Shown here: piece after piece, positions 1-64,000 of the stretch
Numbering within the stretch: the stretch's first letter is position 1
Layout of the letters: the number at the start of each line of letters is the position of its first letter
From: Providencia alcalifaciens
Lineage (GTDB): Bacteria; Pseudomonadota; Gammaproteobacteria; Enterobacterales; Enterobacteriaceae
NCBI RefSeq assembly: GCF_020271745.1
Contig: NZ_CP084296.1
Coordinates: forward strand, 2,976,001-3,040,000
Length of the DNA: 64,000 nt
Reading direction: 5' to 3'
The notes under the pieces: model-generated
Told to the model about the DNA's origin: nothing
The model's database searches: none
The model's input: the letters and a program-made list of their open reading frames with translations, nothing else
Position numbers and translations under genes: made by a program

Positions 1-638
1 AGCAGGACCTGCAATCGTTGCCACCGTTCGCATTAGAACAAATGGTTCGACGATTCGCCCCTGCCATGGGGGATGCACTGGCATCACCTTTTAAGCAAAT
101 CAAATCCTTATCGCTCTCTAGTAGCAATTTTATCAATCAATTGATTGAACCTGCTAAACATGCCAGTGAAAAAAGCGGTATTTCCCACTTCTTAATTTTG
201 GCGCAAGCGGCATTAGAAAGTGGTTGGGGAAAACGAGAAATTCTGACTGCGGAAGGCAAAGCTAGCCATAACTTATTTGGTATTAAAGCGGGCAAAAATT
301 GGCAAGGACCGGTCACGAATATTATGACCACGGAAGTGATCAACGGCAAAACTATCAAAATGCGCGATGATTTCCGTGTGTATGGCTCCTATGAAGAGGC
401 AATATCCGACTATATCAGCTTGTTAACGGAGAATCCTCGCTATAAAGATGTTAAACACGCCGCAACCCCTGAAATTGCCGCACGTCGCCTCCATAAAGCG
501 GGGTATGCGACCGACCCTGGATACTCAGACAAATTGATCACGTTAATTAACCAGATTCGTGGTTCGGGCAGTGTGGGGAATACCCCGGTATCACGGGCAA
601 TTCAAGCTTATAACATCGACTTAAACGATATCTTTTAA
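1..638 (+). CDS. flgJ: FlgJ, flagellar rod-cap / peptidoglycan hydrolase, 5'-truncated by window edge
   Basis: FlgJ caps the growing flagellar rod in the periplasm and locally digests peptidoglycan so the rod can pass. The open frame runs in from the window edge (codons from base 3) with no convincing start, so the N-terminal rod-cap half is mostly missing and about 212 residues remain. What is left is the C-terminal glucosaminidase domain: the stretch AQAALESGWGKRE carries the expected catalytic Glu, followed by HNLFGIKAG and the FRVYGSYEEAISDY block typical of this family. The gene is followed by flgK and flgL, the usual enterobacterial order. Identification as FlgJ rather than another glucosaminidase rests on this context plus the domain. 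Confidence 0.93.
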   Translation, partial: QDLQSLPPFALEQMVRRFAPAMGDALASPFKQIKSLSLSSSNFINQLIEPAKHASEKSGISHFLILAQAALESGWGKREILTAEGKASHNLFGIKAGKNWQGPVTNIMTTEVINGKTIKMRDDFRVYGSYEEAISDYISLLTENPRYKDVKHAATPEIAARRLHKAGYATDPGYSDKLITLINQIRGSGSVGNTPVSRAIQAYNIDLNDIF

Positions 639-665
639 AGCGTCTCGATAAATCAAAGTTTGCGC

Positions 666-692
666 TAAACATTTGCGCCAACTTTCCGATAA
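666..692 (+). promoter_or_regulatory. Sigma-28 (FliA) promoter for flgKL
   Basis: TAAA at 666-669, a 15-base spacer and TCCGATAA at 685-692 match the flagellar sigma-28 consensus (TAAA-N15-GCCGATAA) except for one base. It lies about 85 bases ahead of flgK, consistent with class 3 expression of the hook-filament junction proteins. Confidence 0.85.
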
Positions 693-777
693 ATGAATAA
701 GTGAAAAATTTTGAGTGGCTAGCGCTGAGATTGAGTCAGCCAATCAACGCGCTCAGTCCCAAGAATAGGAAAAGCTT

Positions 778-2418
778 ATGCTGAACAATGTAATGAATAA
801 TGCGCTCAGCGGTGTGAACGCTGCGCAAGGCGGGTTAAGTGTTATTTCTAACAACTTAGCGAACGCTGGCGTGGGTTACTATCACCGCCAAAGTGCTGTT
901 TTCGGGGAGAATCCCGGTACGATGACACCTAATGGTTATTTTGGTAACGGCACCTATTTCAGCCATGTTCGCCGTGAGTTTGATGAATTTGTCAATGCAC
1001 AATACAGCCAATCCCGCGCACGTAGCGGTGATTTCGAGGCGTATGTGAAAAACTGCAACAAAGTTGATGACCTGCTGACAAACGATATCGAAGACTTGTC
1101 TGGTAGCATTGGAAGCTTCTTTACTGCGCTGGATACAGCAAGCAGTGACGCGAGCGACAAAACGCTGCTTGACGTTTTCTTAGGGCAATCCAACGCGTTA
1201 GTTTCTCAATTCAAAGAAGCAGATAAGCAACTGCAAGAGATGGAACGTGATATCAACCGCCAAATTGAAAATCAGGTGAAAGATATCAACATCTACGCAG
1301 AAAAAATTGCGGGTTTAAACCAACAAATCGCGCGTGTACGCTCTGTCAGTGGTTCAGAACCTAATGATCTTCTGGATGTACGCGACCGCTTAGTGAATGA
1401 GGTTAACTCGTTGATTGGCGTTAAAGTTATCGAACAAAACGGCAACTATAACGTGACCTTTGCGAGTGGATTGCCGCTCGTCACTGGCGAAAAAGCTAAC
1501 CGCTTAGAAGCGGTGCCATCCTCAAAAGATGACAGCCGTTTTAGCATTGGTTTTGTAGGCGCGAATGACCAAGTTCGTGAAATCCCTGATGAAGTTTTCA
1601 AAGGTGGTGAATTGAGCGGTATTTTGCGTTCACGTCAAGAAGTGCTCGATCCTGCTTATCAGCAAATCAATAAATTAGCGTTAGTTTTTGCGACTAAATT
1701 TAATGAAATTCACCAAAAAGGCTTTGATTCTAATGGCGAAACGGGCAAAGACTTTTTCGCGATTGGTAAAGGCTCTGTGGTTAGCAACACCTTCAATGCC
1801 GGTAAAACTGACTTTGATTTGAGTTACAGCGATGTATCGCAAGTCACTGGCAAAAACTATGAAATGCGTTTTGATGGCGGAAAATGGAATGTGACCCGTT
1901 TACCGGATGGTGTTGACGTTAAAGTGGATACGACCACTCCAGGTTCACTGAAATTTGAAGGTATTGAACTCAAAATCACGACCAATTCTCCTGCACAAGG
2001 AGATACTTTCGTCGTTAAACCGATGAATGGTGTGATCAACAGTATGTCAACGCTAGTGACGGATTCTTCGCAGTTTGCAAAAGCGGGCAGTAAAGATGGT
2101 GGCCCGGGTGACAACGAAAACATCAAAGAGTTAGTTAAGCTGCAAGATCAAAAACTGATTGATGGTGGCTCTACGTTCTCTGATTTCTACGCAACATTGG
2201 TCAATGATGTGGGAAGTCGTACTAAACAAGCGCAAATTGATTCTGAAACCCAGAATAAAATGACCGAAAGTTTCTATAGCCAAGAGCAAGAAATTTCGGG
2301 GGTTAACATGAATGAAGAGAGCATTCAAATGCAAAAAATCCAGCAATTCTTTAACGCGAATGCTCAGGTATTAAAGACGGTTGATGATTTATTCAATGCA
2401 TTAATGCGTGTGTTCTAA
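778..2418 (+). CDS. flgK: FlgK, hook-associated protein 1
   Basis: FlgK is the first hook-filament junction protein, secreted through the flagellar export apparatus and assembled under the FliD cap. The 546-residue product has the usual length, an N-terminal D0 segment (LNNVMNNALSGVNAAQGGLS followed by ISNNLANAG) and a C-terminal amphipathic D0 helix that includes NMNEESIQMQKIQQFFNANA. An AGGAAA ribosome site sits just before the ATG. flgL follows after 49 bases, and a sigma-28 promoter precedes the pair. Nothing appears unusual. Confidence 0.96.
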   Translation: MLNNVMNNALSGVNAAQGGLSVISNNLANAGVGYYHRQSAVFGENPGTMTPNGYFGNGTYFSHVRREFDEFVNAQYSQSRARSGDFEAYVKNCNKVDDLLTNDIEDLSGSIGSFFTALDTASSDASDKTLLDVFLGQSNALVSQFKEADKQLQEMERDINRQIENQVKDINIYAEKIAGLNQQIARVRSVSGSEPNDLLDVRDRLVNEVNSLIGVKVIEQNGNYNVTFASGLPLVTGEKANRLEAVPSSKDDSRFSIGFVGANDQVREIPDEVFKGGELSGILRSRQEVLDPAYQQINKLALVFATKFNEIHQKGFDSNGETGKDFFAIGKGSVVSNTFNAGKTDFDLSYSDVSQVTGKNYEMRFDGGKWNVTRLPDGVDVKVDTTTPGSLKFEGIELKITTNSPAQGDTFVVKPMNGVINSMSTLVTDSSQFAKAGSKDGGPGDNENIKELVKLQDQKLIDGGSTFSDFYATLVNDVGSRTKQAQIDSETQNKMTESFYSQEQEISGVNMNEESIQMQKIQQFFNANAQVLKTVDDLFNALMRVF

Positions 2419-2467
2419 TCGGTTAAAAATACTGGGTTTTAATCAGAAATTAATAAGGATTTAAGCG

Positions 2468-3403
2468 ATGCGTTTAAGTACTAATATGATTTTCCACCAA
2501 CGCTTGCAGGACATGAATAACGCTCAATCTCGTTGGATGGAGGCAGGTAGCCAATTGGCTTCAGGGCAGCGTGTAAATAAGCCTTCAGATGACCCGCAGG
2601 CGTCATCTCAAGCGGTGCGTATAAACCAGTCTGAAAACCGTAACCAACAATATGTGACCAGCCGTGGTTTTGCGAAAACTGGCATGACATTGCAAATGAG
2701 TATCCTGACTCAAATGGCGGATGTCACGACACAAATTGATACCACCATTATTCAGGCCTCTAACCAAGGTGCCTTGAGTGATAAAGACCGCAATTCACTG
2801 GCTGAGCAACTGACTGGCCTGAAAGATCAATTGGTTGCACTGGGTAACACCACTGACGGTAATGGTCGCTATATTTTTGCGGGCTTTAAATCCGATAAGC
2901 CGCCATTTGAAATTGATGCAGACGGTGAAGTGCTATATCAGGGTGGTGATAAGCCAATCACTCAGAACGTCGCGAGTGAGCGTGAAATGACGACCTATTT
3001 CACTGGCGCACAAGTGTTTGAAACCGATGATGCGGGTATGGTCAATGTGTTTAAAGCATTGAACGAAGGCATCAAAGCGCTAGGCATTCCACAAGAAAAT
3101 GCATCACAAGCGGATTTAGACAGAGCGCAAGCGGGTATGGACACGGCTAACCGTGGCATCAAAGCGGCATTGGATCAAATCTCCAATATTGAAGCGAAGC
3201 AAGGTTTACAGCTGCAAGAGATTGATAAACTTGATTTCTTAGCGGATACCCGTTCTATTCAGAATGCGGCACGTAAGAGTGAGTTATTAGAGACTAACTG
3301 GACGGCGACAACAACGGATTATTATAAAGAGAAGGCGATGTTCCAAGCTTCTCAAGATATTTTCAAAGATCTGAACAGCATGTCATTATTTGGCAGTCGT
3401 TAA
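2468..3403 (+). CDS. flgL: FlgL, hook-associated protein 3
   Basis: FlgL is the second junction protein between hook and filament. The 311-residue product begins MRLSTNMIFHQRLQDMNNAQ and carries the flagellin-like N-terminal coiled region (SGQRVNKPSDDPQASSQAV) and the C-terminal D0 helix. An AAGGA ribosome site precedes the ATG. It is the last gene of the flg cluster here. A terminator and then the CRISPR leader follow directly, where related genomes normally continue into fli genes. Confidence 0.96.
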   Translation: MRLSTNMIFHQRLQDMNNAQSRWMEAGSQLASGQRVNKPSDDPQASSQAVRINQSENRNQQYVTSRGFAKTGMTLQMSILTQMADVTTQIDTTIIQASNQGALSDKDRNSLAEQLTGLKDQLVALGNTTDGNGRYIFAGFKSDKPPFEIDADGEVLYQGGDKPITQNVASEREMTTYFTGAQVFETDDAGMVNVFKALNEGIKALGIPQENASQADLDRAQAGMDTANRGIKAALDQISNIEAKQGLQLQEIDKLDFLADTRSIQNAARKSELLETNWTATTTDYYKEKAMFQASQDIFKDLNSMSLFGSR

Positions 3404-3413
3404 TTGATTTTTA

Positions 3414-3455
3414 CCGCACCCTGTAGCAGTGGCATGTGTATTGGGTGCGGGTTTT
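3414..3455 (+). terminator. Rho-independent terminator after flgL
   Basis: CCGCACCC (3414-3421) pairs with GGGTGCGG (3443-3450) and is followed by GTTTTC. The position, 10 bases after the flgL stop, separates flagellar transcription from the CRISPR leader. Confidence 0.75.
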
Positions 3456-3755
3456 CTTCCCAGTATTTTTGATGTGTCTTTCCAATTTTCCTTTCTGATT
3501 TTTCTCACACGATTTTTTAGTGTTTTAATGTTCATATTCCAATCCACATTTTCACCTTTCTCTTTCGAGATAACAGAGTTTATTTTTCTGTTGTTGGTTT
3601 ATAGTATTTGTCACGATGAATTTGACCTTTGTTTTTTGCTCTTTAATAAATTGCTTAATAAACAATTTGTTACCCATTGCCTGAAAATAGAAGGTATTCT
3701 GGTGTATCTCACGCTAATTGGTTGTTGTGATTTGTTTTATCTCTGATAAGTTATA
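3456..3755 (+). promoter_or_regulatory. Leader of CRISPR array 1
   Basis: This AT-rich region ends at the first repeat. A 29-base block (3621-3649, starting TTTGACC and ending CTTTAATAA) is identical to one at 14915-14943 ahead of array 2, starting 135 and 136 bases before the respective first repeats. It includes a promoter-like TTGACC. At offset 39 in the block, AAACAATTTGTTA (3660-3672) matches the IHF consensus WATCAANNNNTTR except at one base. IHF bending of the leader is known to guide spacer integration in type I-F systems, so this is the probable integration and transcription control site. A 105-codon hydrophobic open frame here (3429-3746) is not credible as a gene. Confidence 0.8.
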
Positions 3756-5824
3756 GTTCACTGCCGTACAGGCAGCTTAGAAAAATATGATAGCCGCAAA
3801 CTTACCATCGAATTTGTTCACTGCCGTACAGGCAGCTTAGAAAACAATCACGGTGAGAAAAGAAGGTGAATTTTTGTTCACTGCCGTACAGGCAGCTTAG
3901 AAAATTTGGAAAAAAATCCGCAAAGTGGAATTTTAGTTCACTGCCGTACAGGCAGCTTAGAAATTCTTACCGCTTATTTCTTTTAGCCAAATAGCGTTCA
4001 CTGCCGTACAGGCAGCTTAGAAATAGGTGATATTGAACACCATTGTATTTTATATGTTCACTGCCGTACAGGCAGCTTAGAAAACACTGGGAAAGTACGA
4101 TATTCAGTAGTGTAGGTTCACTGCCGTACAGGCAGCTTAGAAAAAAAAACTCACTTGCTTTAGCAACGTAAGCTTGTTCACTGCCGTACAGGCAGCTTAG
4201 AAATCTGGCTTCGGTGTCGGTAAATTTGCGAGGTTGTTCACTGCCGTACAGGCAGCTTAGAAAACGTTGGCGGTTTAAATCACCAAAGTTGAAATGTTCA
4301 CTGCCGTACAGGCAGCTTAGAAATTTTTCAGGGGTTAGTAGCAGACAGATAGAGAGTTCACTGCCGTACAGGCAGCTTAGAAATAAGCGGTATGGCGTTG
4401 CCGTCATGCCTACAAGTTCACTGCCGTACAGGCAGCTTAGAAAAGCGGAAGCTACCGCAGATGCTATCGGTGAAAGTTCACTGCCGTACAGGCAGCTTAG
4501 AAAGGCCAATTGCGCGTTGACTTGCGCCATCTTGTTGTTCACTGCCGTACAGGCAGCTTAGAAAACTAATATCTTAACTGCATACTCACGCTCGACGTTC
4601 ACTGCCGTACAGGCAGCTTAGAAAATAGCAGGCAACAAGTTCACAATTGGTCATGAGTTCACTGCCGTACAGGCAGCTTAGAAAAACCTGGTCTGCGCTA
4701 GCTGCATAAAAATAGCGTTCACTGCCGTACAGGCAGCTTAGAAATATAACGCGCAATTTTTGCACTTTGCATGAGCGTTCACTGCCGTACAGGCAGCTTA
4801 GAAAAGATTGAACCCCGCCATGCGTATGACTTTCAAGTTCACTGCCGTACAGGCAGCTTAGAAAATTAGCTGGCGTAACTGTGGCTTACGGCTAAAGTTC
4901 ACTGCCGTACAGGCAGCTTAGAAATATATGCGAGGCGGTGAATCGCTGCTGGGTAGGTTCACTGCCGTACAGGCAGCTTAGAAATCCAGCATAGCGTTAT
5001 GGCGATTATTGGCGTTGTTCACTGCCGTACAGGCAGCTTAGAAAGTGGTAACGTCAAATTTAAATGAGCCGACACTGTTCACTGCCGTACAGGCAGCTTA
5101 GAAAGGAAGAGACAACAGTAAAATTAACTGCCGATGGTTCACTGCCGTACAGGCAGCTTAGAAAATGGGGACTCTTTCTCTCCTCAATCACACGTTGTTC
5201 ACTGCCGTACAGGCAGCTTAGAAAATGTTATCCATGTAGATATAACTTTGCGTATCGTTCACTGCCGTACAGGCAGCTTAGAAAACACCGTATACACAGT
5301 GCTATGCACTACCACAGTTCACTGCCGTACAGGCAGCTTAGAAATAGAAGATTATTCTATAAAGCTATGTTAACTGGTTCACTGCCGTACAGGCAGCTTA
5401 GAAATCTATCATGGTTAGCGCTAATTCAGTTTTACCGTTCACTGCCGTACAGGCAGCTTAGAAATTCTCACCATCTCTATTGATTCCCATCCTCCCGTTC
5501 ACTGCCGTACAGGCAGCTTAGAAATGTAGGTCGCATTGCAGTAGCTAACCTTTTTGGTTCACTGCCGTACAGGCAGCTTAGAAATAGTTGATACGTGTAT
5601 AATCACGCGCCTGTTTGTTCACTGCCGTACAGGCAGCTTAGAAAATGTGTGGTGCAAAAACTGAAATAACCGATTTGTTCACTGCCGTACAGGCAGCTTA
5701 GAAAGTTGCAAAGTCTCCTATGACCTACCGGCAAATGTTCACTGCCGTACAGGCAGCTTAGAAAAATGAGTTTTTACGCAAAACCGCCAAGAATGTGTTC
5801 ACTGCCATACTGGCAGCCTAGTTT
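3756..5824 (+). CRISPR. CRISPR array 1, type I-F, 35 repeats / 34 spacers
   Basis: The 28-base repeats start at 3756 and recur every 60 bases with 32-base spacers, except spacer 13 (4504-4536), which is 33 bases. Each repeat begins GTTCACTGCC, has loop GTACA and ends GGCAGCTTAGAAA. CTGCC/GGCAG forms the 5-bp Cas6f hairpin, and the last 8 bases would be the crRNA 5' handle. All repeats look identical except the last (5797-5824), whose loop is ATACT and whose end is CCTAGTTT, as expected for the oldest, trailer-end repeat. Transcription is therefore rightward from the leader. The fixed 60-base period keeps frame, producing long false open frames in several phases. Confidence 0.99.
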
Positions 5825-5825
5825 T

Positions 5826-6242
5826 TTATTTAATAAACATTGAAATAGGAAGCTTAAATCGTTCTGCTAACTTTTTCATATGCTCAAGAGATAGGCTACG
5901 TTCGCCATTTAAAATTCGGCTAACATAAGAGCGTGAGCCTATTTCATCAGCAAAATCAGTTGTATTTAAACCATATTGGTCCATCAAAGTTCGTAATACA
6001 GCAATAGCACTATCACACTGTTTCAATTTGCGATTGAAATCGGCAAATTCAGAGGCATTTTCTTCATAATCTTCAATTTTAGTGCATAAGATCTCAACTA
6101 ATGGATTGTCAGGGTCATGTTCAATCAAATACTCAACCAATTTAATTGCATCATCATAATCTTGTCGAGAATGGTTTCTACCTAGAATAGGGATAAGATG
6201 AATCAAATGATTAGCGGTCTGAATTGCTTCATTGAAAATCAT
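5826..6242 (-). CDS. HigA-like antitoxin / XRE-type regulator, apparently without a full toxin gene
   Basis: This 138-residue protein has the length and two-part layout of E. coli HigA: an N-terminal acidic helical domain (DPDNPLVEILCTKIEDYEENASEFADF) and a C-terminal Cro/C1-type helix-turn-helix (FADEIGSRSYVSRILNGERS, residues about 97-116). HigA neutralises the ribosome-dependent mRNA interferase HigB and represses its own operon. No complete higB lies upstream; only a 30-codon frame at 6239-6331 is found there, overlapping the start by ATGA. The stop codon lies 1 base from the terminal repeat of array 1. It may be a solitary antitoxin or repressor. Family assignment is firm; function as an active antitoxin is not. 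Confidence 0.8.
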   Translation of the reverse strand: MIFNEAIQTANHLIHLIPILGRNHSRQDYDDAIKLVEYLIEHDPDNPLVEILCTKIEDYEENASEFADFNRKLKQCDSAIAVLRTLMDQYGLNTTDFADEIGSRSYVSRILNGERSLSLEHMKKLAERFKLPISMFIK

Positions 6243-6331
6243 ATTTGTATTTTCCGATCATAATGAATGATATAGCCATGTGTATGTTTCCTGACTATCA
6301 ACAATCTACCATTGCTCTTCAGCGTTGCCAT
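6239..6331 (-). pseudogene. Possible 3' remnant of a higB-type toxin gene
   Basis: This 30-codon frame ends in an ATGA overlap with the downstream HigA-like gene, exactly where a higB gene would end. Its C-terminal part (LLIVRKHTHGYIIHYD) loosely resembles the TH..YD ending of HigB proteins. No upstream part of a toxin is seen before cas1. It could equally be a chance frame or a short leader peptide. Confidence 0.25.
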
Positions 6332-6435
6332 TCTGGCAACTATAATTATTTTTATTAAACTATTAATCATGGTTTTTAAGGGAAGAACAACTCAGTCAAG
6401 TTTGTTCTTTAAGGTTTTGCGAAGCCTCTCGCAAA
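6325..6435. repeat. Three perfect inverted repeats in the higA-like / cas1 divergent region
   Basis: GTTGCC-ATTCT-GGCAAC (6325-6341) is a 6-bp stem with a 5-base loop. AAGAACAA (6383-6390) pairs with TTGTTCTT (6402-6409). TTTGCGA (6416-6422) pairs with TCGCAAA (6429-6435). They lie between the divergently transcribed HigA-like gene and cas1, so they are candidates for operators or RNA hairpins controlling either side. The first has the same stem-loop geometry as the CRISPR repeat hairpin and is closest to the terminal array 1 repeat (TGCCAT.CTGGCA). Confidence 0.5.
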
Positions 6436-6538
6436 TTGACTCTTCGATTTTTTTAAAGCTTGTATTGATATGAGAGACAGACTTAAATGGAATAAATGAT
6501 TCAAAATATTTATTGATATAGGGAAAGGCTAAGTCGAT

Positions 6539-7516
6539 ATGGATGATTTTTCACCGTCAGATTTGAAAACCATTTTGCATTCAAAACGTGCCAATATGTA
6601 CTACTTAGAGCATTGCCGAGTGATGCAAAAAGACGGTCGAGTGCTTTATTTCACGGAAGCGAAAAACGAAAATCTCTACTTTAATATCCCGATCGCCAAT
6701 ACCACTGTTTTACTGTTAGGTACAGGCACATCTGTGACTCAAGCTGCAATGAGAATGCTATCTCAAGCGGGGGTATTGGTCGGATTTTGTGGCGGGGGTG
6801 GAACGCCTCTGTATATGGCAACCGAAGTAGAATGGTTTACCCCTCAAAGTGAATATCGCCCAACAGAGTATCTACAGGGTTGGCTAAGTTTCTGGTTTGA
6901 TGATGCAAAAAGATTGTCTGTTGCGAAAAAACTGCAAAAAGCGCGAATCCAATACTTACAGTCGGTGTGGGAAGGCTCAAGGGAACTGAAAAACGAAGGT
7001 TTTGTTTATCAGCAAGATGTTATTCAGTCAGCGTTAAAAACATTTCATTTGCGAACAGAGTCCGCTGAAAACTCACAAGAATTATTATTAACTGAAGCCC
7101 AATTAACAAAAGCCCTTTATAAATACGCTGCAAATAATACCGAACATAAAAAATTTTCCCGCCAACATCAATCGTTAGATAAAACCAACGCTTTTTTAAA
7201 TCACGGTAATTACTTGGCATATGGATTAGCCGCTAGTTGCTTATGGGTGTTAGGCATCCCTCATGGTTTCGCTGTGATGCATGGGAAAACCCGTCGCGGA
7301 GCTTTAGTGTTCGATATTGCAGATCTAATTAAAGATGCAATTGTACTGCCATGGGCATTTATCTGCGGAAAAGAGGATGCAACTGAACAAGAGTTCCGTC
7401 AGCAAATCTTGCAGTCTTTTGTGGATCATCACGCCTTAGATTTTATGTTTGATACTGTGAAAGCGCTTGCGCTTCAGGCAGCGGTTGAGCCACAACAAGA
7501 GGAATCGAAGTCATGA
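6539..7516 (+). CDS. cas1: Cas1, type I-F spacer integrase
   Basis: Cas1 integrates new spacers at the leader-repeat junction, working with the Cas2 domain of Cas2-3. The 325-residue product has the normal I-F length, an N-terminal beta domain and a C-terminal catalytic helical domain. Expected metal ligands are visible: Glu186 (LLLTEAQLTKAL), His248 (GFAVMHGKTRRG) and Asp262 (VFDIADLIKD), with spacing matching the Pseudomonas enzyme. A GGGAAAGG ribosome site precedes ATG 6539. It is the first gene of a tightly packed six-gene cas operon; its stop overlaps the next start (ATGA at 7513). Confidence 0.97.
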   Translation: MDDFSPSDLKTILHSKRANMYYLEHCRVMQKDGRVLYFTEAKNENLYFNIPIANTTVLLLGTGTSVTQAAMRMLSQAGVLVGFCGGGGTPLYMATEVEWFTPQSEYRPTEYLQGWLSFWFDDAKRLSVAKKLQKARIQYLQSVWEGSRELKNEGFVYQQDVIQSALKTFHLRTESAENSQELLLTEAQLTKALYKYAANNTEHKKFSRQHQSLDKTNAFLNHGNYLAYGLAASCLWVLGIPHGFAVMHGKTRRGALVFDIADLIKDAIVLPWAFICGKEDATEQEFRQQILQSFVDHHALDFMFDTVKALALQAAVEPQQEESKS

Positions 7517-10500
7517 TGGTGACGTTTGTTTCTCAATGTGAAAAACACGCCTTGAAAAGAACAAGGCGCGTATTAGATGCCTTTGCTAACCGAATTGGCG
7601 ATAACACTTGGCAAACGTTAATAACCCAAGAGGGGTTATTAACAGTTCAAAAAATGTTACGTAAAAGCGCTAGCCGTAATACTGCTGTCAGTTGCCACTG
7701 GATCCGCTCTCGTTCTCGCAGCCAATTACTTTGGGTGGTGGGTAAAAAAAGTAAATTTAATGAGCAAGGTTATGTTCCCGTCAATCGAACCGAAAAATCG
7801 CTATTAGGGAGTGAGCTGGAAAATAACTGGAAATACTTACCATTAATTAATGCTTTTACCCGTTTAGCGGCGTTATTGCATGACTGGGGGAAAGCATCTT
7901 TATTGTTCCAAGAAAAACTGGCACCGAATTCAAAAAATAGATTTAAAGGAGACCCGCTTCGGCACGAGTGGATTTCATCACTATTATTTAGTGCGCTAGT
8001 AAAAAGCAGCCTTGCAACTAAAGATGATGAGAGCTGGATAGATACACTAGTTAATGGCTCCTGGGATGAACAACAGTTACAAGAATGGGTGAAAGATAAT
8101 AATACTTTCAGTAAGCCACTGAGTGACCTCCCTGATGCGGCATCATTATTAGTTTGGTTAATTGTTTCTCATCATAGACTGCCATTTTATGAAGTTAAAA
8201 ATGAATGGGCAGATAAAGCACGAGATACCTTACCTGAATTACTTAAAACAATCAGCCAGCAATGGGGATATCAAAATTGTTATGATGAGAATGAATATCA
8301 GCGCAGAGTTAGCCAGTGTTTTGAATTCCCTCAAGGTTTATTAAGTCAGTCGCAGGTATGGTTGCAAGCGGTTAGCCGAGCCGCTGAGCATCTTAAGCAC
8401 CAGTTACCACTTTTCAAAGAAGCCATGGAAAATGGTTGCTGGCGGCTCGTCGCTCAGCATGCACGTCTTTGTTTAATGCTTGGGGATCATAATTATTCTT
8501 CGAAAGATGCCGACCCAACATGGCAATCAGATATTGCGCTTTACGCCAATACGCAGCGTGTCAATGAAACAGTTCAATATAAACAAAAGCTCGATGAACA
8601 TTTAGTTAACGTCGCCAATATTGCAGCGAATGTATCTGAATATCTGCCTTTTTTCGAATCAGAACCACCAATGGCGAATGATATTCCTGAGCTAAAACAT
8701 CATAAAAATGCGACTGGGAAATTCAGTTGGCAGGAAGATGTGGTTAACACCATCTATCAATATCGTGATGATCAGGAGGACAAAACCCAAGGTTATTTTA
8801 TCGTTAATATTGCGAGCACAGGCTGTGGTAAAACGACCGCGAACGCAAAAATTATGCAGGCATTATCGGAAGATAAGCAAAGCATGCGGTTTATTCTTGC
8901 GTTAGGGCTTCGAACATTGACCCTACAAACAGGGGATGAATATCGCGAGCGTTTGGGGATTGATGAAGAAAATCTCGCAGTTTTGATAGGTTCAAAAGCC
9001 GTTTTAGCGCTGCACCAAGAAGAAAAAGATCAAGAAAAGGAAAGAGAAAAAGCGCTTGAAAGAGAGCTTCAATTAGCGGAGTTCGGGTCTGAATCACAAG
9101 AGAGTTTATTTGGTGGTGAAGAGCTGGAACTGAACTGGTCCGAAGAAAGTTGGCAGGGCAGTTTGCCTGAAGAGGAGCTTTCCACAGTTTTAACGCGACC
9201 AAAAGACAGGGCGTTGCTGTATGCGCCTATTTTAGCCTGTACGATTGACCATATCATGGGGGCGACAGAAACCATTCGCGGTGGTCGCTATATCCTGCCT
9301 TACTTGCGCTTAATGTCATCAGACTTAGTGATTGATGAAATCGATGATTTTACTGGTGATGATTCCATTACGATTGGCCGTTTAATTTACCTAGCGGGCA
9401 TATTAGGGCGCAAGGTGATGATCTCATCGGCAACCATCCCACCAACACTCGCCCTATTTTATTTTAAAGCGTATCAACAAGGCTGGCGTATTCATGCACT
9501 TAGCCATCAAAAATCATTACAGATAGGCTGTGTATGGGTGGATGAGGGGGAGTATGATCCTAAAAAGGATAAGTGTATTCGTTCATGCCAAATATCGACG
9601 ATTAATACGGAAGAGACTGAGCAAACTTTTGAGCAGTATAAGCACGACCATAATGAATTTATTGTTAGGCGCATTAAAACGTTGCAGTCATTGGTTGTCC
9701 GTAGAAAAGCCTTTATTGTGCCGATGCAAAAAGTGCAGGGTAGTGGCCAACAAACTCAATATTTCGAATATATTCAGCAAGCTATTCTTGGTTTACATCA
9801 AACCCACTCATGCGTTGATGCACACACTAATTTGAATGTTTCATTCGGGGTTGTGCGTGTCGCTAATATTCCAGTCTGTGTCGCTTTAACGCACTATTTA
9901 TTATCCTGTGAATGGCCTGAAGATGTTGAAATTCGCGCTATGGCTTATCACAGTCAGCAAGTTTTATTGCTGCGCCATGAGCAAGAGAAACACCTTGATG
10001 CGGTGTTAAAACGCAAAGAAAAACCGGGCGAACCGCCAGAAGCGTTTCAAAACCCAGTTATTCGACAGCATTTGGACCACATTCATCAACAAGGTAAAGC
10101 CAAACATGTGATTTTTATTTTGGTGGCGACGCCAGTTGAAGAGGTTGGGCGAGACCATGATTTTGATTGGGCTGTCGTTGAGCCGTCATCTTACCGGTCA
10201 ATAATCCAAATGGCAGGGCGCGTTCGCCGTCATCGTGAGGGGGCAATTGAAAGTCCAAATATGGCCTTGCTGCAATATAACTGGAAAGGATTTACCGAAG
10301 ATGAAAATGACAAACACAAGATAACGGATGTTTTCTCTCGCCCTGGCTATGAGAATAAAGAGCTAAATCTTCATTTATCCACGCATGATTTATGTGAACT
10401 TGTTGATGAACAGCAACTTTTAAAATCTGTTGATGCAATCCCGCGAATTCAGCACATGGCAGACTGGAAAAGCCAGCAAAAAACAGATTTAGCCTGTTTA

Positions 10501-11004
10501 GAGCATGCAGCGATAGAGCGATTGATGGGGGCAGCGACGGATACTCAACCGAAGTTGAGAGTCCGTTCTCGGATTCCGGTTAAAACCTCATCAAGCTCGC
10601 TCAATGAACCGACCAAACTGTGGGGATTTACTTTAGGTACATGGTGGATGACCGCACTTCCTCAGCAATTTGCCGAATTTAGAAAGAGTCAGCCTTCAAT
10701 TCGATTATCGCTGATTCTGTCAGATAAAAATAAACTGAATTTCTGTGAATACGATAAAGACAACGGCTGGGTAATTAAAACACCTGAATATGGTATTCAT
10801 TTTCAGCCAATAGAAGGTGCATTAAAGCAAAGATTATGGCTAGTGCGAGATTATCACCAATCACTGGAAAACCGTGAAAGTGAGCTGGAGACCGCGGAAA
10901 AGCTTTCTAAACGTTACGGTGAGATTAGCTTTATATATCGTGAAAACACCATGTATTACTACGATGACCAAATGGGGATAAGTACCTCTAAGGTTTCGAA
11001 ATAG
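7513..11004 (+). CDS. cas3: Cas2-Cas3 fusion, type I-F adaptation subunit and nuclease-helicase
   Basis: The Cas2-Cas3 fusion is the hallmark of type I-F. Residues about 1-100 form the Cas2-like part that scaffolds Cas1. The HD nuclease motif is LLHDWGKASLLF (His123-Asp124). A superfamily 2 helicase follows: Walker A ASTGCGKTTANAK near residue 435, a DEID box near 606 (VIDEIDDFTGD), SSATIPPT (motif III-like) and the QMAGRVRRHREG motif VI. At 1163 residues it is slightly longer than many homologs, partly from a charged Glu/Lys-rich insert around residues 495-560. It degrades DNA after Csy-complex recognition. No frameshift or missing key residue is evident. Confidence 0.97.
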   Translation: MMVTFVSQCEKHALKRTRRVLDAFANRIGDNTWQTLITQEGLLTVQKMLRKSASRNTAVSCHWIRSRSRSQLLWVVGKKSKFNEQGYVPVNRTEKSLLGSELENNWKYLPLINAFTRLAALLHDWGKASLLFQEKLAPNSKNRFKGDPLRHEWISSLLFSALVKSSLATKDDESWIDTLVNGSWDEQQLQEWVKDNNTFSKPLSDLPDAASLLVWLIVSHHRLPFYEVKNEWADKARDTLPELLKTISQQWGYQNCYDENEYQRRVSQCFEFPQGLLSQSQVWLQAVSRAAEHLKHQLPLFKEAMENGCWRLVAQHARLCLMLGDHNYSSKDADPTWQSDIALYANTQRVNETVQYKQKLDEHLVNVANIAANVSEYLPFFESEPPMANDIPELKHHKNATGKFSWQEDVVNTIYQYRDDQEDKTQGYFIVNIASTGCGKTTANAKIMQALSEDKQSMRFILALGLRTLTLQTGDEYRERLGIDEENLAVLIGSKAVLALHQEEKDQEKEREKALERELQLAEFGSESQESLFGGEELELNWSEESWQGSLPEEELSTVLTRPKDRALLYAPILACTIDHIMGATETIRGGRYILPYLRLMSSDLVIDEIDDFTGDDSITIGRLIYLAGILGRKVMISSATIPPTLALFYFKAYQQGWRIHALSHQKSLQIGCVWVDEGEYDPKKDKCIRSCQISTINTEETEQTFEQYKHDHNEFIVRRIKTLQSLVVRRKAFIVPMQKVQGSGQQTQYFEYIQQAILGLHQTHSCVDAHTNLNVSFGVVRVANIPVCVALTHYLLSCEWPEDVEIRAMAYHSQQVLLLRHEQEKHLDAVLKRKEKPGEPPEAFQNPVIRQHLDHIHQQGKAKHVIFILVATPVEEVGRDHDFDWAVVEPSSYRSIIQMAGRVRRHREGAIESPNMALLQYNWKGFTEDENDKHKITDVFSRPGYENKELNLHLSTHDLCELVDEQQLLKSVDAIPRIQHMADWKSQQKTDLACLEHAAIERLMGAATDTQPKLRVRSRIPVKTSSSSLNEPTKLWGFTLGTWWMTALPQQFAEFRKSQPSIRLSLILSDKNKLNFCEYDKDNGWVIKTPEYGIHFQPIEGALKQRLWLVRDYHQSLENRESELETAEKLSKRYGEISFIYRENTMYYYDDQMGISTSKVSK

Positions 11005-11031
11005 ATATTTAAGTCACAAGGACCATTCAAT

Positions 11032-12300
11032 ATGTTAGATCCAGCAATAGACGCCTTTTTTGCGGAGCGTAAAGAGGGTTGGCTTAAAAAGAATGTAAAA
11101 GCATCTATGAGTGAAAGTGAGTTACAGCAATTACAGCAAGAGTGTGATGCCGTATTTGCATTATCACAGTGGCTGCCCAATGCTGCTAAACGAGCTGGGC
11201 AGATATCGTTGTCGACTCATCCCTGCACTTTTAGCCATCCAAGTTCGAGAAAGAATAAGAATGGCTATGTGACGGCGACATTAGCGGAAACAGAACATAG
11301 TAATGATGGCTTTTTGAGATCGGGTAATGTGGCGGTTGAAACCGATGCATTAGGTAATGCGGCAGCATTAGATGTATATAAGTTTTTAACCCTTACACTG
11401 CAAGATAACAAAACGTTACTGGCACATATTCAAGATGAAACTGACCTAGCTAAATCTGTTTTAGCGCAAGGCGATGAATCATATCAAGTGCTGAGGGATG
11501 GATTCTTAGAAATGGCTTCGACGGATGACTCCATCATCACAAGTTCGAAAATAAAACAAGTCTATTTCCCAGTTTGGCAAGAAGACACTGAATATCATTT
11601 GCTTTCACCATTAACCCCGTCAGGATTGGTATTTGAGCTTCGCCAGCGCATAGATGCCATTCGTTTTTCTGAACAAACCAAAACATTGCGAGATTTAAAA
11701 CGAAAAGGGGAATATAGCGAAGTCGGTTATAAAGAAATTTATAACATAACGACGATTGGTTACGGGGGCACTAAGCCTCAGAATGTCTCCGTTCTAAACA
11801 CGCAGAATGCCGGAAAAGCACATTTATTATCGTCGCTACCCCCTCAAATTATTCAACGAAAATTGCGCTTACCAACCAGCAATTTCTTCTCTGACACATT
11901 AAATCCATGGCAAGCAAAAGAGACTCTAGAGGCATTTCATGGGCTGATTTCATTACCAAAAGCGCAGCGAAATAGTCGGTTTATTGAGTATAGAGATAGG
12001 CGTATTCAAGAGTATATGGACTATATCATGTTGGTAATGTGGGAAGTTCGTCGTGAACTTGAACAGGTTGATGCTAGGTTGCCCGCTAGTTTACCAAAAG
12101 AGCAGCAAATATGGCTATTTCCTAATCCGCAGGAGAGGGATAATTCTGATGAGTGGATATCAGTGATCGTCACTTCGATAGTTAAAAGTTTCATGCTGCA
12201 TTACAAGAAAGTGCTTGGTAAAAAAGCCATTAGTTTAGGGAATGAGGAATTTGCCGCTATCGCGGAATTGGTTATGACAAATAAGGAGCTTTTGCGATGA
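11032..12300 (+). CDS. csy1: Csy1 (Cas8f), large subunit of the I-F surveillance complex
   Basis: Csy1 pairs with Csy2 at the crRNA 5' handle and recognises the GG/CC PAM in target DNA. The 422-residue product starts MLDPAIDAFFAERKEGWLKK, with an AAGGA ribosome site, 27 bases after cas3. Its identity rests on size, position between cas3 and csy2, and family-like blocks such as GGTKPQNVSVLNTQNAGKAH. The 3' end overlaps csy2 by ATGA, implying coupled translation. Confidence 0.94.
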   Translation: MLDPAIDAFFAERKEGWLKKNVKASMSESELQQLQQECDAVFALSQWLPNAAKRAGQISLSTHPCTFSHPSSRKNKNGYVTATLAETEHSNDGFLRSGNVAVETDALGNAAALDVYKFLTLTLQDNKTLLAHIQDETDLAKSVLAQGDESYQVLRDGFLEMASTDDSIITSSKIKQVYFPVWQEDTEYHLLSPLTPSGLVFELRQRIDAIRFSEQTKTLRDLKRKGEYSEVGYKEIYNITTIGYGGTKPQNVSVLNTQNAGKAHLLSSLPPQIIQRKLRLPTSNFFSDTLNPWQAKETLEAFHGLISLPKAQRNSRFIEYRDRRIQEYMDYIMLVMWEVRRELEQVDARLPASLPKEQQIWLFPNPQERDNSDEWISVIVTSIVKSFMLHYKKVLGKKAISLGNEEFAAIAELVMTNKELLR

Positions 12301-13253
12301 GTTCAACTTACATTCTTAAGCTACCCCACTTAAAAATTCATAATGCAAATGCGCTATCCAGCCCTTATACCATTGGTTTTCCAGCGATGACGGCATGGTT
12401 AGGCTTTATGCATGCCTTAGAACGTAAACTTCGTGAAGATGGAACACTAAATATTGTGTTGGATTCGGTGGCAGTAATTAGCCATGACTGTAATTTGCAA
12501 ACGTATCGTGGAGCCAATGACTATGTGAGCTCCATCATTGGTACTGCGAATCCACTCAATAATGATGGTAGCCGTTCAGCATTTATCGAAGAAGCACGCT
12601 GCCATCTCGATGTTTCACTATTAATCCAGTATGTCATTAAGAATGATGAATTAGAGCCACTGTCTGAATATTCACCTATTTTAGAAACTATTCATAATCA
12701 AGTCATGACAATGAAACTCGCTGGGGGTGACATTCTTTCTTTGGGTAAACCTACAGTTCATATTATTCCAGAAGTCGATGAGAATGGGCTATCCCGACGT
12801 CAACTACTCAATAGTGTGATGCCGGGTTATGCTTTGATTGAGCGTCGAGACTTAATGATATCAGCGATGGAAGAGGGGCAAGATGCGATGGATGCCTTGC
12901 TCGATTATGTGGTAGTAGAAAATCATTGTGTTGAAAAAATATCCGAGGATGACAGTGAGCGTGAGAAAAAAGCGCAGTTTGAGTGGCGTTCTCAACGAAA
13001 AACATCCGGTTGGATTGTGCCTATCGCGACAGGTTATCAAGGTATTTCGCCGTTAGGGCAGGCTAAAAACCAACGAGACCCAGATACACCCCACCGTTTT
13101 TCTGAAAGTGTCGTGACGCTCGGGGAGTTCATTCTGGCTAACCGAATTAACGATATTTATGAAATTTTATGGGGATTTGATTTTATTGAATCCCAAAACC
13201 TTTATCTATGCCAACAACTGGTATCAAATTTTTTATCTGCGGAGAGTAAATAA
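12297..13253 (+). CDS. csy2: Csy2 (Cas5f) subunit of the I-F surveillance complex
   Basis: Csy2 forms a heterodimer with Csy1 that caps the crRNA 5' handle. The 318-residue product opens with the RAMP-like strand YILKLPHLKIHNANALSSPYT and the segment TIGFPAMTAWLGFMHALER, typical of Cas5f. It overlaps csy1 by four bases at its start and csy3 by one base at its stop (TAATG), indicating tight coupling and stoichiometric production. Confidence 0.94.
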   Translation: MSSTYILKLPHLKIHNANALSSPYTIGFPAMTAWLGFMHALERKLREDGTLNIVLDSVAVISHDCNLQTYRGANDYVSSIIGTANPLNNDGSRSAFIEEARCHLDVSLLIQYVIKNDELEPLSEYSPILETIHNQVMTMKLAGGDILSLGKPTVHIIPEVDENGLSRRQLLNSVMPGYALIERRDLMISAMEEGQDAMDALLDYVVVENHCVEKISEDDSEREKKAQFEWRSQRKTSGWIVPIATGYQGISPLGQAKNQRDPDTPHRFSESVVTLGEFILANRINDIYEILWGFDFIESQNLYLCQQLVSNFLSAESK

Positions 13254-14275
13254 TGGCGAAGAATAATGATGTTGCATCAGTTTTAGCATTTGAGAAAAAA
13301 TTGGTTCCATCGGATGGTTATTTCTATGGCACTTGCTGGGATAATAAATCGCAATTTACGCCATTATCATTACAAGAAAAGTCGGTGAGAGGTACGATTT
13401 CAAACCGTCTTAAAGGTGCGGTAAAGAGTGATCCTTTGAAGCTTAATTCAGAGGTGGAAAAAGCCAACCTACAAACTGTAGATGCCTGTGCACTGGGTAC
13501 CAATGAAGACACATTGATGCACCAATTTACCTTAAAAGTCCTAGGTGGCGTTGAAACCCCATCGGCTTGTAATAATGCGTTATTCAAACAAAGCTATGAG
13601 CAAGCAGCCAAAGCCTATATTGAAAAAGAAGGCTTCCGAGAATTAGGTCACCGTTATGCGCAAAATATTGCGAATGGGCGTTTTTTATGGCGCAACCGTG
13701 TTGGCGCGGAACAAATTGAAGTGGTGGTTAAAGTGCTAAATCAAGGCCAGCAAGCTGAGTGGGTGTTTGATGCCACGCAGTACAGTATTCATCAGTTTGA
13801 TGCCAAAGATGAAAAACTCACTCAGTTAGGTGAAAAAATTGCGGCTGCACTGGCGACGCCTCAAGGTGCTTTACTGCTTGAAATCACAACTTATGCTCAA
13901 TTAGGTAAAGCACAGGAAGTGTATCCAAGTGAAGAGTTGGTGATGGATAAAGGCAAAGGTGAAAAAAGCAAAATTCTATACCATGTCAACGGGCATGCTG
14001 CGATGCACTCGCAAAAAGTAGGCAATGCGCTCCGTTCTATTGATACTTGGTATCCTGCTTATGGCACTGAAAATGGAGCCGGCGCAATTGCGATTGAGCC
14101 ATACGGCGCTGTCACTAACTTAGGTACTGCCTATCGCACACCAAAAGAGAACCAAGATTTTTATACTCATTTTGATAAATGGGCGCGCGGTGAAAGCTTG
14201 GCACGAATTGAAGATGAGCATTATGTGATGGCAGTGTTGGTTCGAGGCGGTGTATTTGGTGAAAGCGATAAATAA
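13253..14275 (+). CDS. csy3: Csy3 (Cas7f), backbone subunit of the I-F surveillance complex
   Basis: Six Csy3 copies coat the 32-nt spacer part of the crRNA in Csy complexes. The 340-residue product starts MAKNNDVASVLAFEKKLVPS and contains family-typical blocks: GTCWDN, ALGTNEDTLMHQFTLKVLGG and NGRFLWRNRVGAEQIEV. The start codon shares a base with the csy2 stop. Length matches the family, and nothing is missing. Confidence 0.96.
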   Translation: MAKNNDVASVLAFEKKLVPSDGYFYGTCWDNKSQFTPLSLQEKSVRGTISNRLKGAVKSDPLKLNSEVEKANLQTVDACALGTNEDTLMHQFTLKVLGGVETPSACNNALFKQSYEQAAKAYIEKEGFRELGHRYAQNIANGRFLWRNRVGAEQIEVVVKVLNQGQQAEWVFDATQYSIHQFDAKDEKLTQLGEKIAAALATPQGALLLEITTYAQLGKAQEVYPSEELVMDKGKGEKSKILYHVNGHAAMHSQKVGNALRSIDTWYPAYGTENGAGAIAIEPYGAVTNLGTAYRTPKENQDFYTHFDKWARGESLARIEDEHYVMAVLVRGGVFGESDK

Positions 14276-14283
14276 GGTGGGCT

Positions 14284-14919
14284 ATGAATTACTATCAAGA
14301 GGTCACTTTATTGCCAGATTCAACGGTACCATTAGATTTTCTGTGGCAAAAGGTTTATCAGCAAATCCATATTGCGCTGGTGGACAATAAAACAGGCCAA
14401 GGGAACAGTGCGGTCGCGGTTGCATTTCCTGAATATGGTAGCCCTGGGTTTCGATTAGGCAAAAAGGTACGTTTGATCGCCAAAGACTCTACGGCATTAG
14501 CGGCGTTAGATTTGGCTAAATGGCTTTCAAGGCTATCTGATTATGTGCATATAAAGTCAATACAAGCGGTACCTGAAAATGCTCGCCCAGTGAGTTATAT
14601 TCGTCGGCAAGTTAAAGGTGCGTCGCGTATTGAGTCGGATATGCAGAAAAAAGCAGCGCGTTGGGCAAAAAAATCGGGGCAATCCTTGGCTCAGTGTTTA
14701 GCGGATCTCGAAAAATCTCGCCCAATTAAACAAAGCCGATTGCCATTTATCTGGGTGGAAAGCCAACACAGTAAGAGTGAGCAACGAGGTAGCCGACCCT
14801 TCCCGTTATTTATTCAATGTATCGAAGTAGAGAAAGCGGTTGAAGGTATCTTTAATTGTTATGGACTCAGTCAGATTAACAATGATGGTCAAATATTCGC
14901 AACTGTTCCTCATTTTTGA
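14284..14919 (+). CDS. cas6f: Cas6f (Csy4), pre-crRNA processing endoribonuclease
   Basis: Cas6f cleaves at the base of each repeat hairpin and stays bound to the crRNA 3' stem. The 211-residue protein has a His at position 29 (YQQIHIALV), the catalytic position of the Pseudomonas enzyme, and an arginine/lysine-rich helix (VSYIRRQVKGASRIESDMQK) of the kind that reads the repeat stem. It is modestly longer than the 187-residue reference. The gene lies 8 bases after csy3 with GGTGG before ATG. Its last codons overlap the first bases of the array 2 leader motif (14915 on), so cas transcription can run straight into array 2. Confidence 0.94.
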   Translation: MNYYQEVTLLPDSTVPLDFLWQKVYQQIHIALVDNKTGQGNSAVAVAFPEYGSPGFRLGKKVRLIAKDSTALAALDLAKWLSRLSDYVHIKSIQAVPENARPVSYIRRQVKGASRIESDMQKKAARWAKKSGQSLAQCLADLEKSRPIKQSRLPFIWVESQHSKSEQRGSRPFPLFIQCIEVEKAVEGIFNCYGLSQINNDGQIFATVPHF

Positions 14920-15050
14920 CCTTTGTTTTTTGCTCTTTAATAACAAAGCCTAAAATCAATAAGTTACAGTAGTCAGATAGAATAAAGGGTATTTTATTAA
15001 AAATGCCCTTAACTGATTGTTGTAACTTATTTTTTGTTTGATATTTTATA
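14915..15050 (+). promoter_or_regulatory. Leader of CRISPR array 2
   Basis: The 29-base block 14915-14943 is identical to that of leader 1 and contains promoter-like TTGACC. At the same offset (39) lies AATCAATAAGTTA (14954-14966), a full match to the IHF consensus WATCAANNNNTTR. The leader ends in TTATA directly before the first repeat, as in leader 1. Other leader bases differ between the arrays, so the shared parts are the likely functional sites. Confidence 0.83.
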
Positions 15051-18000
15051 GTTCACTGCCACATAGGCAGCTTAGAAAAGTTTAAAGCCATCAATTAAGC
15101 GAGGTGTTGAGTTCACTGCCACATAGGCAGCTTAGAAATAGAAGAAGCAACCAACGTAATCGCACCGCTAGTTCACTGCCACATAGGCAGCTTAGAAATA
15201 TAACGCGTAATTTTTGCACATTACATGAGCGTTCACTGCCACATAGGCAGCTTAGAAAGTGATAAAGCCGGAGGATGTCAATGTTGATATGTTCACTGCC
15301 ACATAGGCAGCTTAGAAATACAGACTTTAACGCGCGTGAAATCACACCATGTTCACTGCCACATAGGCAGCTTAGAAATAGCGAATCGGTAGAGCAAATC
15401 ACATTTTTTAGTTCACTGCCACATAGGCAGCTTAGAAATTCTACAAAAGTGATAACCCATTGCTGACTATGTTCACTGCCACATAGGCAGCTTAGAAATC
15501 TACGAAAGTGATAACCCATTGCTGACTATGTTCACTGCCACATAGGCAGCTTAGAAAATATTGTACGTGTTGCCATCACTAGCAAAACAGTTCACTGCCA
15601 CATAGGCAGCTTAGAAAGACCTGGTCCGAGCTAGCTGCGTAAAAATAGCGTTCACTGCCACATAGGCAGCTTAGAAAACAGTTGAGCACGCTTATGAGAT
15701 AGCATCATCGTTCACTGCCACATAGGCAGCTTAGAAATTGATATTGTTGAATAGCCCAGTCTGCCATCCCGTTCACTGCCACATAGGCAGCTTAGAAATT
15801 TTTCAGGGGTCAGTAGCAGACAGATAGAGAGTTCACTGCCACATAGGCAGCTTAGAAAATCCAGTCCACATCAGATTGAAACGCGGCTACGTTCACTGCC
15901 ACATAGGCAGCTTAGAAAGATAACGGTTTTATTCCCGTTGGCTAGCTTAAGTTCACTGCCACATAGGCAGCTTAGAAAGAATTGCTCAACTTTTGCAGTC
16001 TCAGTGACAGGTTCACTGCCACATAGGCAGCTTAGAAAACACATGAGACTTGACGCTTACTTATGCAAGCGTTCACTGCCACATAGGCAGCTTAGAAATA
16101 TATGCGAGGCGGTGAATCGCTGCTGGGTAGGTTCACTGCCACATAGGCAGCTTAGAAAAGTCGCGCCGATGGTTAATTGCCCGATATCACGTTCACTGCC
16201 ACATAGGCAGCTTAGAAACTAACTTGTCTGTTATTCGGGTTTACAACTTGGTTCACTGCCACATAGGCAGCTTAGAAAGCGCTCAGAACTTGCTCCAAAC
16301 TGATATTTTTGTTCACTGCCACATAGGCAGCTTAGAAAGCGATAAAACCGGAGGATGTCAATGTTGATATGTTCACTGCCACATAGGCAGCTTAGAAACA
16401 GCTAAGAATCCATTGCGCACGAACTCTTTAGTTCACTGCCACATAGGCAGCTTAGAAAAGTCGGAATCGTTGGACAGGGTTGGTAAAGCTGTTCACTGCC
16501 ACATAGGCAGCTTAGAAAATACCACTGCTGGACTTCTGCTGCTTCATCATGTTCACTGCCACATAGGCAGCTTAGAAAGTCTTTCACGCTTATTGCGCCG
16601 TTCAAGATAGGTTCACTGCCACATAGGCAGCTTAGAAATCTAGCTAGTTTCTCGTCACCTTCTACGAAAGGTTCACTGCCACATAGGCAGCTTAGAAATT
16701 CCATGTCATCGCGGCCATAATCGAAAATATGTTCACTGCCACATAGGCAGCTTAGAAAAACTGCGGGGATTGCCGAACCAATCATGCTTGGTTCACTGCC
16801 ACATAGGCAGCTTAGAAAAAATCGGCAGGGTTAACTGGTAATAAGCGATTGTTCACTGCCACATAGGCAGCTTAGAAATGCTGACCGTTAACATTCTGCT
16901 TAATCATAATGTTCACTGCCACATAGGCAGCTTAGAAATAACGACAAGATAAGGCGCTTTCGTTGTAACGGTTCACTGCCACATAGGCAGCTTAGAAAAG
17001 CGAGTAGATAGTGCGGAGCTCATGTAATGTGTTCACTGCCACATAGGCAGCTTAGAAAATGCTAGAAGCTCAGGGGCTGGTTAAAAAAGAGTTCACTGCC
17101 ACATAGGCAGCTTAGAAAGATACCAGACTTCCGAACGCTTCGAAGGTTTCGTTCACTGCCACATAGGCAGCTTAGAAACGTTCGATGTTGAGTTGGTTCG
17201 CATTCCAAGCGTTCACTGCCACATAGGCAGCTTAGAAAATTTAGTTGGAGTGTAAGCCATTATTTAGCCCGTTCACTGCCACATAGGCAGCTTAGAAACA
17301 GGTAGCAACCCACTTCACGCTATCGTTTACGTTCACTGCCACATAGGCAGCTTAGAAAACACCGAAGCCAGAAGCTGATGCGTCTCTATAGTTCACTGCC
17401 ACATAGGCAGCTTAGAAATGCCTATTGCAACAGCGGCAACCGCCCCGACCGTTCACTGCCACATAGGCAGCTTAGAAAATTAACTGGCGTAGTTGTGGCT
17501 TGCGACTAAAGTTCACTGCCACATAGGCAGCTTAGAAAAAAACCAAAAAACAAAGCGGCGGCTACTCCAGGTTCACTGCCACATAGGCAGCTTAGAAAAC
17601 ATTTCACGCTTTACTCGTTATCTTTTTATTGTTCACTGCCACATAGGCAGCTTAGAAATACTAACGATGGATCGGAGAGTAGCATTTGAAGTTCACTGCC
17701 ACATAGGCAGCTTAGAAAAGAGTCATCGGTATAGAAACCAACACTATAAAGTTCACTGCCACATAGGCAGCTTAGAAACAATTATCTCGACTCCTGCAAG
17801 TTTAGATGCAGTTCACTGCCACATAGGCAGCTTAGAAACGACTAACAAATAACTTGATGGTGATAGGCTCGTTCACTGCCACATAGGCAGCTTAGAAAAA
17901 TCAGTTAATGCTTTTTCGTATTCTTCTTCAGTTCACTGCCACATAGGCAGCTTAGAAAACTTTCGGCCTCTCTTGCTGTCGTTGGTTGCCGTTCACTGCC

Positions 18001-18860
18001 ACATAGGCAGCTTAGAAACATCGGATGATTGATGATCCACTTGCTGTTTTTGTTCACTGCCACATAGGCAGCTTAGAAATAGACATTGGCACGACGTGAG
18101 ACTTCCCATTCTGTTCACTGCCACATAGGCAGCTTAGAAACATTTGAGAATTGTTTTGTTCGCCACTTTACAGTTCACTGCCACATAGGCAGCTTAGAAA
18201 TGCTGAGCCTCCATTAACCATTGCTGCTCCTCGTTCACTGCCACATAGGCAGCTTAGAAATGTTAACGGCTCATTCATTTTTCAGTCCTGTTGTTCACTG
18301 CCACATAGGCAGCTTAGAAACAGCTTCTTAGCTGCGCATGTCTCAACTATTCGTTCACTGCCACATAGGCAGCTTAGAAATGTCTCTACGTTAACGCCAA
18401 CTCTATGACAAAGTTCACTGCCACATAGGCAGCTTAGAAACAAGGGCGGGGACTATATATCAATAACTCCAGGTTCACTGCCACATAGGCAGCTTAGAAA
18501 AGTAACAGCCACAAAAGCACGTAAAGCGGATAGTTCACTGCCACACAGGCAGCTTAGAAAAGCTAGAAATAAAGGGGCTAATTCCATCATTAGTTCACTG
18601 CCACACAGGCAGCTTAGAAAAGAAGCACTCGACAAGCTGAACACTGACGAAAGTTCACTGCCACACAGGCAGCTTAGAAACGGAGAAGTGGGTTTTAATA
18701 TCGATGCGAAAAGTTCACTGCCACACAGGCAGCTTAGAAATCTCGCATCAAATAATCGATGTCTGCGGTCCAGTTCACTGCCACACAGGCAGCTTAGAAA
18801 ATTAAAAGGGATGCTTCATGAACCAATCAACCGTTCACTGCCACACAGGCAGCATATAGG
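15051..18860 (+). CRISPR. CRISPR array 2, type I-F, 64 repeats / 63 spacers in the main block
   Basis: Repeats start at 15051. They share the GTTCACTGCC start and GGCAGCTTAGAAA end of array 1, but the hairpin loop is ACATA rather than GTACA. Repeats 1-58 have ACATA; repeats from 18533 on have ACACA. Spacers are 32 bases except spacer 8 (15499-15529, 31) and spacers 12, 50 and 51 (33 each). The last repeat (18833) matches only its first 21 bases (to 18853) and then runs into a toxin-antitoxin cassette; the array resumes at 19543. Leader at the left and degenerate repeats at the right show rightward transcription. Confidence 0.99.
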
Positions 18861-18888
18861 AAATAACGTCGGATAATGGAATGACAGA

Positions 18889-18925
18889 ATTGCACTAGAA
18901 TGCAATTTGCATCATAATGCAATTT
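18889..18925 (+). promoter_or_regulatory. Putative operator/promoter region of the toxin-antitoxin pair
   Basis: AATGCAATTT occurs twice (18899-18908 and 18916-18925), 17 bases apart. The first copy lies in the near-palindrome ATGCAATTTGCAT (18900-18912). It is placed immediately ahead of the toxin ribosome site, as expected for autorepression by the HTH antitoxin. Confidence 0.5.
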
Positions 18926-18938
18926 ATTGAGAGGGAAC

Positions 18939-19265
18939 ATGTATACAGTAAAATATCATTTAGAAGCTGAAAAAGAAGCGAATGCGTTACCTCTAAAAAT
19001 AAAAGTAAAGTATGACCGAATAATACAACAGCTTGAAAAATTCCCAAATTATTTACGGGAACCAGATACAAAGTCATTAGGAAATGGACTTTTTGAACTT
19101 AGAACAATGGGAAGTGAAATTGTCAGAGGTTTGTGGGTATACCATAAAGGCAACACAATCATTATCTTGAGGGTTTTTATCAAAAAATCGCAGAAAACCC
19201 CAAAGTCAGAGTTTGATTTAGCTAAAAAACGTTTGCAGGAGTTATTAAATGATGAAAACGCATAA
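18939..19265 (+). CDS. RelE/HigB-superfamily toxin (type II TA)
   Basis: This protein resembles the phage-derived Gp49-like/HigB branch of RelE toxins, which typically cleave mRNA at the ribosome. ATG 18939 is chosen because GAGAGGGA lies just ahead; it gives 108 residues. Family-like features are the basic helix region (LPLKIKVKYDRIIQQLEKFP), the strand block GLFELRTMGSEIVRGLWVY and the end VFIKKSQKTPKSEFDLAKKR. The antitoxin gene overlaps its 3' end, in the toxin-first order common for higBA. The pair sits inside CRISPR array 2. Confidence 0.85.
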   Translation: MYTVKYHLEAEKEANALPLKIKVKYDRIIQQLEKFPNYLREPDTKSLGNGLFELRTMGSEIVRGLWVYHKGNTIIILRVFIKKSQKTPKSEFDLAKKRLQELLNDENA

Positions 19266-19524
19266 GGAATTACACACGGAATGGATGAAAGACCCGGAGT
19301 ATCAGGCTGCATATGAAGAAGAAATTAGAACTGAAAAATTACAAGCAATGCTTAAAGAATGGCGTGAGTCTGCCGGTTTGACTAAGAGACAATTGGCCGA
19401 AATCATTGGTGTAAATCCATCAACGATTACAAGATTAGAAAGTAACGTAAACAACGCTAGCATCAAAAGTATTGCAAGGTATGCTGCGGCATGTGGAATT
19501 AAAAACCCAGTTATTGCATTGTAA
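19249..19524 (+). CDS. XRE/HTH antitoxin partner of the RelE/HigB-type toxin
   Basis: The 91-residue protein has an N-terminal helical segment (EWMKDPEYQAAYEEE) and a Cro/C1 helix-turn-helix around residues 45-65 (LTKRQLAEIIGVNPSTITRL), with C-terminal similarity to HigA-type antitoxins. It overlaps the toxin gene by 17 bases, so translation is probably coupled. It likely binds the toxin and represses the repeats at 18899-18925. The start could be the second ATG at 19252. Confidence 0.85.
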   Translation: MMKTHKELHTEWMKDPEYQAAYEEEIRTEKLQAMLKEWRESAGLTKRQLAEIIGVNPSTITRLESNVNNASIKSIARYAAACGIKNPVIAL

Positions 19525-19542
19525 TTTTAATAAAATAGAGAT

Positions 19543-19624
19543 TGCCACACAGGCAGCTTAGAAATCGGAGTCCTGTCAATAACTGTAGATCACGGAGTTC
19601 ACTGCCACACAGGCAGCTAAAATA
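19543..19624 (+). CRISPR. Displaced end of CRISPR array 2 (partial repeat, one spacer, terminal repeat)
   Basis: Bases 7-28 of the ACACA-type repeat occupy 19543-19564. A 32-base spacer follows (19565-19596), then a repeat at 19597-19624 whose last bases are degenerate (GCTAAAATA). The spacer has the canonical length and the repeats the old array 2 loop, so this was contiguous with the main array before the toxin-antitoxin insertion. Confidence 0.85.
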
Positions 19625-19707
19625 TATCCCCATCGACTAATTTTTAGTCTTTATTTTCTCGAATCTTTTGCACTAAATTTGGCAGTGATTCTGTGAAATA
19701 ACAGAAC

Positions 19708-19782
19708 AGCCACTGTCATTAGATAGCTTAGAAATGAACCATAGAATGGGTCTAGTTTACTGCCATGTAGGCAGCTATAACA
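19708..19782 (+). repeat. Decayed CRISPR repeats beyond array 2
   Basis: CACTGTCATTA followed by GATAGCTTAGAAA (19711-19734) and GTTTACTGCC followed by ATGTAGGCAGC (19755-19775) are recognisable but mutated repeats, now only 20 bases apart. TAGAATGGGT occurs at 19742-19751 and again near 19800, suggesting further rearranged array material. The stretch 19525-19944 holds no gene; apart from these relics nothing else is seen. Confidence 0.65.
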
Positions 19783-19944
19783 AAGTCAGACCTGAACAAT
19801 AGAATGGGTTTATTACTGAATAGTTATCGGATGATAAAAATCATATGCCAACTGACTGATGGGAAAATGTAATGCATTACGAAATAATCATTAAGATCTT
19901 CTGCGTGACCTTAATCCTCAAAGTGAAAAATGTATCAACCACCT

Positions 19945-20724
19945 TCAAACCCACAAATTAAACATCAACGATAACTGCTCAAACGCTTGATGGATCAGGC
20001 GTTCTGTATAGCGCGGTAGGATAGAAATAATCAGCCCCAACATACTGATACCGATAGTTAATGTGAGGGGAAAACCCACCACAAACACGGATAACTGTGG
20101 CGTCATTCGATTTAGAATGCCGAGGGACAAGTTTAGAATTAAAAACAGCGTAATAAACGGTAGAGCGAGCATTAACCCATTAATAAAAATAGTATTAGCA
20201 AATTGTAAAAACACCCAAAAACCATCACGGTGCAGGGGCGTGGTTTGGATGGGGATCAGCTCAAACGAGTTCGTCAGAATATAAATCAGCCATAAATGCC
20301 CATCGAATGACAAAAACAGCAGTAACGTGATTAAATTTAAAATTCGCCCAAGAATTGGCATGTTGGGCCCGCCAGTTGGGTCAAAAAACGTTGCAAATGA
20401 TAATCCCATTTGTAAACCAATCACTTCCCCAGCGTGGCGTACCGCAGCAAAGGCCATCTGCATGGTCAATCCCATGGCAGCACCAATCACAATCTGTTGC
20501 ACACAGACCCATAAGCCCATAGCCGAAAATAGCGGAACAGTGGCGATAGGCAACTGAGGGGAAATGACTAATACGGTAAAAAAGGCGAGGGCAATGCGAA
20601 CCTTACTGATAGCCTGTTTTTCATTAAAAAATGGCGCTGTTCCAAACAACGCTAAAAGGCGTACAAAAGGATAAAAACCTTGGCTTAGCCAAAGGGTGAG
20701 CGTCTCACTGGTGATGGTTAACAT
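19945..20724 (-). CDS. fliR: FliR, flagellar export gate protein
   Basis: FliR forms, with FliP and FliQ, the inner-membrane export gate of the flagellar type III apparatus. The 259-residue, strongly hydrophobic protein has several predicted membrane helices and family blocks such as LQMGLSFATFFDPTGGPNMP and the C-terminal ILPRYTERLI. It is the last gene of fliLMNOPQR, 2 bases after fliQ. Downstream lie CRISPR relics rather than the usual flagellar or regulatory neighbours. Confidence 0.95.
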   Translation of the reverse strand: MLTITSETLTLWLSQGFYPFVRLLALFGTAPFFNEKQAISKVRIALAFFTVLVISPQLPIATVPLFSAMGLWVCVQQIVIGAAMGLTMQMAFAAVRHAGEVIGLQMGLSFATFFDPTGGPNMPILGRILNLITLLLFLSFDGHLWLIYILTNSFELIPIQTTPLHRDGFWVFLQFANTIFINGLMLALPFITLFLILNLSLGILNRMTPQLSVFVVGFPLTLTIGISMLGLIISILPRYTERLIHQAFEQLSLMFNLWV

Positions 20725-20726
20725 TG

Positions 20727-20996
20727 CTAGCCAATGATAAAGGGTAAATTGCTAAATAATGTACGGATATAGTCAGTTAGCAGGTTTAGCATCCAAGGCC
20801 CCGCGATGATTAATACCGAAATCACCGATAAAATCTTAGGAATAAACGACAACGTCATTTCGTTCACTTGGGTAGCGGCTTGCAGCAGGCTGATAATTAA
20901 ACCCGCCGCCAGTGCAGCTAATAGCAAAGGCGCCGCCAGCATCAATGCGATTTTCATCGCTTCCGTTCCCATTGCCATTACAGATTCAGGTGTCAT
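20727..20996 (-). CDS. fliQ: FliQ, flagellar export gate protein
   Basis: This 89-residue protein has two membrane segments (ALMLAAPLLLAALAAGLIIS and ILSVISVLIIAGPWMLNLL) around the conserved QAATQVNEMTLSFIPK loop. That is the standard FliQ layout. It forms the export gate with FliP and FliR, and lies between those genes with 8- and 2-base gaps. Confidence 0.96.
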   Translation of the reverse strand: MTPESVMAMGTEAMKIALMLAAPLLLAALAAGLIISLLQAATQVNEMTLSFIPKILSVISVLIIAGPWMLNLLTDYIRTLFSNLPFIIG

Positions 20997-21004
20997 GTGT
21001 GCTC

Positions 21005-21748
21005 CTAATTAAAAAAGCTTTGGGAAAGGGAGCCGAGTAGCAACTGCCAGCCATCGACTAACACGAATAGCATTAACTTAAATGGCAATGAAACCGTCGC
21101 AGGTGGCACCATCATCATCCCCAGCGCCATCAATACGCTGGCGACTACAAGGTCGATAATCAAAAATGGGATAAAGATAGTAAAACCAATCTGGAATGCC
21201 GTTTTTAATTCACTGGTAATAAACGCCGGAATTAAAATGCGCATCGGCACATCTTTGGCTTCTTGGATATCACCCACTTTGGCAATGCGCGCAAACAGCG
21301 CTAAATCGGATTCACGGGTTTGTCCTAGCATAAAAGTACGCAGTGGCGCAGTGCCTTTTTCTAATGCGGTTTCTAGGCTAATTTTATCTTCACTAAAAGG
21401 TTGATACGCCTCGCGATAAACCTGATCGGCAACCGGGGACATCACAAAGAATGTGAGAAATAAAGCTAAGCCTAATAAGACTTGGTTTGGTGGCGCTGAC
21501 GGTGTGCCGAGGGCGTTACGGAGTAACCCTAATACAATGATAATCCGGGTAAAACTGGTCATCATCAGCAACATTGCGGGGAGAAAACCCAGCAAAGTTA
21601 AAAACAGTAAAGTTTGAACGGGCAACGACCAGGATTGACCACCATCGGCTAATGTATGGCTGATCACAGCAGGTAATGCCGCAGAGGCAGATTGTGGTAG
21701 AACAAGTAACAGAGCGCTGATAATGGCAGTAGGTTTTAAAGGTGACAT
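21005..21748 (-). CDS. fliP: FliP, flagellar export gate protein
   Basis: FliP is the main ring subunit of the export gate. The 247-residue product begins with a cleavable-type signal (ending PQSASA near residue 23), as known for enterobacterial FliP. Then come the helices [20 protein letters not shown], the family motif [20 protein letters not shown] and [13 protein letters not shown]. It lies in the fliO-P-Q-R order within the fliL operon. Confidence 0.97.
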
Positions 21749-21760
21749 GGGCGCTTCCAG

Positions 21761-22258
21761 TTACTGTTTTTCAGGTGCCACCGCGTTAGCAGCATCCTGT
21801 TTTTTCTTGAAAATCGACTGAAACGTTAACGGTTCAGAGGCAAGGTTCACAATATCGTTTTCCAGTGGTGCAGGGTACTGGTGCAGCAAATTCACGGATT
21901 GTGATGTGACGCCCAGCACTAAATATTCGTTATTCACTTCCACCACGACAACGCGCTCTTTGCCCCCGAGGGTGCAACGGCCTTTCACATTAATCAGTTG
22001 CTGCTTAACGAGCGGATTACGTCCAAACCCAAATGTCTTAAACAGCCATGCACCTAGCAAGATCAGTAAAATGATCCCGCCAAGTGCCCCTGAGATCTGC
22101 GCTAAGCTATCATTTTGGTTGATAGCTTGTGCGGAGTTACCTTCACTGCTGACGGTGCTGGTCAAAAAGGGTTTTTGAGTGTGCGCCGAATCAATCTGTG
22201 AAGGTGGTGTCTGCAAGGATGCCTCGGTTTGCAAAGATACCGCTGTTTCGTCAGACAT
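21761..22258 (-). CDS. fliO: FliO, flagellar export gate assembly protein
   Basis: FliO stabilises FliP during gate assembly. The 165-residue product has a poorly conserved polar N-terminus, one membrane segment (ALGGIILLILLGAWLFKTFG, about residues 58-77) and a cytoplasmic domain with KGRCTLGGKERVVVVEV and the YLVLGVTSQSVNLLH block. It is longer than the E. coli protein mainly in the N-terminal tail. It starts 2 bases after the fliN stop. Confidence 0.92.
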   Translation of the reverse strand: MSDETAVSLQTEASLQTPPSQIDSAHTQKPFLTSTVSSEGNSAQAINQNDSLAQISGALGGIILLILLGAWLFKTFGFGRNPLVKQQLINVKGRCTLGGKERVVVVEVNNEYLVLGVTSQSVNLLHQYPAPLENDIVNLASEPLTFQSIFKKKQDAANAVAPEKQ

Positions 22259-22260
22259 TT

Positions 22261-22677
22261 TTAGCGGCTCAAGCGGCGCATACGTTCTGATGGCGTGATG
22301 ATGTCAGTGATACGAATCCCATAATTGTCAGACACCACGACCACTTCACCTTGGGCAATCAAATAACCGTTGATCAGGATATCCAACGGTTCACCCGCTA
22401 ATCCATCTAAAGAAACCACAGAACCTTGAGACAGGCTCAGTAATTTTTTAATCGTCATTTTGGTGCGACCCAGTTCCACTGATAGGCGAACCGGAATATC
22501 CATGATCATATCGACATCAGATAACTGATTTAATGGATTTTGTCCGTCGAAATTATCGAAATTTTGCATACCGGCGGAGGCGGATTCCGCTTGCTTTTGC
22601 TGTTCCAGCGCCTCAGCCCACAGATCCTCTTCATTGTGGTTGGTTGATGCATCAAGAGAATTCTTCGCCTCACTCAT
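22261..22677 (-). CDS. fliN: FliN, flagellar motor switch protein
   Basis: FliN builds the bottom of the C ring, binds FliM and docks export substrates. ATG 22677 (MSEAKNS) is preferred over the in-frame ATG at 22692 because GAGGAAAG precedes it and the 138-residue length equals E. coli FliN. The SpoA domain is nearly invariant (MTIKKLLSLSQGSVVSLDGL, LINGYLIAQGEVVVV, ITPSERMRRLSR). The start overlaps the fliM stop by 8 bases. Confidence 0.96.
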   Translation of the reverse strand: MSEAKNSLDASTNHNEEDLWAEALEQQKQAESASAGMQNFDNFDGQNPLNQLSDVDMIMDIPVRLSVELGRTKMTIKKLLSLSQGSVVSLDGLAGEPLDILINGYLIAQGEVVVVSDNYGIRITDIITPSERMRRLSR

Positions 22678-23677
22678 TGGTACTTTCCTCATCTAGAGTG
22701 TTTAAAACAGGATTAATCAAATGTTCCACACGCAGCGCATACTGACCGTTTTGGGTACCGTATTGACTGGTTAATACTGGCACGCCATCAACATGGACAA
22801 TAAGACGGTCAGGTTTCTCGATAGGGAGCACATCCCCTTTTTGTAACTGCAATAAACGAGAAATACGCAGCGGGATCTCAACCAAATTGGCAATCAGTTC
22901 AAGTTCTGAACGTTTTACTTGCGTGACTAAATTATTTACCCACGCTTCATTTTCTTGATGCCCTTGTTCCATTGGTGGGTTAATTAACCGTTCACGCAAT
23001 GGTTCAATCATGGCAATAGGAATACAAATACTGAACTCACCGATGGTATTACCAATTTCCACTAAGAACGGGGTCGTAACCACGATATCGTTCGGGGATG
23101 TGGTGATGTTGGTGAATTTAACTTGAATTTCAGAACGCACATACTCGACTTCCAAGTCAGCAATCGGCTTCCACGCATCACGATAAGCGCCTAAAGCTAG
23201 CTTCAGCATACGGTTGATAATGCGTTGTTCTGTATTGGTAAACTCTTTGCCTTCTGAACGAACAGGGAATCGACCATCTCCGCCAAACAGGTTATCCACG
23301 GCGATATACACTAACGCAGGTTCGAAAGTGAACAGTGCGGTACCGCGAAGCGGTGGCATGTGGATCAAGTTCAGGTTAGTTGGAACAGGTAAATTACGCG
23401 CAAATTCATGATAAGGTTCGATTTTGATGGCGCCAACCGTGATATCCGGGCTGCGGCGCAACATGTTAAACAACCCCATACGAAACTGGCGGGCAAAACG
23501 CTCATTAATAATTTCCAAGGACTGCATACGTTCACGAAATACCCGACGTTGGGTATTCGGGTCATAAGGGCGAACGTTGTCTTTGCCTTGGAGCTCCGTG
23601 GATGGCTGGTCGCTTGATGGCGCATCATCATTGAGTAGTGCATCAATTTCAGCCTGAGATAAAATATTATCGCTCAT
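22670..23677 (-). CDS. fliM: FliM, flagellar motor switch protein
   Basis: FliM is the C-ring protein that binds phosphorylated CheY through its N-terminal motif, here LSQAEIDALLNDD. The 335-residue product then has the middle CheC-like domain (PYDPNTQRRVFRERMQSLEI, FARQFRMGLFNMLRRSPDI) and a C-terminal SpoA domain (LLQLQKGDVLPIEKPDRLIV). Length and order match the family. It follows fliL by 5 bases. Confidence 0.97.
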   Translation of the reverse strand: MSDNILSQAEIDALLNDDAPSSDQPSTELQGKDNVRPYDPNTQRRVFRERMQSLEIINERFARQFRMGLFNMLRRSPDITVGAIKIEPYHEFARNLPVPTNLNLIHMPPLRGTALFTFEPALVYIAVDNLFGGDGRFPVRSEGKEFTNTEQRIINRMLKLALGAYRDAWKPIADLEVEYVRSEIQVKFTNITTSPNDIVVTTPFLVEIGNTIGEFSICIPIAMIEPLRERLINPPMEQGHQENEAWVNNLVTQVKRSELELIANLVEIPLRISRLLQLQKGDVLPIEKPDRLIVHVDGVPVLTSQYGTQNGQYALRVEHLINPVLNTLDEESTNE

Positions 23678-23682
23678 GGGTC

Positions 23683-24168
23683 TTACCGCAGAATAAAAGT
23701 AGTGAACAACACGTCTGAAATATCCTGATCAGAATCTCCCGGGATCAGGGTAGGGGTAAGCGTCCCCTTAATATCTTTCATTAACTGCAACTTACCCTCG
23801 TGGGTACCCATGTTTTTAGATTGCTGTTCTGACAGTAATAACAGTAGGCGGCTACGCACTTCTGGCAGATATTCATGAAGTTGCTTACGCGATTTTTCAT
23901 TCGCTAGACGTAAGGTGATGTGGATATAGAGCACGCGATCTGCCGCATTATTTAACCCAGGAAGGTTAATGGTAAACGGTTCTAACTCCATAAAAATCGG
24001 TTGAGGCATATTTGGGCGTTTTTCTTCCCCATTTGCAGTGTTCTGCGCCTCTTGTTTTGTCGTCCACCAGCTGTAACCACCGAAACCTGCACCGGCTAAG
24101 GCGATGAGGGCAAACAGCAAAATTAACCCTTTGTTCGAACGTTTAGATTGATTGCGTGAAGACGACAT
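23683..24168 (-). CDS. fliL: FliL, flagellar basal-body-associated protein
   Basis: FliL is a single-pass membrane protein near the stator and supports torque and swarming. The 161-residue product has one N-terminal membrane segment (GLILLFALIALAGAGFGGYS) and a periplasmic domain ending in the conserved DVLFTTFILR. An AGGAA ribosome site precedes the ATG. It is first in fliLMNOPQR; a terminator at 24276-24317 separates it from fliK, so it should have its own promoter in 24169-24275, though none was recognised with confidence. Confidence 0.94.
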   Translation of the reverse strand: MSSSRNQSKRSNKGLILLFALIALAGAGFGGYSWWTTKQEAQNTANGEEKRPNMPQPIFMELEPFTINLPGLNNAADRVLYIHITLRLANEKSRKQLHEYLPEVRSRLLLLLSEQQSKNMGTHEGKLQLMKDIKGTLTPTLIPGDSDQDISDVLFTTFILR

Positions 24169-24275
24169 GTTGCAAAATTCCTGTTGTAAATGCCAAACCC
24201 ATACGGAGTTTTATACTTTATGATCTCTAGCATTATCCCTAGATTGGGAAGAGTTAAAGGAGTGAAAAACGAAAC

Positions 24276-24317
24276 AAAAAGGCGGTAACTCGACGCTTTA
24301 GACTTGAAATTACCGCC
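24276..24317 (-). terminator. Rho-independent terminator after fliK
   Basis: On the minus strand GGCGGTAA (24317-24310) pairs with TTACCGCC (24288-24281) and runs into TTTTTG. It splits fliF-K from fliL-R transcription. Confidence 0.8.
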
Positions 24318-24330
24318 ATTAGGTTATTTC

Positions 24331-25776
24331 TTAGGCAAAGGTGTTAATTCCGCCTTGATGTGTTGGTAATTTAATCCCACTCACGCTGGCATGAGATTCA
24401 CTGATGCCAACCGCGCCCATTGATGGATGGGTTGGCTGAATTTGCCCATCATGTTGGCGAGATTGCTGATCAGCGTGTGATTGACCGCTAAAATTATCTT
24501 GTCCCACGGAGCCTTGCGCCAAATGAATACCGCTTTCCTGCAATGCACTGCGCAGGACTGGCATCATGCTTTCCATCGCAGCACGAACATGGCTATGTGG
24601 AGAAACAAAGTGCATCACGGCTTGATTATCTTCGATACGTAAATGCACATTTAGGGAACCTAACTCTTCAGGATGTAAGCGAATTTGTGCTTGAGAAACC
24701 CCTTGGCGAGAGAAAAACAGCATTTGTTGGCTAAGTTGTTGCTGCCAAGCTTCAGTACCAAACGGAGCTGCAAAGTTCATGGTTGGCGTTGGCATCGCAG
24801 GTGTTGCCGTTGGCATTTGTGTGGCCGATGGTGTCGCCATAATACCCGCCACATGGGTGACTGAAGGCGTCGCGGTATTGTTAAATGCGCCACTTTCAGC
24901 TTGAACGCTAAAAGCGCCTTTAGCGCTATTTTGCAGATTCTGGGTATTTTCAGCCGTCGCACTGGCGATTTGTGACAGAGATTCTGTGCCCGGCGCTTTT
25001 TTACCGAGCGACATCGCATCTTGATTCAGATCTTTCGTTGGGATTGCGCGTGGATTATCTAATGCAAATAGAGCCTGGTCACGACGCTCGCCCACCTCTT
25101 TCTTGCTCATTAAAGCGAGTGTCGGTTCATCGGCTTCCCCGGCAAGTTGAGACTGTGCACCTGCTAAGGTCTTGTCATCAAATGGCGTCACGTTACGCGC
25201 CACATCTGTCAGTTGTTGCAGCGTTTGTGTGAACGGAGTTGCAGAGGGTTTTTCCGCACTGGCTTGCGGGTTAGACGCCGCGTGAAGGCGCTCATCCATG
25301 GCTTGTTTTAATTGGCTGATTAAGGCGTGTTCCTCGCCTTGTTTACCCGTTAATAGCTCCGCTTGCAGTGGCGATTGTGCATTAAGATCACGACGGAAAT
25401 TCAGCTGCGCTAAGGTATTTTCAGCTTGTTGTTTTTGAACTAACTGATTTTGGACTGACTGTTTTTCAGCTAACTGATTTTCTGTGGTCGCGATGTTATC
25501 CGTTGCTAATGGTGCGTCAGTGGGTTTCTCTGAGGCGGTAGTGGCTGCATCAGATTGTTTTTGCTCACTGATCTGTTGGTTCAAAGAGGGTTCGTTAGCA
25601 CGGCTATTGAGCGTCGCGGCGCTATCGCTATTTTTTTCAGGCAATTGCTGGTTTTCCAGCACAGCCTGAAAGGGGACGGCGGGTGCTTGGTTTTCATCAA
25701 TTTGCGTGTCTCGCGGCTGCTCCTTTGCGGTATTAGCGGCAGGGGTGACCGGCAACAGGTTTGCATTGACGTCCAT
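24331..25776 (-). CDS. fliK: FliK, hook-length control protein
   Basis: FliK acts as the secreted molecular ruler that switches export from hook to filament substrates. The 481-residue product has a low-complexity, Gln/Ala/Ser-rich N-terminal two thirds (for example QLAEKQSVQNQLVQKQQAEN) and a conserved C-terminal switch domain (QAQIRLHPEELGSLNVHLRI, HVRAAMESMMPVLRSALQES). It is somewhat longer than the E. coli protein, as expected for a variable ruler region. It follows fliJ immediately. Confidence 0.94.
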   Translation of the reverse strand: MDVNANLLPVTPAANTAKEQPRDTQIDENQAPAVPFQAVLENQQLPEKNSDSAATLNSRANEPSLNQQISEQKQSDAATTASEKPTDAPLATDNIATTENQLAEKQSVQNQLVQKQQAENTLAQLNFRRDLNAQSPLQAELLTGKQGEEHALISQLKQAMDERLHAASNPQASAEKPSATPFTQTLQQLTDVARNVTPFDDKTLAGAQSQLAGEADEPTLALMSKKEVGERRDQALFALDNPRAIPTKDLNQDAMSLGKKAPGTESLSQIASATAENTQNLQNSAKGAFSVQAESGAFNNTATPSVTHVAGIMATPSATQMPTATPAMPTPTMNFAAPFGTEAWQQQLSQQMLFFSRQGVSQAQIRLHPEELGSLNVHLRIEDNQAVMHFVSPHSHVRAAMESMMPVLRSALQESGIHLAQGSVGQDNFSGQSHADQQSRQHDGQIQPTHPSMGAVGISESHASVSGIKLPTHQGGINTFA

Positions 25777-26220
25777 TTATTGGGTTCTCCGTAAAGTCGC
25801 GCGTTGAGCAAATTCATCCATCTGTTTCTGCTCTAAGCGATTTTGACGTTGGTTTTGAGTGTGCTGCGCACGCTGAATCAACGTATCGAATGCGTTGACG
25901 CGCTGCTGTTTTTCTTGCCAATGACGATTGGCGTCACTGACACGCTGTTCCCAAAGCGTTAGCTGCTGTTGCTGCTGCTCAATCGTGAGCTCTAAGGTAA
26001 CTAAAAATTGCTGATAGTTTTGCCATTTGTCTGAGTCCATGCCCGTGTGCAACGTTTGGTTTAATTTCTGCCGATATTCCGACTGATAATTTTCCAACAT
26101 GTGCAACTGTTCTGCCATTTGCGTGTGTGTTTGACGAACTTGAGCAAGGACTTTAGCCGCTTCCTCTGAGGCATCTTCTGCTAAGTTCAGTAAGGTCGCT
26201 AATGCATGACTATTGGACAT
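25777..26220 (-). CDS. fliJ: FliJ, flagellar export chaperone / ATPase stalk
   Basis: The 147-residue, highly charged, Gln-rich protein is almost entirely predicted coiled coil (EQQQQQLTLWEQRVSDANRH), as for FliJ, which inserts into the FliI hexamer and links it to FlhA. The length matches the family. It lies between fliI (11-base gap) and fliK (direct junction). Confidence 0.94.
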   Translation of the reverse strand: MSNSHALATLLNLAEDASEEAAKVLAQVRQTHTQMAEQLHMLENYQSEYRQKLNQTLHTGMDSDKWQNYQQFLVTLELTIEQQQQQLTLWEQRVSDANRHWQEKQQRVNAFDTLIQRAQHTQNQRQNRLEQKQMDEFAQRATLRRTQ

Positions 26221-26231
26221 CGAATTCCTCG

Positions 26232-27596
26232 TTATTCATTGGGAACAACATGATCCAGTTGTTCGCAAGCGGTTTGATAATCACAACGTTCATCAATATC
26301 TTGCTGTAAAAATTTCGACATTCTTGGGTAATACTGGATAGCAGTATCGAGCATTGGGTCGCTACCCATGGCATAAGCGCCAACGTTAATCAGGTCACGG
26401 TTGCGTTGATAGCTGGATGTGAGCTGTTTAAAGCGCTGGATCTTACGATAGTGTTCTTTGGCGATGAGCTCCGTCATTGCACGGCTAATTGAGGCTTCAA
26501 TATCAATGGCAGGGTAGTGTCCTGATTCTGCCAATGATCGTGACAGAACAATGTGTCCATCTAAAATGGCGCGCGCGGAGTCTGCAATCGGGTCTTGTTG
26601 GTCATCCCCTTCAGTCAATACGGTATAAAAGGCGGTAATCGAGCCGCCGTTTTTACCGTTACCGGCACGCTCAACCAATGCAGGTAATTTCGCAAACACT
26701 GATGGTGGATAGCCTTTGGTTGCCGGCGGTTCACCGACAGCAAGTGCGATTTCACGCTGTGCCATGCTGTAGCGAGTGAGTGAATCCATAATCAGCAATA
26801 CGCTTTTGCCTTGGTCACGGAAATATTCCGCGATACGGGTAGCGTAAGAGGCCCCTTGCATTCTCAATAGCGGTGAAACATCGGCAGGCGCAGCGACGAC
26901 CACGGCACGGCGTAAACCGTCCGCGCCTAAGATATTTTCGATAAAGTCTTTAACTTCGCGTCCACGCTCACCGATAAGCCCGACCACAATAATGTCTGCT
27001 TGGGTAAAACGCGCCATCATGCCGAGTAAGACGCTTTTACCGACGCCGGAACCTGCAAACAGCCCCATACGTTGGCCGCGACCGACAGTTAACAGTGAGT
27101 TAATCGCTCGTACGCCCACATCTAAAATATCGTGTATTGGGGTGCGCTCCAGCGGGTTGATGGAGGGAGTAATCAGCGGCGCACGTTGTTTAGTTTCCAA
27201 CGGTCCTTTGCCATCTAACGGAGTCCCTTGGGCATCTAATACGCGCCCAAGTAATTCATTGCCGAGTGGCAGCAGGCGACTCGTTTGTCCGTCATCCCCA
27301 GAAGTCTGCGCATACACACGCGCGCCTGGAGAAATACCTTCGAGGTCGGAGAGCGGCATCAATAGCATGCGGGGCCCGTTAAAACCAACCACTTCGCAGA
27401 CAACTTCGTCAGTGCCACCATTAATAATGCGTTCGATATAGCAGGTGGCCCCTAAAGGCATTTTAATGCCTTCGGCTTCCATCACGAGACCGGTAATTTT
27501 GGTTAAACGTCCGTAGCGGCGCACCATCGGAATGCCTTTCATGCGTGATTCTAGGTCATCAAGAGACGCTATCCAACGGGCGAGTCTCGCAGTCAT
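26232..27596 (-). CDS. fliI: FliI, flagellum-specific export ATPase
   Basis: FliI is the F1-beta-like ATPase of flagellar protein export. ATG 27596 ([10 protein letters not shown]) overlaps the fliH stop by ATGA and gives 454 residues, close to E. coli; an upstream in-frame ATG at 27626 would lie inside fliH. Walker A is [15 protein letters not shown], followed by [15 protein letters not shown], the Walker B-like block [17 protein letters not shown] and the C-terminal export-specific tail. All catalytic motifs appear intact. Confidence 0.97.
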
Positions 27597-28324
27597 GACA
27601 AGCTCTCCGGTGCATACAGACGGCATAATTCTTGCCAGCGAGTGGCGACTGTCATATCAATTTCACCATCTTCAGCGACCACGCGACAACCACCCATATG
27701 CAGACTTGGGTCGGCGACTAAGCGCCAGCCATTTAAGTCTAACAGCGAGCCTAAATGTTGCTCGATAAGCGCCACATGATTCGGGTTTACATGCAGTTCA
27801 GGCTGGCTCGCAAAGATTGGTTTTTGTTGCATTAAATGGCTAATTTCTTCTAACAGCGCGGTGCCATCGCACACAGTAGATTGCCCCAACACTTGCTTCG
27901 CGGCGGTTAGCGCGATTTGCAGTAATTTGGTGGTGACGACGGTGTCAAAGGTATCCAGCGAATAGTGAAATTCGGATAACAGTTTCTGCCACGTTTCAAT
28001 CACCGGTTGCTGAAGGGCGAGGGCTTGCTCGCTCCCTTGCTGCTCACCAGAACGTAAACCTTCCGTAAAACCGGCTTGATAACCTTCTTTTTGACCTTTT
28101 TCAAAGCCTTGTTGGAAGCCCGTTTTCTGGGCATCTTCTTTGATGTTATCCAGTAAGTTGATCTGCTCGAGCACTTCTTTTGGCTCTAAGCAGGGGACTT
28201 TCGGCGTGTTCGGTTCAGGAATCTCATTCAATGGTGGAATGGCCGATGAATTCAGATCCCATTGATTAAGTTCCCGTAACTGCCAAGGCTGCCACTGCTG
28301 ATTATTTTTGGATGTATTAGACAT
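27593..28324 (-). CDS. fliH: FliH, negative regulator of FliI
   Basis: FliH dimers bind FliI and tether it to the C ring. The start at 28324 ([10 protein letters not shown]) overlaps the fliG stop by 8 bases and gives 243 residues. The central segment has the glycine-repeat pattern typical of FliH ([20 protein letters not shown], in GxxxG steps), which forms its unusual long helix. A C-terminal V-ATPase E-like domain follows. Confidence 0.95.
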
Positions 28325-29309
28325 ACACGTCGTCTCCACCACCAATCGCTATTTCGCCTTTTTCCATTAAGCGGCGAACAATCATCAAAATAGCCTTCTG
28401 CTCGGTTTCCACTTGTGACATACGGACTGGCGCTCGAGATTCCAGGTCGTCGCGAACAATCTCGGCTGCACGCGCCGCCATATTGTTGAGGAAATGGTCG
28501 CGTAGAGCTTGGTTGCTGCCTTTGAGAGCAATAACCAGCGAGTCGGTAGACACATCTTGCAGAATGCGCTGAATGCTGCGGTTGTCCACTTCGATAAGGT
28601 TTTCGAACAGGAACATTTCGTCGATAATGCGCTGAGCCAGCTCACCATCGTAATCACGCATAGCATCGATAACGCTTTCTTCTTGCTGATTTTTCATCAG
28701 GTTGATAATTTCTGCCGCGGTTCTTATGCCACCCATTTTGCTGCGCTTGAGGTTCTGACCGTCTAGCAGGTTGTTCAGAACTTCGGTCAGTTCAGCTAAT
28801 GCCGCTGGCTGAACGCCACCAAAGGTGGCAATACGCAGCATAATGTCGTTACGCTGACGCTCTTCGAACAGCTCTAAAACATCGGCCGCTAAGTTGCGTT
28901 TTAAGTGAACCAAAATCGTGGCGATGATCTGTGGATGCTCGTCGCGAATAATATCGGCAACCGTTTGTGGTTCCATATAGTTGAGGCTTTCGATACCAGA
29001 GGTGGTCTCTTGTTTCTCGAAAATATCTTCCAACAGGCTGGCTGCACGCTCTTCCCCAAGGGCTTTGACCAATACCGAACGCAGGTAGTCGTTGGTGTTG
29101 ATATTTAAGGCGGCAAACTGAATTGCCGACTCTTCAAACTCAGTGAGTACTTCCGCCAGTTCGTTGTTGGAGATTTGGCGCATGTTGGACACTGCCATAC
29201 TCAACTGCTGAACTTCTTTGGGATTCAGGTGCTTAAACACTTCCGCTGCCTGATCTTCGCCGAGTGTCATTAACATTACGGCGCTTTTTTCTGTTCCAGT
29301 TAAATTCAT
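28317..29309 (-). CDS. fliG: FliG, flagellar motor switch protein
   Basis: FliG couples stator torque to the rotor and sets rotation direction. ATG 29309 ([14 protein letters not shown]) overlaps the fliF stop and gives 330 residues as in E. coli; the in-frame ATG at 29327 is unlikely. Conserved blocks include the [15 protein letters not shown] middle domain and the C-terminal charged torque helix region ([20 protein letters not shown]). Confidence 0.97.
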
Positions 29310-31000
29310 TGGGATTTTCCTAACCACTGACGGATAACCATTGCCACGACTTGTGGGTCTTTCTCTGCCATTTCACGAATACGCTGGCTTTGAATTTCAG
29401 CGCTAACACGTTGGCGAGTAAGACGGCGACGGGTTTTCTCGTCCATATCTTCACTAATTTCTTCTTCCACCACGAACGGCGCTTTGACTTGAGATGCATT
29501 AGCAAGGGACATTTCAGCGTCGATTTGCGCTTGTTGGGTTTTACGGTATTTCACCCACTGAGGTTTGATACCGAAGCGCCACATAAACCAAGTAATCAAC
29601 GCGATAAGTAAGATTTTGCCGTAATCTAAGGCTTGACCAATCACCTGTGGGTTATTCAATAACGATGGCTCTTCAACCACTGGCGTATCGTCAGTAAATA
29701 AGGAGTTGGTAATATTGATGGAGTCACCACGCTGCGCGGAATAGCCCATCGCTTCACGGGTTAATGCATCAATTTGTTGCAACATTTCCGGTGGGAGCGG
29801 CTTCATTTCTGGGCCTTTCTCACCTTCTTGGGATTGGTAATTGACGATCACCGCAACAGACAGCCGATCAACAACACCAATTTGGCGCTGTGTGTGACTG
29901 ATTTTGCGATCCACTTCGTAGTTTGTGGTTTCATCACGCTGAGTATTGAGGGCGCCATTACGGGTATTCTCTGCGTTTTTCCCATCAGTGCTTTCTTTAT
30001 TATTAGCATCAATAGGTGCGCTTGGTGCACTCACGGGTTGGTTAGATAAGGCACCTGGTACGCCACTTGGACCCCCGTTGCTGTTTTGCTGGCTTTCGCT
30101 GTTCTGGCGAGAACGAACCGCGGCCGCATCGGGTGTTTGGTTTGGCTTGTACTCTTCGGAAGTCTGCTCTACTTTTGAAAAATCCATTTGTGCGGTGACT
30201 TGCGCATGAATATTGGCACGACCGACTAATGGGGACAGAATATTTTCAATGCGCTCTTTAAGATGGGCTTCCATCTCTTTGGTCATTTTGATTTGTGCGC
30301 TATTGGCAGATTGCTGGCTGTTGTCGTTATTGGTTAGCAGGCGACCCGTTTGGTCAACAATAATCACATTGGCGGCGGTTAAGCCAGTTACGCTGCTTGA
30401 AACCATATGAACGATAGCGCTAATTTGCCCTTCATCTAACATTCTGCCCGGCAATAAACCGACAGTGACCGAGGCGGTCGGCAATTTTTGTTCGCGGACA
30501 AATAAGGTTGGTTTAGGGATAGCCAAATGGACTCGCGCGCTTTGAACTGGGCTGAGGGATTCGATGGTACGAGATAACTCACCTTCAAGGGCGCGCTGAT
30601 AGTTGATTTGTTCGCTAAATTGGCTGATACCAAATTGTTCTTTATCAAGCAGTTCAAAACCGGTATTGCCACCTTTCGGTAGACCTGATTGCGCCAGTTT
30701 CAAACGTAATTCATGGACTTTATCAGCAGGCACAAGAATAGCGCTGCCGTTATCCGCGATTTGATAAGGGACGTTCATCTGGGTCAATTGACCGACAATA
30801 TCGCCACCATCTTTTGCACTCAGGTTACTCAGCAGCACGCGATAGTCAGGGCTACGGAACCAGAGGAGCAGGGCGACAATAATAGATATCGCAGCAGCAC
30901 CGGCAATAATTAATGGTATTTTCGGGTCGGCTTTGATGCTTTCGATCAGTGAGGCAAAACCTTTTTTGGCCTCCCCCGTATCTTTAGATGCGGTACTCAT
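29306..31000 (-). CDS. fliF: FliF, MS-ring protein
   Basis: FliF forms the membrane MS ring on which the basal body is built. The 564-residue protein has two membrane segments, near residues 30-48 ([20 protein letters not shown]) and about 447-465 ([15 protein letters not shown]). Ring-building motifs lie between them ([40 protein letters not shown]) together with a long polar Asn/Gln/Ser-rich periplasmic insert. It is first in the fliFGHIJK operon, divergent from fliE. Confidence 0.97.
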
Positions 31001-31260
31001 AAATATTCCCTGCTATGCAAACTAAACGGATGAATATACGTTTGGTGAAACAATCTTATTTCCCTCTTCGTAACCTCATTTTTTTACGCTGCTATTATTT
31101 ATTGTCTTGATGCAATCTAATGACGGAATCAGCCTATAATTTTGGTGTTATTTATCGGCTTCAAGTAAAAAACGGTGTGGTAGGGTAGGCAAACTAAAAT
31201 TCATGATGGCAATTTTTTGCTCAATTTACCGAAAAACTGAGATTAACCGAAGAGAACAGA

Positions 31261-31572
31261 ATGACGATTCAAGCGATTGAAGGGGTGGTTTCCCAATTAA
31301 ATGTGGTAGCAACTCAAGCGGCACATAACACTAAACCCGTTGTAGAGCCAGTGGGTTTTGCCGATCATTTAGTGGCATCCGTGAACCAAATCAATGAAAC
31401 CCGTGTGCAATCTACGCAAAAAGTGCAGGATTTCACCCTCGGCAAACCGGATGTTTCATTAAATGATGTGATGGTGAATATGCAAAAATCCAGCTTAAGC
31501 CTGCAAATGGGCATTCAGGTGCGTAATAAACTGGTGGCAGCGTATCAAGAAATCATGTCAATGCCCGTGTGA
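31261..31572 (+). CDS. fliE: FliE, MS-ring to rod junction protein
   Basis: FliE connects the MS ring and the rod and is an early export substrate. The 103-residue product ends in the typical helix VNMQKSSLSLQMGIQVRNKL and the conserved AYQEIMSMPV. It is transcribed alone and divergently from fliF, across a 260-base intergenic region with no recognised promoter consensus. An AAGAG site precedes the ATG and a terminator follows. Confidence 0.95.
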   Translation: MTIQAIEGVVSQLNVVATQAAHNTKPVVEPVGFADHLVASVNQINETRVQSTQKVQDFTLGKPDVSLNDVMVNMQKSSLSLQMGIQVRNKLVAAYQEIMSMPV

Positions 31573-31604
31573 TTACCATTCTCTAATACTTATGTATTGC
31601 TACG

Positions 31605-31632
31605 AAACGCAGGTAATCCTGCGTTTTTTATT
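31605..31632 (+). terminator. Rho-independent terminator after fliE
   Basis: AACGCAGG (31606-31613) and CCTGCGTT (31618-31625) form a stem with a TAAT loop, followed by TTTTTATT. Confidence 0.85.
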
Positions 31633-31788
31633 GGCTTTTAAATTGTGAAACATGCATCAATAAATAAGTTAATCTCTTATATTTTCCTTTACTATTTTAA
31701 ATATATCCATCTCTCTATTAATATAGGGCAAATAGGTAATACACTAAATCAGCATTTATTTTATGAACTCAATAATGGTGAATGTTTT

Positions 31789-32205
31789 ATGAATGGCGAT
31801 ATTAGTGAAAGTCACGAGCGGAATAGTTTTATTAATAAAAGAGAATATGAAAGTGTCATTAAAAAAGGTGCGTTTTTTATATTAAACAGTAGTGGTGAAA
31901 CCATTAATTCTATTGTTGTAAGTTATTATTCTGGGTTGAAAGGAAATAAAACGACACAACGAATTAACAAGCTAGAGCATTTAGAAATGGCAGAGTCTGG
32001 ATGTGAATTTACGTACACTGTAATGGCGTGGAGTCATACGGACTATTGGGATGTTGATTTTAAAATATCAACAGGAAAAATCATATCTTATAGAAAACAA
32101 GCCTGTAATATCCGGCATTGGGATAATGGTATTGTGATTATTAATATAGTTAAGAATTTTAAATTGCTTATAAAATTTTCGAATTCAGGTGGTTGCCATA
32201 GTTAA
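31789..32205 (+). CDS. Unknown AT-rich accessory protein, paralog of the next gene
   Basis: No firm family is recognised. ATG 31789 gives 138 residues, matching the 137-residue neighbour; the open frame extends upstream to 31645, but that part is poorly protein-like. Shared blocks with the neighbour are FILNSSGETINSIVVSYYSG versus YVMNCSLQELQSVSVTHSTD, WSHTDYWDVDF versus LSHFDYWTVEI, and a C-terminal sGGC versus sTGC motif. No signal peptide is visible. The pattern (beta-rich, N-terminal N-S/T-G, central DYW, final SGC) recalls PUD1/2- or aegerolysin-like beta-sandwich proteins, but this is only a guess. Composition is clearly more AT-rich than the fli genes, suggesting horizontal acquisition. 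Confidence 0.65.
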   Translation: MNGDISESHERNSFINKREYESVIKKGAFFILNSSGETINSIVVSYYSGLKGNKTTQRINKLEHLEMAESGCEFTYTVMAWSHTDYWDVDFKISTGKIISYRKQACNIRHWDNGIVIINIVKNFKLLIKFSNSGGCHS

Positions 32206-32229
32206 TTTTTCAATAAAGATTGGAGACAA

Positions 32230-32643
32230 ATGGATAACGTAATAGAAAAAGCGATTTCAACTAACCATACTGGTTATTTTTATGTGATGAACTGCTCTTT
32301 ACAGGAGCTACAATCTGTTAGTGTCACACATTCTACAGATTATCCTCATAGCATGCTTCATATTACTGCTGATTACAGTAACCTAAAAAATATGAACACA
32401 ACTAAATTGGGATATTCATTTCCATATGAAACAGGCTTTTTATCCCACTTTGATTACTGGACTGTTGAGATAGAAACAGCATCTGGATACAAATATAAAA
32501 CTAATGATTATTTTCTTTGTAACCTGAGTTACGACGATGATGGTTTTGTGTATATGGCTATTCTTCCTGATTTATCAGTTCATACTATTTTTTCTTATTC
32601 AACAGGATGTGTGAATCATTTAATAAATAATTTTTCTAAATAA
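32230..32643 (+). CDS. Unknown accessory protein, second paralog
   Basis: This 137-residue protein is a diverged copy of the preceding gene, aligning over nearly its whole length (see the DYW and TGC motifs). It has a good GGAG ribosome site and a 24-base gap to the first paralog, so the two are probably cotranscribed and may form a hetero-oligomer. It has no signal peptide or membrane segment. The third gene, 10 bases further on, encodes a secreted protein. Function is unknown; a beta-sandwich fold like PUD/aegerolysin is a speculative possibility. Confidence 0.7.
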   Translation: MDNVIEKAISTNHTGYFYVMNCSLQELQSVSVTHSTDYPHSMLHITADYSNLKNMNTTKLGYSFPYETGFLSHFDYWTVEIETASGYKYKTNDYFLCNLSYDDDGFVYMAILPDLSVHTIFSYSTGCVNHLINNFSK

Positions 32644-32653
32644 GGTTTATGCA

Positions 32654-33013
32654 ATGAATAAAAAAATAATTTTACTAAGTTGTATGTTGTTATCAAGTTT
32701 ATCCATGGCGGAAAAAATTAATATTAATAGGGCATTTTCAGATAATTGTAATACCTACATCAATAAAGAAAAAAGAATTTCGACTATCACATTAGGTGAA
32801 CAAGATGTATTTAACAAAAGAGCATTTTTCACAATAACTCTACGTGATGGTGATTCAGACACAAAAGAAATATCTATATTGGAATCGGTTGGGAACGAGT
32901 ATGGTAGAGCAATGTTCCAGCTGATGAACACTGCATATTTATCAAATTCAAATATTAAAATAACGCGTTGTGAACTCAATAAAATTGCAGGTGCTTCAAT
33001 AGCCTATAAATAA
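32654..33013 (+). CDS. Small secreted protein of unknown function
   Basis: The 119-residue product starts with a clear signal peptide (MNKKIILLSCMLLSSLSMA, cleavage near residue 19). The mature chain of about 100 residues has two cysteines (SDNCNTY and ITRCELN) that could pair. The C-terminal pattern (AMFQLMNTAYLSNSNIKITR before C) resembles small oligomeric OB-fold secreted proteins such as the binding subunits of subtilase-type AB5 toxins, but no A subunit is present. The assignment is tentative. It forms an operon-like unit with the two paralogs upstream and ends at a terminator. Confidence 0.7.
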   Translation: MNKKIILLSCMLLSSLSMAEKININRAFSDNCNTYINKEKRISTITLGEQDVFNKRAFFTITLRDGDSDTKEISILESVGNEYGRAMFQLMNTAYLSNSNIKITRCELNKIAGASIAYK

Positions 33014-33036
33014 AAAATCAGTTGTTTTGATAGCTA

Positions 33037-33062
33037 GAGGGTAATCAATACCCTCATTTTTT
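33037..33062 (+). terminator. Rho-independent terminator after the secreted-protein gene
   Basis: GAGGGTA (33037-33043) pairs with TACCCTC (33049-33055), followed by ATTTTTTAT. Confidence 0.8.
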
Positions 33063-33110
33063 ATAATTCTTTTAGATCTTCCTGATATAAAAATATATTT
33101 ACTTTATACA

Positions 33111-33575
33111 TCAGGAAGTACTATCCAGTTTTTTGACTAACCAGAGACCACTTTGTTTCATTGCGTAGCCAAATAAAACGCCGACAATAAGCGATGGGAT
33201 AGTCAGTTGCCAATTGCCTTGCGCTGCAAAGGTTGCACAGGCGCCGATAAAGGTTCCTGGAATATAGGCCAGCCACGATTTTTGGGCTTGAAAGCACATG
33301 ATAAAAGCGATAATCGTGGTCACAAAGTAGCCTGAAAAATTAGGTAGGTCATGGGTGAGCTTATCGCTATGAATAATGACTAATCCCCAAACAACACCAC
33401 TTAAAGCCGTCAGTGCAGTGACAAGCAATCCCTTTATCCCTTCTTTGGGATAAGCAAAATAAGCCGTGCAGCCTAAAAAGCCTGCCCAACTGATCAAGCC
33501 AAAGAGATCAGCAACCCATGCCCATAACCCAGAAAGAATTGCAGTCGTTAATGATAGAGAAAAAAGTAGTTTCAC
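33111..33575 (-). CDS. DUF1097 inner-membrane protein, YcdZ-like
   Basis: The 154-residue hydrophobic protein has about five membrane segments (for example ISWAGFLGCTAYFAYP and LLVTALTALSGVVWGLVIIH). It resembles the DUF1097/YcdZ family of small inner-membrane proteins, whose function is not established. It appears monocistronic and convergent with the preceding three-gene unit. Confidence 0.75.
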   Translation of the reverse strand: MKLLFSLSLTTAILSGLWAWVADLFGLISWAGFLGCTAYFAYPKEGIKGLLVTALTALSGVVWGLVIIHSDKLTHDLPNFSGYFVTTIIAFIMCFQAQKSWLAYIPGTFIGACATFAAQGNWQLTIPSLIVGVLFGYAMKQSGLWLVKKLDSTS

Positions 33576-33771
33576 AATGCGTACTTCATGAATAAGTTAA
33601 GATAACAAATTTGAGAAAGCTGAGCATTGTATAGAGGGATTTTAATTGTTGCAATTAAATGATGGATAATCATTGTGGAGAAAAGACATAATGTATAAGT
33701 TAAAAGTGCTATGGATGATTTGAAATCAATTTTAGAAAATTGAATAGATATATTGATAATTAATCGTTAAA

Positions 33772-33803
33772 TAAAAATTAGCATCAATTTACATTGATGC
33801 TAA
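33772..33803 (-). terminator. Rho-independent terminator after the trimeric autotransporter gene
   Basis: On the minus strand TTAGCATCAAT (33803-33793) pairs with ATTGATGCTAA (33788-33778) and is followed by TTTTTAT. Confidence 0.8.
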
Positions 33804-33844
33804 TAAATATGGCAAGAAGAATAAAGATAATTATTGTATGGAAA

Positions 33845-35032
33845 TCACCAACCGTAAGCAATACCTGCGCCAATAACTGCGCTATCAGAATTATTCCAAG
33901 AAATAGAGCTACGAACGTTTAAATTTTGTTTGATTTGATATTGAGCGCCCGCGGCAATGGCTTTACCATTCTTAAAGTTACCTGCGCCTAAACCCATACT
34001 AAAACGGTTGCCGGTAATATAGGGAATATTGCTCATTGCAGCAACAGAGGCAATACCTGCATTGGCATCACGAGCAGTTTGGTTGATTTTACTTTCCATT
34101 CTTTCAAATCTAGAATCAATTTGCTTAAAGTGTTGAGTATGTAATTTGTCTTGTTTATCGAGTTTATCAAAACGATCAATATTCAGCATTTGCTGATTAC
34201 GTAAAATTAAATCAGCATGAGCTTTGCTATTTACTTCTGCTTCTTCAATATTCTGAAGGGTTGCTGTATTGCTCTCTTGGATTTCTTTATCGAGTTTCTT
34301 TATTTCTGCATTAAGTCGTTTGGTTTCTTCAAGGTTTTTTTCACTGACATCATTAATTAGAGAGTTCATAACCACTTCACTATTAAATAATTCTTTGTCA
34401 GTATATTTTTTGCTTTTTATTTCATTGTTTTTAATATTCCCCTCAAGTACAGAGACGGAATTTTCTAATTCCTTAATGGAATCAAGTGTTTTCATTTGAT
34501 TTTCAAGGTTTATTTTTTCATTGATGCTACTAGTATTATTTAAATCAGAAATTGATATGTTTAACATATTAATTTCATCAGTGTTATTTCTAACTCTTTC
34601 ATCGAGAGAATTTGAGTTGCTTTGTAAGAATATGGGTGGATTATTATCCGGCGATATTGGTGGATAGTATAATTGGCCAATTGGCGAGCCAGCGTGAGAG
34701 TAGGGAGGAGATGGAGGGGTAGAGACGGGTAATGTTGAGGTAGGTGAACGACTTGGTGTTTGTGGTGCTGACTGTTGCATCATTGGCGATAAGCTTTCTG
34801 CAGCAAAGGTGCTGATGTCAATGATAGGGGCCATTTCCTCAACGATATTGGCATATTTTTTTATTTTAGCTTTTTGAATATCGATGATATTTCGATTATC
34901 TTCATGCCGGTGTTCTGGATAATCATAAGGTGCATTAATCGCATCTTGATAACCAGTTAAAGCAAGGGATTGAGAAGATAAGGACGTGAGGATAACCATA
35001 CTTAAAGTACTTAATAGTAATTTATTTTTCAT
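33845..35032 (-). CDS. Short YadA-type trimeric autotransporter
   Basis: The 395-residue product has a signal peptide (to about residue 24, SLSSQSLA) and a Pro/Ser/Thr-rich segment (about residues 88-140, SRSPTSTLPVSTPPSPPYSH). A long charged coiled-coil stalk runs from about 140 to 320. The C-terminal YadA anchor (NRFSMGLGAGNFKNGKAIAA to the final aromatic GIAYGW) trimerises in the outer membrane as a beta barrel. No YadA-like beta-roll head repeats are visible, so the proline-rich part may take the head's place. It probably functions in adhesion, autoaggregation or serum factor binding. Confidence 0.88.
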   Translation of the reverse strand: MKNKLLLSTLSMVILTSLSSQSLALTGYQDAINAPYDYPEHRHEDNRNIIDIQKAKIKKYANIVEEMAPIIDISTFAAESLSPMMQQSAPQTPSRSPTSTLPVSTPPSPPYSHAGSPIGQLYYPPISPDNNPPIFLQSNSNSLDERVRNNTDEINMLNISISDLNNTSSINEKINLENQMKTLDSIKELENSVSVLEGNIKNNEIKSKKYTDKELFNSEVVMNSLINDVSEKNLEETKRLNAEIKKLDKEIQESNTATLQNIEEAEVNSKAHADLILRNQQMLNIDRFDKLDKQDKLHTQHFKQIDSRFERMESKINQTARDANAGIASVAAMSNIPYITGNRFSMGLGAGNFKNGKAIAAGAQYQIKQNLNVRSSISWNNSDSAVIGAGIAYGW

Positions 35033-35278
35033 AACGAAATTTCCATATAACGAATAAAAATCAGAAAGGAATAATTGAGGTAAATTATTCTTAAGAAAAA
35101 ACGTTGAAATAATAATTTGGATGTTTTAAAAAATAAAATCCGTTTTTATTTTTAATTAACTCGGGAAAATCGTGTTGGATGAAGATTAATACAATGGGAT
35201 TGATGAGGGGAATAAAGTGTAATGCTTAGATGTTTTAAAGCAATTTAAAGATTAATTTTTACTAGGCTAATAATTTAG

Positions 35279-35306
35279 AAAAAGGGGAATATTAAATACA
35301 TTCCCC
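35279..35306 (-). terminator. Rho-independent terminator after the DUF4822-like gene
   Basis: On the minus strand GGGGAAT (35306-35300) pairs with ATTCCCC (35290-35284) and runs into TTTTTC. Confidence 0.8.
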
Positions 35307-35320
35307 AATCATGGTATAAA

Positions 35321-35803
35321 CTATTTTTTCACTTTATGGACGATATCAAAATATTTGGTTTTATCATCCTGTGATGGGTAGATGCGGTAAGTATACTCGT
35401 CCGGTGTCACAGTCACGTTTTCAACCACACGAGTAAACAGCACTTCACCTTTGTCATCTTTGGCTGTTAATGAACGGGTTTTACCATCTTCGCTGAATGA
35501 CCAATCACCCTGCATTTTAGGCGCACCCTCAAGGGTTAGCATCTTAAACGTGCCATCAGGGTAATACTCTGCAAGCCCAAAGAAGTTTGCCACTTGTTTA
35601 TCTGTTGCAGGCACCTCTTTTTTATCTTGATCGACAGCTTGAGTAGTTACCCAGACTTTATCAATCATAATTTCTTCATAGGCATTGGCTTTTTTCGCGC
35701 TAACGGCTTGCTTTGCAACAGGTGCCGTTGAGTTAGCTTGAGCCGTAAAAGCAGCAGTGGTGGACATCACAATCAGGGCGGCAATAATCGGTTTTAATTT
35801 CAT
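35321..35803 (-). CDS. Secreted DUF4822-like protein
   Basis: ATG 35803 is chosen for its GGAG ribosome site and the signal peptide that follows (MKLKPIIAALIVMSTTAAFT, cleaved near AQA). It gives 160 residues; an open frame continues upstream to 35863 but adds a second hydrophobic stretch that fits less well. The mature domain (VANFFGLAEYYPDGTFKMLT, GDWSFSEDGKTRSLTAKDD) follows the pattern of the DUF4822 family seen in small exported lipocalin-like proteins. Its role is unknown. The 504 bases upstream of the next gene (35864-36367) are AT-rich with nothing else recognised. Confidence 0.65.
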   Translation of the reverse strand: MKLKPIIAALIVMSTTAAFTAQANSTAPVAKQAVSAKKANAYEEIMIDKVWVTTQAVDQDKKEVPATDKQVANFFGLAEYYPDGTFKMLTLEGAPKMQGDWSFSEDGKTRSLTAKDDKGEVLFTRVVENVTVTPDEYTYRIYPSQDDKTKYFDIVHKVKK

Positions 35804-36367
35804 AAGAACTCCATTTATTAAGATTAGAAATGTGAGTAACAAAATCGAACAGGTCTTCATCATTAATTAAACAGCGAACAAAGCAAAGATAAGAATTATG
35901 ATTAAGTATTAAAAACGTAAGCTTACGTTGGGTTATGTATTTAAAGAAAAGAAGGTATCAGCAAACAAAACTCGGCTTATCCCATGTAATTTTTCTGTTA
36001 AAAACAGTATTAAATAGAAAGTCGAAATAAAATTATAGCTAAGCTATCTAATCAGTGTTAATTCAGATTTATATTTTGGTCGGTTTTCCATGAAAAATTT
36101 ACAAATACTATTTTTTGCGGATTGTCCGATTTCGATAAAATGTGTTGGGTTTTGCCTGTAGACAGGGGTTATACGGAGAATTTTCTGGTGATTTCAGATG
36201 TATTTTGTCTTAGATCATGTTATTTTTCTGTGAAATTTTCATCTCCAAGCCACTTTGCCATTTTTTGCATCTTTTGTGGGTAAAAAAAGGACGATACTTT
36301 AATACATAAATTTGTATGAAAGAGCATGGGCTTGAGTAAAAGTAATTGAATCAACAGGACTTTAGCT

Positions 36368-36874
36368 ATGGCAGTAAGAGAAATTATTGAAATTCCAGAT
36401 GAAAGATTGCGTATTCAGTGCAGTCCCGTTACGGATTTCGCAGCAGTACAAACATTGGTCGATGACTTAATTGAAACCATGTACAGCACTGATAATGGTA
36501 TCGGGTTGGCGGCAACGCAAATCGCCGAAACCAAAGCCATTATGGTGATTGATATTTCAGAAGAACGTAATGAGCCAATGGTATTTATCAACCCTGAAAT
36601 TATTGAGAGCGAAGGGGAGACAAGCTATCAAGAGGGGTGTTTATCCGTACCGGATGTTTATGCGGATGTGCCACGCTTTTTGCGTGTGAAGGTGAAGGCG
36701 TTTGACCGTGACGGCAAGGAGTTTGTTGTCGACAGTGACGAGTTTTTAGCGATTGTCATGCAACATGAAATTGACCATTTAAACGGTAAAGTGTTCATCG
36801 ACCACTTATCCACGTTAAAGCGCAATATGTTGTTGAAAAAGCTTAAAAAGCAGCAGAGATTAAAACAGCAGTAA
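36368..36874 (+). CDS. def: Peptide deformylase, stand-alone copy
   Basis: The enzyme removes the formyl group from nascent N-terminal Met. The 168-residue product has all three motifs: GIGLAATQ (44-51), EGCLS (89-93, metal ligand Cys91) and HEIDH (133-137, metal ligands His133/His137). ACAGGAC precedes the ATG. The housekeeping copy normally pairs with fmt; this one stands alone next to fliDST after a long AT-rich upstream region, so it is probably an additional paralog. Confidence 0.93.
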   Translation: MAVREIIEIPDERLRIQCSPVTDFAAVQTLVDDLIETMYSTDNGIGLAATQIAETKAIMVIDISEERNEPMVFINPEIIESEGETSYQEGCLSVPDVYADVPRFLRVKVKAFDRDGKEFVVDSDEFLAIVMQHEIDHLNGKVFIDHLSTLKRNMLLKKLKKQQRLKQQ

Positions 36875-36991
36875 AAATTAAAGTAACAGCATTTCCCGTC
36901 TATTTTACGGCTTCCCGAGACCCAACAAGTGTGATTCGGGGAGCTGCTATTGTGTTCTTGGTGCCAATTGAGTTGTCCTATTAAGTTAAGC

Positions 36992-37010
36992 GTCAGGTGA
37001 ACTGCCTGAC
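36992..37010. terminator. Inverted repeat between convergent def and fliT
   Basis: GTCAGG (36992-36997) and CCTGAC (37005-37010) form a short hairpin between convergent genes. There is no strong T-tract on either side, so bidirectional terminator function is only probable. Confidence 0.4.
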
Positions 37011-37020
37011 ACTTTACCGT

Positions 37021-37410
37021 TTACTCGAGAAGTTTAATAACCCTTGGAGCATCGGGTTGATCAAATTGGCCGTAGCTATTATTCAATACCTTTTGTTGGT
37101 CGAGCTGTTTGATTTCTTTACTTAAAAAATTCAAATGATTTTGTAAGTGTTCTTTTGTCACTCGTTCGTTTTCAATGATCTGGTGTAGTAACTGCACAAA
37201 GTCGTCAGTAATAGGTTGTTCCTGCTCATATTCTTGAGTCAGAGCCGTTAAATTCTCAACGGCAAGGACATATTCAGTTTCTCGGGAGATTAATGACTCC
37301 CATTCCCCTGATTGTGCGAGCGAAACTAAGTTTTCACTTAATATTAAGACATTACGATATATTTCAAGTAAATAGAGAGGATTTTTATTGTCCACCTGGT
37401 TATCTTTCAT
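37021..37410 (-). CDS. fliT: FliT, flagellar chaperone for FliD
   Basis: FliT is the cytosolic chaperone of the filament cap protein and, in enterics, an anti-FlhDC factor. ATG 37410 (MKDNQVDNK) overlaps the fliS stop and gives 129 residues, close to the family's usual 120; an ATG two codons upstream is also possible. The product is helical, with the segment YRNVLILSENLVSLAQSGEW typical of FliT. Sequence identity is weak, so the call leans on fliD-S-T order. Confidence 0.85.
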   Translation of the reverse strand: MKDNQVDNKNPLYLLEIYRNVLILSENLVSLAQSGEWESLISRETEYVLAVENLTALTQEYEQEQPITDDFVQLLHQIIENERVTKEHLQNHLNFLSKEIKQLDQQKVLNNSYGQFDQPDAPRVIKLLE

Positions 37411-37798
37411 CCACATTTGCACCGATTTGTTGCCATGCAGAGGCGATATCGGAGAGTAATTGGTAAACTTCTTGGACATAAGTCACGTTGTTTTCTATGT
37501 TGGCGCGGAGCAATTGCCGCGTCATGTATTCATACAAACTTGCTAAATTTTCAGCAAGTTCGCCACCAGCCTCGTAATTTAGCGATTGTTTTAATCCCGT
37601 GTCAATGATGTCGATTGCTTTTGAGATTTCTTTACCCTTTTCAGCAATGTTTCCCTGCTCCATAAAAATCTCTCCCCGTTTAAGGGCACTTAAGGCCCCT
37701 TTAAACAGGATTTGGATCAGTTGATACGGGGTCGCATTGGCGATTTCACTCTCCAAACTGACCTGCTGATAGGCTTGATTAGCTTTACGTTGATACAT
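37400..37798 (-). CDS. fliS: FliS, flagellin export chaperone
   Basis: FliS binds the C-terminal helix of flagellin and prevents premature polymerisation. The 132-residue helical product starts MYQRKANQAYQQVSLESEIA and contains ATPYQLIQILFKGALSALKR and the family segment ENLASLYEYMTRQLLRANIE. It lies 4 bases after fliD and overlaps fliT. Confidence 0.95.
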   Translation of the reverse strand: MYQRKANQAYQQVSLESEIANATPYQLIQILFKGALSALKRGEIFMEQGNIAEKGKEISKAIDIIDTGLKQSLNYEAGGELAENLASLYEYMTRQLLRANIENNVTYVQEVYQLLSDIASAWQQIGANVDER

Positions 37799-37802
37799 GC
37801 GG

Positions 37803-39239
37803 TTAACCTAAAAGTCTGCCTAATGAACTGCTTGTGCTGTTCAGTGAACTCATCATCTTATCGAGGTTTTGGAACTGACGACGATAGATATCCATGGTGT
37901 TTTCAATTTGTTTATTGGTTTGTTCAATACGTTTATCGATGCTTTTCTTTTTCTTCTGTACGCCATCAGTGGCGTTATGCAGCGTGCCTTCTTTGCTATC
38001 TAAGGTATCCTTTAAGAAATTAAAGTTTTCGGTCGCAAACCCAGTTTTTTCACCATCGCCGGCAAAGAAAACTTTTACGCTTGATGGGTTATCTTTTAGG
38101 GCAGCATCGAGTTTTTTATTGTCGATTTCTAACGTACCGTCCAGTTTTTGTTTAATCCCCATTTTATTCAGCAGGTTTAATTCGCCGCTATCTTGTGGAC
38201 TACGCACTTGGGTACGTAAGGTGCTTTGAATTGCACGCAAAGTGGAATCACCAATTAATGGACCATTAGTTTTATCCGGTGCAGTACCTTTTTCAGTAGG
38301 GGTATATTTAGTGAGCTCTTTGGCTAAGGTTTGGAATTCATTATAGGCATCCACCCACGCTTTAATTTTGCCTTTAGCCGGTTCAATATCTTCAGAGATA
38401 ATTAAATGTTCTGATTTACCATCTTCACTCTCTTTCTTTAAAGACAGGGTTAAACCAGGAAATAGGTCTTTCGCTTCATTAGTTTGTGACTCAAGATCAA
38501 AACCATCGATAGTTAATAGTGCATTTTGCGGTGGAACTTTCTGATCCATACCCGTAGTAGCATCAGTGTTTAATGTCACTTTGCCATTTGTATCAATTTC
38601 AGATTGAACGTTTAACATGGCGGCTAAATTACTATCACCTTCCACATTGATGCTAATTCGGTTATCGGTTCCGGCTTTTTTCGAAGTGACCACTAAGTGG
38701 TATTGATTGTCTTTATCTTTAATAACGGAAGCTGAAACGCCTTTATCGGTTTTATTAATGGCGTCCGCAATTTCGATTAATGAAGTATGTTCATTATCGA
38801 GTTTGATAACAATTTTATCTTTATCTTCTTTTTGTGAAGGTTGGGTAATGGTAATCGTTCGTTCTGTTGCGCCGTTACCTAATAATTTTTTATTATCATC
38901 AACACCTTTTGTTGCAATAGTTTGTGCTTTTGCCAGTTGATTGACTTTAACATCATGTACACCCGCAATAGCCTTACCATCAGTTTTTACATCAAAGGCT
39001 TTATATTCACCACTCACTTTAGTGGTGCTGATATCTTGATATTTTTTGAGATCTTCCGCCGCTTTTTTCAGTTTTTCTAATGAAGATTGCATCTTACCAA
39101 ATACACTGATTTGCGCATCATAGCTGGCTTTCTGTTGTGTTAGTGGGTCGAGACGACGCCTTTCCATTGCCTCTAATTGATCCATTTGCACATTTAAGTC
39201 TAAGTTAGCCCCGATACCGAGTGTGGATATGCCTGCCAT
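37803..39239 (-). CDS. fliD: FliD, filament cap protein (HAP2)
   Basis: FliD caps the filament and folds incoming flagellin. The 478-residue product starts MAGISTLGIGANLDLNVQMD and ends with helical D0/D1 segments (KSIDKRIEQTNKQIENTMDI, LNSTSSSLGRLL), as usual. It is first in fliDST behind a sigma-28 promoter, and divergent from fliC across 358 bases. Confidence 0.95.
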   Translation of the reverse strand: MAGISTLGIGANLDLNVQMDQLEAMERRRLDPLTQQKASYDAQISVFGKMQSSLEKLKKAAEDLKKYQDISTTKVSGEYKAFDVKTDGKAIAGVHDVKVNQLAKAQTIATKGVDDNKKLLGNGATERTITITQPSQKEDKDKIVIKLDNEHTSLIEIADAINKTDKGVSASVIKDKDNQYHLVVTSKKAGTDNRISINVEGDSNLAAMLNVQSEIDTNGKVTLNTDATTGMDQKVPPQNALLTIDGFDLESQTNEAKDLFPGLTLSLKKESEDGKSEHLIISEDIEPAKGKIKAWVDAYNEFQTLAKELTKYTPTEKGTAPDKTNGPLIGDSTLRAIQSTLRTQVRSPQDSGELNLLNKMGIKQKLDGTLEIDNKKLDAALKDNPSSVKVFFAGDGEKTGFATENFNFLKDTLDSKEGTLHNATDGVQKKKKSIDKRIEQTNKQIENTMDIYRRQFQNLDKMMSSLNSTSSSLGRLLG

Positions 39240-39287
39240 AAATCTCTCCTGAATATAAACCCTGAAAATAAATTCGTATTTAGTCCT

Positions 39288-39314
39288 TTATCGGCGAATT
39301 GGGGAAAAATATTA
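39288..39314 (-). promoter_or_regulatory. Sigma-28 promoter for fliDST
   Basis: On the minus strand TAAT (39314-39311), a 15-base spacer and GCCGATAA (39295-39288) match the sigma-28 consensus with one mismatch in the -35 element. It is 49 bases ahead of fliD. Confidence 0.85.
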
Positions 39315-39496
39315 GACTATTCTGAGAAATAATAATGGAAGGAGTTAAACCGTAAAAAGCAGGTAATTAGGCTTATTGAATAAAAATGATAAGGACATTA
39401 ACCATAATCGAAGGGTTTAATAAAAAATTTAGTGTGAAAAAAGCTGATTCCAGTGCGCTTTTGTCGTTACTCGTGAAAAATTTTTATAAAAATGGC

Positions 39497-39523
39497 TAAA
39501 GGGGTTTTGGGTGCCGCCGATAA
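39497..39523 (+). promoter_or_regulatory. Sigma-28 promoter for fliC
   Basis: TAAA (39497-39500), 15 bases, then GCCGATAA (39516-39523) is a perfect match to the sigma-28 consensus, 75 bases ahead of the fliC ATG, as expected for the most strongly expressed flagellar gene. Confidence 0.92.
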
Positions 39524-39597
39524 TGTTATTGCTGACAACATTTACCGAGTTAAGCCAGCGTGCTTAATCGACTATTAAGATAAAAAGGACATACATT

Positions 39598-40755
39598 ATG
39601 GCACAGGTTATTAATACCAACATTCTGTCTCTGACGACTCAGAACAACTTAAACCGTTCTCAAGGCGTACTGGGTACTGCGATTGAGCGTTTATCTTCTG
39701 GTTCACGTATCAACAGCGCAAAAGATGACGCTGCAGGTCAAGCAATCGCTAACCGTTTCACTGCAAACGTTAAGGGTTTAACTCAAGCAGCACGTAACGC
39801 AAACGACGGTATTTCTATCGCACAAACCGCTGAAGGCGCAGTTAACGAAATCAACGATAACTTACAACGTATTCGTGAACTGACTGTTCAAGCACAAAAC
39901 GGCACTAACTCTAAGAGCGATATCGAGTCCATCAATAAAGAAGTTACCGCGCGTATGGACGAAATCAACCGTATTTCTGAACAAACTCAGTTTAACGGCG
40001 TGAAAGTGCTTAGCGAAGATACTTCAATGAAAATTCAGGTTGGTACTAACGATTCTGAAACTATCGCTATTAACTTGAAAAAAATCGACAGCGAAGTATT
40101 AGGCCTGAAAGGCTTTGATGCAAGCAGTAGCAGTTTTGGTAAAACTTTGTCTGCTGATGACTTTGCTGCCGATTTAAAAGGTACAGCTGCTGACACTACT
40201 GCCGCTAAAGCTGTTGCACAGACAGCTCTTGATGGCCTACAGTTCAAAGGTAAGGACATTGAAGGTGCTAAGGTTTCTTATCAGACTAATGCTGATGGTA
40301 CAGAAGATAAGGATAATGTCTATATTCAAGGCACAGTGGACGGTAAAAGTGTTACACTAAAAGCAACCGTCACAGCAACCCCTGCTTCTGGTACAGCTGG
40401 TACAGCTGGTGCTACTGCTGCGACATTAGTTTTTGGTGCTACTTCTGAGTTAGGCGCAGCTGATAAGAAAGCACTGGAGGGTAAAGGTCCTCTGGGTACT
40501 TTAGACAAAGCATTAGCAACAGTTGATAGCCTGCGTTCAGACTTAGGTGCTATCCAAAACCGTATGCAGTCGACTATCAACAACCTGAACAACTCTGTTA
40601 ACAACCTGAGCGCAGCACGTAGCCGTATCCAAGATGCTGACTTCGCTACAGAAGTTTCTAACATGAGCCGTGGTCAGATTCTGCAACAAGCAGGTACTGC
40701 TGTGTTAGCGCAAGCTAACCAGGTTCCACAAGGTGTGTTAAGCCTGTTACGTTAA
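39598..40755 (+). CDS. fliC: FliC, flagellin
   Basis: This is the filament subunit, exported and polymerised under FliD. The 385-residue product has conserved N-terminal D0/D1 (MAQVINTNILSLTTQNNLNR, SSGSRINSAKDDAAGQAIAN, the TLR5-type region) and C-terminal D1/D0 (NNLSAARSRIQDADFATEVS, ending VPQGVLSLLR). The exposed central region (about 175-295) is short and Ala/Thr/Gly-rich, including a small tandem repeat (GTAGTAGAT). Only one flagellin gene is seen here. A strong sigma-28 promoter precedes it and a terminator follows. Confidence 0.98.
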   Translation: MAQVINTNILSLTTQNNLNRSQGVLGTAIERLSSGSRINSAKDDAAGQAIANRFTANVKGLTQAARNANDGISIAQTAEGAVNEINDNLQRIRELTVQAQNGTNSKSDIESINKEVTARMDEINRISEQTQFNGVKVLSEDTSMKIQVGTNDSETIAINLKKIDSEVLGLKGFDASSSSFGKTLSADDFAADLKGTAADTTAAKAVAQTALDGLQFKGKDIEGAKVSYQTNADGTEDKDNVYIQGTVDGKSVTLKATVTATPASGTAGTAGATAATLVFGATSELGAADKKALEGKGPLGTLDKALATVDSLRSDLGAIQNRMQSTINNLNNSVNNLSAARSRIQDADFATEVSNMSRGQILQQAGTAVLAQANQVPQGVLSLLR

Positions 40756-40775
40756 TTCGTGATCGAGCTTTTTAT

Positions 40776-40804
40776 TAAAGACCAGCTTTGCTGGTCTTTT
40801 TTTT
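40776..40804 (+). terminator. Rho-independent terminator after fliC
   Basis: AAAGACCAGC (40777-40786) pairs with GCTGGTCTTT (40790-40799) and continues into an eight-T tract. Confidence 0.92.
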
Positions 40805-40806
40805 GC

Positions 40807-40925
40807 CCGTCATTCTTCGTATTGCAGCGTTGTTGGCTGCACTAAATTACCCTAGTCACATACTTCTGTATGCTCCTAGGGATAATCCAGCTTGCCGCCT
40901 AGCTGCAACACGAATTATTTAGGGC
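40807..40925. repeat. Palindromic intergenic repeat, copy A
   Basis: An about 118-base palindrome: the outer arms TTCGTATTGCAGC and GCTGCAACACGAA pair around an inner hairpin (CCCTAG..CATAC..GTATG..CTAGGG). It is related to copies at 41866, 56271 and 56552. A degenerate A/C/G-rich purine tract with AAGGTCAAA-type units follows (about 40940-41030). The remaining sequence to fliA holds no gene. Confidence 0.8.
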
Positions 40926-41152
40926 GCGCTTTGGCATTGTTAAGGTCAAAACAAAGATCAAAAACAAGGTCAAAGGCAAGGGCAAGGTCAAAAGAAAAAG
41001 CAAAAAATAGAATCAAAAAATATTGGGCTCCATCAAATTTATTTAGGATAAAAAGAATAACGGCTGATTTAGTGCCTTACTCTGCGGATTGAAATTACGC
41101 GTAACACAGATAATGGCTAACTTTAGTTAAAACTTGAAGGGTGATTCAGGTT

Positions 41153-41869
41153 GTGAGTGATTTATATACTGCCGAAGGTGTCATTAATAAAAATAGCCTA
41201 TGGGAGCGTTATTACCCTCTAATACGCCATGAAGCCCTGAAACTGCAAGTCCGACTTCCTGCCAGCGTTGATATCGATGACCTAATCCAAGCGGGTGGCA
41301 TCGGGCTACTCCACGCATTAGAACGTTTCGATGCCTCATTAGGTGCCTCTTTTGCCACATACGCTGTGCAGCGGATCCGCGGATCTATGCTTGATGAACT
41401 GCGTAGCCGTGACTGGGTTCCTCGTAGCGTGCGTCGCCAAGCGCGAGAAATGACCAAAGCCATTGGTGAACTTGAGCAAAGCCTTGGGCGCAGTGCGACA
41501 GAACCAGAAATTGCCAAGGCGCTGGATATTGATCTATCGGAATATCGCCAAGTGCTGCTAGATACCAACAATAGCCAACTGTTCTCCTACGATGAATGGC
41601 ACGAAGTGCATGGGGAAAGCTGCGAACCTTCAATGGATGAAGACGATGGCGGCAACCCACTGAGCTTACTGATGGAATCCAGCCTGAAAGACCAAATCGT
41701 GGCGGCAATAGAACAATTGCCTGAGCGCGAAAAAATGGTACTGACGCTGTATTACCAAGAAGAGCTGAATTTGAAGGAGATTGGTGCGGTGTTGGAGGTG
41801 GGGGAGTCAAGAGTCAGTCAGCTTCACAGTCAAGCCATTAAAAGACTACGATCAAAATTACGTTCGTAG
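41153..41869 (+). CDS. fliA: FliA, sigma-28 factor of flagellar class 3 genes
   Basis: FliA directs RNA polymerase to the promoters seen before flgK, fliD and fliC. GTG 41153 (MSDLYTAEGVIN) aligns with the E. coli start and gives 238 residues; an in-frame GTG at 41141 is the alternative. Regions 2 (ASVDIDDLIQAGGIGLLHAL, VQRIRGSMLDELRSRDWVPR) and 4 (LPEREKMVLTLYYQEELNLK, VGESRVSQLHSQAIKRLR) are almost identical to the enteric protein. The gene is not followed by fliZ, unlike in E. coli. Confidence 0.96.
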   Translation: MSDLYTAEGVINKNSLWERYYPLIRHEALKLQVRLPASVDIDDLIQAGGIGLLHALERFDASLGASFATYAVQRIRGSMLDELRSRDWVPRSVRRQAREMTKAIGELEQSLGRSATEPEIAKALDIDLSEYRQVLLDTNNSQLFSYDEWHEVHGESCEPSMDEDDGGNPLSLLMESSLKDQIVAAIEQLPEREKMVLTLYYQEELNLKEIGAVLEVGESRVSQLHSQAIKRLRSKLRS

Positions 41870-41991
41870 CTCGTCATACTTCGAACCACAGCGTTGTTGG
41901 CTGCTCTCAGCTACCCGAATCACATACTTATGTATGCTCATCGGGATATCTTCGCTTGCCGCCTAGCTGTGAATTCGAATTATTTAGAGCT
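41866..41991. repeat. Palindromic intergenic repeat, copy B
   Basis: Same family as copy A: TCGTCATACTTCGAA at the left, inner hairpin ACCCGA..CATAC..GTATG..TCGGGAT, right arm ending TTCGAATTATTTAGAG. It starts at the fliA stop and is followed, like copy A, by a TTTGG and a simple AAGG/AAACCAAA tract (about 41999-42050). Confidence 0.8.
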
Positions 41992-42059
41992 ATGTTTGGG
42001 TAAGGTCAAGGGAAAAACCAAAACCAAAGCAAAAACAAGGGCAAAAAAGTCTCGGTATT

Positions 42060-42500
42060 TTAGGATTTCATTTTGTCTAGAAAGCTTTTGGCGGAGATAT
42101 GCCATGTGTTGGGGCAGGGATTGAAGCCGAGTTTGGGGTAGGTGTTTTGGGAGTCGGGGGTGGAGCGAAAAATTAAATGACACTCGGGGGGAAGCTCCTC
42201 GGCGGTGAGGCGCAGCAAATGCTTACCGACACCTTGGTGAAGATACTGAGTATCTACCGCAATTTCAGAGATATAGCAGCAAAAACTAAAATCCGTGATC
42301 GCGCGAGCGAAACCCACCACCTGCTCATCCACCCAAGCACTGATCAACAAATCTGCATTATTTAACATCGAATCCAGCAACGCGACATCGTCAGTGGGCA
42401 CAAACGTATCCAGTGGAGATTGCTTCAATAAATTCAAAAAATCATCCACTGAAATCGAATGGTTCACTTTATAGGTGATGTGGCTATTCACTGGCTCCAT
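42060..42500 (-). CDS. GNAT-family N-acetyltransferase
   Basis: The 146-residue protein has the GNAT core: ISAWVDEQVVGFARAITD (strands 3-4), YISEIAVDTQYLHQGVGKHL (the Q-G-V-G-K acetyl-CoA pyrophosphate loop) and a C-terminal SQNTYPKLGFNPCPNTW block. The substrate is unknown. It is monocistronic, with its start at MEPVNSHITY. The 304 bases between it and the next gene are AT-rich and hold nothing recognised. Confidence 0.85.
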   Translation of the reverse strand: MEPVNSHITYKVNHSISVDDFLNLLKQSPLDTFVPTDDVALLDSMLNNADLLISAWVDEQVVGFARAITDFSFCCYISEIAVDTQYLHQGVGKHLLRLTAEELPPECHLIFRSTPDSQNTYPKLGFNPCPNTWHISAKSFLDKMKS

Positions 42501-42804
42501 GTCATTCCCTCATAAATAAAAACGCTAATATAGTTTTAGCTCGAAATCATGAAAATTGCCTGTTTTTGTTTGTATTTTTGCGTGATGACATTGCGCTATT
42601 TGATGGAGAGTAATGAAAGCAATAGATAAAAATGCAGAAATAATTACTATGGATATTAGTAAGTATTCAATCAATTGATTTTATATCTAATTATTCATAA
42701 CTGATTAATAAACAATAAAATTTAAAAATCAAAAATATATTTTCTACACCGATAGGTTGTAAGTGCATATAATGCCAAATTATGCATTTACAGTAGGTAT
42801 CCAT

Positions 42805-43167
42805 ATGTTCAAAAAGGTTATTGTTGTCTTTTTTCTTGTTTTCTGTGCTCCTTTTGGCTTTGCCACCGACTTGTCATTTAAAGAAAAATCACCCGTTGAT
42901 CGCTTATATCATGAAAATTACCAAGGAATGGACTCACTGCGGGAAGAGCAGAAGTTCAAATTTGACCCGAAATTAAAAATTGCCCAGCAAGATCGTAGCT
43001 ACCAATCGCTACTCGAACAGCGGGATGAAGATGAAAAATCCTTGCTCAATCACATCCGCCCTTGTGATATCAACCCAACGGCAGCAGGCTGTCCGGGGCA
43101 TTTATCGTGGATGAATAACCCGCGCGAGCTTCAATCCATGCTAGAGCAAAAATATCAGAATGAATAA
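42805..43167 (+). CDS. Small secreted protein of unknown function
   Basis: ATG 42805 is preferred because AGTAGG lies ahead and a signal peptide follows immediately (MFKKVIVVFFLVFCAPFGFA). It gives 120 residues; the frame stays open upstream to 42763. The mature part is polar and helical (DRSYQSLLEQRDEDEKSLLN) with two cysteines (RPCDINPTAAGCPGHLSW), suggesting one disulfide in the periplasm. No family is recognised. It is convergent with betT. Confidence 0.7.
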   Translation: MFKKVIVVFFLVFCAPFGFATDLSFKEKSPVDRLYHENYQGMDSLREEQKFKFDPKLKIAQQDRSYQSLLEQRDEDEKSLLNHIRPCDINPTAAGCPGHLSWMNNPRELQSMLEQKYQNE

Positions 43168-43189
43168 TTAGCATTCCTCGTGTTGCAAA

Positions 43190-43216
43190 CAAAAGGCGCT
43201 TATTGGGCGCCTTTTG
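43190..43216. terminator. Bidirectional terminator between the secreted-protein gene and betT
   Basis: AAAAGGCGC (43191-43199) and GCGCCTTTT (43207-43215) form a stem with A- and T-tracts on both sides, serving both convergent genes. Confidence 0.85.
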
Positions 43217-43241
43217 CATTGTTTAAATAATCAGCTCCCTA

Positions 43242-45284
43242 TCAATTTCCTTCGGGAAAGGTCAATGTCGCCCCCGGTGCTTCGCGGCTTAAATGAATAA
43301 AATTCAAATGTTTCTCATACTGGTCGAGGATATCGCTGATCACCTGCTCTTTGGTGTAATCCATTAAATCGTTAGCTTGGGTGCCTTCCCATAAATAAGT
43401 TTCAAGGCGGTAATAGTGTGATTTACCGGAGCGAGCGCGGTAGGTAAAGCTTGGCACTGTATAGCGACGCGGCCAGATTTGGTAGATAAAGCTTTGCTCT
43501 TCTTCTAAATCGACCACTAACTCTAAATGATTAAGTCGCTCTTCTTCGGCAAGAGGGTGGATCGCAAATTCCACCTTAGCGCCACGCAATTCCAGCTCTT
43601 TCGCCACATCTTGCATTGCAGGAATACAGACTAAATCTAACATCCGTTGGGTATAGGTGGTGCCCGGGAAATTCATCACGCGTCCCAAACGCTGCTTCCA
43701 CTTAATTGGCTCGTTACCATACAGCGGCGCAGGGGCATTAGTATTAATGGCACTGACGCGGCGATAATCTTCAAACCGCAATGACTTATATAGCCCCGCC
43801 ATAATAAAGAAGATCACAAAACTAAACGGCAGCCCCATAATCACGGTGGTATTTTGCAGGGCGGGCACCCCATCGGTCATTAACATCCCAAGGGTGAGTA
43901 AACCAATGGCCACTGACCAGAAAATTCGCAGCCAATTAGGGGAATCGTGATTAATATCGCTCAGTTTTGAGGTGAAATTTCCCAGCACTAACGAGCCGGA
44001 ATCCGCGGACGTCACGTAAAACAGTAACCCTGTAATGGTGGCGACAGAGGCGGTTAATCCGAACCCCGGATATAACGCGAGTAAGGAATAAAACCCTTTT
44101 TCAGGCGCTTCTAACACGGTTTCGGCTAACGCTTTGTTGCCATGAATAATTTCATATAAAGCACTGTTTCCAAAGATAGATAACCAAAGTAGCGTGAAGA
44201 CAAACGGGATGATCAGCGTGCCAATCACAAACTGGCGAATGGTGCGGCCACGGGAAATTCGTGCCAAAAATAGACCAACAAAAGGCGACCAAGCGACCCA
44301 CCATGCCCAGAAAAACAGCGTCCAGCTATTCATCCAGTCGGTCGGTCTATCGAACGCAAAACTGTTCAGAGTCATCCCCATAAAACGGTTCACATAATCT
44401 CCGACGTTGAGCACCAGCGCATTGAGCAGAAATTCAGTATCTCCCACAAATAAGATAAATAGGATCAATCCCAAGGCCAGCAACACATTGAGTTCCGAGA
44501 GAATACGGATCCCTTTATTGACTCCGGATGTGGCGGAAACTACCGCCATGATCACCGAAAGGAAAATCAGCCCGCCTTGCACCGTTAGCCCTTGGGGAAG
44601 GTCAAACAGCACTTTTAGCCCGTAATTGAGCTGCACCACACCAATACCGAGGGTGGTGGCGATACCAAAAATAGTCCCGAGCACGGCAGCAATATCGACG
44701 GTATGACCAATCGGTCCGTTAATGCGATTGCCAAAAATAGGGTATAACGCCGAACGGATGGTTAACGGCAAATTATAACGATAACTAAAGTACCCGAGCG
44801 CGATGCCCATCAAGGCGTACATTGACCAGCCCGTGAGTCCATAGTGAAACAGTGTCCACACCATCGACTGACGAGCCGCTTCAAGGGTTTCGCCTTCACC
44901 CGTTGGCGGTAACATATATTGAGTGACCGGTTCAGCCACCGAGAAAAACATCAAATCAATGCCGATCCCCGCGGCAAACAGCATCGCCGACCAGCTGAGC
45001 AAACTAAATTCTGGTTTGGATTGCTCCGGTCCCAGTTTGATATTCCCAAAGCGTGAGGTGGCGATAAAAATCACAAAAACGATATATAAGGTGGCGGCGA
45101 GTAAGTAATACCAGCCGAAGGTTTTTGATACCCAACCCAGTGTTGTAACAATCCATTGATTTGCGGTGTCAGTCATCAGAATGGTGAAAAAAGAAAACGC
45201 CAGTATTAAGGCGGCGGAGGTAAAAAAAACAACGTGATTAAGTTGGTCTTTCTGCCCATTTTTTGGACTTTTTGAATTTGTCAT
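43242..45284 (-). CDS. betT: BetT, high-affinity choline transporter (BCCT family)
   Basis: BetT imports choline for conversion to glycine betaine under osmotic stress. The product (680 residues from MTNSKSPK at 45284; 684 from an upstream ATG) has the 12-helix BCCT core with WTLFHYGLTGWSMYALMG and the tryptophan-rich WTLFFWAWWVAWSPFVGLFL. It also has a long C-terminal cytosolic domain (about 180 residues) as in E. coli BetT, thought to sense osmolarity. It is divergent from betIBA with a shared operator region. Confidence 0.96.
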   Translation of the reverse strand: MTNSKSPKNGQKDQLNHVVFFTSAALILAFSFFTILMTDTANQWIVTTLGWVSKTFGWYYLLAATLYIVFVIFIATSRFGNIKLGPEQSKPEFSLLSWSAMLFAAGIGIDLMFFSVAEPVTQYMLPPTGEGETLEAARQSMVWTLFHYGLTGWSMYALMGIALGYFSYRYNLPLTIRSALYPIFGNRINGPIGHTVDIAAVLGTIFGIATTLGIGVVQLNYGLKVLFDLPQGLTVQGGLIFLSVIMAVVSATSGVNKGIRILSELNVLLALGLILFILFVGDTEFLLNALVLNVGDYVNRFMGMTLNSFAFDRPTDWMNSWTLFFWAWWVAWSPFVGLFLARISRGRTIRQFVIGTLIIPFVFTLLWLSIFGNSALYEIIHGNKALAETVLEAPEKGFYSLLALYPGFGLTASVATITGLLFYVTSADSGSLVLGNFTSKLSDINHDSPNWLRIFWSVAIGLLTLGMLMTDGVPALQNTTVIMGLPFSFVIFFIMAGLYKSLRFEDYRRVSAINTNAPAPLYGNEPIKWKQRLGRVMNFPGTTYTQRMLDLVCIPAMQDVAKELELRGAKVEFAIHPLAEEERLNHLELVVDLEEEQSFIYQIWPRRYTVPSFTYRARSGKSHYYRLETYLWEGTQANDLMDYTKEQVISDILDQYEKHLNFIHLSREAPGATLTFPEGN

Positions 45285-45429
45285 TGGCAGTTCCACAGTT
45301 TTATCTGGATGAAAATTTAAAGTTACATTATTTACTAATTCATTGAATTATTAGTAAATATTTAAAATTTCACGGGTATCTCCTCGAGTAATTTGTGAAT
45401 GAATTGTTGTAAACCATAGTTAATATTGA

Positions 45430-45470
45430 TTGAACATTCAATTAAAAAATCGTTTAATGAATGGGTTCAA
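45430..45470. promoter_or_regulatory. Probable BetI operator between betT and betI
   Basis: TTGAACATTCAATTAAA (45430-45446) and TTTAATGAATGGGTTCAA (45453-45470) form a long imperfect inverted repeat in the divergent betT-betI region, the position of the BetI site in E. coli. Choline would release repression of both arms. Confidence 0.6.
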
Positions 45471-45493
45471 TGGTCTTATTAGGTCTTCATGCC

Positions 45494-46096
45494 ATGCCGA
45501 AAATAGGCGTTCAATCGATACGTAAACAGCAGTTAATTCAGGCCACTTTAGCTGTCATCAACGAAGTGGGAATGCAAGAAGCTAGCTTTGTGCTGATCGC
45601 CCGTAAAGCGGGGGTATCTACTGGGATTATTAGCCACTATTTCCGTGATAAAAACGGTTTATTAGAAGCCACCATGCGCCATATTCAGTATCAATTAGGG
45701 TTTGGTATTGCGATGCGTTTAAGAATGTTGAGCGGTGAACCGCCTAAAGCGCGAATTCAAGCGATTGTGGAAGGGAACTTTGACTCCACCCAAATCAGTG
45801 AAGCTGCAATGAAAACGTGGTTGGCATTTTGGGCGAGCAGTATGCACCAGCCAAATTTGAATCGCTTACAGCGAGTGAATGACCGTCGCTTATATTCAAA
45901 CCTAAGCTATGAGTTTGGGAGAGCGCTAAGTCAACCTGCCGCACGTCGTGCTGCTAAAGGTCTGGCTGCTTTGATTGATGGCTTATGGCTACGTAGTGCG
46001 CTGAGTAACGAGCCTTTTCCTGTGAGGGAAGCGCTCAGCATCACTAACGAATATATCGATATGCAATTGGCACGGGCAGGAGACCATTCGACCTAA
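45494..46096 (+). CDS. betI: BetI, choline-responsive TetR-family repressor
   Basis: ATG 45494 ([16 protein letters not shown]) aligns with the E. coli start and gives 200 residues; upstream in-frame codons are probably untranslated. The N-terminal TetR helix-turn-helix includes [20 protein letters not shown]. The C-terminal ligand domain contains [20 protein letters not shown] and [11 protein letters not shown]. It leads betI-betB-betA and is likely autoregulated. Confidence 0.95.
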
Positions 46097-46117
46097 CTAT
46101 TTTTCAAAGGAGACGTT

Positions 46118-47596
46118 ATGCAACATCCACCGATTCATAAGCTTTACATTCATGGCGGATATGTCGACAGTTCACAACCTGAATGCGGGCAGTTTGAGGC
46201 AATAAACCCCGCTACTGGTGACGTGATTGCCCATTTGCAATCAGCTAGCATCGACGATATTCACTGGGCGGTGGAAAGTGCAAAACAGGGGCAAAAAATT
46301 TGGGCGGCAATGCCTGCGATGGAGCGTTCGCGTATTTTGCGCCGTGCTGTGGATATTTTACGTGAACGTAATGATGAACTCGCCTATTTAGAAACCCTTG
46401 ATACGGGGAAACCACTTTCTGAAACGCGCTTTGTGGATATTGTGACGGGCGCGGATGTGCTTGAATACTATGCAGGCTTGATCCCCGCTCTAGAAGGGCA
46501 GCAAATTCCGCTACGTGAAACCTCGTTTGTCTATACTCGCCGTGAACCATTGGGGGTTGTTGCGGGGATTGGCGCATGGAACTATCCCATTCAAATTGCG
46601 TTATGGAAATCTGCACCGGCACTGGCGGCGGGTAACGCCATGGTATTTAAACCCAGCGAAGTTACCTCATTAACCGCATTAAAGCTGGCGGAAATCTACA
46701 CGGAAGCGGGTTTACCTGCGGGGGTGTTTAACGTGGTAACGGGCATGGGAAGTGACGTGGGTCAATGGCTAACGGAACATCCTGATATCGCCAAAATCTC
46801 ATTTACCGGCGGTGTCCCAACAGGGAAAAAAGTGATGTCCAATGCTTCTAGCTCAAGCCTTAAAGAGGTCACCATGGAGCTGGGTGGAAAATCACCGCTG
46901 ATTATTTTCGATGATGCCGATTTAGACAAAGCCGCTGATATCGCCATGATGGCGAATTTTTACAGCTCTGGACAAGTGTGCACCAACGGGACGCGAGTAT
47001 TTATCCCAGAAAATCTGAAAGCCGCCTTTGAAGCCAAAATCGCGGAGCGTGTTGCACGCATCCGTATTGGCTCTCCAACCGAAGAAAAGACCAATTTTGG
47101 TCCTTTGGTCAGCTTCAAGCATCTGGACAATGTGCTGCGTTATATCGAAATTGGCAAGAAGCAAGGGGCGACAGTGTTGTGTGGCGGTGAGCGCCTTATG
47201 ACGGAATCACTGGCAAACGGCGCTTATGTGGCTCCAACAGTGTTTACCAATTGCACTGATGAGATGCAAATCACCCAAGAAGAGATTTTTGGCCCTGTGA
47301 TGAGTATTTTAAGCTACCGCACAGAAGACGAGGTGATTGAGCGAGCGAATCACTCGATTTACGGTTTAGCCGCAGGGATTGTCACGCAAGATCTTGCCCG
47401 CGCTCATCGCGTTATTCACCAATTGGAAGCGGGAATTTGCTGGATCAACACCTGGGGGGAATCCCCTGCACAAATGCCAGTGGGGGGGTATAAGCACTCG
47501 GGTGTAGGGCGTGAAAATGGTCTGGTGACGCTACAAAATTACACTCAAATCAAATCCATTCAAGTAGAACTCGGAGAGTTTTCATCCATTTTTTAA
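46118..47596 (+). CDS. betB: BetB, betaine aldehyde dehydrogenase
   Basis: BetB oxidises betaine aldehyde to glycine betaine with NAD(P). The 492-residue aldehyde dehydrogenase has the NAD-binding [15 protein letters not shown] and [12 protein letters not shown] blocks, catalytic Glu254 ([14 protein letters not shown]) and nucleophile Cys288 ([13 protein letters not shown]). AAAGGAGA precedes the ATG. The gene lies 21 bases after betI and 33 before betA. Confidence 0.97.
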
Positions 47597-47629
47597 TCAC
47601 TTAATTTGACTGAAACAGAGGAGATAACA

Positions 47630-49297
47630 ATGGTCTATGACTACATTATTATCGGTGCTGGTTCAGCCGGTAACGTTCTTGCTACCCGCCTGACAGAAGA
47701 TACTGATGTTACTGTGCTGCTCCTTGAAGCAGGAGGACCGGATCACCGGTTCGACTTTCGCACACAAATGCCAGCGGCATTAGCTTACCCACTTCAGGGA
47801 CGCCGTTATAACTGGGCGTATGAAACAGAGCCTGAGCCTCATATGAACAACCGCCGTATGGAATGTGGGCGCGGTAAAGGGCTTGGTGGCTCTTCATTGA
47901 TTAACGGTATGTGCTATATCCGTGGAAATGCCATGGACTTTGATGGCTGGGCGCAAGCGCCGGGGCTTGAAGATTGGGCTTATGCCAACTGTTTGCCATA
48001 TTTCCGTAAAGCAGAAACTCGCGATATTGGTGGAAATGATTACCATGGCGACCAAGGTCCCGTGAGTGTGACGACGCCAAAACCCAAAAATAATGTGCTA
48101 TTCCACGCGATGGTTGAAGCGGGTGTTCAAGCGGGTTATCCGAAAACGGATGATTTAAACGGTTACCAGCAAGAAGGGTTTGGTCCGATGGATCGCACGG
48201 TGACGCCAAAAGGTCGTCGTGCGAGTACCGCCAGAGGGTATTTAGACCAAGCTCGCGCCCGTAAAAACTTAACGATAATCACTCATGCAACCACGGACAC
48301 CATCGAGTTTGAAGGGAAAAAAGCAGTTTCTGTGAAATATTATTTAGGAAAAAATCAGCAAGTCCATGTGGCGAAGGCGCGCAAAGAAGTTTTGTTATGC
48401 GCAGGGGCTATCGCATCCCCACAAATTTTGCAGCGCTCCGGTGTTGGCCCTAAAGCGGTGTTAGCGCAATGTGAGATCCCTCCCGTTCATTATCTGGAAG
48501 GGGTTGGAGAAAACTTGCAAGATCACCTGGAAATGTACTTGCAGTATGAATGCAAGCAACCTGTTTCCCTGTATCCCGCATTGAAATGGTTTAATCAGCC
48601 GATGATTGGTGCACAGTGGTTATTTAAAGGTACGGGCATTGGTGCGAGTAATCAGTTTGAAGCGGGTGGGTTTATTCGCAGCAGTGAAAAATTTGCATGG
48701 CCAAATATTCAATTTCACTTTCTGCCCGTGGCGATTAACTACAATGGCAGCAATGCGGTGAATCAGCACGGTTTTCAGGCTCATGTAGGGTCTATGCGTT
48801 CACCTAGCCGAGGTCGAGTGCAGATAAAATCGCGTGACCCGCACCAACACCCTAGTATCTTGTTCAATTACATGTCTTGTGAGCAGGATTGGGAAGAGTT
48901 CCGTGCTGCGATCCGTATCACGCGGGAAATTATGGCTCAGCCAGCGTTAGACCCATATCGAGGTGAAGAGATCAGCCCCGGTAAGCACATTGTCACCGAT
49001 GAACAACTTGATCAGTTTGTGCGAGAACGCGCGGAAACTGCGTTTCATCCTTGTGGAACGTGCAAAATGGGCTCGGATGCAATGGCGGTCGTCGATGGAG
49101 AAGGGCGTGTTCATGGTATTGATAATCTGCGGGTGATTGATGCGTCCATTATGCCGCTGATTATTACGGGCAATTTAAATGCCACAACCATTATGATTGC
49201 AGAAAAAATGGCGGATAAAATTCGCGGTCGGGAGCCATTAGCACCCAGTCAGGCTTCCTATTATAAAGCCGGTGTTCAGGGGGCTAGAGCGGGCTAA
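47630..49297 (+). CDS. betA: BetA, choline dehydrogenase
   Basis: BetA is the FAD-dependent GMC oxidoreductase that converts choline to betaine aldehyde. ATG 47630 follows GAGGAGATAACA and gives 555 residues, as in E. coli. The dinucleotide-binding motif is [17 protein letters not shown] (residues 4-20). GMC signatures are [20 protein letters not shown] and [16 protein letters not shown]. The C-terminal active-site region ([33 protein letters not shown]) is intact. Confidence 0.97.
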
Positions 49298-49309
49298 AAC
49301 GTCGTTTAT

Positions 49310-49334
49310 GGGGGAAGAGACGTCCTCCCCCTTT
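49310..49334. terminator. Hairpin terminator after betA
   Basis: GGGGGA (49310-49315) pairs with TCCCCC (49326-49331), then TTTG. It lies between convergent betA and the AhpD-like gene. Confidence 0.6.
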
Positions 49335-49342
49335 GTACATGC

Positions 49343-49690
49343 TTATTCGCAATGGCAGGTAAACTCTTTATACGCATTCCATGTCTGTGTTGCGTACATA
49401 ACAGAAGGGCCTCCCCCCATAAAAATGGCAACAGCTAAAGCTTCAGCAAGCTCTTGCTGAGTTATACCTAAATCAACCAAGCTTTTTGTATGAAAGGCAA
49501 TACAGCCATCACAGCGGTTGGCAACCGCAATACCAATCGCAATCAGCTCTTTGGTTTTTTTATCCAGAACTCCCTCTATCGAGGCCGCGGTAATTAAGTT
49601 GGAAAAATGCGTCATAACTTCAGGAATAAATTGAGCCAACTCTGGCATAGTTTGCAGTAGGTTCTGATTGATTTCAGTAAATTTTGGCAT
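49343..49690 (-). CDS. AhpD-like carboxymuconolactone decarboxylase family protein
   Basis: The 115-residue helical protein has the CxxC redox motif of AhpD-type peroxidases (NRCDGCIAFHTKSLVDLG) and GIAVANR before it. Such proteins reduce peroxides or act as redox partners; the actual substrate is unknown. The end TCHCE is Cys-containing and unusual. It is monocistronic. Confidence 0.88.
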   Translation of the reverse strand: MPKFTEINQNLLQTMPELAQFIPEVMTHFSNLITAASIEGVLDKKTKELIAIGIAVANRCDGCIAFHTKSLVDLGITQQELAEALAVAIFMGGGPSVMYATQTWNAYKEFTCHCE

Positions 49691-49890
49691 TGTTTCCTCT
49701 TTTTACATTATGTGATTTGATAATATATATTTAAATATAATGTAAGGGTGTCATTGAGCAAGGAGAAATATTCGAAATAAGACATAAAAAATATTTATAC
49801 TTTTTATTTAATAAATGGTGGTGTATTGAATTGAAAGGTTCATGTTTGGATGTGTAATCTAAAATTTAACACTATCGGTGTCAATTTGAC

Positions 49891-49916
49891 AAAAAAATCC
49901 TCCAAACGAAGGAGGA
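49891..49916 (-). terminator. Rho-independent terminator downstream of cutA
   Basis: On the minus strand TCCTCC (49916-49911) pairs with GGAGGA (49903-49898) and runs into TTTTTTT (49897-49891). It lies 135 bases past the cutA stop. The intervening sequence and 49691-49890 hold no credible gene. Confidence 0.75.
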
Positions 49917-50050
49917 AAATAAATATTAAGCGAGACTACTTATATAGCATTAATTTTGTATTTACCAAAGCTGACCAGCTAATAAAAATGATCATAATTT
50001 GCTATATGAAAAAGGAATATAAACTGAAAATAATATGGTAAGTATGAATA

Positions 50051-50398
50051 TTAACGGACAGAATTAACCAACCACTGTAAATAGTTGTCCTCAACTTGAT
50101 TAGGGTCTAACCGAATTAATTCAGGAATTTCATAGGGATGAATTTCCTTGATAGCATCAAATAACGCGTGTTGATTACCAATCGTGCTTTTTATCAGTAA
50201 TAGAATTTCATTATCTTCTGTCACATTTCCTTTCCACAAATAGACTGATTTCATTTCTGGTAATAATGAAACACAGGCAGCAAGGTGGTTATTCAACAGG
50301 TGCTGTGCAATTTTTATCGCACTTTCTTGGCTATTAGTCGTGCTTAAAACGATGCAAGGTTGTTGCTGGCTCTTATAATGAGTATCGTCAAATGTCAT
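50051..50398 (-). CDS. cutA: CutA1 divalent-cation tolerance protein
   Basis: CutA is a small trimeric ferredoxin-like protein linked to copper and divalent-metal tolerance. The 115-residue product has the family blocks LNNHLAACVSLLPEMKSVYLW and EIHPYEIPELIRLD. GGAG precedes the ATG. In E. coli it lies with dsbD; here it stands alone, facing a 700-base AT-rich upstream region. Confidence 0.93.
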   Translation of the reverse strand: MTFDDTHYKSQQQPCIVLSTTNSQESAIKIAQHLLNNHLAACVSLLPEMKSVYLWKGNVTEDNEILLLIKSTIGNQHALFDAIKEIHPYEIPELIRLDPNQVEDNYLQWLVNSVR

Positions 50399-50597
50399 TT
50401 TAATCTCCTTTATTTAAAGGGCTTATTTAAATGAGTGGCCTGATTCATTCTAGTTTAGCTGCCCATAAGAAAACGTAGCCACATAATGATACAAATAGAG
50501 AAGTGCGTTATTAATGTGGAGGTGATTATTACTTATAACGATTATCTTATTGGGTAATGAATTGGCTGCCCATGAGATAGCAATATATTTACTCTAA

Positions 50598-50615
50598 TAG
50601 CTTAAGCTTGAGCTA
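50598..50615. repeat. Near-perfect 18-base palindrome in the cutA-permease intergenic region
   Basis: TAGCTTAAGCTTGAGCTA is a palindrome apart from one base pair. It sits in the 50399-51094 gap between divergent cutA and an anion permease gene. Apart from this palindrome the gap is AT-rich promoter-like sequence with no gene seen. Operator function is a guess. Confidence 0.3.
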
Positions 50616-51094
50616 AATAATTTCATTAATCAATTGGCTTGTTTGATTTTTAATCACCCCATTAAACGAAAGTAAATCTATTTACAAGGTACTTTATTGC
50701 TATTCTTGATTAATTATGAGTAATTCGATTCAGCATTAAGTTTTAGATAGATAAATATCAATAATTATTGAATTTTTGTATATTAATTGAGTTTTGGGAA
50801 ATATTTTAATATTTAATCGCTTTAATCCGATGGAAGAGTTAGTGACGTTTTTACGTATAACTGTTACTCGTTTTTATTTTACAGTTACTTTTAACCTCCC
50901 TTAAGGGAGTATGGCTGCTTGTGAATTTCAATTACATTTTGTTACACAATGGCTTGAAATTCATATGAAAATCAGTAACCAAATGATAACGATCAATATT
51001 TTCAGGTGATTATTTGCTAACATCAACTGAGAATAAAAAAATATATATTGCACTTTCTCTGTCATTCCATCTTAAAAACTGTATGGATACCCTT

Positions 51095-52567
51095 ATGAAT
51101 AAACTGACCCCGTTAAAACCGATACCTACCTTAATCGCCATCGCGATTACGTTAATTATCTGGTTTGCTATTCCTGTTCCTGAAGGTGTTAATCCGAATG
51201 CATGGCATTTATTAGCCCTGTTTGTCGGAACCATTGCCGCGATTATCGGTAAAGCGTTACCGATTGGTGGTGTTTCTATCGTTGCGATTTCATTGGTGGC
51301 CGCAACTGGTGTCACCAATCCTGAATCCACGAAAGGGGCGATTGCAGATGCATTAAGTGGTTTTTCCAATGACCTGATTTGGCTGATTGGTATTTCCATT
51401 ATGGTCTCCATGAGCTTGAATAAAACGGGGCTGGGAGCGCGTATCGGTTATTACGTTATTTCTCTGTTTGGTAAAAAAACCATTGGAATTGCATACTCAT
51501 TGGCTATTGCAGAAACCATTCTTGCGCCTGTGACACCAAGTAACACTGCGCGAGGCGGGGGAATTATTCACCCGATTATGCGTTCGATTTCAGACAGTTT
51601 TGGATCTAAGGCGGAAGACGGTACTTCAGGAAGGATAGGGCGCTACCTCTCCTTAGTGAACTACAATATCAACCCAATTACCTCTGCAATGTTTATTACA
51701 GCAACGGCACCTAACCCATTGATTGTAAGCTTAATTGTCAGCGAAGCGGGTAAAGGTAATGAGCTAACGTGGGGGATGTGGGCGATTGCGGCATTCGTAC
51801 CCGCGATTGTTTCTCTGATTTTAATGCCTCTGGTTATTTACTTTATGTATAAGCCAGAAATTACCTCTACACCAGATGCACCTAATTTTGCCAAAGAGCG
51901 TTTACAGCAATTAGGACCAATTTCACTGCCAGAAATGATCACATTAGGGGTGTTTATCCTGTTATTAATGATGTGGGCCGGGGTTCCTGAAATGCTGTTT
52001 GGTCCTTCATTCAGTGTGAATGCAACGACAGCTGCCTTTATTGGCCTGAGCGTATTGTTAGGCACTGGAGTCATTAACTGGGATGACGTCCTGAAAAATA
52101 AAGGGGCATGGGATACCGTTGTTTGGTTCGCCGCATTGGTGATGATGGCCAGCTTCTTAGGTAAATTAGGTCTTATTAAGTGGATGTCTGTTACCGTAGG
52201 CGGCTCCATAGACAGTATGGGAATTAGTTGGGTGTGGGGCACCTTAATTTTGGTGTTGATCTATGTTTACTCCCACTATTTCTTCGCCAGTACAACCGCA
52301 CACATTACTGCAATGTTCGGGGCTTTCTTTGCGGCGGGTCTCGCATTAGGTGCACCACCAATGCTGTTAGGTTTAACCTTAGCATTCTCCTCATCCTTAA
52401 TGATGTCATTAACTCACTACGGTACGGGTACCGCACCGATTATCTTCGGTTCAGGCTATGCGACCCTAGGCGAATGGTGGAAAGCGGGCTTTGTGATGAG
52501 CGTAGTTAACTTAATTATTTGGATCAGTTTAGGGAGTATTTGGTGGAAATTCCTGGGTTACTGGTAA
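51095..52567 (+). CDS. DASS-family anion (di/tricarboxylate) permease
   Basis: The protein resembles the CitT/TtdT branch of divalent anion:sodium or antiport transporters. From ATG 51095 (MNKLTPLKP) it has 490 residues and about 12 membrane segments. The family signature APVTPSNTARGGGIIHPIMR and the C-terminal SLTHYGTGTAPIIFGSGY are both present. A TTG at 51014 with AGGTGA ahead would add 27 polar residues before the first helix, an alternative start or short upstream peptide. The substrate (citrate, tartrate, succinate) cannot be fixed from sequence. A terminator follows. Confidence 0.88.
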   Translation: MNKLTPLKPIPTLIAIAITLIIWFAIPVPEGVNPNAWHLLALFVGTIAAIIGKALPIGGVSIVAISLVAATGVTNPESTKGAIADALSGFSNDLIWLIGISIMVSMSLNKTGLGARIGYYVISLFGKKTIGIAYSLAIAETILAPVTPSNTARGGGIIHPIMRSISDSFGSKAEDGTSGRIGRYLSLVNYNINPITSAMFITATAPNPLIVSLIVSEAGKGNELTWGMWAIAAFVPAIVSLILMPLVIYFMYKPEITSTPDAPNFAKERLQQLGPISLPEMITLGVFILLLMMWAGVPEMLFGPSFSVNATTAAFIGLSVLLGTGVINWDDVLKNKGAWDTVVWFAALVMMASFLGKLGLIKWMSVTVGGSIDSMGISWVWGTLILVLIYVYSHYFFASTTAHITAMFGAFFAAGLALGAPPMLLGLTLAFSSSLMMSLTHYGTGTAPIIFGSGYATLGEWWKAGFVMSVVNLIIWISLGSIWWKFLGYW

Positions 52568-52602
52568 TACGGTTGAATATTAATTGAAAATACTTGTTCA
52601 CC

Positions 52603-52632
52603 AAAAGCCGGAATTATCTTCCGGCTTTTTTG
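52603..52632 (+). terminator. Rho-independent terminator after the DASS permease
   Basis: AAGCCGGAA (52605-52613) pairs with TTCCGGCTT (52619-52627) and is followed by a T-tract. Confidence 0.9.
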
Positions 52633-52842
52633 TCCTCTATCGACAGTGAATAAAATTATATTTTACTGAGCGGGAAATCATAATATTTAAACCTTAAATT
52701 GGTGAATTTATTGAAATAAATAAAGCAATTAAATATTTAATGGAAACAAGATTTTTTAATTTAAAGCAGCTATGATTAATACTAAGGCATGTTGTAGGGT
52801 TTTAATGGTCATCTGATATAAACAAAGATAAATAGGTTAAAA

Positions 52843-53163
52843 ATGAAAAAGACAGCATTAGTATTGGGTATGGCGGGTATGATGGCATTGTTGTCAGCGT
52901 GTTCAGACGAGAAAAAAGAGACTGCTGAGTATCGTTCTGAGTTCGTAAACAACTGTGTAAAAGCAGCGGGTGAATCTGATGCAGAAACAGCACAAGCTAT
53001 TAGCGCAATCTGTGGCTGTGCTTACGATAAAACTATTGAAAAATATGGTTTAAAAGAATTTAAACGTTTAGACAGCGAATTGCAAAAATCACCAGCTGCT
53101 GCGCCTGAATTCCAACAAACTATGATTTCATTTGTTCAAGAATGTGCAACTAACGCGCGTTAA
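52843..53163 (+). CDS. Small lipoprotein of unknown function
   Basis: The 106-residue product has a lipoprotein signal ending in the lipobox LLSAC (Cys at about residue 20). The mature domain has four more cysteines (NNCVKAA, AICGCAYDK, QECATN), probably two disulfides in the periplasm. No named family is assigned. It has its own terminator. Confidence 0.85.
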   Translation: MKKTALVLGMAGMMALLSACSDEKKETAEYRSEFVNNCVKAAGESDAETAQAISAICGCAYDKTIEKYGLKEFKRLDSELQKSPAAAPEFQQTMISFVQECATNAR

Positions 53164-53190
53164 TTGAATAGCTTTAGTCATTGTTAAATA

Positions 53191-53228
53191 AAGCCACGGT
53201 GATGAAAAGACCCGTGGCTTTGCTGTTT
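53191..53228 (+). terminator. Rho-independent terminator after the lipoprotein gene
   Basis: AAAGCCACGG (53191-53200) pairs with CCGTGGCTTT (53213-53222), followed by GCTGTTTTT. Confidence 0.8.
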
Positions 53229-53252
53229 TTAGGACTAATTTTAAATTAACGC

Positions 53253-54344
53253 TTATTTAAATAGCTGCTTAAATTGATGTGGTGCACAGCGTAAATATTG
53301 TGGTGCCACATTAATTTGTTCATTGAGCACACTGGCGGCACGCCATGGCCAGCGCGGTTCATATAAAATGCCGCGACCAATCGCAATAAAATCAGCTTGT
53401 CCAGTCGCAATAATTGCTTCCGCTTGGTTAGGCTCGGTGATAAGTCCCACCGCAATCACTGGCATATCGGTATGTTCATGAATAGCTTGTGCCAGTGGCA
53501 CTTGGTAATTTGGGCTGACCGGGATCTGCTGCTTGTCTGATAATCCGCCTGAAGAAACGTGGATATAATCGCATCCAAATTCTTCTAGCGCCTCAGTGAG
53601 TTCGATGGATTGAGTCAGATCCCAGCCACCTGCAACCCAATCTGTCGCTGAAATACGGATACCGACAGCAATATTTGGGCTGACCGCTGCACGTACTTCA
53701 CGAAATACATCCACTAAAAATCGAGTACGGTTAGCAAAACTGCCACCATATTCATCTTGTCGTTGATTAGCGATAGGAGATAGGAACTCATGCAGTAAAT
53801 AACCATGAGCTGCGTGAATTTCAATTAAATCAAAACCCGCTTGTTCAGCACGTTTTGCAGAATCTACAAACTGTTGAGTGATTTGGTGGATCTCATTTAC
53901 AGTGAGAGCTTTCGGTGAATAGCTGTCACCAAAAGGCAGGGCAGATGGTGCGACCGTTTGCCAACCATGTAGATTTTCTGGTGCTAAGTTTTGTCCGCCT
54001 TCCCACGGTAGTGCGCAGGATGCTTTTCTACCTGCATGAGCGATTTGAATACCTAATTTTGCATTGGCAAAACTTTTGATGTTCGTTAGCAGGGTTTTAA
54101 ACGCCTGCATCTGAGAGTCATTCCATAAACCTAAATCTTGATAAGTAATTCGCCCATCGGGATTGACAGCGCTAGCTTCGACAATCACAAGGGAAGCGCC
54201 GGATAAGGCAAGGTTCATATAATGAGCCTGATGCCAAGGACTGATGAGACCTTCATGTGCGGAATATTGGCACATGGGTGGAACAATAATGCGGTTAGTT
54301 AGCTGAACTTGGCCTAAGCTAGCAGGTGAAAATAGGTAACTCAT
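53253..54344 (-). CDS. Old-yellow-enzyme family NADPH:flavin oxidoreductase (YqjM/NamA type)
   Basis: This is an FMN-dependent ene-reductase of the YqjM class. The 363-residue TIM-barrel protein has the class-typical Cys and Tyr near the N-terminus (IVPPMCQYSAHEG), IQIAHAGRKAS, the catalytic-site HAAHGYLLHEFLSPIANQR and the FMN-phosphate motif ADFIAIGRGILYEP. It reduces activated alkenes in vitro; the natural substrate is unknown. It is monocistronic. The 608 bases to the next gene (54345-54952) are AT-rich with nothing else seen. Confidence 0.92.
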   Translation of the reverse strand: MSYLFSPASLGQVQLTNRIIVPPMCQYSAHEGLISPWHQAHYMNLALSGASLVIVEASAVNPDGRITYQDLGLWNDSQMQAFKTLLTNIKSFANAKLGIQIAHAGRKASCALPWEGGQNLAPENLHGWQTVAPSALPFGDSYSPKALTVNEIHQITQQFVDSAKRAEQAGFDLIEIHAAHGYLLHEFLSPIANQRQDEYGGSFANRTRFLVDVFREVRAAVSPNIAVGIRISATDWVAGGWDLTQSIELTEALEEFGCDYIHVSSGGLSDKQQIPVSPNYQVPLAQAIHEHTDMPVIAVGLITEPNQAEAIIATGQADFIAIGRGILYEPRWPWRAASVLNEQINVAPQYLRCAPHQFKQLFK

Positions 54345-54952
54345 TCCTTTTTCCTTATAACGAAACTTAAGATAATTCTGACAGTATACAAAAAAAGAAC
54401 GACCATTCTTGTGATAAAGCGGTAAATTTAGGTAATCAAAAAATTTTTTCGTTATAAGTAAGTCGAAAAAGCAATAACACAGAGATAATTTTGAGAAAAA
54501 GAATAAAAAGTATAAATCTCTGCTTGCTATTTTTTATTATAAATAAAAGAACCAGAGACAGAATGTAGATATATTACAATGTGCCATTTCAAATCATGAT
54601 AAATACTCGCTTAGTGTACTTTTCTTTGTTAACTCGATGATAAATTAAGTAGAATAAACTTAATTTAGTTTTATGGTTTTTATGGTGCTAATAGGTTTTC
54701 ACACTGAGTTTCTATTTTATTAAGTGATTTTCTTTACCTTGAAATCAATATTTCTGCCGCAAAAAAACAATTTTCATCTTGCAACCTAAATAAGGGCTTT
54801 ATATAAGCAATAAATCCCCCTGCGTAATATTGGTTTTATGTAAAAAGAGCAATGGAGATGAAAATAAAATTAGAACTGTAAAAGTGTAGCTGATTTATTT
54901 TCTACAACGTGTATTAGCCTGTGAAAATATAATTCTAAAAAGGAAGGTCAAT

Positions 54953-56269
54953 GTGTTAACAATTATTGGTATTTTAATCATCGTGACAATCGTCACTTTA
55001 CTGATGATGGGTAAAGCTAGCCCAATTATTGCAATGTCTTGTATTCCTTTTATTGGTGCGCTACTAGCGGGATATTCCATTGGTGAAATCTCGGTCTTCT
55101 TCGAAAGCGGCATTAATAAAGTGGCAAAAGTGGCAGCGATGTTTTTATTTGCCATTTTATTCTTCAGTATGATGAAGGAATTACATATTTTTGACCCACT
55201 GATCCGCATGATGGTCAAAATGACCCGTGGTAATGTGATTATCGTCTGTATTATGACCACGCTGATAGCGGGGGTTGTACATTTAGATGGCTCTGGTGCT
55301 GCAACGTTTTTAATCATTATTCCTGCATTATTACCGCTATACCGGCAATTAGGCATGAGCCCATACCTTATGTTGTTGCTGATGTGCGCAAGTATGGGGA
55401 TTATGAATATGGTACCGTGGGGTGGTCCATTAGGTCGCGCTTCAGCGGTAACAGGCATTGATGCCTCCACATTGTGGCAAGGCTTAATTCCCGTGCAATT
55501 GATTGGTATGGGCGGCGCGGTGGTATTTGCCATCATTATGGGAATGCGTGAAAAGCGTCGCATTGCTGCGGCTGCGTTAAATGGCACTACGCCGTATCAA
55601 ATGGATTCACTGTTAAATGAGAGTGAGCAAACCACAGATATGGTTGACACTGTCCATAAGCCTAAAAAACCATTAATTAATGGTGGATTAATTGTAGGGG
55701 CGATAATCTGTTTAGCATTCGGGCTACTTTCAGCGCCGTATGTGTTCATGATTGCACTTTCTTTAGCGTTATTAATTAACTATCCAAATCCAAGAGAGCA
55801 GATGAAGGTACTTTCCCTGCACGCACCACAGGCGTTAGGTATGGTGGCAATTATTCTTGCCGCAGGGGCATTTTTGGGGATTTTATCCGATGGTGGAATG
55901 TTGAAATCTATCGCGATGGACCTGACATCAATTCTGCCAACGGAATGGGTATCAAAAATACATATTTTTGTGGGTATCCTCGGTGTACCAATGGATATCT
56001 TCACCAGTACAGACGCTTACTATTTTGCATTGTTGCCGATTATTCAACAGATTGCTGCAACGGCAGGGGTTGATCCTTCAGCGGTGGTGTACGCCATGGC
56101 GATTGGGAATAACGCCGGTACGTTTGTGAGTCCATTCTCACCGGCAGCGTGGCTGGCAATGGGGCTGGCAGGGATTGATATGGGGCGTCATTTGCGGTAC
56201 TCGTTCGGGTGGATTTGGGTGTTCAGCTTTTTCACGCTAGCCGTCGGGGCGGTTCTTGGATTGTATTAA
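54953..56269 (+). CDS. CitMHS-family citrate-metal:proton symporter
   Basis: The product resembles Bacillus CitM/CitH transporters, which import citrate complexed with divalent cations. GTG 54953 has AAGGAAGG ahead and gives 438 residues with about 11-12 membrane segments. Family blocks are VVHLDGSGAATFLIIIPALL, MGIMNMVPWGGPLGRASAVT and the C-terminal GNNAGTFVSPFSPAAWLAMG. It ends at a palindromic repeat. Confidence 0.9.
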   Translation: MLTIIGILIIVTIVTLLMMGKASPIIAMSCIPFIGALLAGYSIGEISVFFESGINKVAKVAAMFLFAILFFSMMKELHIFDPLIRMMVKMTRGNVIIVCIMTTLIAGVVHLDGSGAATFLIIIPALLPLYRQLGMSPYLMLLLMCASMGIMNMVPWGGPLGRASAVTGIDASTLWQGLIPVQLIGMGGAVVFAIIMGMREKRRIAAAALNGTTPYQMDSLLNESEQTTDMVDTVHKPKKPLINGGLIVGAIICLAFGLLSAPYVFMIALSLALLINYPNPREQMKVLSLHAPQALGMVAIILAAGAFLGILSDGGMLKSIAMDLTSILPTEWVSKIHIFVGILGVPMDIFTSTDAYYFALLPIIQQIAATAGVDPSAVVYAMAIGNNAGTFVSPFSPAAWLAMGLAGIDMGRHLRYSFGWIWVFSFFTLAVGAVLGLY

Positions 56270-56270
56270 T

Positions 56271-56404
56271 CGCTCGTCGTCTTTTACGTCGTAACGTTGT
56301 TGGCTTCAAAAGAAAACCCTAGTCACATACTTATGTATGCTCCCAGGGATTAGCTGCACTTGTCGCCTTGCTACAGCACAAAATCCATAGAGCCATAGTT
56401 TGGA
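56271..56404. repeat. Palindromic intergenic repeat, copy C
   Basis: Contains CTCGTCGTCTTT, the inner hairpin CCCTAG..CATAC..GTATG..CCAGGG and ends AAAATCCATAGAGCC plus TTTGG. It is the same family as the copies after fliC and fliA, and starts at the stop of the citrate transporter gene. Confidence 0.75.
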
Positions 56405-56464
56405 AGTTAAAAGCTAAATACGAAAACTTAAATTCTAAGAATTAATTTTAAAATCAAACTTGTA

Positions 56465-56686
56465 TCCCTAGTAGCAACGCCGCTGGGGATTTTCTTTTTT
56501 GCCGCCTAGTTACGGCGCAAAATCCATAGAACCAATGTTTGGAAGTTGAATTGCTCGTCGTCTTTTGCGCTGTAGCGGTGTTGGCTTCGCTTACTAACCC
56601 TAGTCACATACTTATGTATGCTCCTAGGGATTTTCTTTTTTGCCGCCTAGTTACGGCGCAAAATCCATAGAGCCAATGTTTGGGAA
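56465..56686. repeat. Palindromic intergenic repeats, partial copy D and full copy E
   Basis: Copy D (56465-56543) has only the right half (GCCGCCTAGTTACGGCGCAA onwards). Copy E (56552-56686) is complete, with the CCCTAG..CATAC..GTATG..CTAGGG hairpin and an identical right arm. With copy C this makes a cluster of two and a half elements in the 623-base gap 56270-56892. Confidence 0.75.
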
Positions 56687-56722
56687 AGCTAAAGAAAATG
56701 CTAAAAGCTAGAATCTGAAATT

Positions 56723-56768
56723 TGAAGTCTGAAGTCTGAAGTCTGAAGTCTGAAGTCTGAAGTCTGAA
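56723..56768 (+). repeat. Tandem heptamer TGAAGTC, six copies
   Basis: Six perfect TGAAGTC units (56723-56764) plus a partial TGAA lie directly after palindromic copy E and about 125 bases ahead of the vanW-like gene. Seven-base units are prone to slippage, so copy number may vary among strains. Confidence 0.9.
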
Positions 56769-56892
56769 AAGATAAAAAACAGTGAGATAAAATAGTTGCT
56801 AAGTGGAACATCGATTATCGGACTGTGACTATATTGATGATGAGGGAATTATGTGAAGATACCTTTATTATCTGAAACCTATAAGGCTCGAC

Positions 56893-57714
56893 ATGCGCAG
56901 ACCTCTTTCTTCCTATCATCCTATCTTGTATTGGCTGCGCGTGAATCAAAAACGGCTACTTAGGCGCTGGCACTGGGTATTTTCAGGGCGCAAATATACC
57001 CGCAATTTAGCGGAGCAACCGCTGGAATACCGTTACCATAAACACACATCGCGCCTTATCCGCAAGTTGGGTCAATCAGATCTTCGGTTGCAACATAACA
57101 AAGTGATAAACCTCGGAATTGCGATTGAAACGATGAACGGCATTACTATCGCACCGGGGGAATACTTCTCATTTTGTCGCCTTGTGGGAAAACCCACAGC
57201 CAAACGTGGATTTGTGGAAGGAATGGAACTTTCCTACGGAGAAGCTCGCAGTGGGATTGGCGGCGGAATTTGCCAACTCAGCAATTTAATCCACTGGATG
57301 GCGCTGCATTCTCCATTGCAAGTGGTGGAACGCGCTAACCACAGTTTTGACCCATTTCCGGATGAAGGGCGAGTACTGCCATTTGGATCGGGTGCCGCTA
57401 TCTTCTATAACTATATCGACCTTGTATTGTATAACCCCACTCAAGCGACATTTCAGTTAGTGTTTAAAATTGGCGAACACCAAATTGAAGGGGAGCTACT
57501 GTGCTCAGAACCCCGCGAAAATAAATACCATATTTACCAACATAACCATAAGTTTGTTAGAGAGCGCGGTGTGATTTATCGTCATAATGAAATCTGGCAG
57601 CAAATCACCACCAAAGGACAAGAGCCGCTCACACTCAGCAACCGCTGTTTATACCGTAATAAAGTGGTAGTGAAATACCCACTGGATGAATCTCAATTGA
57701 GTGACGTGGGGTAA
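56893..57714 (+). CDS. VanW family protein
   Basis: The 273-residue product has a VanW domain (INLGIAIETMNGITIAPGEY, SYGEARSGIGGGICQLSNLI). Proteins of this family occur beside vancomycin-resistance genes in Gram-positives but have no proven activity, and the presence here implies nothing about resistance. The N-terminus is basic (NQKRLLRRWHWVFSGRKY) with no clear signal peptide. It is monocistronic. The next 420 bases (57715-58134) are AT-rich and contain nothing recognisable. Confidence 0.88.
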   Translation: MRRPLSSYHPILYWLRVNQKRLLRRWHWVFSGRKYTRNLAEQPLEYRYHKHTSRLIRKLGQSDLRLQHNKVINLGIAIETMNGITIAPGEYFSFCRLVGKPTAKRGFVEGMELSYGEARSGIGGGICQLSNLIHWMALHSPLQVVERANHSFDPFPDEGRVLPFGSGAAIFYNYIDLVLYNPTQATFQLVFKIGEHQIEGELLCSEPRENKYHIYQHNHKFVRERGVIYRHNEIWQQITTKGQEPLTLSNRCLYRNKVVVKYPLDESQLSDVG

Positions 57715-58134
57715 TACGTAATTGTGATAATCGTGTAAGTTATTTTAAAAAGAATGTTTTTTATTATTTTAAATAGAAAATAGATGACGGTATTATTAAA
57801 TACTCAAGTATCATATTTATACTTTGATATCATACAAAATAATATGCTGCATTAAATTCACTTTAATAAAAAAAAGAAAACCTCATAAAATAAAAATTTA
57901 AGTTAAATGATTTAATTGTCAACTCATGGTATTTGCGTGAGCTTACTTTTTGTTCATAAATAGCTAATAATATTCATTATATGAGTTATTATTAGTGCTA
58001 TTCTAATTATTAAATTCTAAATTTGGTTTTATCTGCTGATTTTTTGTTCTTATGAGTAGTGATTTTAATTATAAAATGCACGGTGGTTTATATTTCTATT
58101 AGAAGTATTCAAAAAGAACTAGAGGGGATTTAGC

Positions 58135-58731
58135 ATGGATTTAGATTTAAATTGGAAACCAGATTCAGCAAAAAATCATACTTGGGTCGCCGGAGATAAA
58201 AATGGCTTGATATCTTTGATGTTAAGTAATGGCTATGGTTGGCTACCAACGGTTTTACTTAACTCATCTATTAGCAAAAATGATATTAATCTTTTATGTG
58301 AATATATAGATGGGGAATCAACAGATTATATTAACGAAACAAATTTAAATGGTAGTTATACAATTGATTTATACTCAAGCTATTCTTATGAATCATACAA
58401 AAATAAGCATGAGTTAATAAAAAGTTTCAATTCTAGACTTGAAAGTAATAAAAATTGTATTGCTTCACTTGCTACTAAAATGGGAATGTTTTGTTATGAA
58501 GCTTTAGAGTTACCTTCGGAAGGTGATAACTACCCCATAGGTTATGATGGTGAAACAAAAATGGGAGACTATTATCGTTTTATTGTCCCAACTGTTTTCT
58601 CAACGATAGAGGATATTCCACTTCCTTTGAGACAATATATTGTTGTTTCAAGTACGATTGATTTCACAAAAGATAGACTGCTGGATAACGATAGAATCAG
58701 TGAGTATTTTCCTCGAATGTATCAGATTTAA
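58135..58731 (+). CDS. Unknown AT-rich accessory protein
   Basis: No family is recognised for this 198-residue acidic, Ser/Tyr/Asn-rich protein. It has a good AGAGGGG ribosome site and a full-length frame, starting MDLDLNWKPDSAKNHTWVAG. No signal, membrane or repeat features are visible. Base composition is far more AT-rich than neighbours, pointing to recent acquisition. The size, acidity and solitary placement would suit an orphan immunity protein of a polymorphic-toxin system, but no toxin gene is present and this is only a suggestion. Confidence 0.7.
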   Translation: MDLDLNWKPDSAKNHTWVAGDKNGLISLMLSNGYGWLPTVLLNSSISKNDINLLCEYIDGESTDYINETNLNGSYTIDLYSSYSYESYKNKHELIKSFNSRLESNKNCIASLATKMGMFCYEALELPSEGDNYPIGYDGETKMGDYYRFIVPTVFSTIEDIPLPLRQYIVVSSTIDFTKDRLLDNDRISEYFPRMYQI

Positions 58732-58819
58732 ACTAAGTTGGCGGCCATTTAGCCACGTTATATAGATGGCTGTCAGCACAAGGTTTAATATCCAATACGT
58801 TATCGTCAGCCTCCAAACC

Positions 58820-58859
58820 AGTTGGATTCTACTCTGATTAGTGTAGAATCCCCTCAACT
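58820..58859. terminator. Long inverted repeat downstream of the unknown gene
   Basis: AGTTG plus GATTCTAC pairs with GTAGAATC plus CAACT over 58820-58859. There is no clear T-tract, so it may be a terminator or a recombination scar. Confidence 0.4.
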
Positions 58860-58960
58860 AAGTTATTTCTTGCTGTTTTTCTGATAAAACACCCAAAATG
58901 AGGCCGTCTCGCGGACTAGATATGTAATACCAACACTTGATTTCTCAATTATCGCAGAGG

Positions 58961-58980
58961 CAAATCTTGCACAAGATTTG
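58961..58980. promoter_or_regulatory. Perfect palindrome ahead of the RNA-repair operon
   Basis: CAAATCTTG-CA-CAAGATTTG has 9-base perfect arms, 33 bases before the RNA ligase ATG. The site could be an operator or a 5'-UTR hairpin. Confidence 0.55.
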
Positions 58981-59012
58981 TTGTGTTTTGTTATTTCTGT
59001 AGAGAAAGCATA

Positions 59013-59723
59013 ATGAATATGCAATCAAGGAAGTATGGTAGAACGTATCACTATCCGTTCTCACCGGGTACCACCAGCGACGATCGTATTAATAGCGATT
59101 GGTGGGCGCACATCCAAAATATTGAACAACTGGTTCATACTGAAAAACTCGATGGTGAAAATAATTGCCTGAATCGTCATGGCGTATTTGCTCGTTCCCA
59201 TGGTGCTCCGACTCAGTCGGCATGGTCGCAACAAATTCGTCAGCGCTGGCAATTAATTAAAGACGATCTGGGTGATATCGAATTGTTTGGCGAAAATCTG
59301 TATGCCGTGCATTCCATTGAATACCAACATATCGAAGATTATTTTTACGTGTTCGCCGTGCGCCAAGGGGATGATTGGCTCAGTTGGGATGAAGTGAAGT
59401 TTTACGCCTCATTGTTTGATTTTCCGACCGTACCCGAGCTTCATTTGGATATCGACAAAACCCTTACAGCTCAGCAATACAGCTGCGGTCTAATCGCCGC
59501 GGCAGGGGAAGATAGCCAATTTATTGCACGAGATACCCACACCGGAAAACCGTGCAGCATGGAAGGCATTGTAACGCGCAATCGCCAAGGTTTTGCCGTG
59601 GATGATTTTATGCAGCACGTATTTAAATATGTACGCAAAAACCATGTCAAAACTGATATCCATTGGAAACGAAATTGGCAGCGCGCGAAATTAGCATTTG
59701 AGATGCAAGGAGGTGACCAATGA
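59013..59723 (+). CDS. RNA ligase family protein (nucleotidyltransferase)
   Basis: ATG 59013 (MNMQSRKYGR) is chosen for its AGAGAAAG site and gives 236 residues; an open frame extends to 58983. Covalent nucleotidyltransferase motifs are all present: motif I EKLDGEN with Lys45 as the AMP-accepting residue, ARSHG (motif Ia, 60-64), ELFGENLYAVHSIEY (motif III, 90-104), MEGIVTR (motif IV, Glu184) and VFKYVRKNH (motif V, Lys205). This suits ATP-dependent sealing of 3'-OH/5'-phosphate RNA ends. It overlaps the next gene (ATGA), which encodes an end-healing enzyme, so both probably act in one RNA-repair pathway. The true substrate RNA is unknown. Confidence 0.87.
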   Translation: MNMQSRKYGRTYHYPFSPGTTSDDRINSDWWAHIQNIEQLVHTEKLDGENNCLNRHGVFARSHGAPTQSAWSQQIRQRWQLIKDDLGDIELFGENLYAVHSIEYQHIEDYFYVFAVRQGDDWLSWDEVKFYASLFDFPTVPELHLDIDKTLTAQQYSCGLIAAAGEDSQFIARDTHTGKPCSMEGIVTRNRQGFAVDDFMQHVFKYVRKNHVKTDIHWKRNWQRAKLAFEMQGGDQ

Positions 59724-60853
59724 GTTGGCAACTGACAAAACAACGGGAATGGTCGCAACTTGCTGATCAATTTGAATTTGTGCGTGATATGCATGGCGTC
59801 CCCCAAGATTCACTGCACCATGCTGAAGGGGATGTGGCTATCCATACCCAAATGGTATTAGCTGCGCTGGAAGGCTTACCGGAATATCAGCAATTGCCTG
59901 AAGCGCAACAGCAGATTGTCTGGACAGCGGCGCTCTTGCACGATGTGGAAAAGCGCAGCACCACCCGAGAAGAAGAGGGGCGCATTCGCTCGCCGGGGCA
60001 TGCAAAAAAAGGGGAGTTATCCGCTCGCCATATTTTGTTTCGTGAAGTGGAAACACCATTTGCTATCCGCGAGCAGATTGCTGCATTAGTGCGCTTTCAC
60101 GGTTTACCATTATGGTTGATGGATAAGCCAGATCCAGAGCGAACCTTATACGCGGCCTCATTACGAGTCGAAATGTCCTTGTTGTGTATGCTAGCGAAAG
60201 CGGATGCGATTGGTCGTGAATGTGAAGACAAAGCGGATTTATTAGCGCGCATCGAGCTGTTTGAACTGTTTTGCCGTGAACATGATTGCTGGGATCAGCC
60301 GAAAACCTTCGCGTCATTGGCGGGGCGTTTTCACTATTTCCACACTCAGCGCGGGACGCCGGATTATCAACCGTTTGATGAAGATGGTAGCGACGTGATT
60401 ATGTTGTGTGGTCTGCCAGGAATGGGAAAAGACCATTTTATTCAACAACATTATCCGCAAACGCCGATGGTATGCTTAGATGAAATTCGCCGAATGCATA
60501 AAATCAGCCCAGCGGATAAAAATGCCCAAGGCTGGGTCGCACAGCAAGCGAAAGAACAGGCGAAAGTCTATTTGCGTAGCAAACAAGATTTCATTTGGAA
60601 TGCGACATCGCTAAGCGCTTCATTGCGTGAAAGCATGATTAGCCTATTTGCTCGCTACCAAGCCAAGGTGCATTTGATTTATCTGGAAGTGCCGTATAAG
60701 CAGTGGCAGCAGCAAAATCGTCAGCGCAAATATGCGGTATCGGAAAATGTGATGGAAAGAATGGCGGGGAAACTGGAAATTCCGACCCCTGATGAAGCTC
60801 ACCAAGTTTCTTATTATATCAATGGTGAATTTTTGAGTGAGCCGGTGAAGTAA
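59720..60853 (+). CDS. HD-domain phosphohydrolase fused to a polynucleotide-kinase-like P-loop domain
   Basis: The 377-residue protein has an N-terminal HD domain: AALLHDVEKRS (His74-Asp75), SPGHAKKGE (His94) and LVRFHGLPLW (His127), probably removing a 2',3'-cyclic or 3' phosphate. From about residue 224 it has a P-loop kinase domain: Walker A MLCGLPGMGKDHF (231-237), the likely catalytic Asp254 in VCLDEIRRMH and an Arg-rich lid (QQNRQRKY), as in T4 Pnkp-type 5'-OH kinases. Together with the overlapping RNA ligase gene this forms a complete heal-and-seal pair. Substrate and trigger are inferred only. Confidence 0.85.
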   Translation: MSWQLTKQREWSQLADQFEFVRDMHGVPQDSLHHAEGDVAIHTQMVLAALEGLPEYQQLPEAQQQIVWTAALLHDVEKRSTTREEEGRIRSPGHAKKGELSARHILFREVETPFAIREQIAALVRFHGLPLWLMDKPDPERTLYAASLRVEMSLLCMLAKADAIGRECEDKADLLARIELFELFCREHDCWDQPKTFASLAGRFHYFHTQRGTPDYQPFDEDGSDVIMLCGLPGMGKDHFIQQHYPQTPMVCLDEIRRMHKISPADKNAQGWVAQQAKEQAKVYLRSKQDFIWNATSLSASLRESMISLFARYQAKVHLIYLEVPYKQWQQQNRQRKYAVSENVMERMAGKLEIPTPDEAHQVSYYINGEFLSEPVK

Positions 60854-60863
60854 GTTTTATCAT

Positions 60864-60886
60864 CCTGCCTCTGTCAAAGAGGCAGG
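60864..60886. terminator. Inverted repeat between convergent genes
   Basis: CCTGCCTC (60864-60871) and GAGGCAGG (60879-60886) form a stable hairpin between the RNA-repair operon and the convergent isomerase gene. There is no long T-tract. Confidence 0.55.
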
Positions 60887-60901
60887 ACAATCAGTTCGCC
60901 A

Positions 60902-61957
60902 TCATGGCACAAAAACCTTTCCTTCAAATAATTTTCTAGCAGTACGAATAATAGAAGCTTGAATGCCTTCCGGTTTATCCGTCGGATTACTTAGCGCCAC
61001 TTCAAATTTACCACTGAGATGCTCAATGGCAATCTTCTGCATATCCACATCTCCTTGCAGATAACGCTCGATAACGGTACCAGAAATCACGCAGCCGGTG
61101 GCAATAGCAATTGCGCCCGTTACTGCTAGTGCGCCATGGCATTTATGGGGCATAAAGTAGCGCACATTTATGGTGCCGCCGTGAATGGCGGGGGAGACCA
61201 AAATCGGTTTGGGGATCACTTTTTTGCTCACATCCCCTAACCCCATCATTGCGCCAGCTTGCAGACGAAGATGCTCCAGCGTTTGCATAAACTCGCTATC
61301 GCCTTCAAGTTGCTCCGCCGTTTCATATCCTGTTTTATTCAGTTGTGGGGCATCGATAAGCACCACAGGCGTCGCCATATCGAGGCAAGAAACTTCAATA
61401 CCATCAATGATATCGACCACATTTTCGGTGGGGAATAATTTCCCTGTTTTGGTTCCACTCGCATTAAGAAAAGTTAAACCAACAGGGGCTGCATGACCGG
61501 GAACACCGGCAATAGTTACATTACCATTGTATTCTACTTGTCCATTGGGGGTTTGAATGGTGGCGTTGATAAAGGTATTGGTGTTGACGTTACGCACCCT
61601 GACGGTGGTCACATCTCCGGTGATAGGAACTAACCCTTTTTCTAACGAGAATGACCCGACCGCACACAGAATATTACCGCAGTTAGGGGCAGTATCGACG
61701 ATGCGCTCAGTAATGGCGACTTGGGCAAAAAGGTAGTCAACATCCGCATCTGGGTGTGTCGATGGGCTAATAATGGCAACTTTACTGGTTTGCGGGCTAC
61801 CGCCACCAATACCATCGATTTGTAATGGATGACCGGACCCCATAATGGCTAAAATCAGCTCATCACGTTGTTGAATGTCGGTCGGGAGAGAGTCAGCGAG
61901 GAGAAAAACACCTTTTGATGTGCCTCCGCGCATTAATGTACAAGGAATTTGTTTCAT
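60902..61957 (-). CDS. PrpF-like isomerase (4-oxalomesaconate tautomerase family)
   Basis: ATG 61957 (MKQIPCTLMRGGTSKG) fits the family start and gives 351 residues; an open frame runs upstream to 62017 but crosses a terminator-like stem. Conserved blocks are CTLMRGGTSKGVFLL, GIGGGSPQTSKVAIIS, APNCGNILCAVGSFS and the second half's HKCHGALAVTGAIAIATGC. The two cysteines of these blocks are typical active-site positions. Family members isomerise aconitate, 4-oxalomesaconate or similar tricarboxylates. The neighbouring DASS transporter suggests uptake and conversion of such a compound. Confidence 0.85.
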   Translation of the reverse strand: MKQIPCTLMRGGTSKGVFLLADSLPTDIQQRDELILAIMGSGHPLQIDGIGGGSPQTSKVAIISPSTHPDADVDYLFAQVAITERIVDTAPNCGNILCAVGSFSLEKGLVPITGDVTTVRVRNVNTNTFINATIQTPNGQVEYNGNVTIAGVPGHAAPVGLTFLNASGTKTGKLFPTENVVDIIDGIEVSCLDMATPVVLIDAPQLNKTGYETAEQLEGDSEFMQTLEHLRLQAGAMMGLGDVSKKVIPKPILVSPAIHGGTINVRYFMPHKCHGALAVTGAIAIATGCVISGTVIERYLQGDVDMQKIAIEHLSGKFEVALSNPTDKPEGIQASIIRTARKLFEGKVFVP

Positions 61958-61987
61958 CACGCTTCCTTTTGAACGCCTTACTGTAAG

Positions 61988-62018
61988 AAAAATGGAGTGC
62001 GTTATATTGCACTCCATC
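61988..62018 (-). terminator. Terminator between the DASS transporter and the PrpF-like gene
   Basis: On the minus strand ATGGAGTGC (62017-62009) pairs with GCACTCCAT (62000-61992) and continues into TTTTC. It could end or attenuate transport-gene transcription before the isomerase gene. Confidence 0.7.
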
Positions 62019-62039
62019 TTTTTTATGGGGTAAGGGCGA

Positions 62040-63473
62040 TTAGATTAAGCCCATATTGATAAGAATTTCCCACCAACCTAAACCAATAGTCATGTGAACT
62101 AATAAGCTGAGGAACGCGATAATCCCACCAATGATCCACCAAGAACGAATATCGTTATAGCCTGCACCGAAGACGATTGGCGCAGCCGCGCCTCCGTAAT
62201 GGGTTAAGCTGCCGCCGTAAGCGTTAGAGAACAGCAGACCCAGCGCTAACAGCATCGGCGGTGCGCCTGCAACCATACCAACGGTGGCAAAAACAGGAAC
62301 CATCGCCGCTACATAGGCACCACCAGAGGCGAACAGGTAACGAATCGCGACACTGATAAACATGATGACAAAGAACGCTAACATCGCTTGGTCACCGAAG
62401 GAGAGGTGTTCGCTCATCACATCGGCTAACCATTTGAAGAAGCCTGCTTTGGTGAGCACGCCGGACATCCCGATAATACCACCGTACCAAATCAGGGTGT
62501 TCCAGCCACCTTTGTTCTTCAACACATCATCCCAAGTCACGACACCGAGGATCAGCGTTAATGCCATCACGGCAATGGCGACGCTTGAGGCGCTCACACC
62601 GATTTTATCTGCAAATATCCAGCCGGATAACGCCAGCACAAAGATAATGCTGAGCAGTTTTTCACGCATGGTCATTGGACCTAAATCCGCTAAACCTTTC
62701 GCTGCAATTTCTTTGTTATTCACCTTTTTCAATTCAGGTGGATACAGTTTGTAGATAATCAGCGGAGTGAGGATCAACATGATCAAGCCGGGAACCGCAG
62801 CGGCTAATGCCCAGCCCCCCCAACTTAAATGGATGCCCATAATGTCGGTCATCATCGCTAATGCCAGCGCATTTGGTGCCATCGCCGTTAAAAACATATA
62901 GCTGGTGGTTTTGGTCACCATATACACGTTCACTAGCAAATAGTGACCTGCTTTACGGGGGCTTTTTTCAGGATCAGAACCTAATGCAACTGCCACACTG
63001 TTGATGATAGGGAAGACAATCCCGCCAGCACGCGCGGTATTAGAAGGCGTTGCTGGGGCGATAATCAAGTCAAGGATAGCGGTGACATAGCCGAGCCCGA
63101 GCGTTGTTCCACCTAGTTTCCCAATCAGAATATAAGAGAGACGTTTACCCAAACCAGTGATGACGAACGCAGCACTCAAGGTGAACGCGGCGAATACCAG
63201 CCATGTTGTTCCTGAAGAGTAGCCACTGAGCACTTCGCCAGCTTTCACATCTTTGGTTCCTGTGACACCGATAATGACCGCACTAGCAGCGATGGTTGCT
63301 AACAAGATCACTGGCTCGGAGTAAGGTTTTAATACTAGCCCCACAATAGCGGCAAGGTACAAACCAAATAACAGCCATGCAATACTCGGTAGCCCGGTGG
63401 GCGTCGGTATTAAGGCTATGATTATCGGAATGGCTATTAAAATTAATAGCTTCCATATTTTATCTTTTTGCAT
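62040..63473 (-). CDS. DASS-family anion:cation symporter / antiporter
   Basis: The 477-residue membrane protein has about 12 helices and the family signatures APATPSNTARAGGIVFPIIN and SLTHYGGAAAPIVFGAGYND. It is a distant paralog of the permease at 51095. It sits between a PrpF-like isomerase and a citG-like gene, so a tricarboxylate or related dicarboxylate is the likely substrate. Confidence 0.88.
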   Translation of the reverse strand: MQKDKIWKLLILIAIPIIIALIPTPTGLPSIAWLLFGLYLAAIVGLVLKPYSEPVILLATIAASAVIIGVTGTKDVKAGEVLSGYSSGTTWLVFAAFTLSAAFVITGLGKRLSYILIGKLGGTTLGLGYVTAILDLIIAPATPSNTARAGGIVFPIINSVAVALGSDPEKSPRKAGHYLLVNVYMVTKTTSYMFLTAMAPNALALAMMTDIMGIHLSWGGWALAAAVPGLIMLILTPLIIYKLYPPELKKVNNKEIAAKGLADLGPMTMREKLLSIIFVLALSGWIFADKIGVSASSVAIAVMALTLILGVVTWDDVLKNKGGWNTLIWYGGIIGMSGVLTKAGFFKWLADVMSEHLSFGDQAMLAFFVIMFISVAIRYLFASGGAYVAAMVPVFATVGMVAGAPPMLLALGLLFSNAYGGSLTHYGGAAAPIVFGAGYNDIRSWWIIGGIIAFLSLLVHMTIGLGWWEILINMGLI

Positions 63474-63744
63474 AGGCTAATCCTTCAAGAATATAAAACT
63501 TTAAATTTTTTAAATCACATAAAACGAATATCTAAAATGTGTGGAAACCTATTTCTGGATATAGCGGTATCTTGAATAGTGTTATTTTTTTAATAAAACT
63601 ATTGGTTAACGCTTATTAACAGAAATATTATTAATGATTGAAAAGCAAAGTCGGTTTTTATTTAAAAAATTATTTTCTCTGGTTTTAATTAATCAATTTT
63701 GTGATTTTTATTCCTTTGTTAATTAACATTTAAGTTATTTTTAT

Positions 63745-64000
63745 TTATGAAGCTAAATAAGCATTCGTAGGTAATCGCGCAAAAAACCACGTGAGAATTA
63801 ATAAATCTGCGCTGCCTCCGGGGCTTAAATTCTTTTCAATACACTGCAAGTCAAATTGTTGAACTTTGCTTAAATCCTGTTCGTCTTGAATCCCTTGCTG
63901 TAATAGGCTGTTTGCTTGCTGTTTTACCCACTGAAGCCCCGTTATGCCACCGCGATTGGCGATGTTGGTATCGTCATTGAGGCTCATCAGCAAAATTAGC
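63745..64000 (-). CDS. citG: CitG/MdcB-type triphosphoribosyl-dephospho-CoA synthase, 5' part outside the window
   Basis: Only the C-terminal 85 or so residues are present. They include the conserved [20 protein letters not shown] and [20 protein letters not shown] motifs of the enzyme that makes the prosthetic group precursor of citrate lyase or malonate decarboxylase. The frame remains open to the window edge. MdcB is the alternative; the nearby citrate-type transporters favour CitG. The stop is followed by 271 bases without a recognised gene up to the DASS gene start. Confidence 0.85.

What the first reader, a model, noticed from the sequence alone, without database searches (positions are those of the whole stretch)
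18833..19624. Toxin-antitoxin cassette inserted into a CRISPR repeat, splitting array 2
The repeat at 18833 keeps bases 1-21, then 689 bases carrying a RelE/HigB-HTH pair intervene. The array resumes at 19543 with repeat bases 7-28, a perfect 32-base spacer and a further repeat. The 15 bases TGCCACACAGGCAGC occur on both sides, like a target duplication or a homologous recombination joint. No mobility gene is present. An addiction module embedded in the array could protect the old spacers from deletion, or it may have arrived as cargo of invading DNA recombined at a repeat.
Basis: partly seen in the sequence, partly recalled or inferred. Interest (0 to 1): 0.8.

Follow-up and report, generated by a model that had tools for sequence, protein, structure and literature searches.

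The report
Old toxin-antitoxin operon inside CRISPR array
A bacterial toxin-antitoxin gene pair of a kind common on plasmids sits inside an immune-memory array of a Providencia genome, has probably been there since before several species split, and lies beside a second, hidden toxin-like switch that appears to be held off by the CRISPR machinery itself.

Summary
Confirmed: type I-F array 2 breaks after bases 1-21 of the repeat at 18833; 689 bases with an overlapping HigB/Gp49-like toxin and XRE antitoxin follow, then bases 7-28 of a repeat, a 32-base spacer and a last repeat. It is probably not recent: the same operon lies at the end of the same array before fliR in congener G016 (toxin 81%, antitoxin 91% aa) and, toxin mostly deleted, in G011; its divergence resembles fliR's. 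The 15-base 'duplication' is best read as the Csy4 hairpin and cut site kept in two neighbouring repeats whose other ends decayed, so the cassette sits in a spacer's place. No array guide matches its promoter: it looks like an ordinary autoregulated addiction module. About 90 bases further lies the larger find, a CreTA-like module: a degenerate mini-array encodes a guide whose CC-flanked near-copy lies ahead of a 20-29 codon ORF. Such pairs occur in 10 of 11 csy3-positive Providencia loci and 0 of 11 csy3-negative ones, with 17 of 20 mismatches at positions 6/12/18. Toxicity and regulation are untested.

The parts
15051..18832 (+). type I-F CRISPR array 2, main part (repeats GTTCACTGCCACA[T/C]AGGCAGCTTAGAAA; the last five full repeats, 18533-18773, carry C at base 14)
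18833..18853 (+). left half-repeat, bases 1-21 (hairpin and Csy4 cut site kept, bases 22-28 decayed)
18888..18924 (+). inverted repeat AATTGCACTAGAATGCAA/TTGCATCATAATGCAATT ahead of the toxin gene, putative antitoxin operator; by eye similar motifs in G016 and the plasmid copy
18939..19265 (+). toxin gene, HigB/Gp49-like (PF05973), 108 aa
19249..19524 (+). antitoxin gene, XRE-type HTH (PF01381), 91 aa, overlapping the toxin gene
19543..19564 (+). right half-repeat, bases 7-28 (hairpin and 8-nt 5' handle kept, bases 1-6 decayed)
19565..19596 (+). distal spacer; 31/32 match with CC PAM to the replication gene A of P2-like prophages in six congeners
19597..19618 (+). last repeat, bases 1-22
19713..19734 (+). 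psiR1 of a neighbouring CreTA-like module (hairpin CTGTC-ATTA-GATAG, handle CTTAGAAA)
19735..19754 (+). psiS guide TGAACCATAGAATGGGTCTA
19755..19776 (+). psiR2
19791..19812 (+). CC PAM plus near-copy of the guide (mismatches at positions 6 and 18), overlapping a promoter-like second hexamer (19800-19805; promoter-like sites in this region were near the shuffled level)
19872..19961 (+). small ORF (29 aa), candidate creT-like toxin; ATG ORFs of 20-26 aa with a Shine-Dalgarno-like sequence follow the target in 8 of the other 9 species with the pair (G001 has only a 24-codon TTG ORF)

Best explanation
An autoregulated type II HigBA-like operon, of the kind carried on enterobacterial plasmids, settled between two repeats near the leader-distal end of type I-F array 2 in an ancestor shared by G000, G016 and G011, and has been inherited with the CRISPR locus since, with losses in some lineages (inferred from divergence and trees). 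Sequence shows both genes intact, in operon, with an operator-like palindrome, and under purifying selection. It probably works as an ordinary addiction module: the labile antitoxin represses the promoter and neutralises an mRNA-cleaving toxin, so cells that lose the segment are poisoned (inferred from the families; untested). It divides the array into a main part and a one-spacer mini-array downstream of the TA operon. Each half-repeat keeps just what Csy4 processing needs, so both parts can probably still yield crRNAs, the distal one from TA read-through transcription (inferred). Its practical effect would be to penalise deletion of the array's end, which also carries a separate CreTA-like module.
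For: Same operon, same position and orientation, in G016 and (antitoxin only) G011. Operon DNA identity G000-G016 is 76-78% against 79% for fliR; pS 0.72-0.77 against 0.64 for fliR, with pN only 0.065 (antitoxin) and 0.108 (toxin). The three CRISPR-located antitoxins group (78/58) inside a supported clade with a Providencia plasmid copy (95/93). The csy3 tree needs one gain and one loss among 9 rows. After the operon both G000 and G016 have partial repeat, 32-base spacer, full repeat, and the two spacers look related (score 4.0; 21 of 5000 shuffles as high). Half-repeat footprints. None of 99 guides has a near-seed match with CC PAM in the operon's promoter region.
Against: The fliR tree needs 3 changes and its starred branches force them, so parallel gains or exchange of the locus are not excluded; 8 of 11 csy3-positive Providencia genomes lack the operon at this place. 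CRISPR-located monophyly has weak support (78/58). G011-G016 antitoxin pS (0.12) is below fliR's (0.34), hinting at exchange between those two. G016 shows no clear left half-repeat. The spacer relatedness is modest. No expression or toxicity data.
Confidence: 0.66

Rival explanations
1. Recent insertion of a TA cassette into one repeat with a 15-base target duplication.
For: Exact 15-base overlap of the two half-repeats.
Against: Same operon at the same place in G016 (22-24% DNA divergence from G000) and, as antitoxin only, in G011. G016's right partial repeat keeps ACTGC (from base 5 on), so the overlap was probably longer before. The 15 bases coincide with the processing hairpin. No transposase among the ORFs and no inverted repeats at the ends of the insert.
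Confidence: 0.1
2. Independent arrivals of related plasmid operons at the same place in the G000 and G016/G011 lineages, or exchange of the whole locus between species.
For: fliR tree needs three changes; 8 of 11 csy3-positive Providencia genomes lack the operon here; related operons are common on enteric plasmids (3844 of 72,556 records at protein level).
Against: CRISPR copies are closer to each other (90-91% aa antitoxin) than to the best plasmid copy found (70%), and group in the tree; the downstream partial repeat-spacer-repeat layout is shared by G000 and G016.
Confidence: 0.2
3. Aberrant Cas1-Cas2/3 integration of a ~690-base fragment as a giant spacer, duplicating the repeat.
For: The insert occupies a spacer's place between two repeat copies.
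Against: Known prespacers are about 32 nt (recalled) and the array spacers here are 31-33 nt; the position is leader-distal, where acquisition is not expected (recalled).
Confidence: 0.07
4. The operon is itself CRISPR-regulated (CrePA-like), repressed by a guide from the array.
For: Location inside the array; the next module along does have such a guide.
Against: Among 99 guides no CC-flanked site starting in 18820-18960 has even 8 of 10 seed bases; the palindrome ahead of the toxin suggests self-regulation.
Confidence: 0.03

Closest known systems
HigBA-type type II toxin-antitoxin operons of enterobacterial plasmids
   Same: Toxin-first operon, RelE/HigB-type toxin, XRE antitoxin; nearest relatives on Providencia plasmids at 72% DNA identity
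   Different: Chromosomal, inside a CRISPR array, shared across species; the CRISPR copies group together, weakly supported
CreTA of Acinetobacter type I-F (PMC10097628; abstract start and passages seen)
   Same: psiR1-psiS-psiR2, PAM-flanked partial target, mini-ORF with Shine-Dalgarno sequence
   Different: [quoted passage not shown] here it is at the trailer end of array 2, co-directional, with a 20-29 codon ORF and seed-type pairing
Citrobacter rodentium type I-E CreTA (PMC12055562; passages seen)
   Same: Small ORF next to a crRNA-like guide with a partial PAM-flanked target; there translation is needed for toxicity
   Different: Type I-E, between cas3 and casA, guide on the opposite strand; sequence similarity not tested
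CrePA (review PMC12737573; sections 10 and 11 and passages read)
   Same: A protein toxin tied to a CRISPR locus
   Different: CreP typically has a KilA-N domain and is repressed by a crRNA-like guide; the HigB-like toxin here shows neither

Membership tests
HigBA-like type II TA | Toxin of the RelE/HigB (Gp49) family | tested here: met
   PF05973 2e-22, 79.5 bits, cut-off 23.9; PDB HigB toxin 6af3 5.8e-06
HigBA-like type II TA | Antitoxin gene second, with HTH DNA-binding domain | tested here: met
   HTH_3 4.5e-13, gene overlaps the toxin gene
HigBA-like type II TA | Curated NCBIfam HigA or HigB model above cut-off | tested here: not met
   No toxin hit up to E 0.01; all 12 antitoxin hits below their cut-offs
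HigBA-like type II TA | Toxicity and neutralisation | not testable with these tools
   needs expression
CreTA (neighbouring module) | Two degenerate repeats flanking a guide, 5' handle and hairpin kept | tested here: met
   Handle CTTAGAAA in 10 of 10 loci; hairpins read by eye in all, one (G007) with a broken pair; of the psiR1s only the window's was folded, hairpin formed but 28 of 200 shuffles as stable
CreTA (neighbouring module) | PAM-flanked partial match of the guide at the toxin promoter | tested here: met
   Match with CC PAM in 10 loci; promoter position rests on consensus resemblance only
CreTA (neighbouring module) | Repression depends on the Cas effector; toxic when lost | not testable with these tools
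   only indirect: no pair at the 11 csy3-negative loci scanned
CrePA | Guide against the toxin promoter | tested here: not met
   for the HigBA promoter region, CC PAM only

The most novel reading that the evidence does not exclude
The distal end of this type I-F array is a double addiction lock: a protein TA operon whose promoter also transcribes the downstream mini-array and the crRNA-like antitoxin guide of a CreTA module, so that loss of the array end, of the TA operon or of the Cas effector each poisons the cell. The CreTA part would be a Providencia family placed at the trailer rather than among the cas genes.
Probability: 0.2. Interest if true: 0.85.

Novelty: new variant of a known kind. 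Interest (0 to 1): 0.62.

Why it matters
It suggests a plasmid-type TA operon persisting inside a CRISPR array over species-level divergence, a natural case for testing whether addiction modules stabilise immune memory. Next to it, a guide-target pair seen in ten species, with mismatches concentrated at every sixth position, gives sequence-only evidence that a type I-F effector represses an endogenous small gene; the eleven csy3-negative loci scanned show no pair. That makes CRISPR addiction directly testable in a new genus.

Tried and rejected
Target-site duplication, CrePA-type control of HigBA and recent insertion: rejected or downgraded as set out above. Looked for the operon next to CRISPR in other genera: of 60 matching genomes among 392 (own genome included), loci of 29 others were examined, and none had a type I-F-like or I-E-like repeat within about 1.5 kb; one locus (L084) had a single 20-mer three or more times. 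The 4 loci of the genome-contig scan and the plasmid locus L004 had no type I-F-like repeat. No match of the cassette in 50,697 phage records. The antitoxin-like N-terminal fragments beside fliR in G009, G015, G003, G022 may be remnants of the operon but are only 52-67% identical over 27 residues; not used as evidence. The two weaker antitoxin relatives in G018 and G013 (45-48%) lie elsewhere. No conspecific genome with an empty site was found. Promoter- and terminator-like sites around the operon were near the shuffled level. Literature: nine paper searches (listings, with passages of six papers and two sections of one of them) showed no report of a TA operon in a type I-F array repeat or of CreTA in Providencia; the library holds open-licence papers only, and no supplements were read.

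Full report
1. What is there. The window is part of a complete 4.2 Mb genome, G000. Its genus is Providencia, inferred because congener G007 has a contig of 124,159 bases with the related operon at the same coordinates as plasmid NZ_CP072454.1 of Providencia sp. R33. Array 2 of a type I-F system (csy3 at 13253, csy4 at 14284) runs from 15051. The repeat at 18833 keeps bases 1-21. The 689 bases 18854-19542 follow, then bases 7-28 of a repeat at 19543, a 32-base spacer and a last repeat at 19597. The insert encodes an overlapping Gp49/HigB-like toxin and XRE antitoxin, with an 18-base inverted repeat, 83% complementary, ahead of the toxin. No NCBIfam model was passed by either protein. The only solved relative of the toxin at E 0.01 is the HigB chain 6af3, E 5.8e-06.

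2. It is probably old. Of 24 Providencia genomes, G016 has the whole operon and G011 the antitoxin with only the toxin's 3' end, both at the end of this array before fliR. Of the 11 csy3-positive genomes, own included, the other 8 lack it there. Operon DNA identity G000-G016 is 76% (toxin) and 78% (antitoxin), close to fliR's 79%. Synonymous differences are near saturation, while non-synonymous ones are few (antitoxin pN 0.065, toxin 0.108, fliR 0.069). In a tree of 36 antitoxins the three CRISPR-located copies group (78/58) within a 95/93 clade that adds only a Providencia plasmid copy. Related operons are common on plasmids: 1239 of 72,556 records at DNA level and 3844 at protein level; none of 50,697 phage records matched at DNA level. 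In the csy3 tree (9 of the 11 csy3 genes; those of G002 and G021 lay outside the fetched stretches) one gain and one loss suffice, G005 being the likely loss; the fliR tree (22 rows) needs three changes. Old gain with losses is my preference; parallel gain or exchange of the locus is not excluded.

3. The joint. In G016 the operon is followed, as here, by a partial repeat, a 32-base spacer and a full repeat. By eye, G016's partial repeat keeps a CTGC/GCAG stem although its array 2 has CCGCC/GGCGG, and it starts at about base 5. Its spacer aligns with ours better than chance (score 4.0; 21 of 5000 shuffles reach it; best of 63 array-2 spacers 1.5). G016 has no clear left half-repeat. The left half-repeat here looks like several terminal repeats, which lose bases 22-28 first: over the 14 run-end repeats listed, matches are 0.96, 0.90 and 0.78 for bases 1-6, 7-21 and 22-28. 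That list includes some repeats that are not decayed or not true ends, and one row is our own 18833 repeat. The right half-repeat looks like psiR1: hairpin and handle kept, front lost. Both half-repeats fold into the hairpin (0 and 1 of 200 shuffles as stable). So the 15 shared bases are what Csy4 processing needs on either side (type I-F crRNA processing, recalled), and the cassette takes a spacer's place. No inverted repeats bound the insert. How it arrived is unknown.

4. Function. No guide out of 99 (array spacers, distal spacer, psiS) has a CC-flanked near-seed match in the operon's promoter region, so the operon is probably self-regulated. The distal spacer matches, 31 of 32 with CC PAM, one long ORF in each of six congeners (L010, L012-L016), which I recognise from memory as P2-like gpA; a seventh (L017) matches 28 of 32 without CC. 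In phages, 152 of 50,697 records share partial matches (none covering 80% of the spacer), annotated as replication or gene A protein in the 12 rows shown. It is an ordinary and probably useful spacer. The promoter and terminator scan gave 6 promoter-like sites against 4.2 in shuffles, and 1 terminator-like site, on the minus strand, against 1.0: uninformative.

5. The neighbour. From 19713 a degenerate repeat, a 20-base guide and a second degenerate repeat are followed by CC and a near-copy of the guide at 19793 (mismatches at 6 and 18), then a 29-codon ORF at 19872. This is the only match of any of the 99 guides in the 64 kb window, both strands, that is CC-flanked and perfect at seed positions 1-5 and 7-11. 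A first scan of 22 fliR loci, with no preference for where mismatches fall, found such pairs in 9; G002's, with a longer distance, was first seen by eye. A wider scan, which does prefer mismatches at 6 and 12, found pairs in 10 of 11 csy3-positive loci (missing G021), in 0 of 13 arrays from other genera (20 of 65 csy4-bearing relatives fetched, 7 without a recognisable array), in 0 of 480 shuffled segments and in 0 of 11 csy3-negative Providencia loci. Two genomes without a FliR match (G012, G014) were not examined. Of 20 mismatches at positions 1-18 in the ten pairs, 17 are at 6, 12 or 18 (binomial p 4e-11, species not independent), as expected for the flipped-out positions of a type I crRNA (recalled). 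Each guide matches its own target at 15-16 of 17 bases and targets of distant species at as few as 3; close relatives cross-match well, up to 16 of 17. ATG ORFs of 20-29 codons follow the target in 9 of 10 loci, most with a clear Shine-Dalgarno-like sequence, weaker in G000; G001 has only a 24-codon TTG ORF. The window's psiR1 hairpin alone is not unusually stable (28 of 200 shuffles). All this fits CreTA. Published type I-F CreTA lies between cas3 and csy1 in Acinetobacter (PMC10097628, abstract start and passages), and a translated small toxin is described for type I-E in C. rodentium (PMC12055562, passages). Providencia does not occur in the main texts of PMC8501985, PMC9458426 or PMC10097628, and the Providencia defence survey PMC12935923 does not contain the word CreTA.

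6. Verdict. The TA-in-array part alone I would score about 0.45; with the neighbouring module 0.62.

Noticed in passing
window 19713-19961; near fliR in L022 (G016), L023 (G011), L067 (G007), L068 (G013), L069 (G005), L070 (G006), L073 (G001), L074 (G002), L075 (G010): CreTA-like module (psi-repeats, guide, CC-flanked near-copy, small ORF) at the trailer end of array 2, in 10 of 11 csy3-positive and 0 of 11 csy3-negative Providencia loci scanned.
   Followed up: yes
window 3756-5825 and 15051-18832: Arrays 1 and 2 share five identical or near-identical spacer pairs (27-32 of 32, e.g. 4925 and 16099 identical) despite different repeat variants; another near-duplicate pair lies within array 2 (15259/16339, 30 of 32).
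   Followed up: no
L061 and L060 (G009, G015), between three orphan repeats and fliR: csy3-negative congeners carry, where the operon would be, an ORF that by eye reads as a HipB-like regulator, and beside fliR a short ORF like the first 28 residues of the antitoxin.
   Followed up: partly
L023 about 15860-16160 (G011): The antitoxin ORF is kept although the promoter and most of the toxin are gone; the junction runs from within a spacer into the toxin's 3' end.
   Followed up: partly
L070 (G006), second-last spacer of its array 2: By eye, this spacer resembles the opposite strand of the same P2-like replication-gene region that the window's distal spacer matches.
   Followed up: no
L074 (G002): csy3 lies about 134 kb from this fliR locus, yet an array and the guide-target pair are still at fliR.
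   Followed up: no
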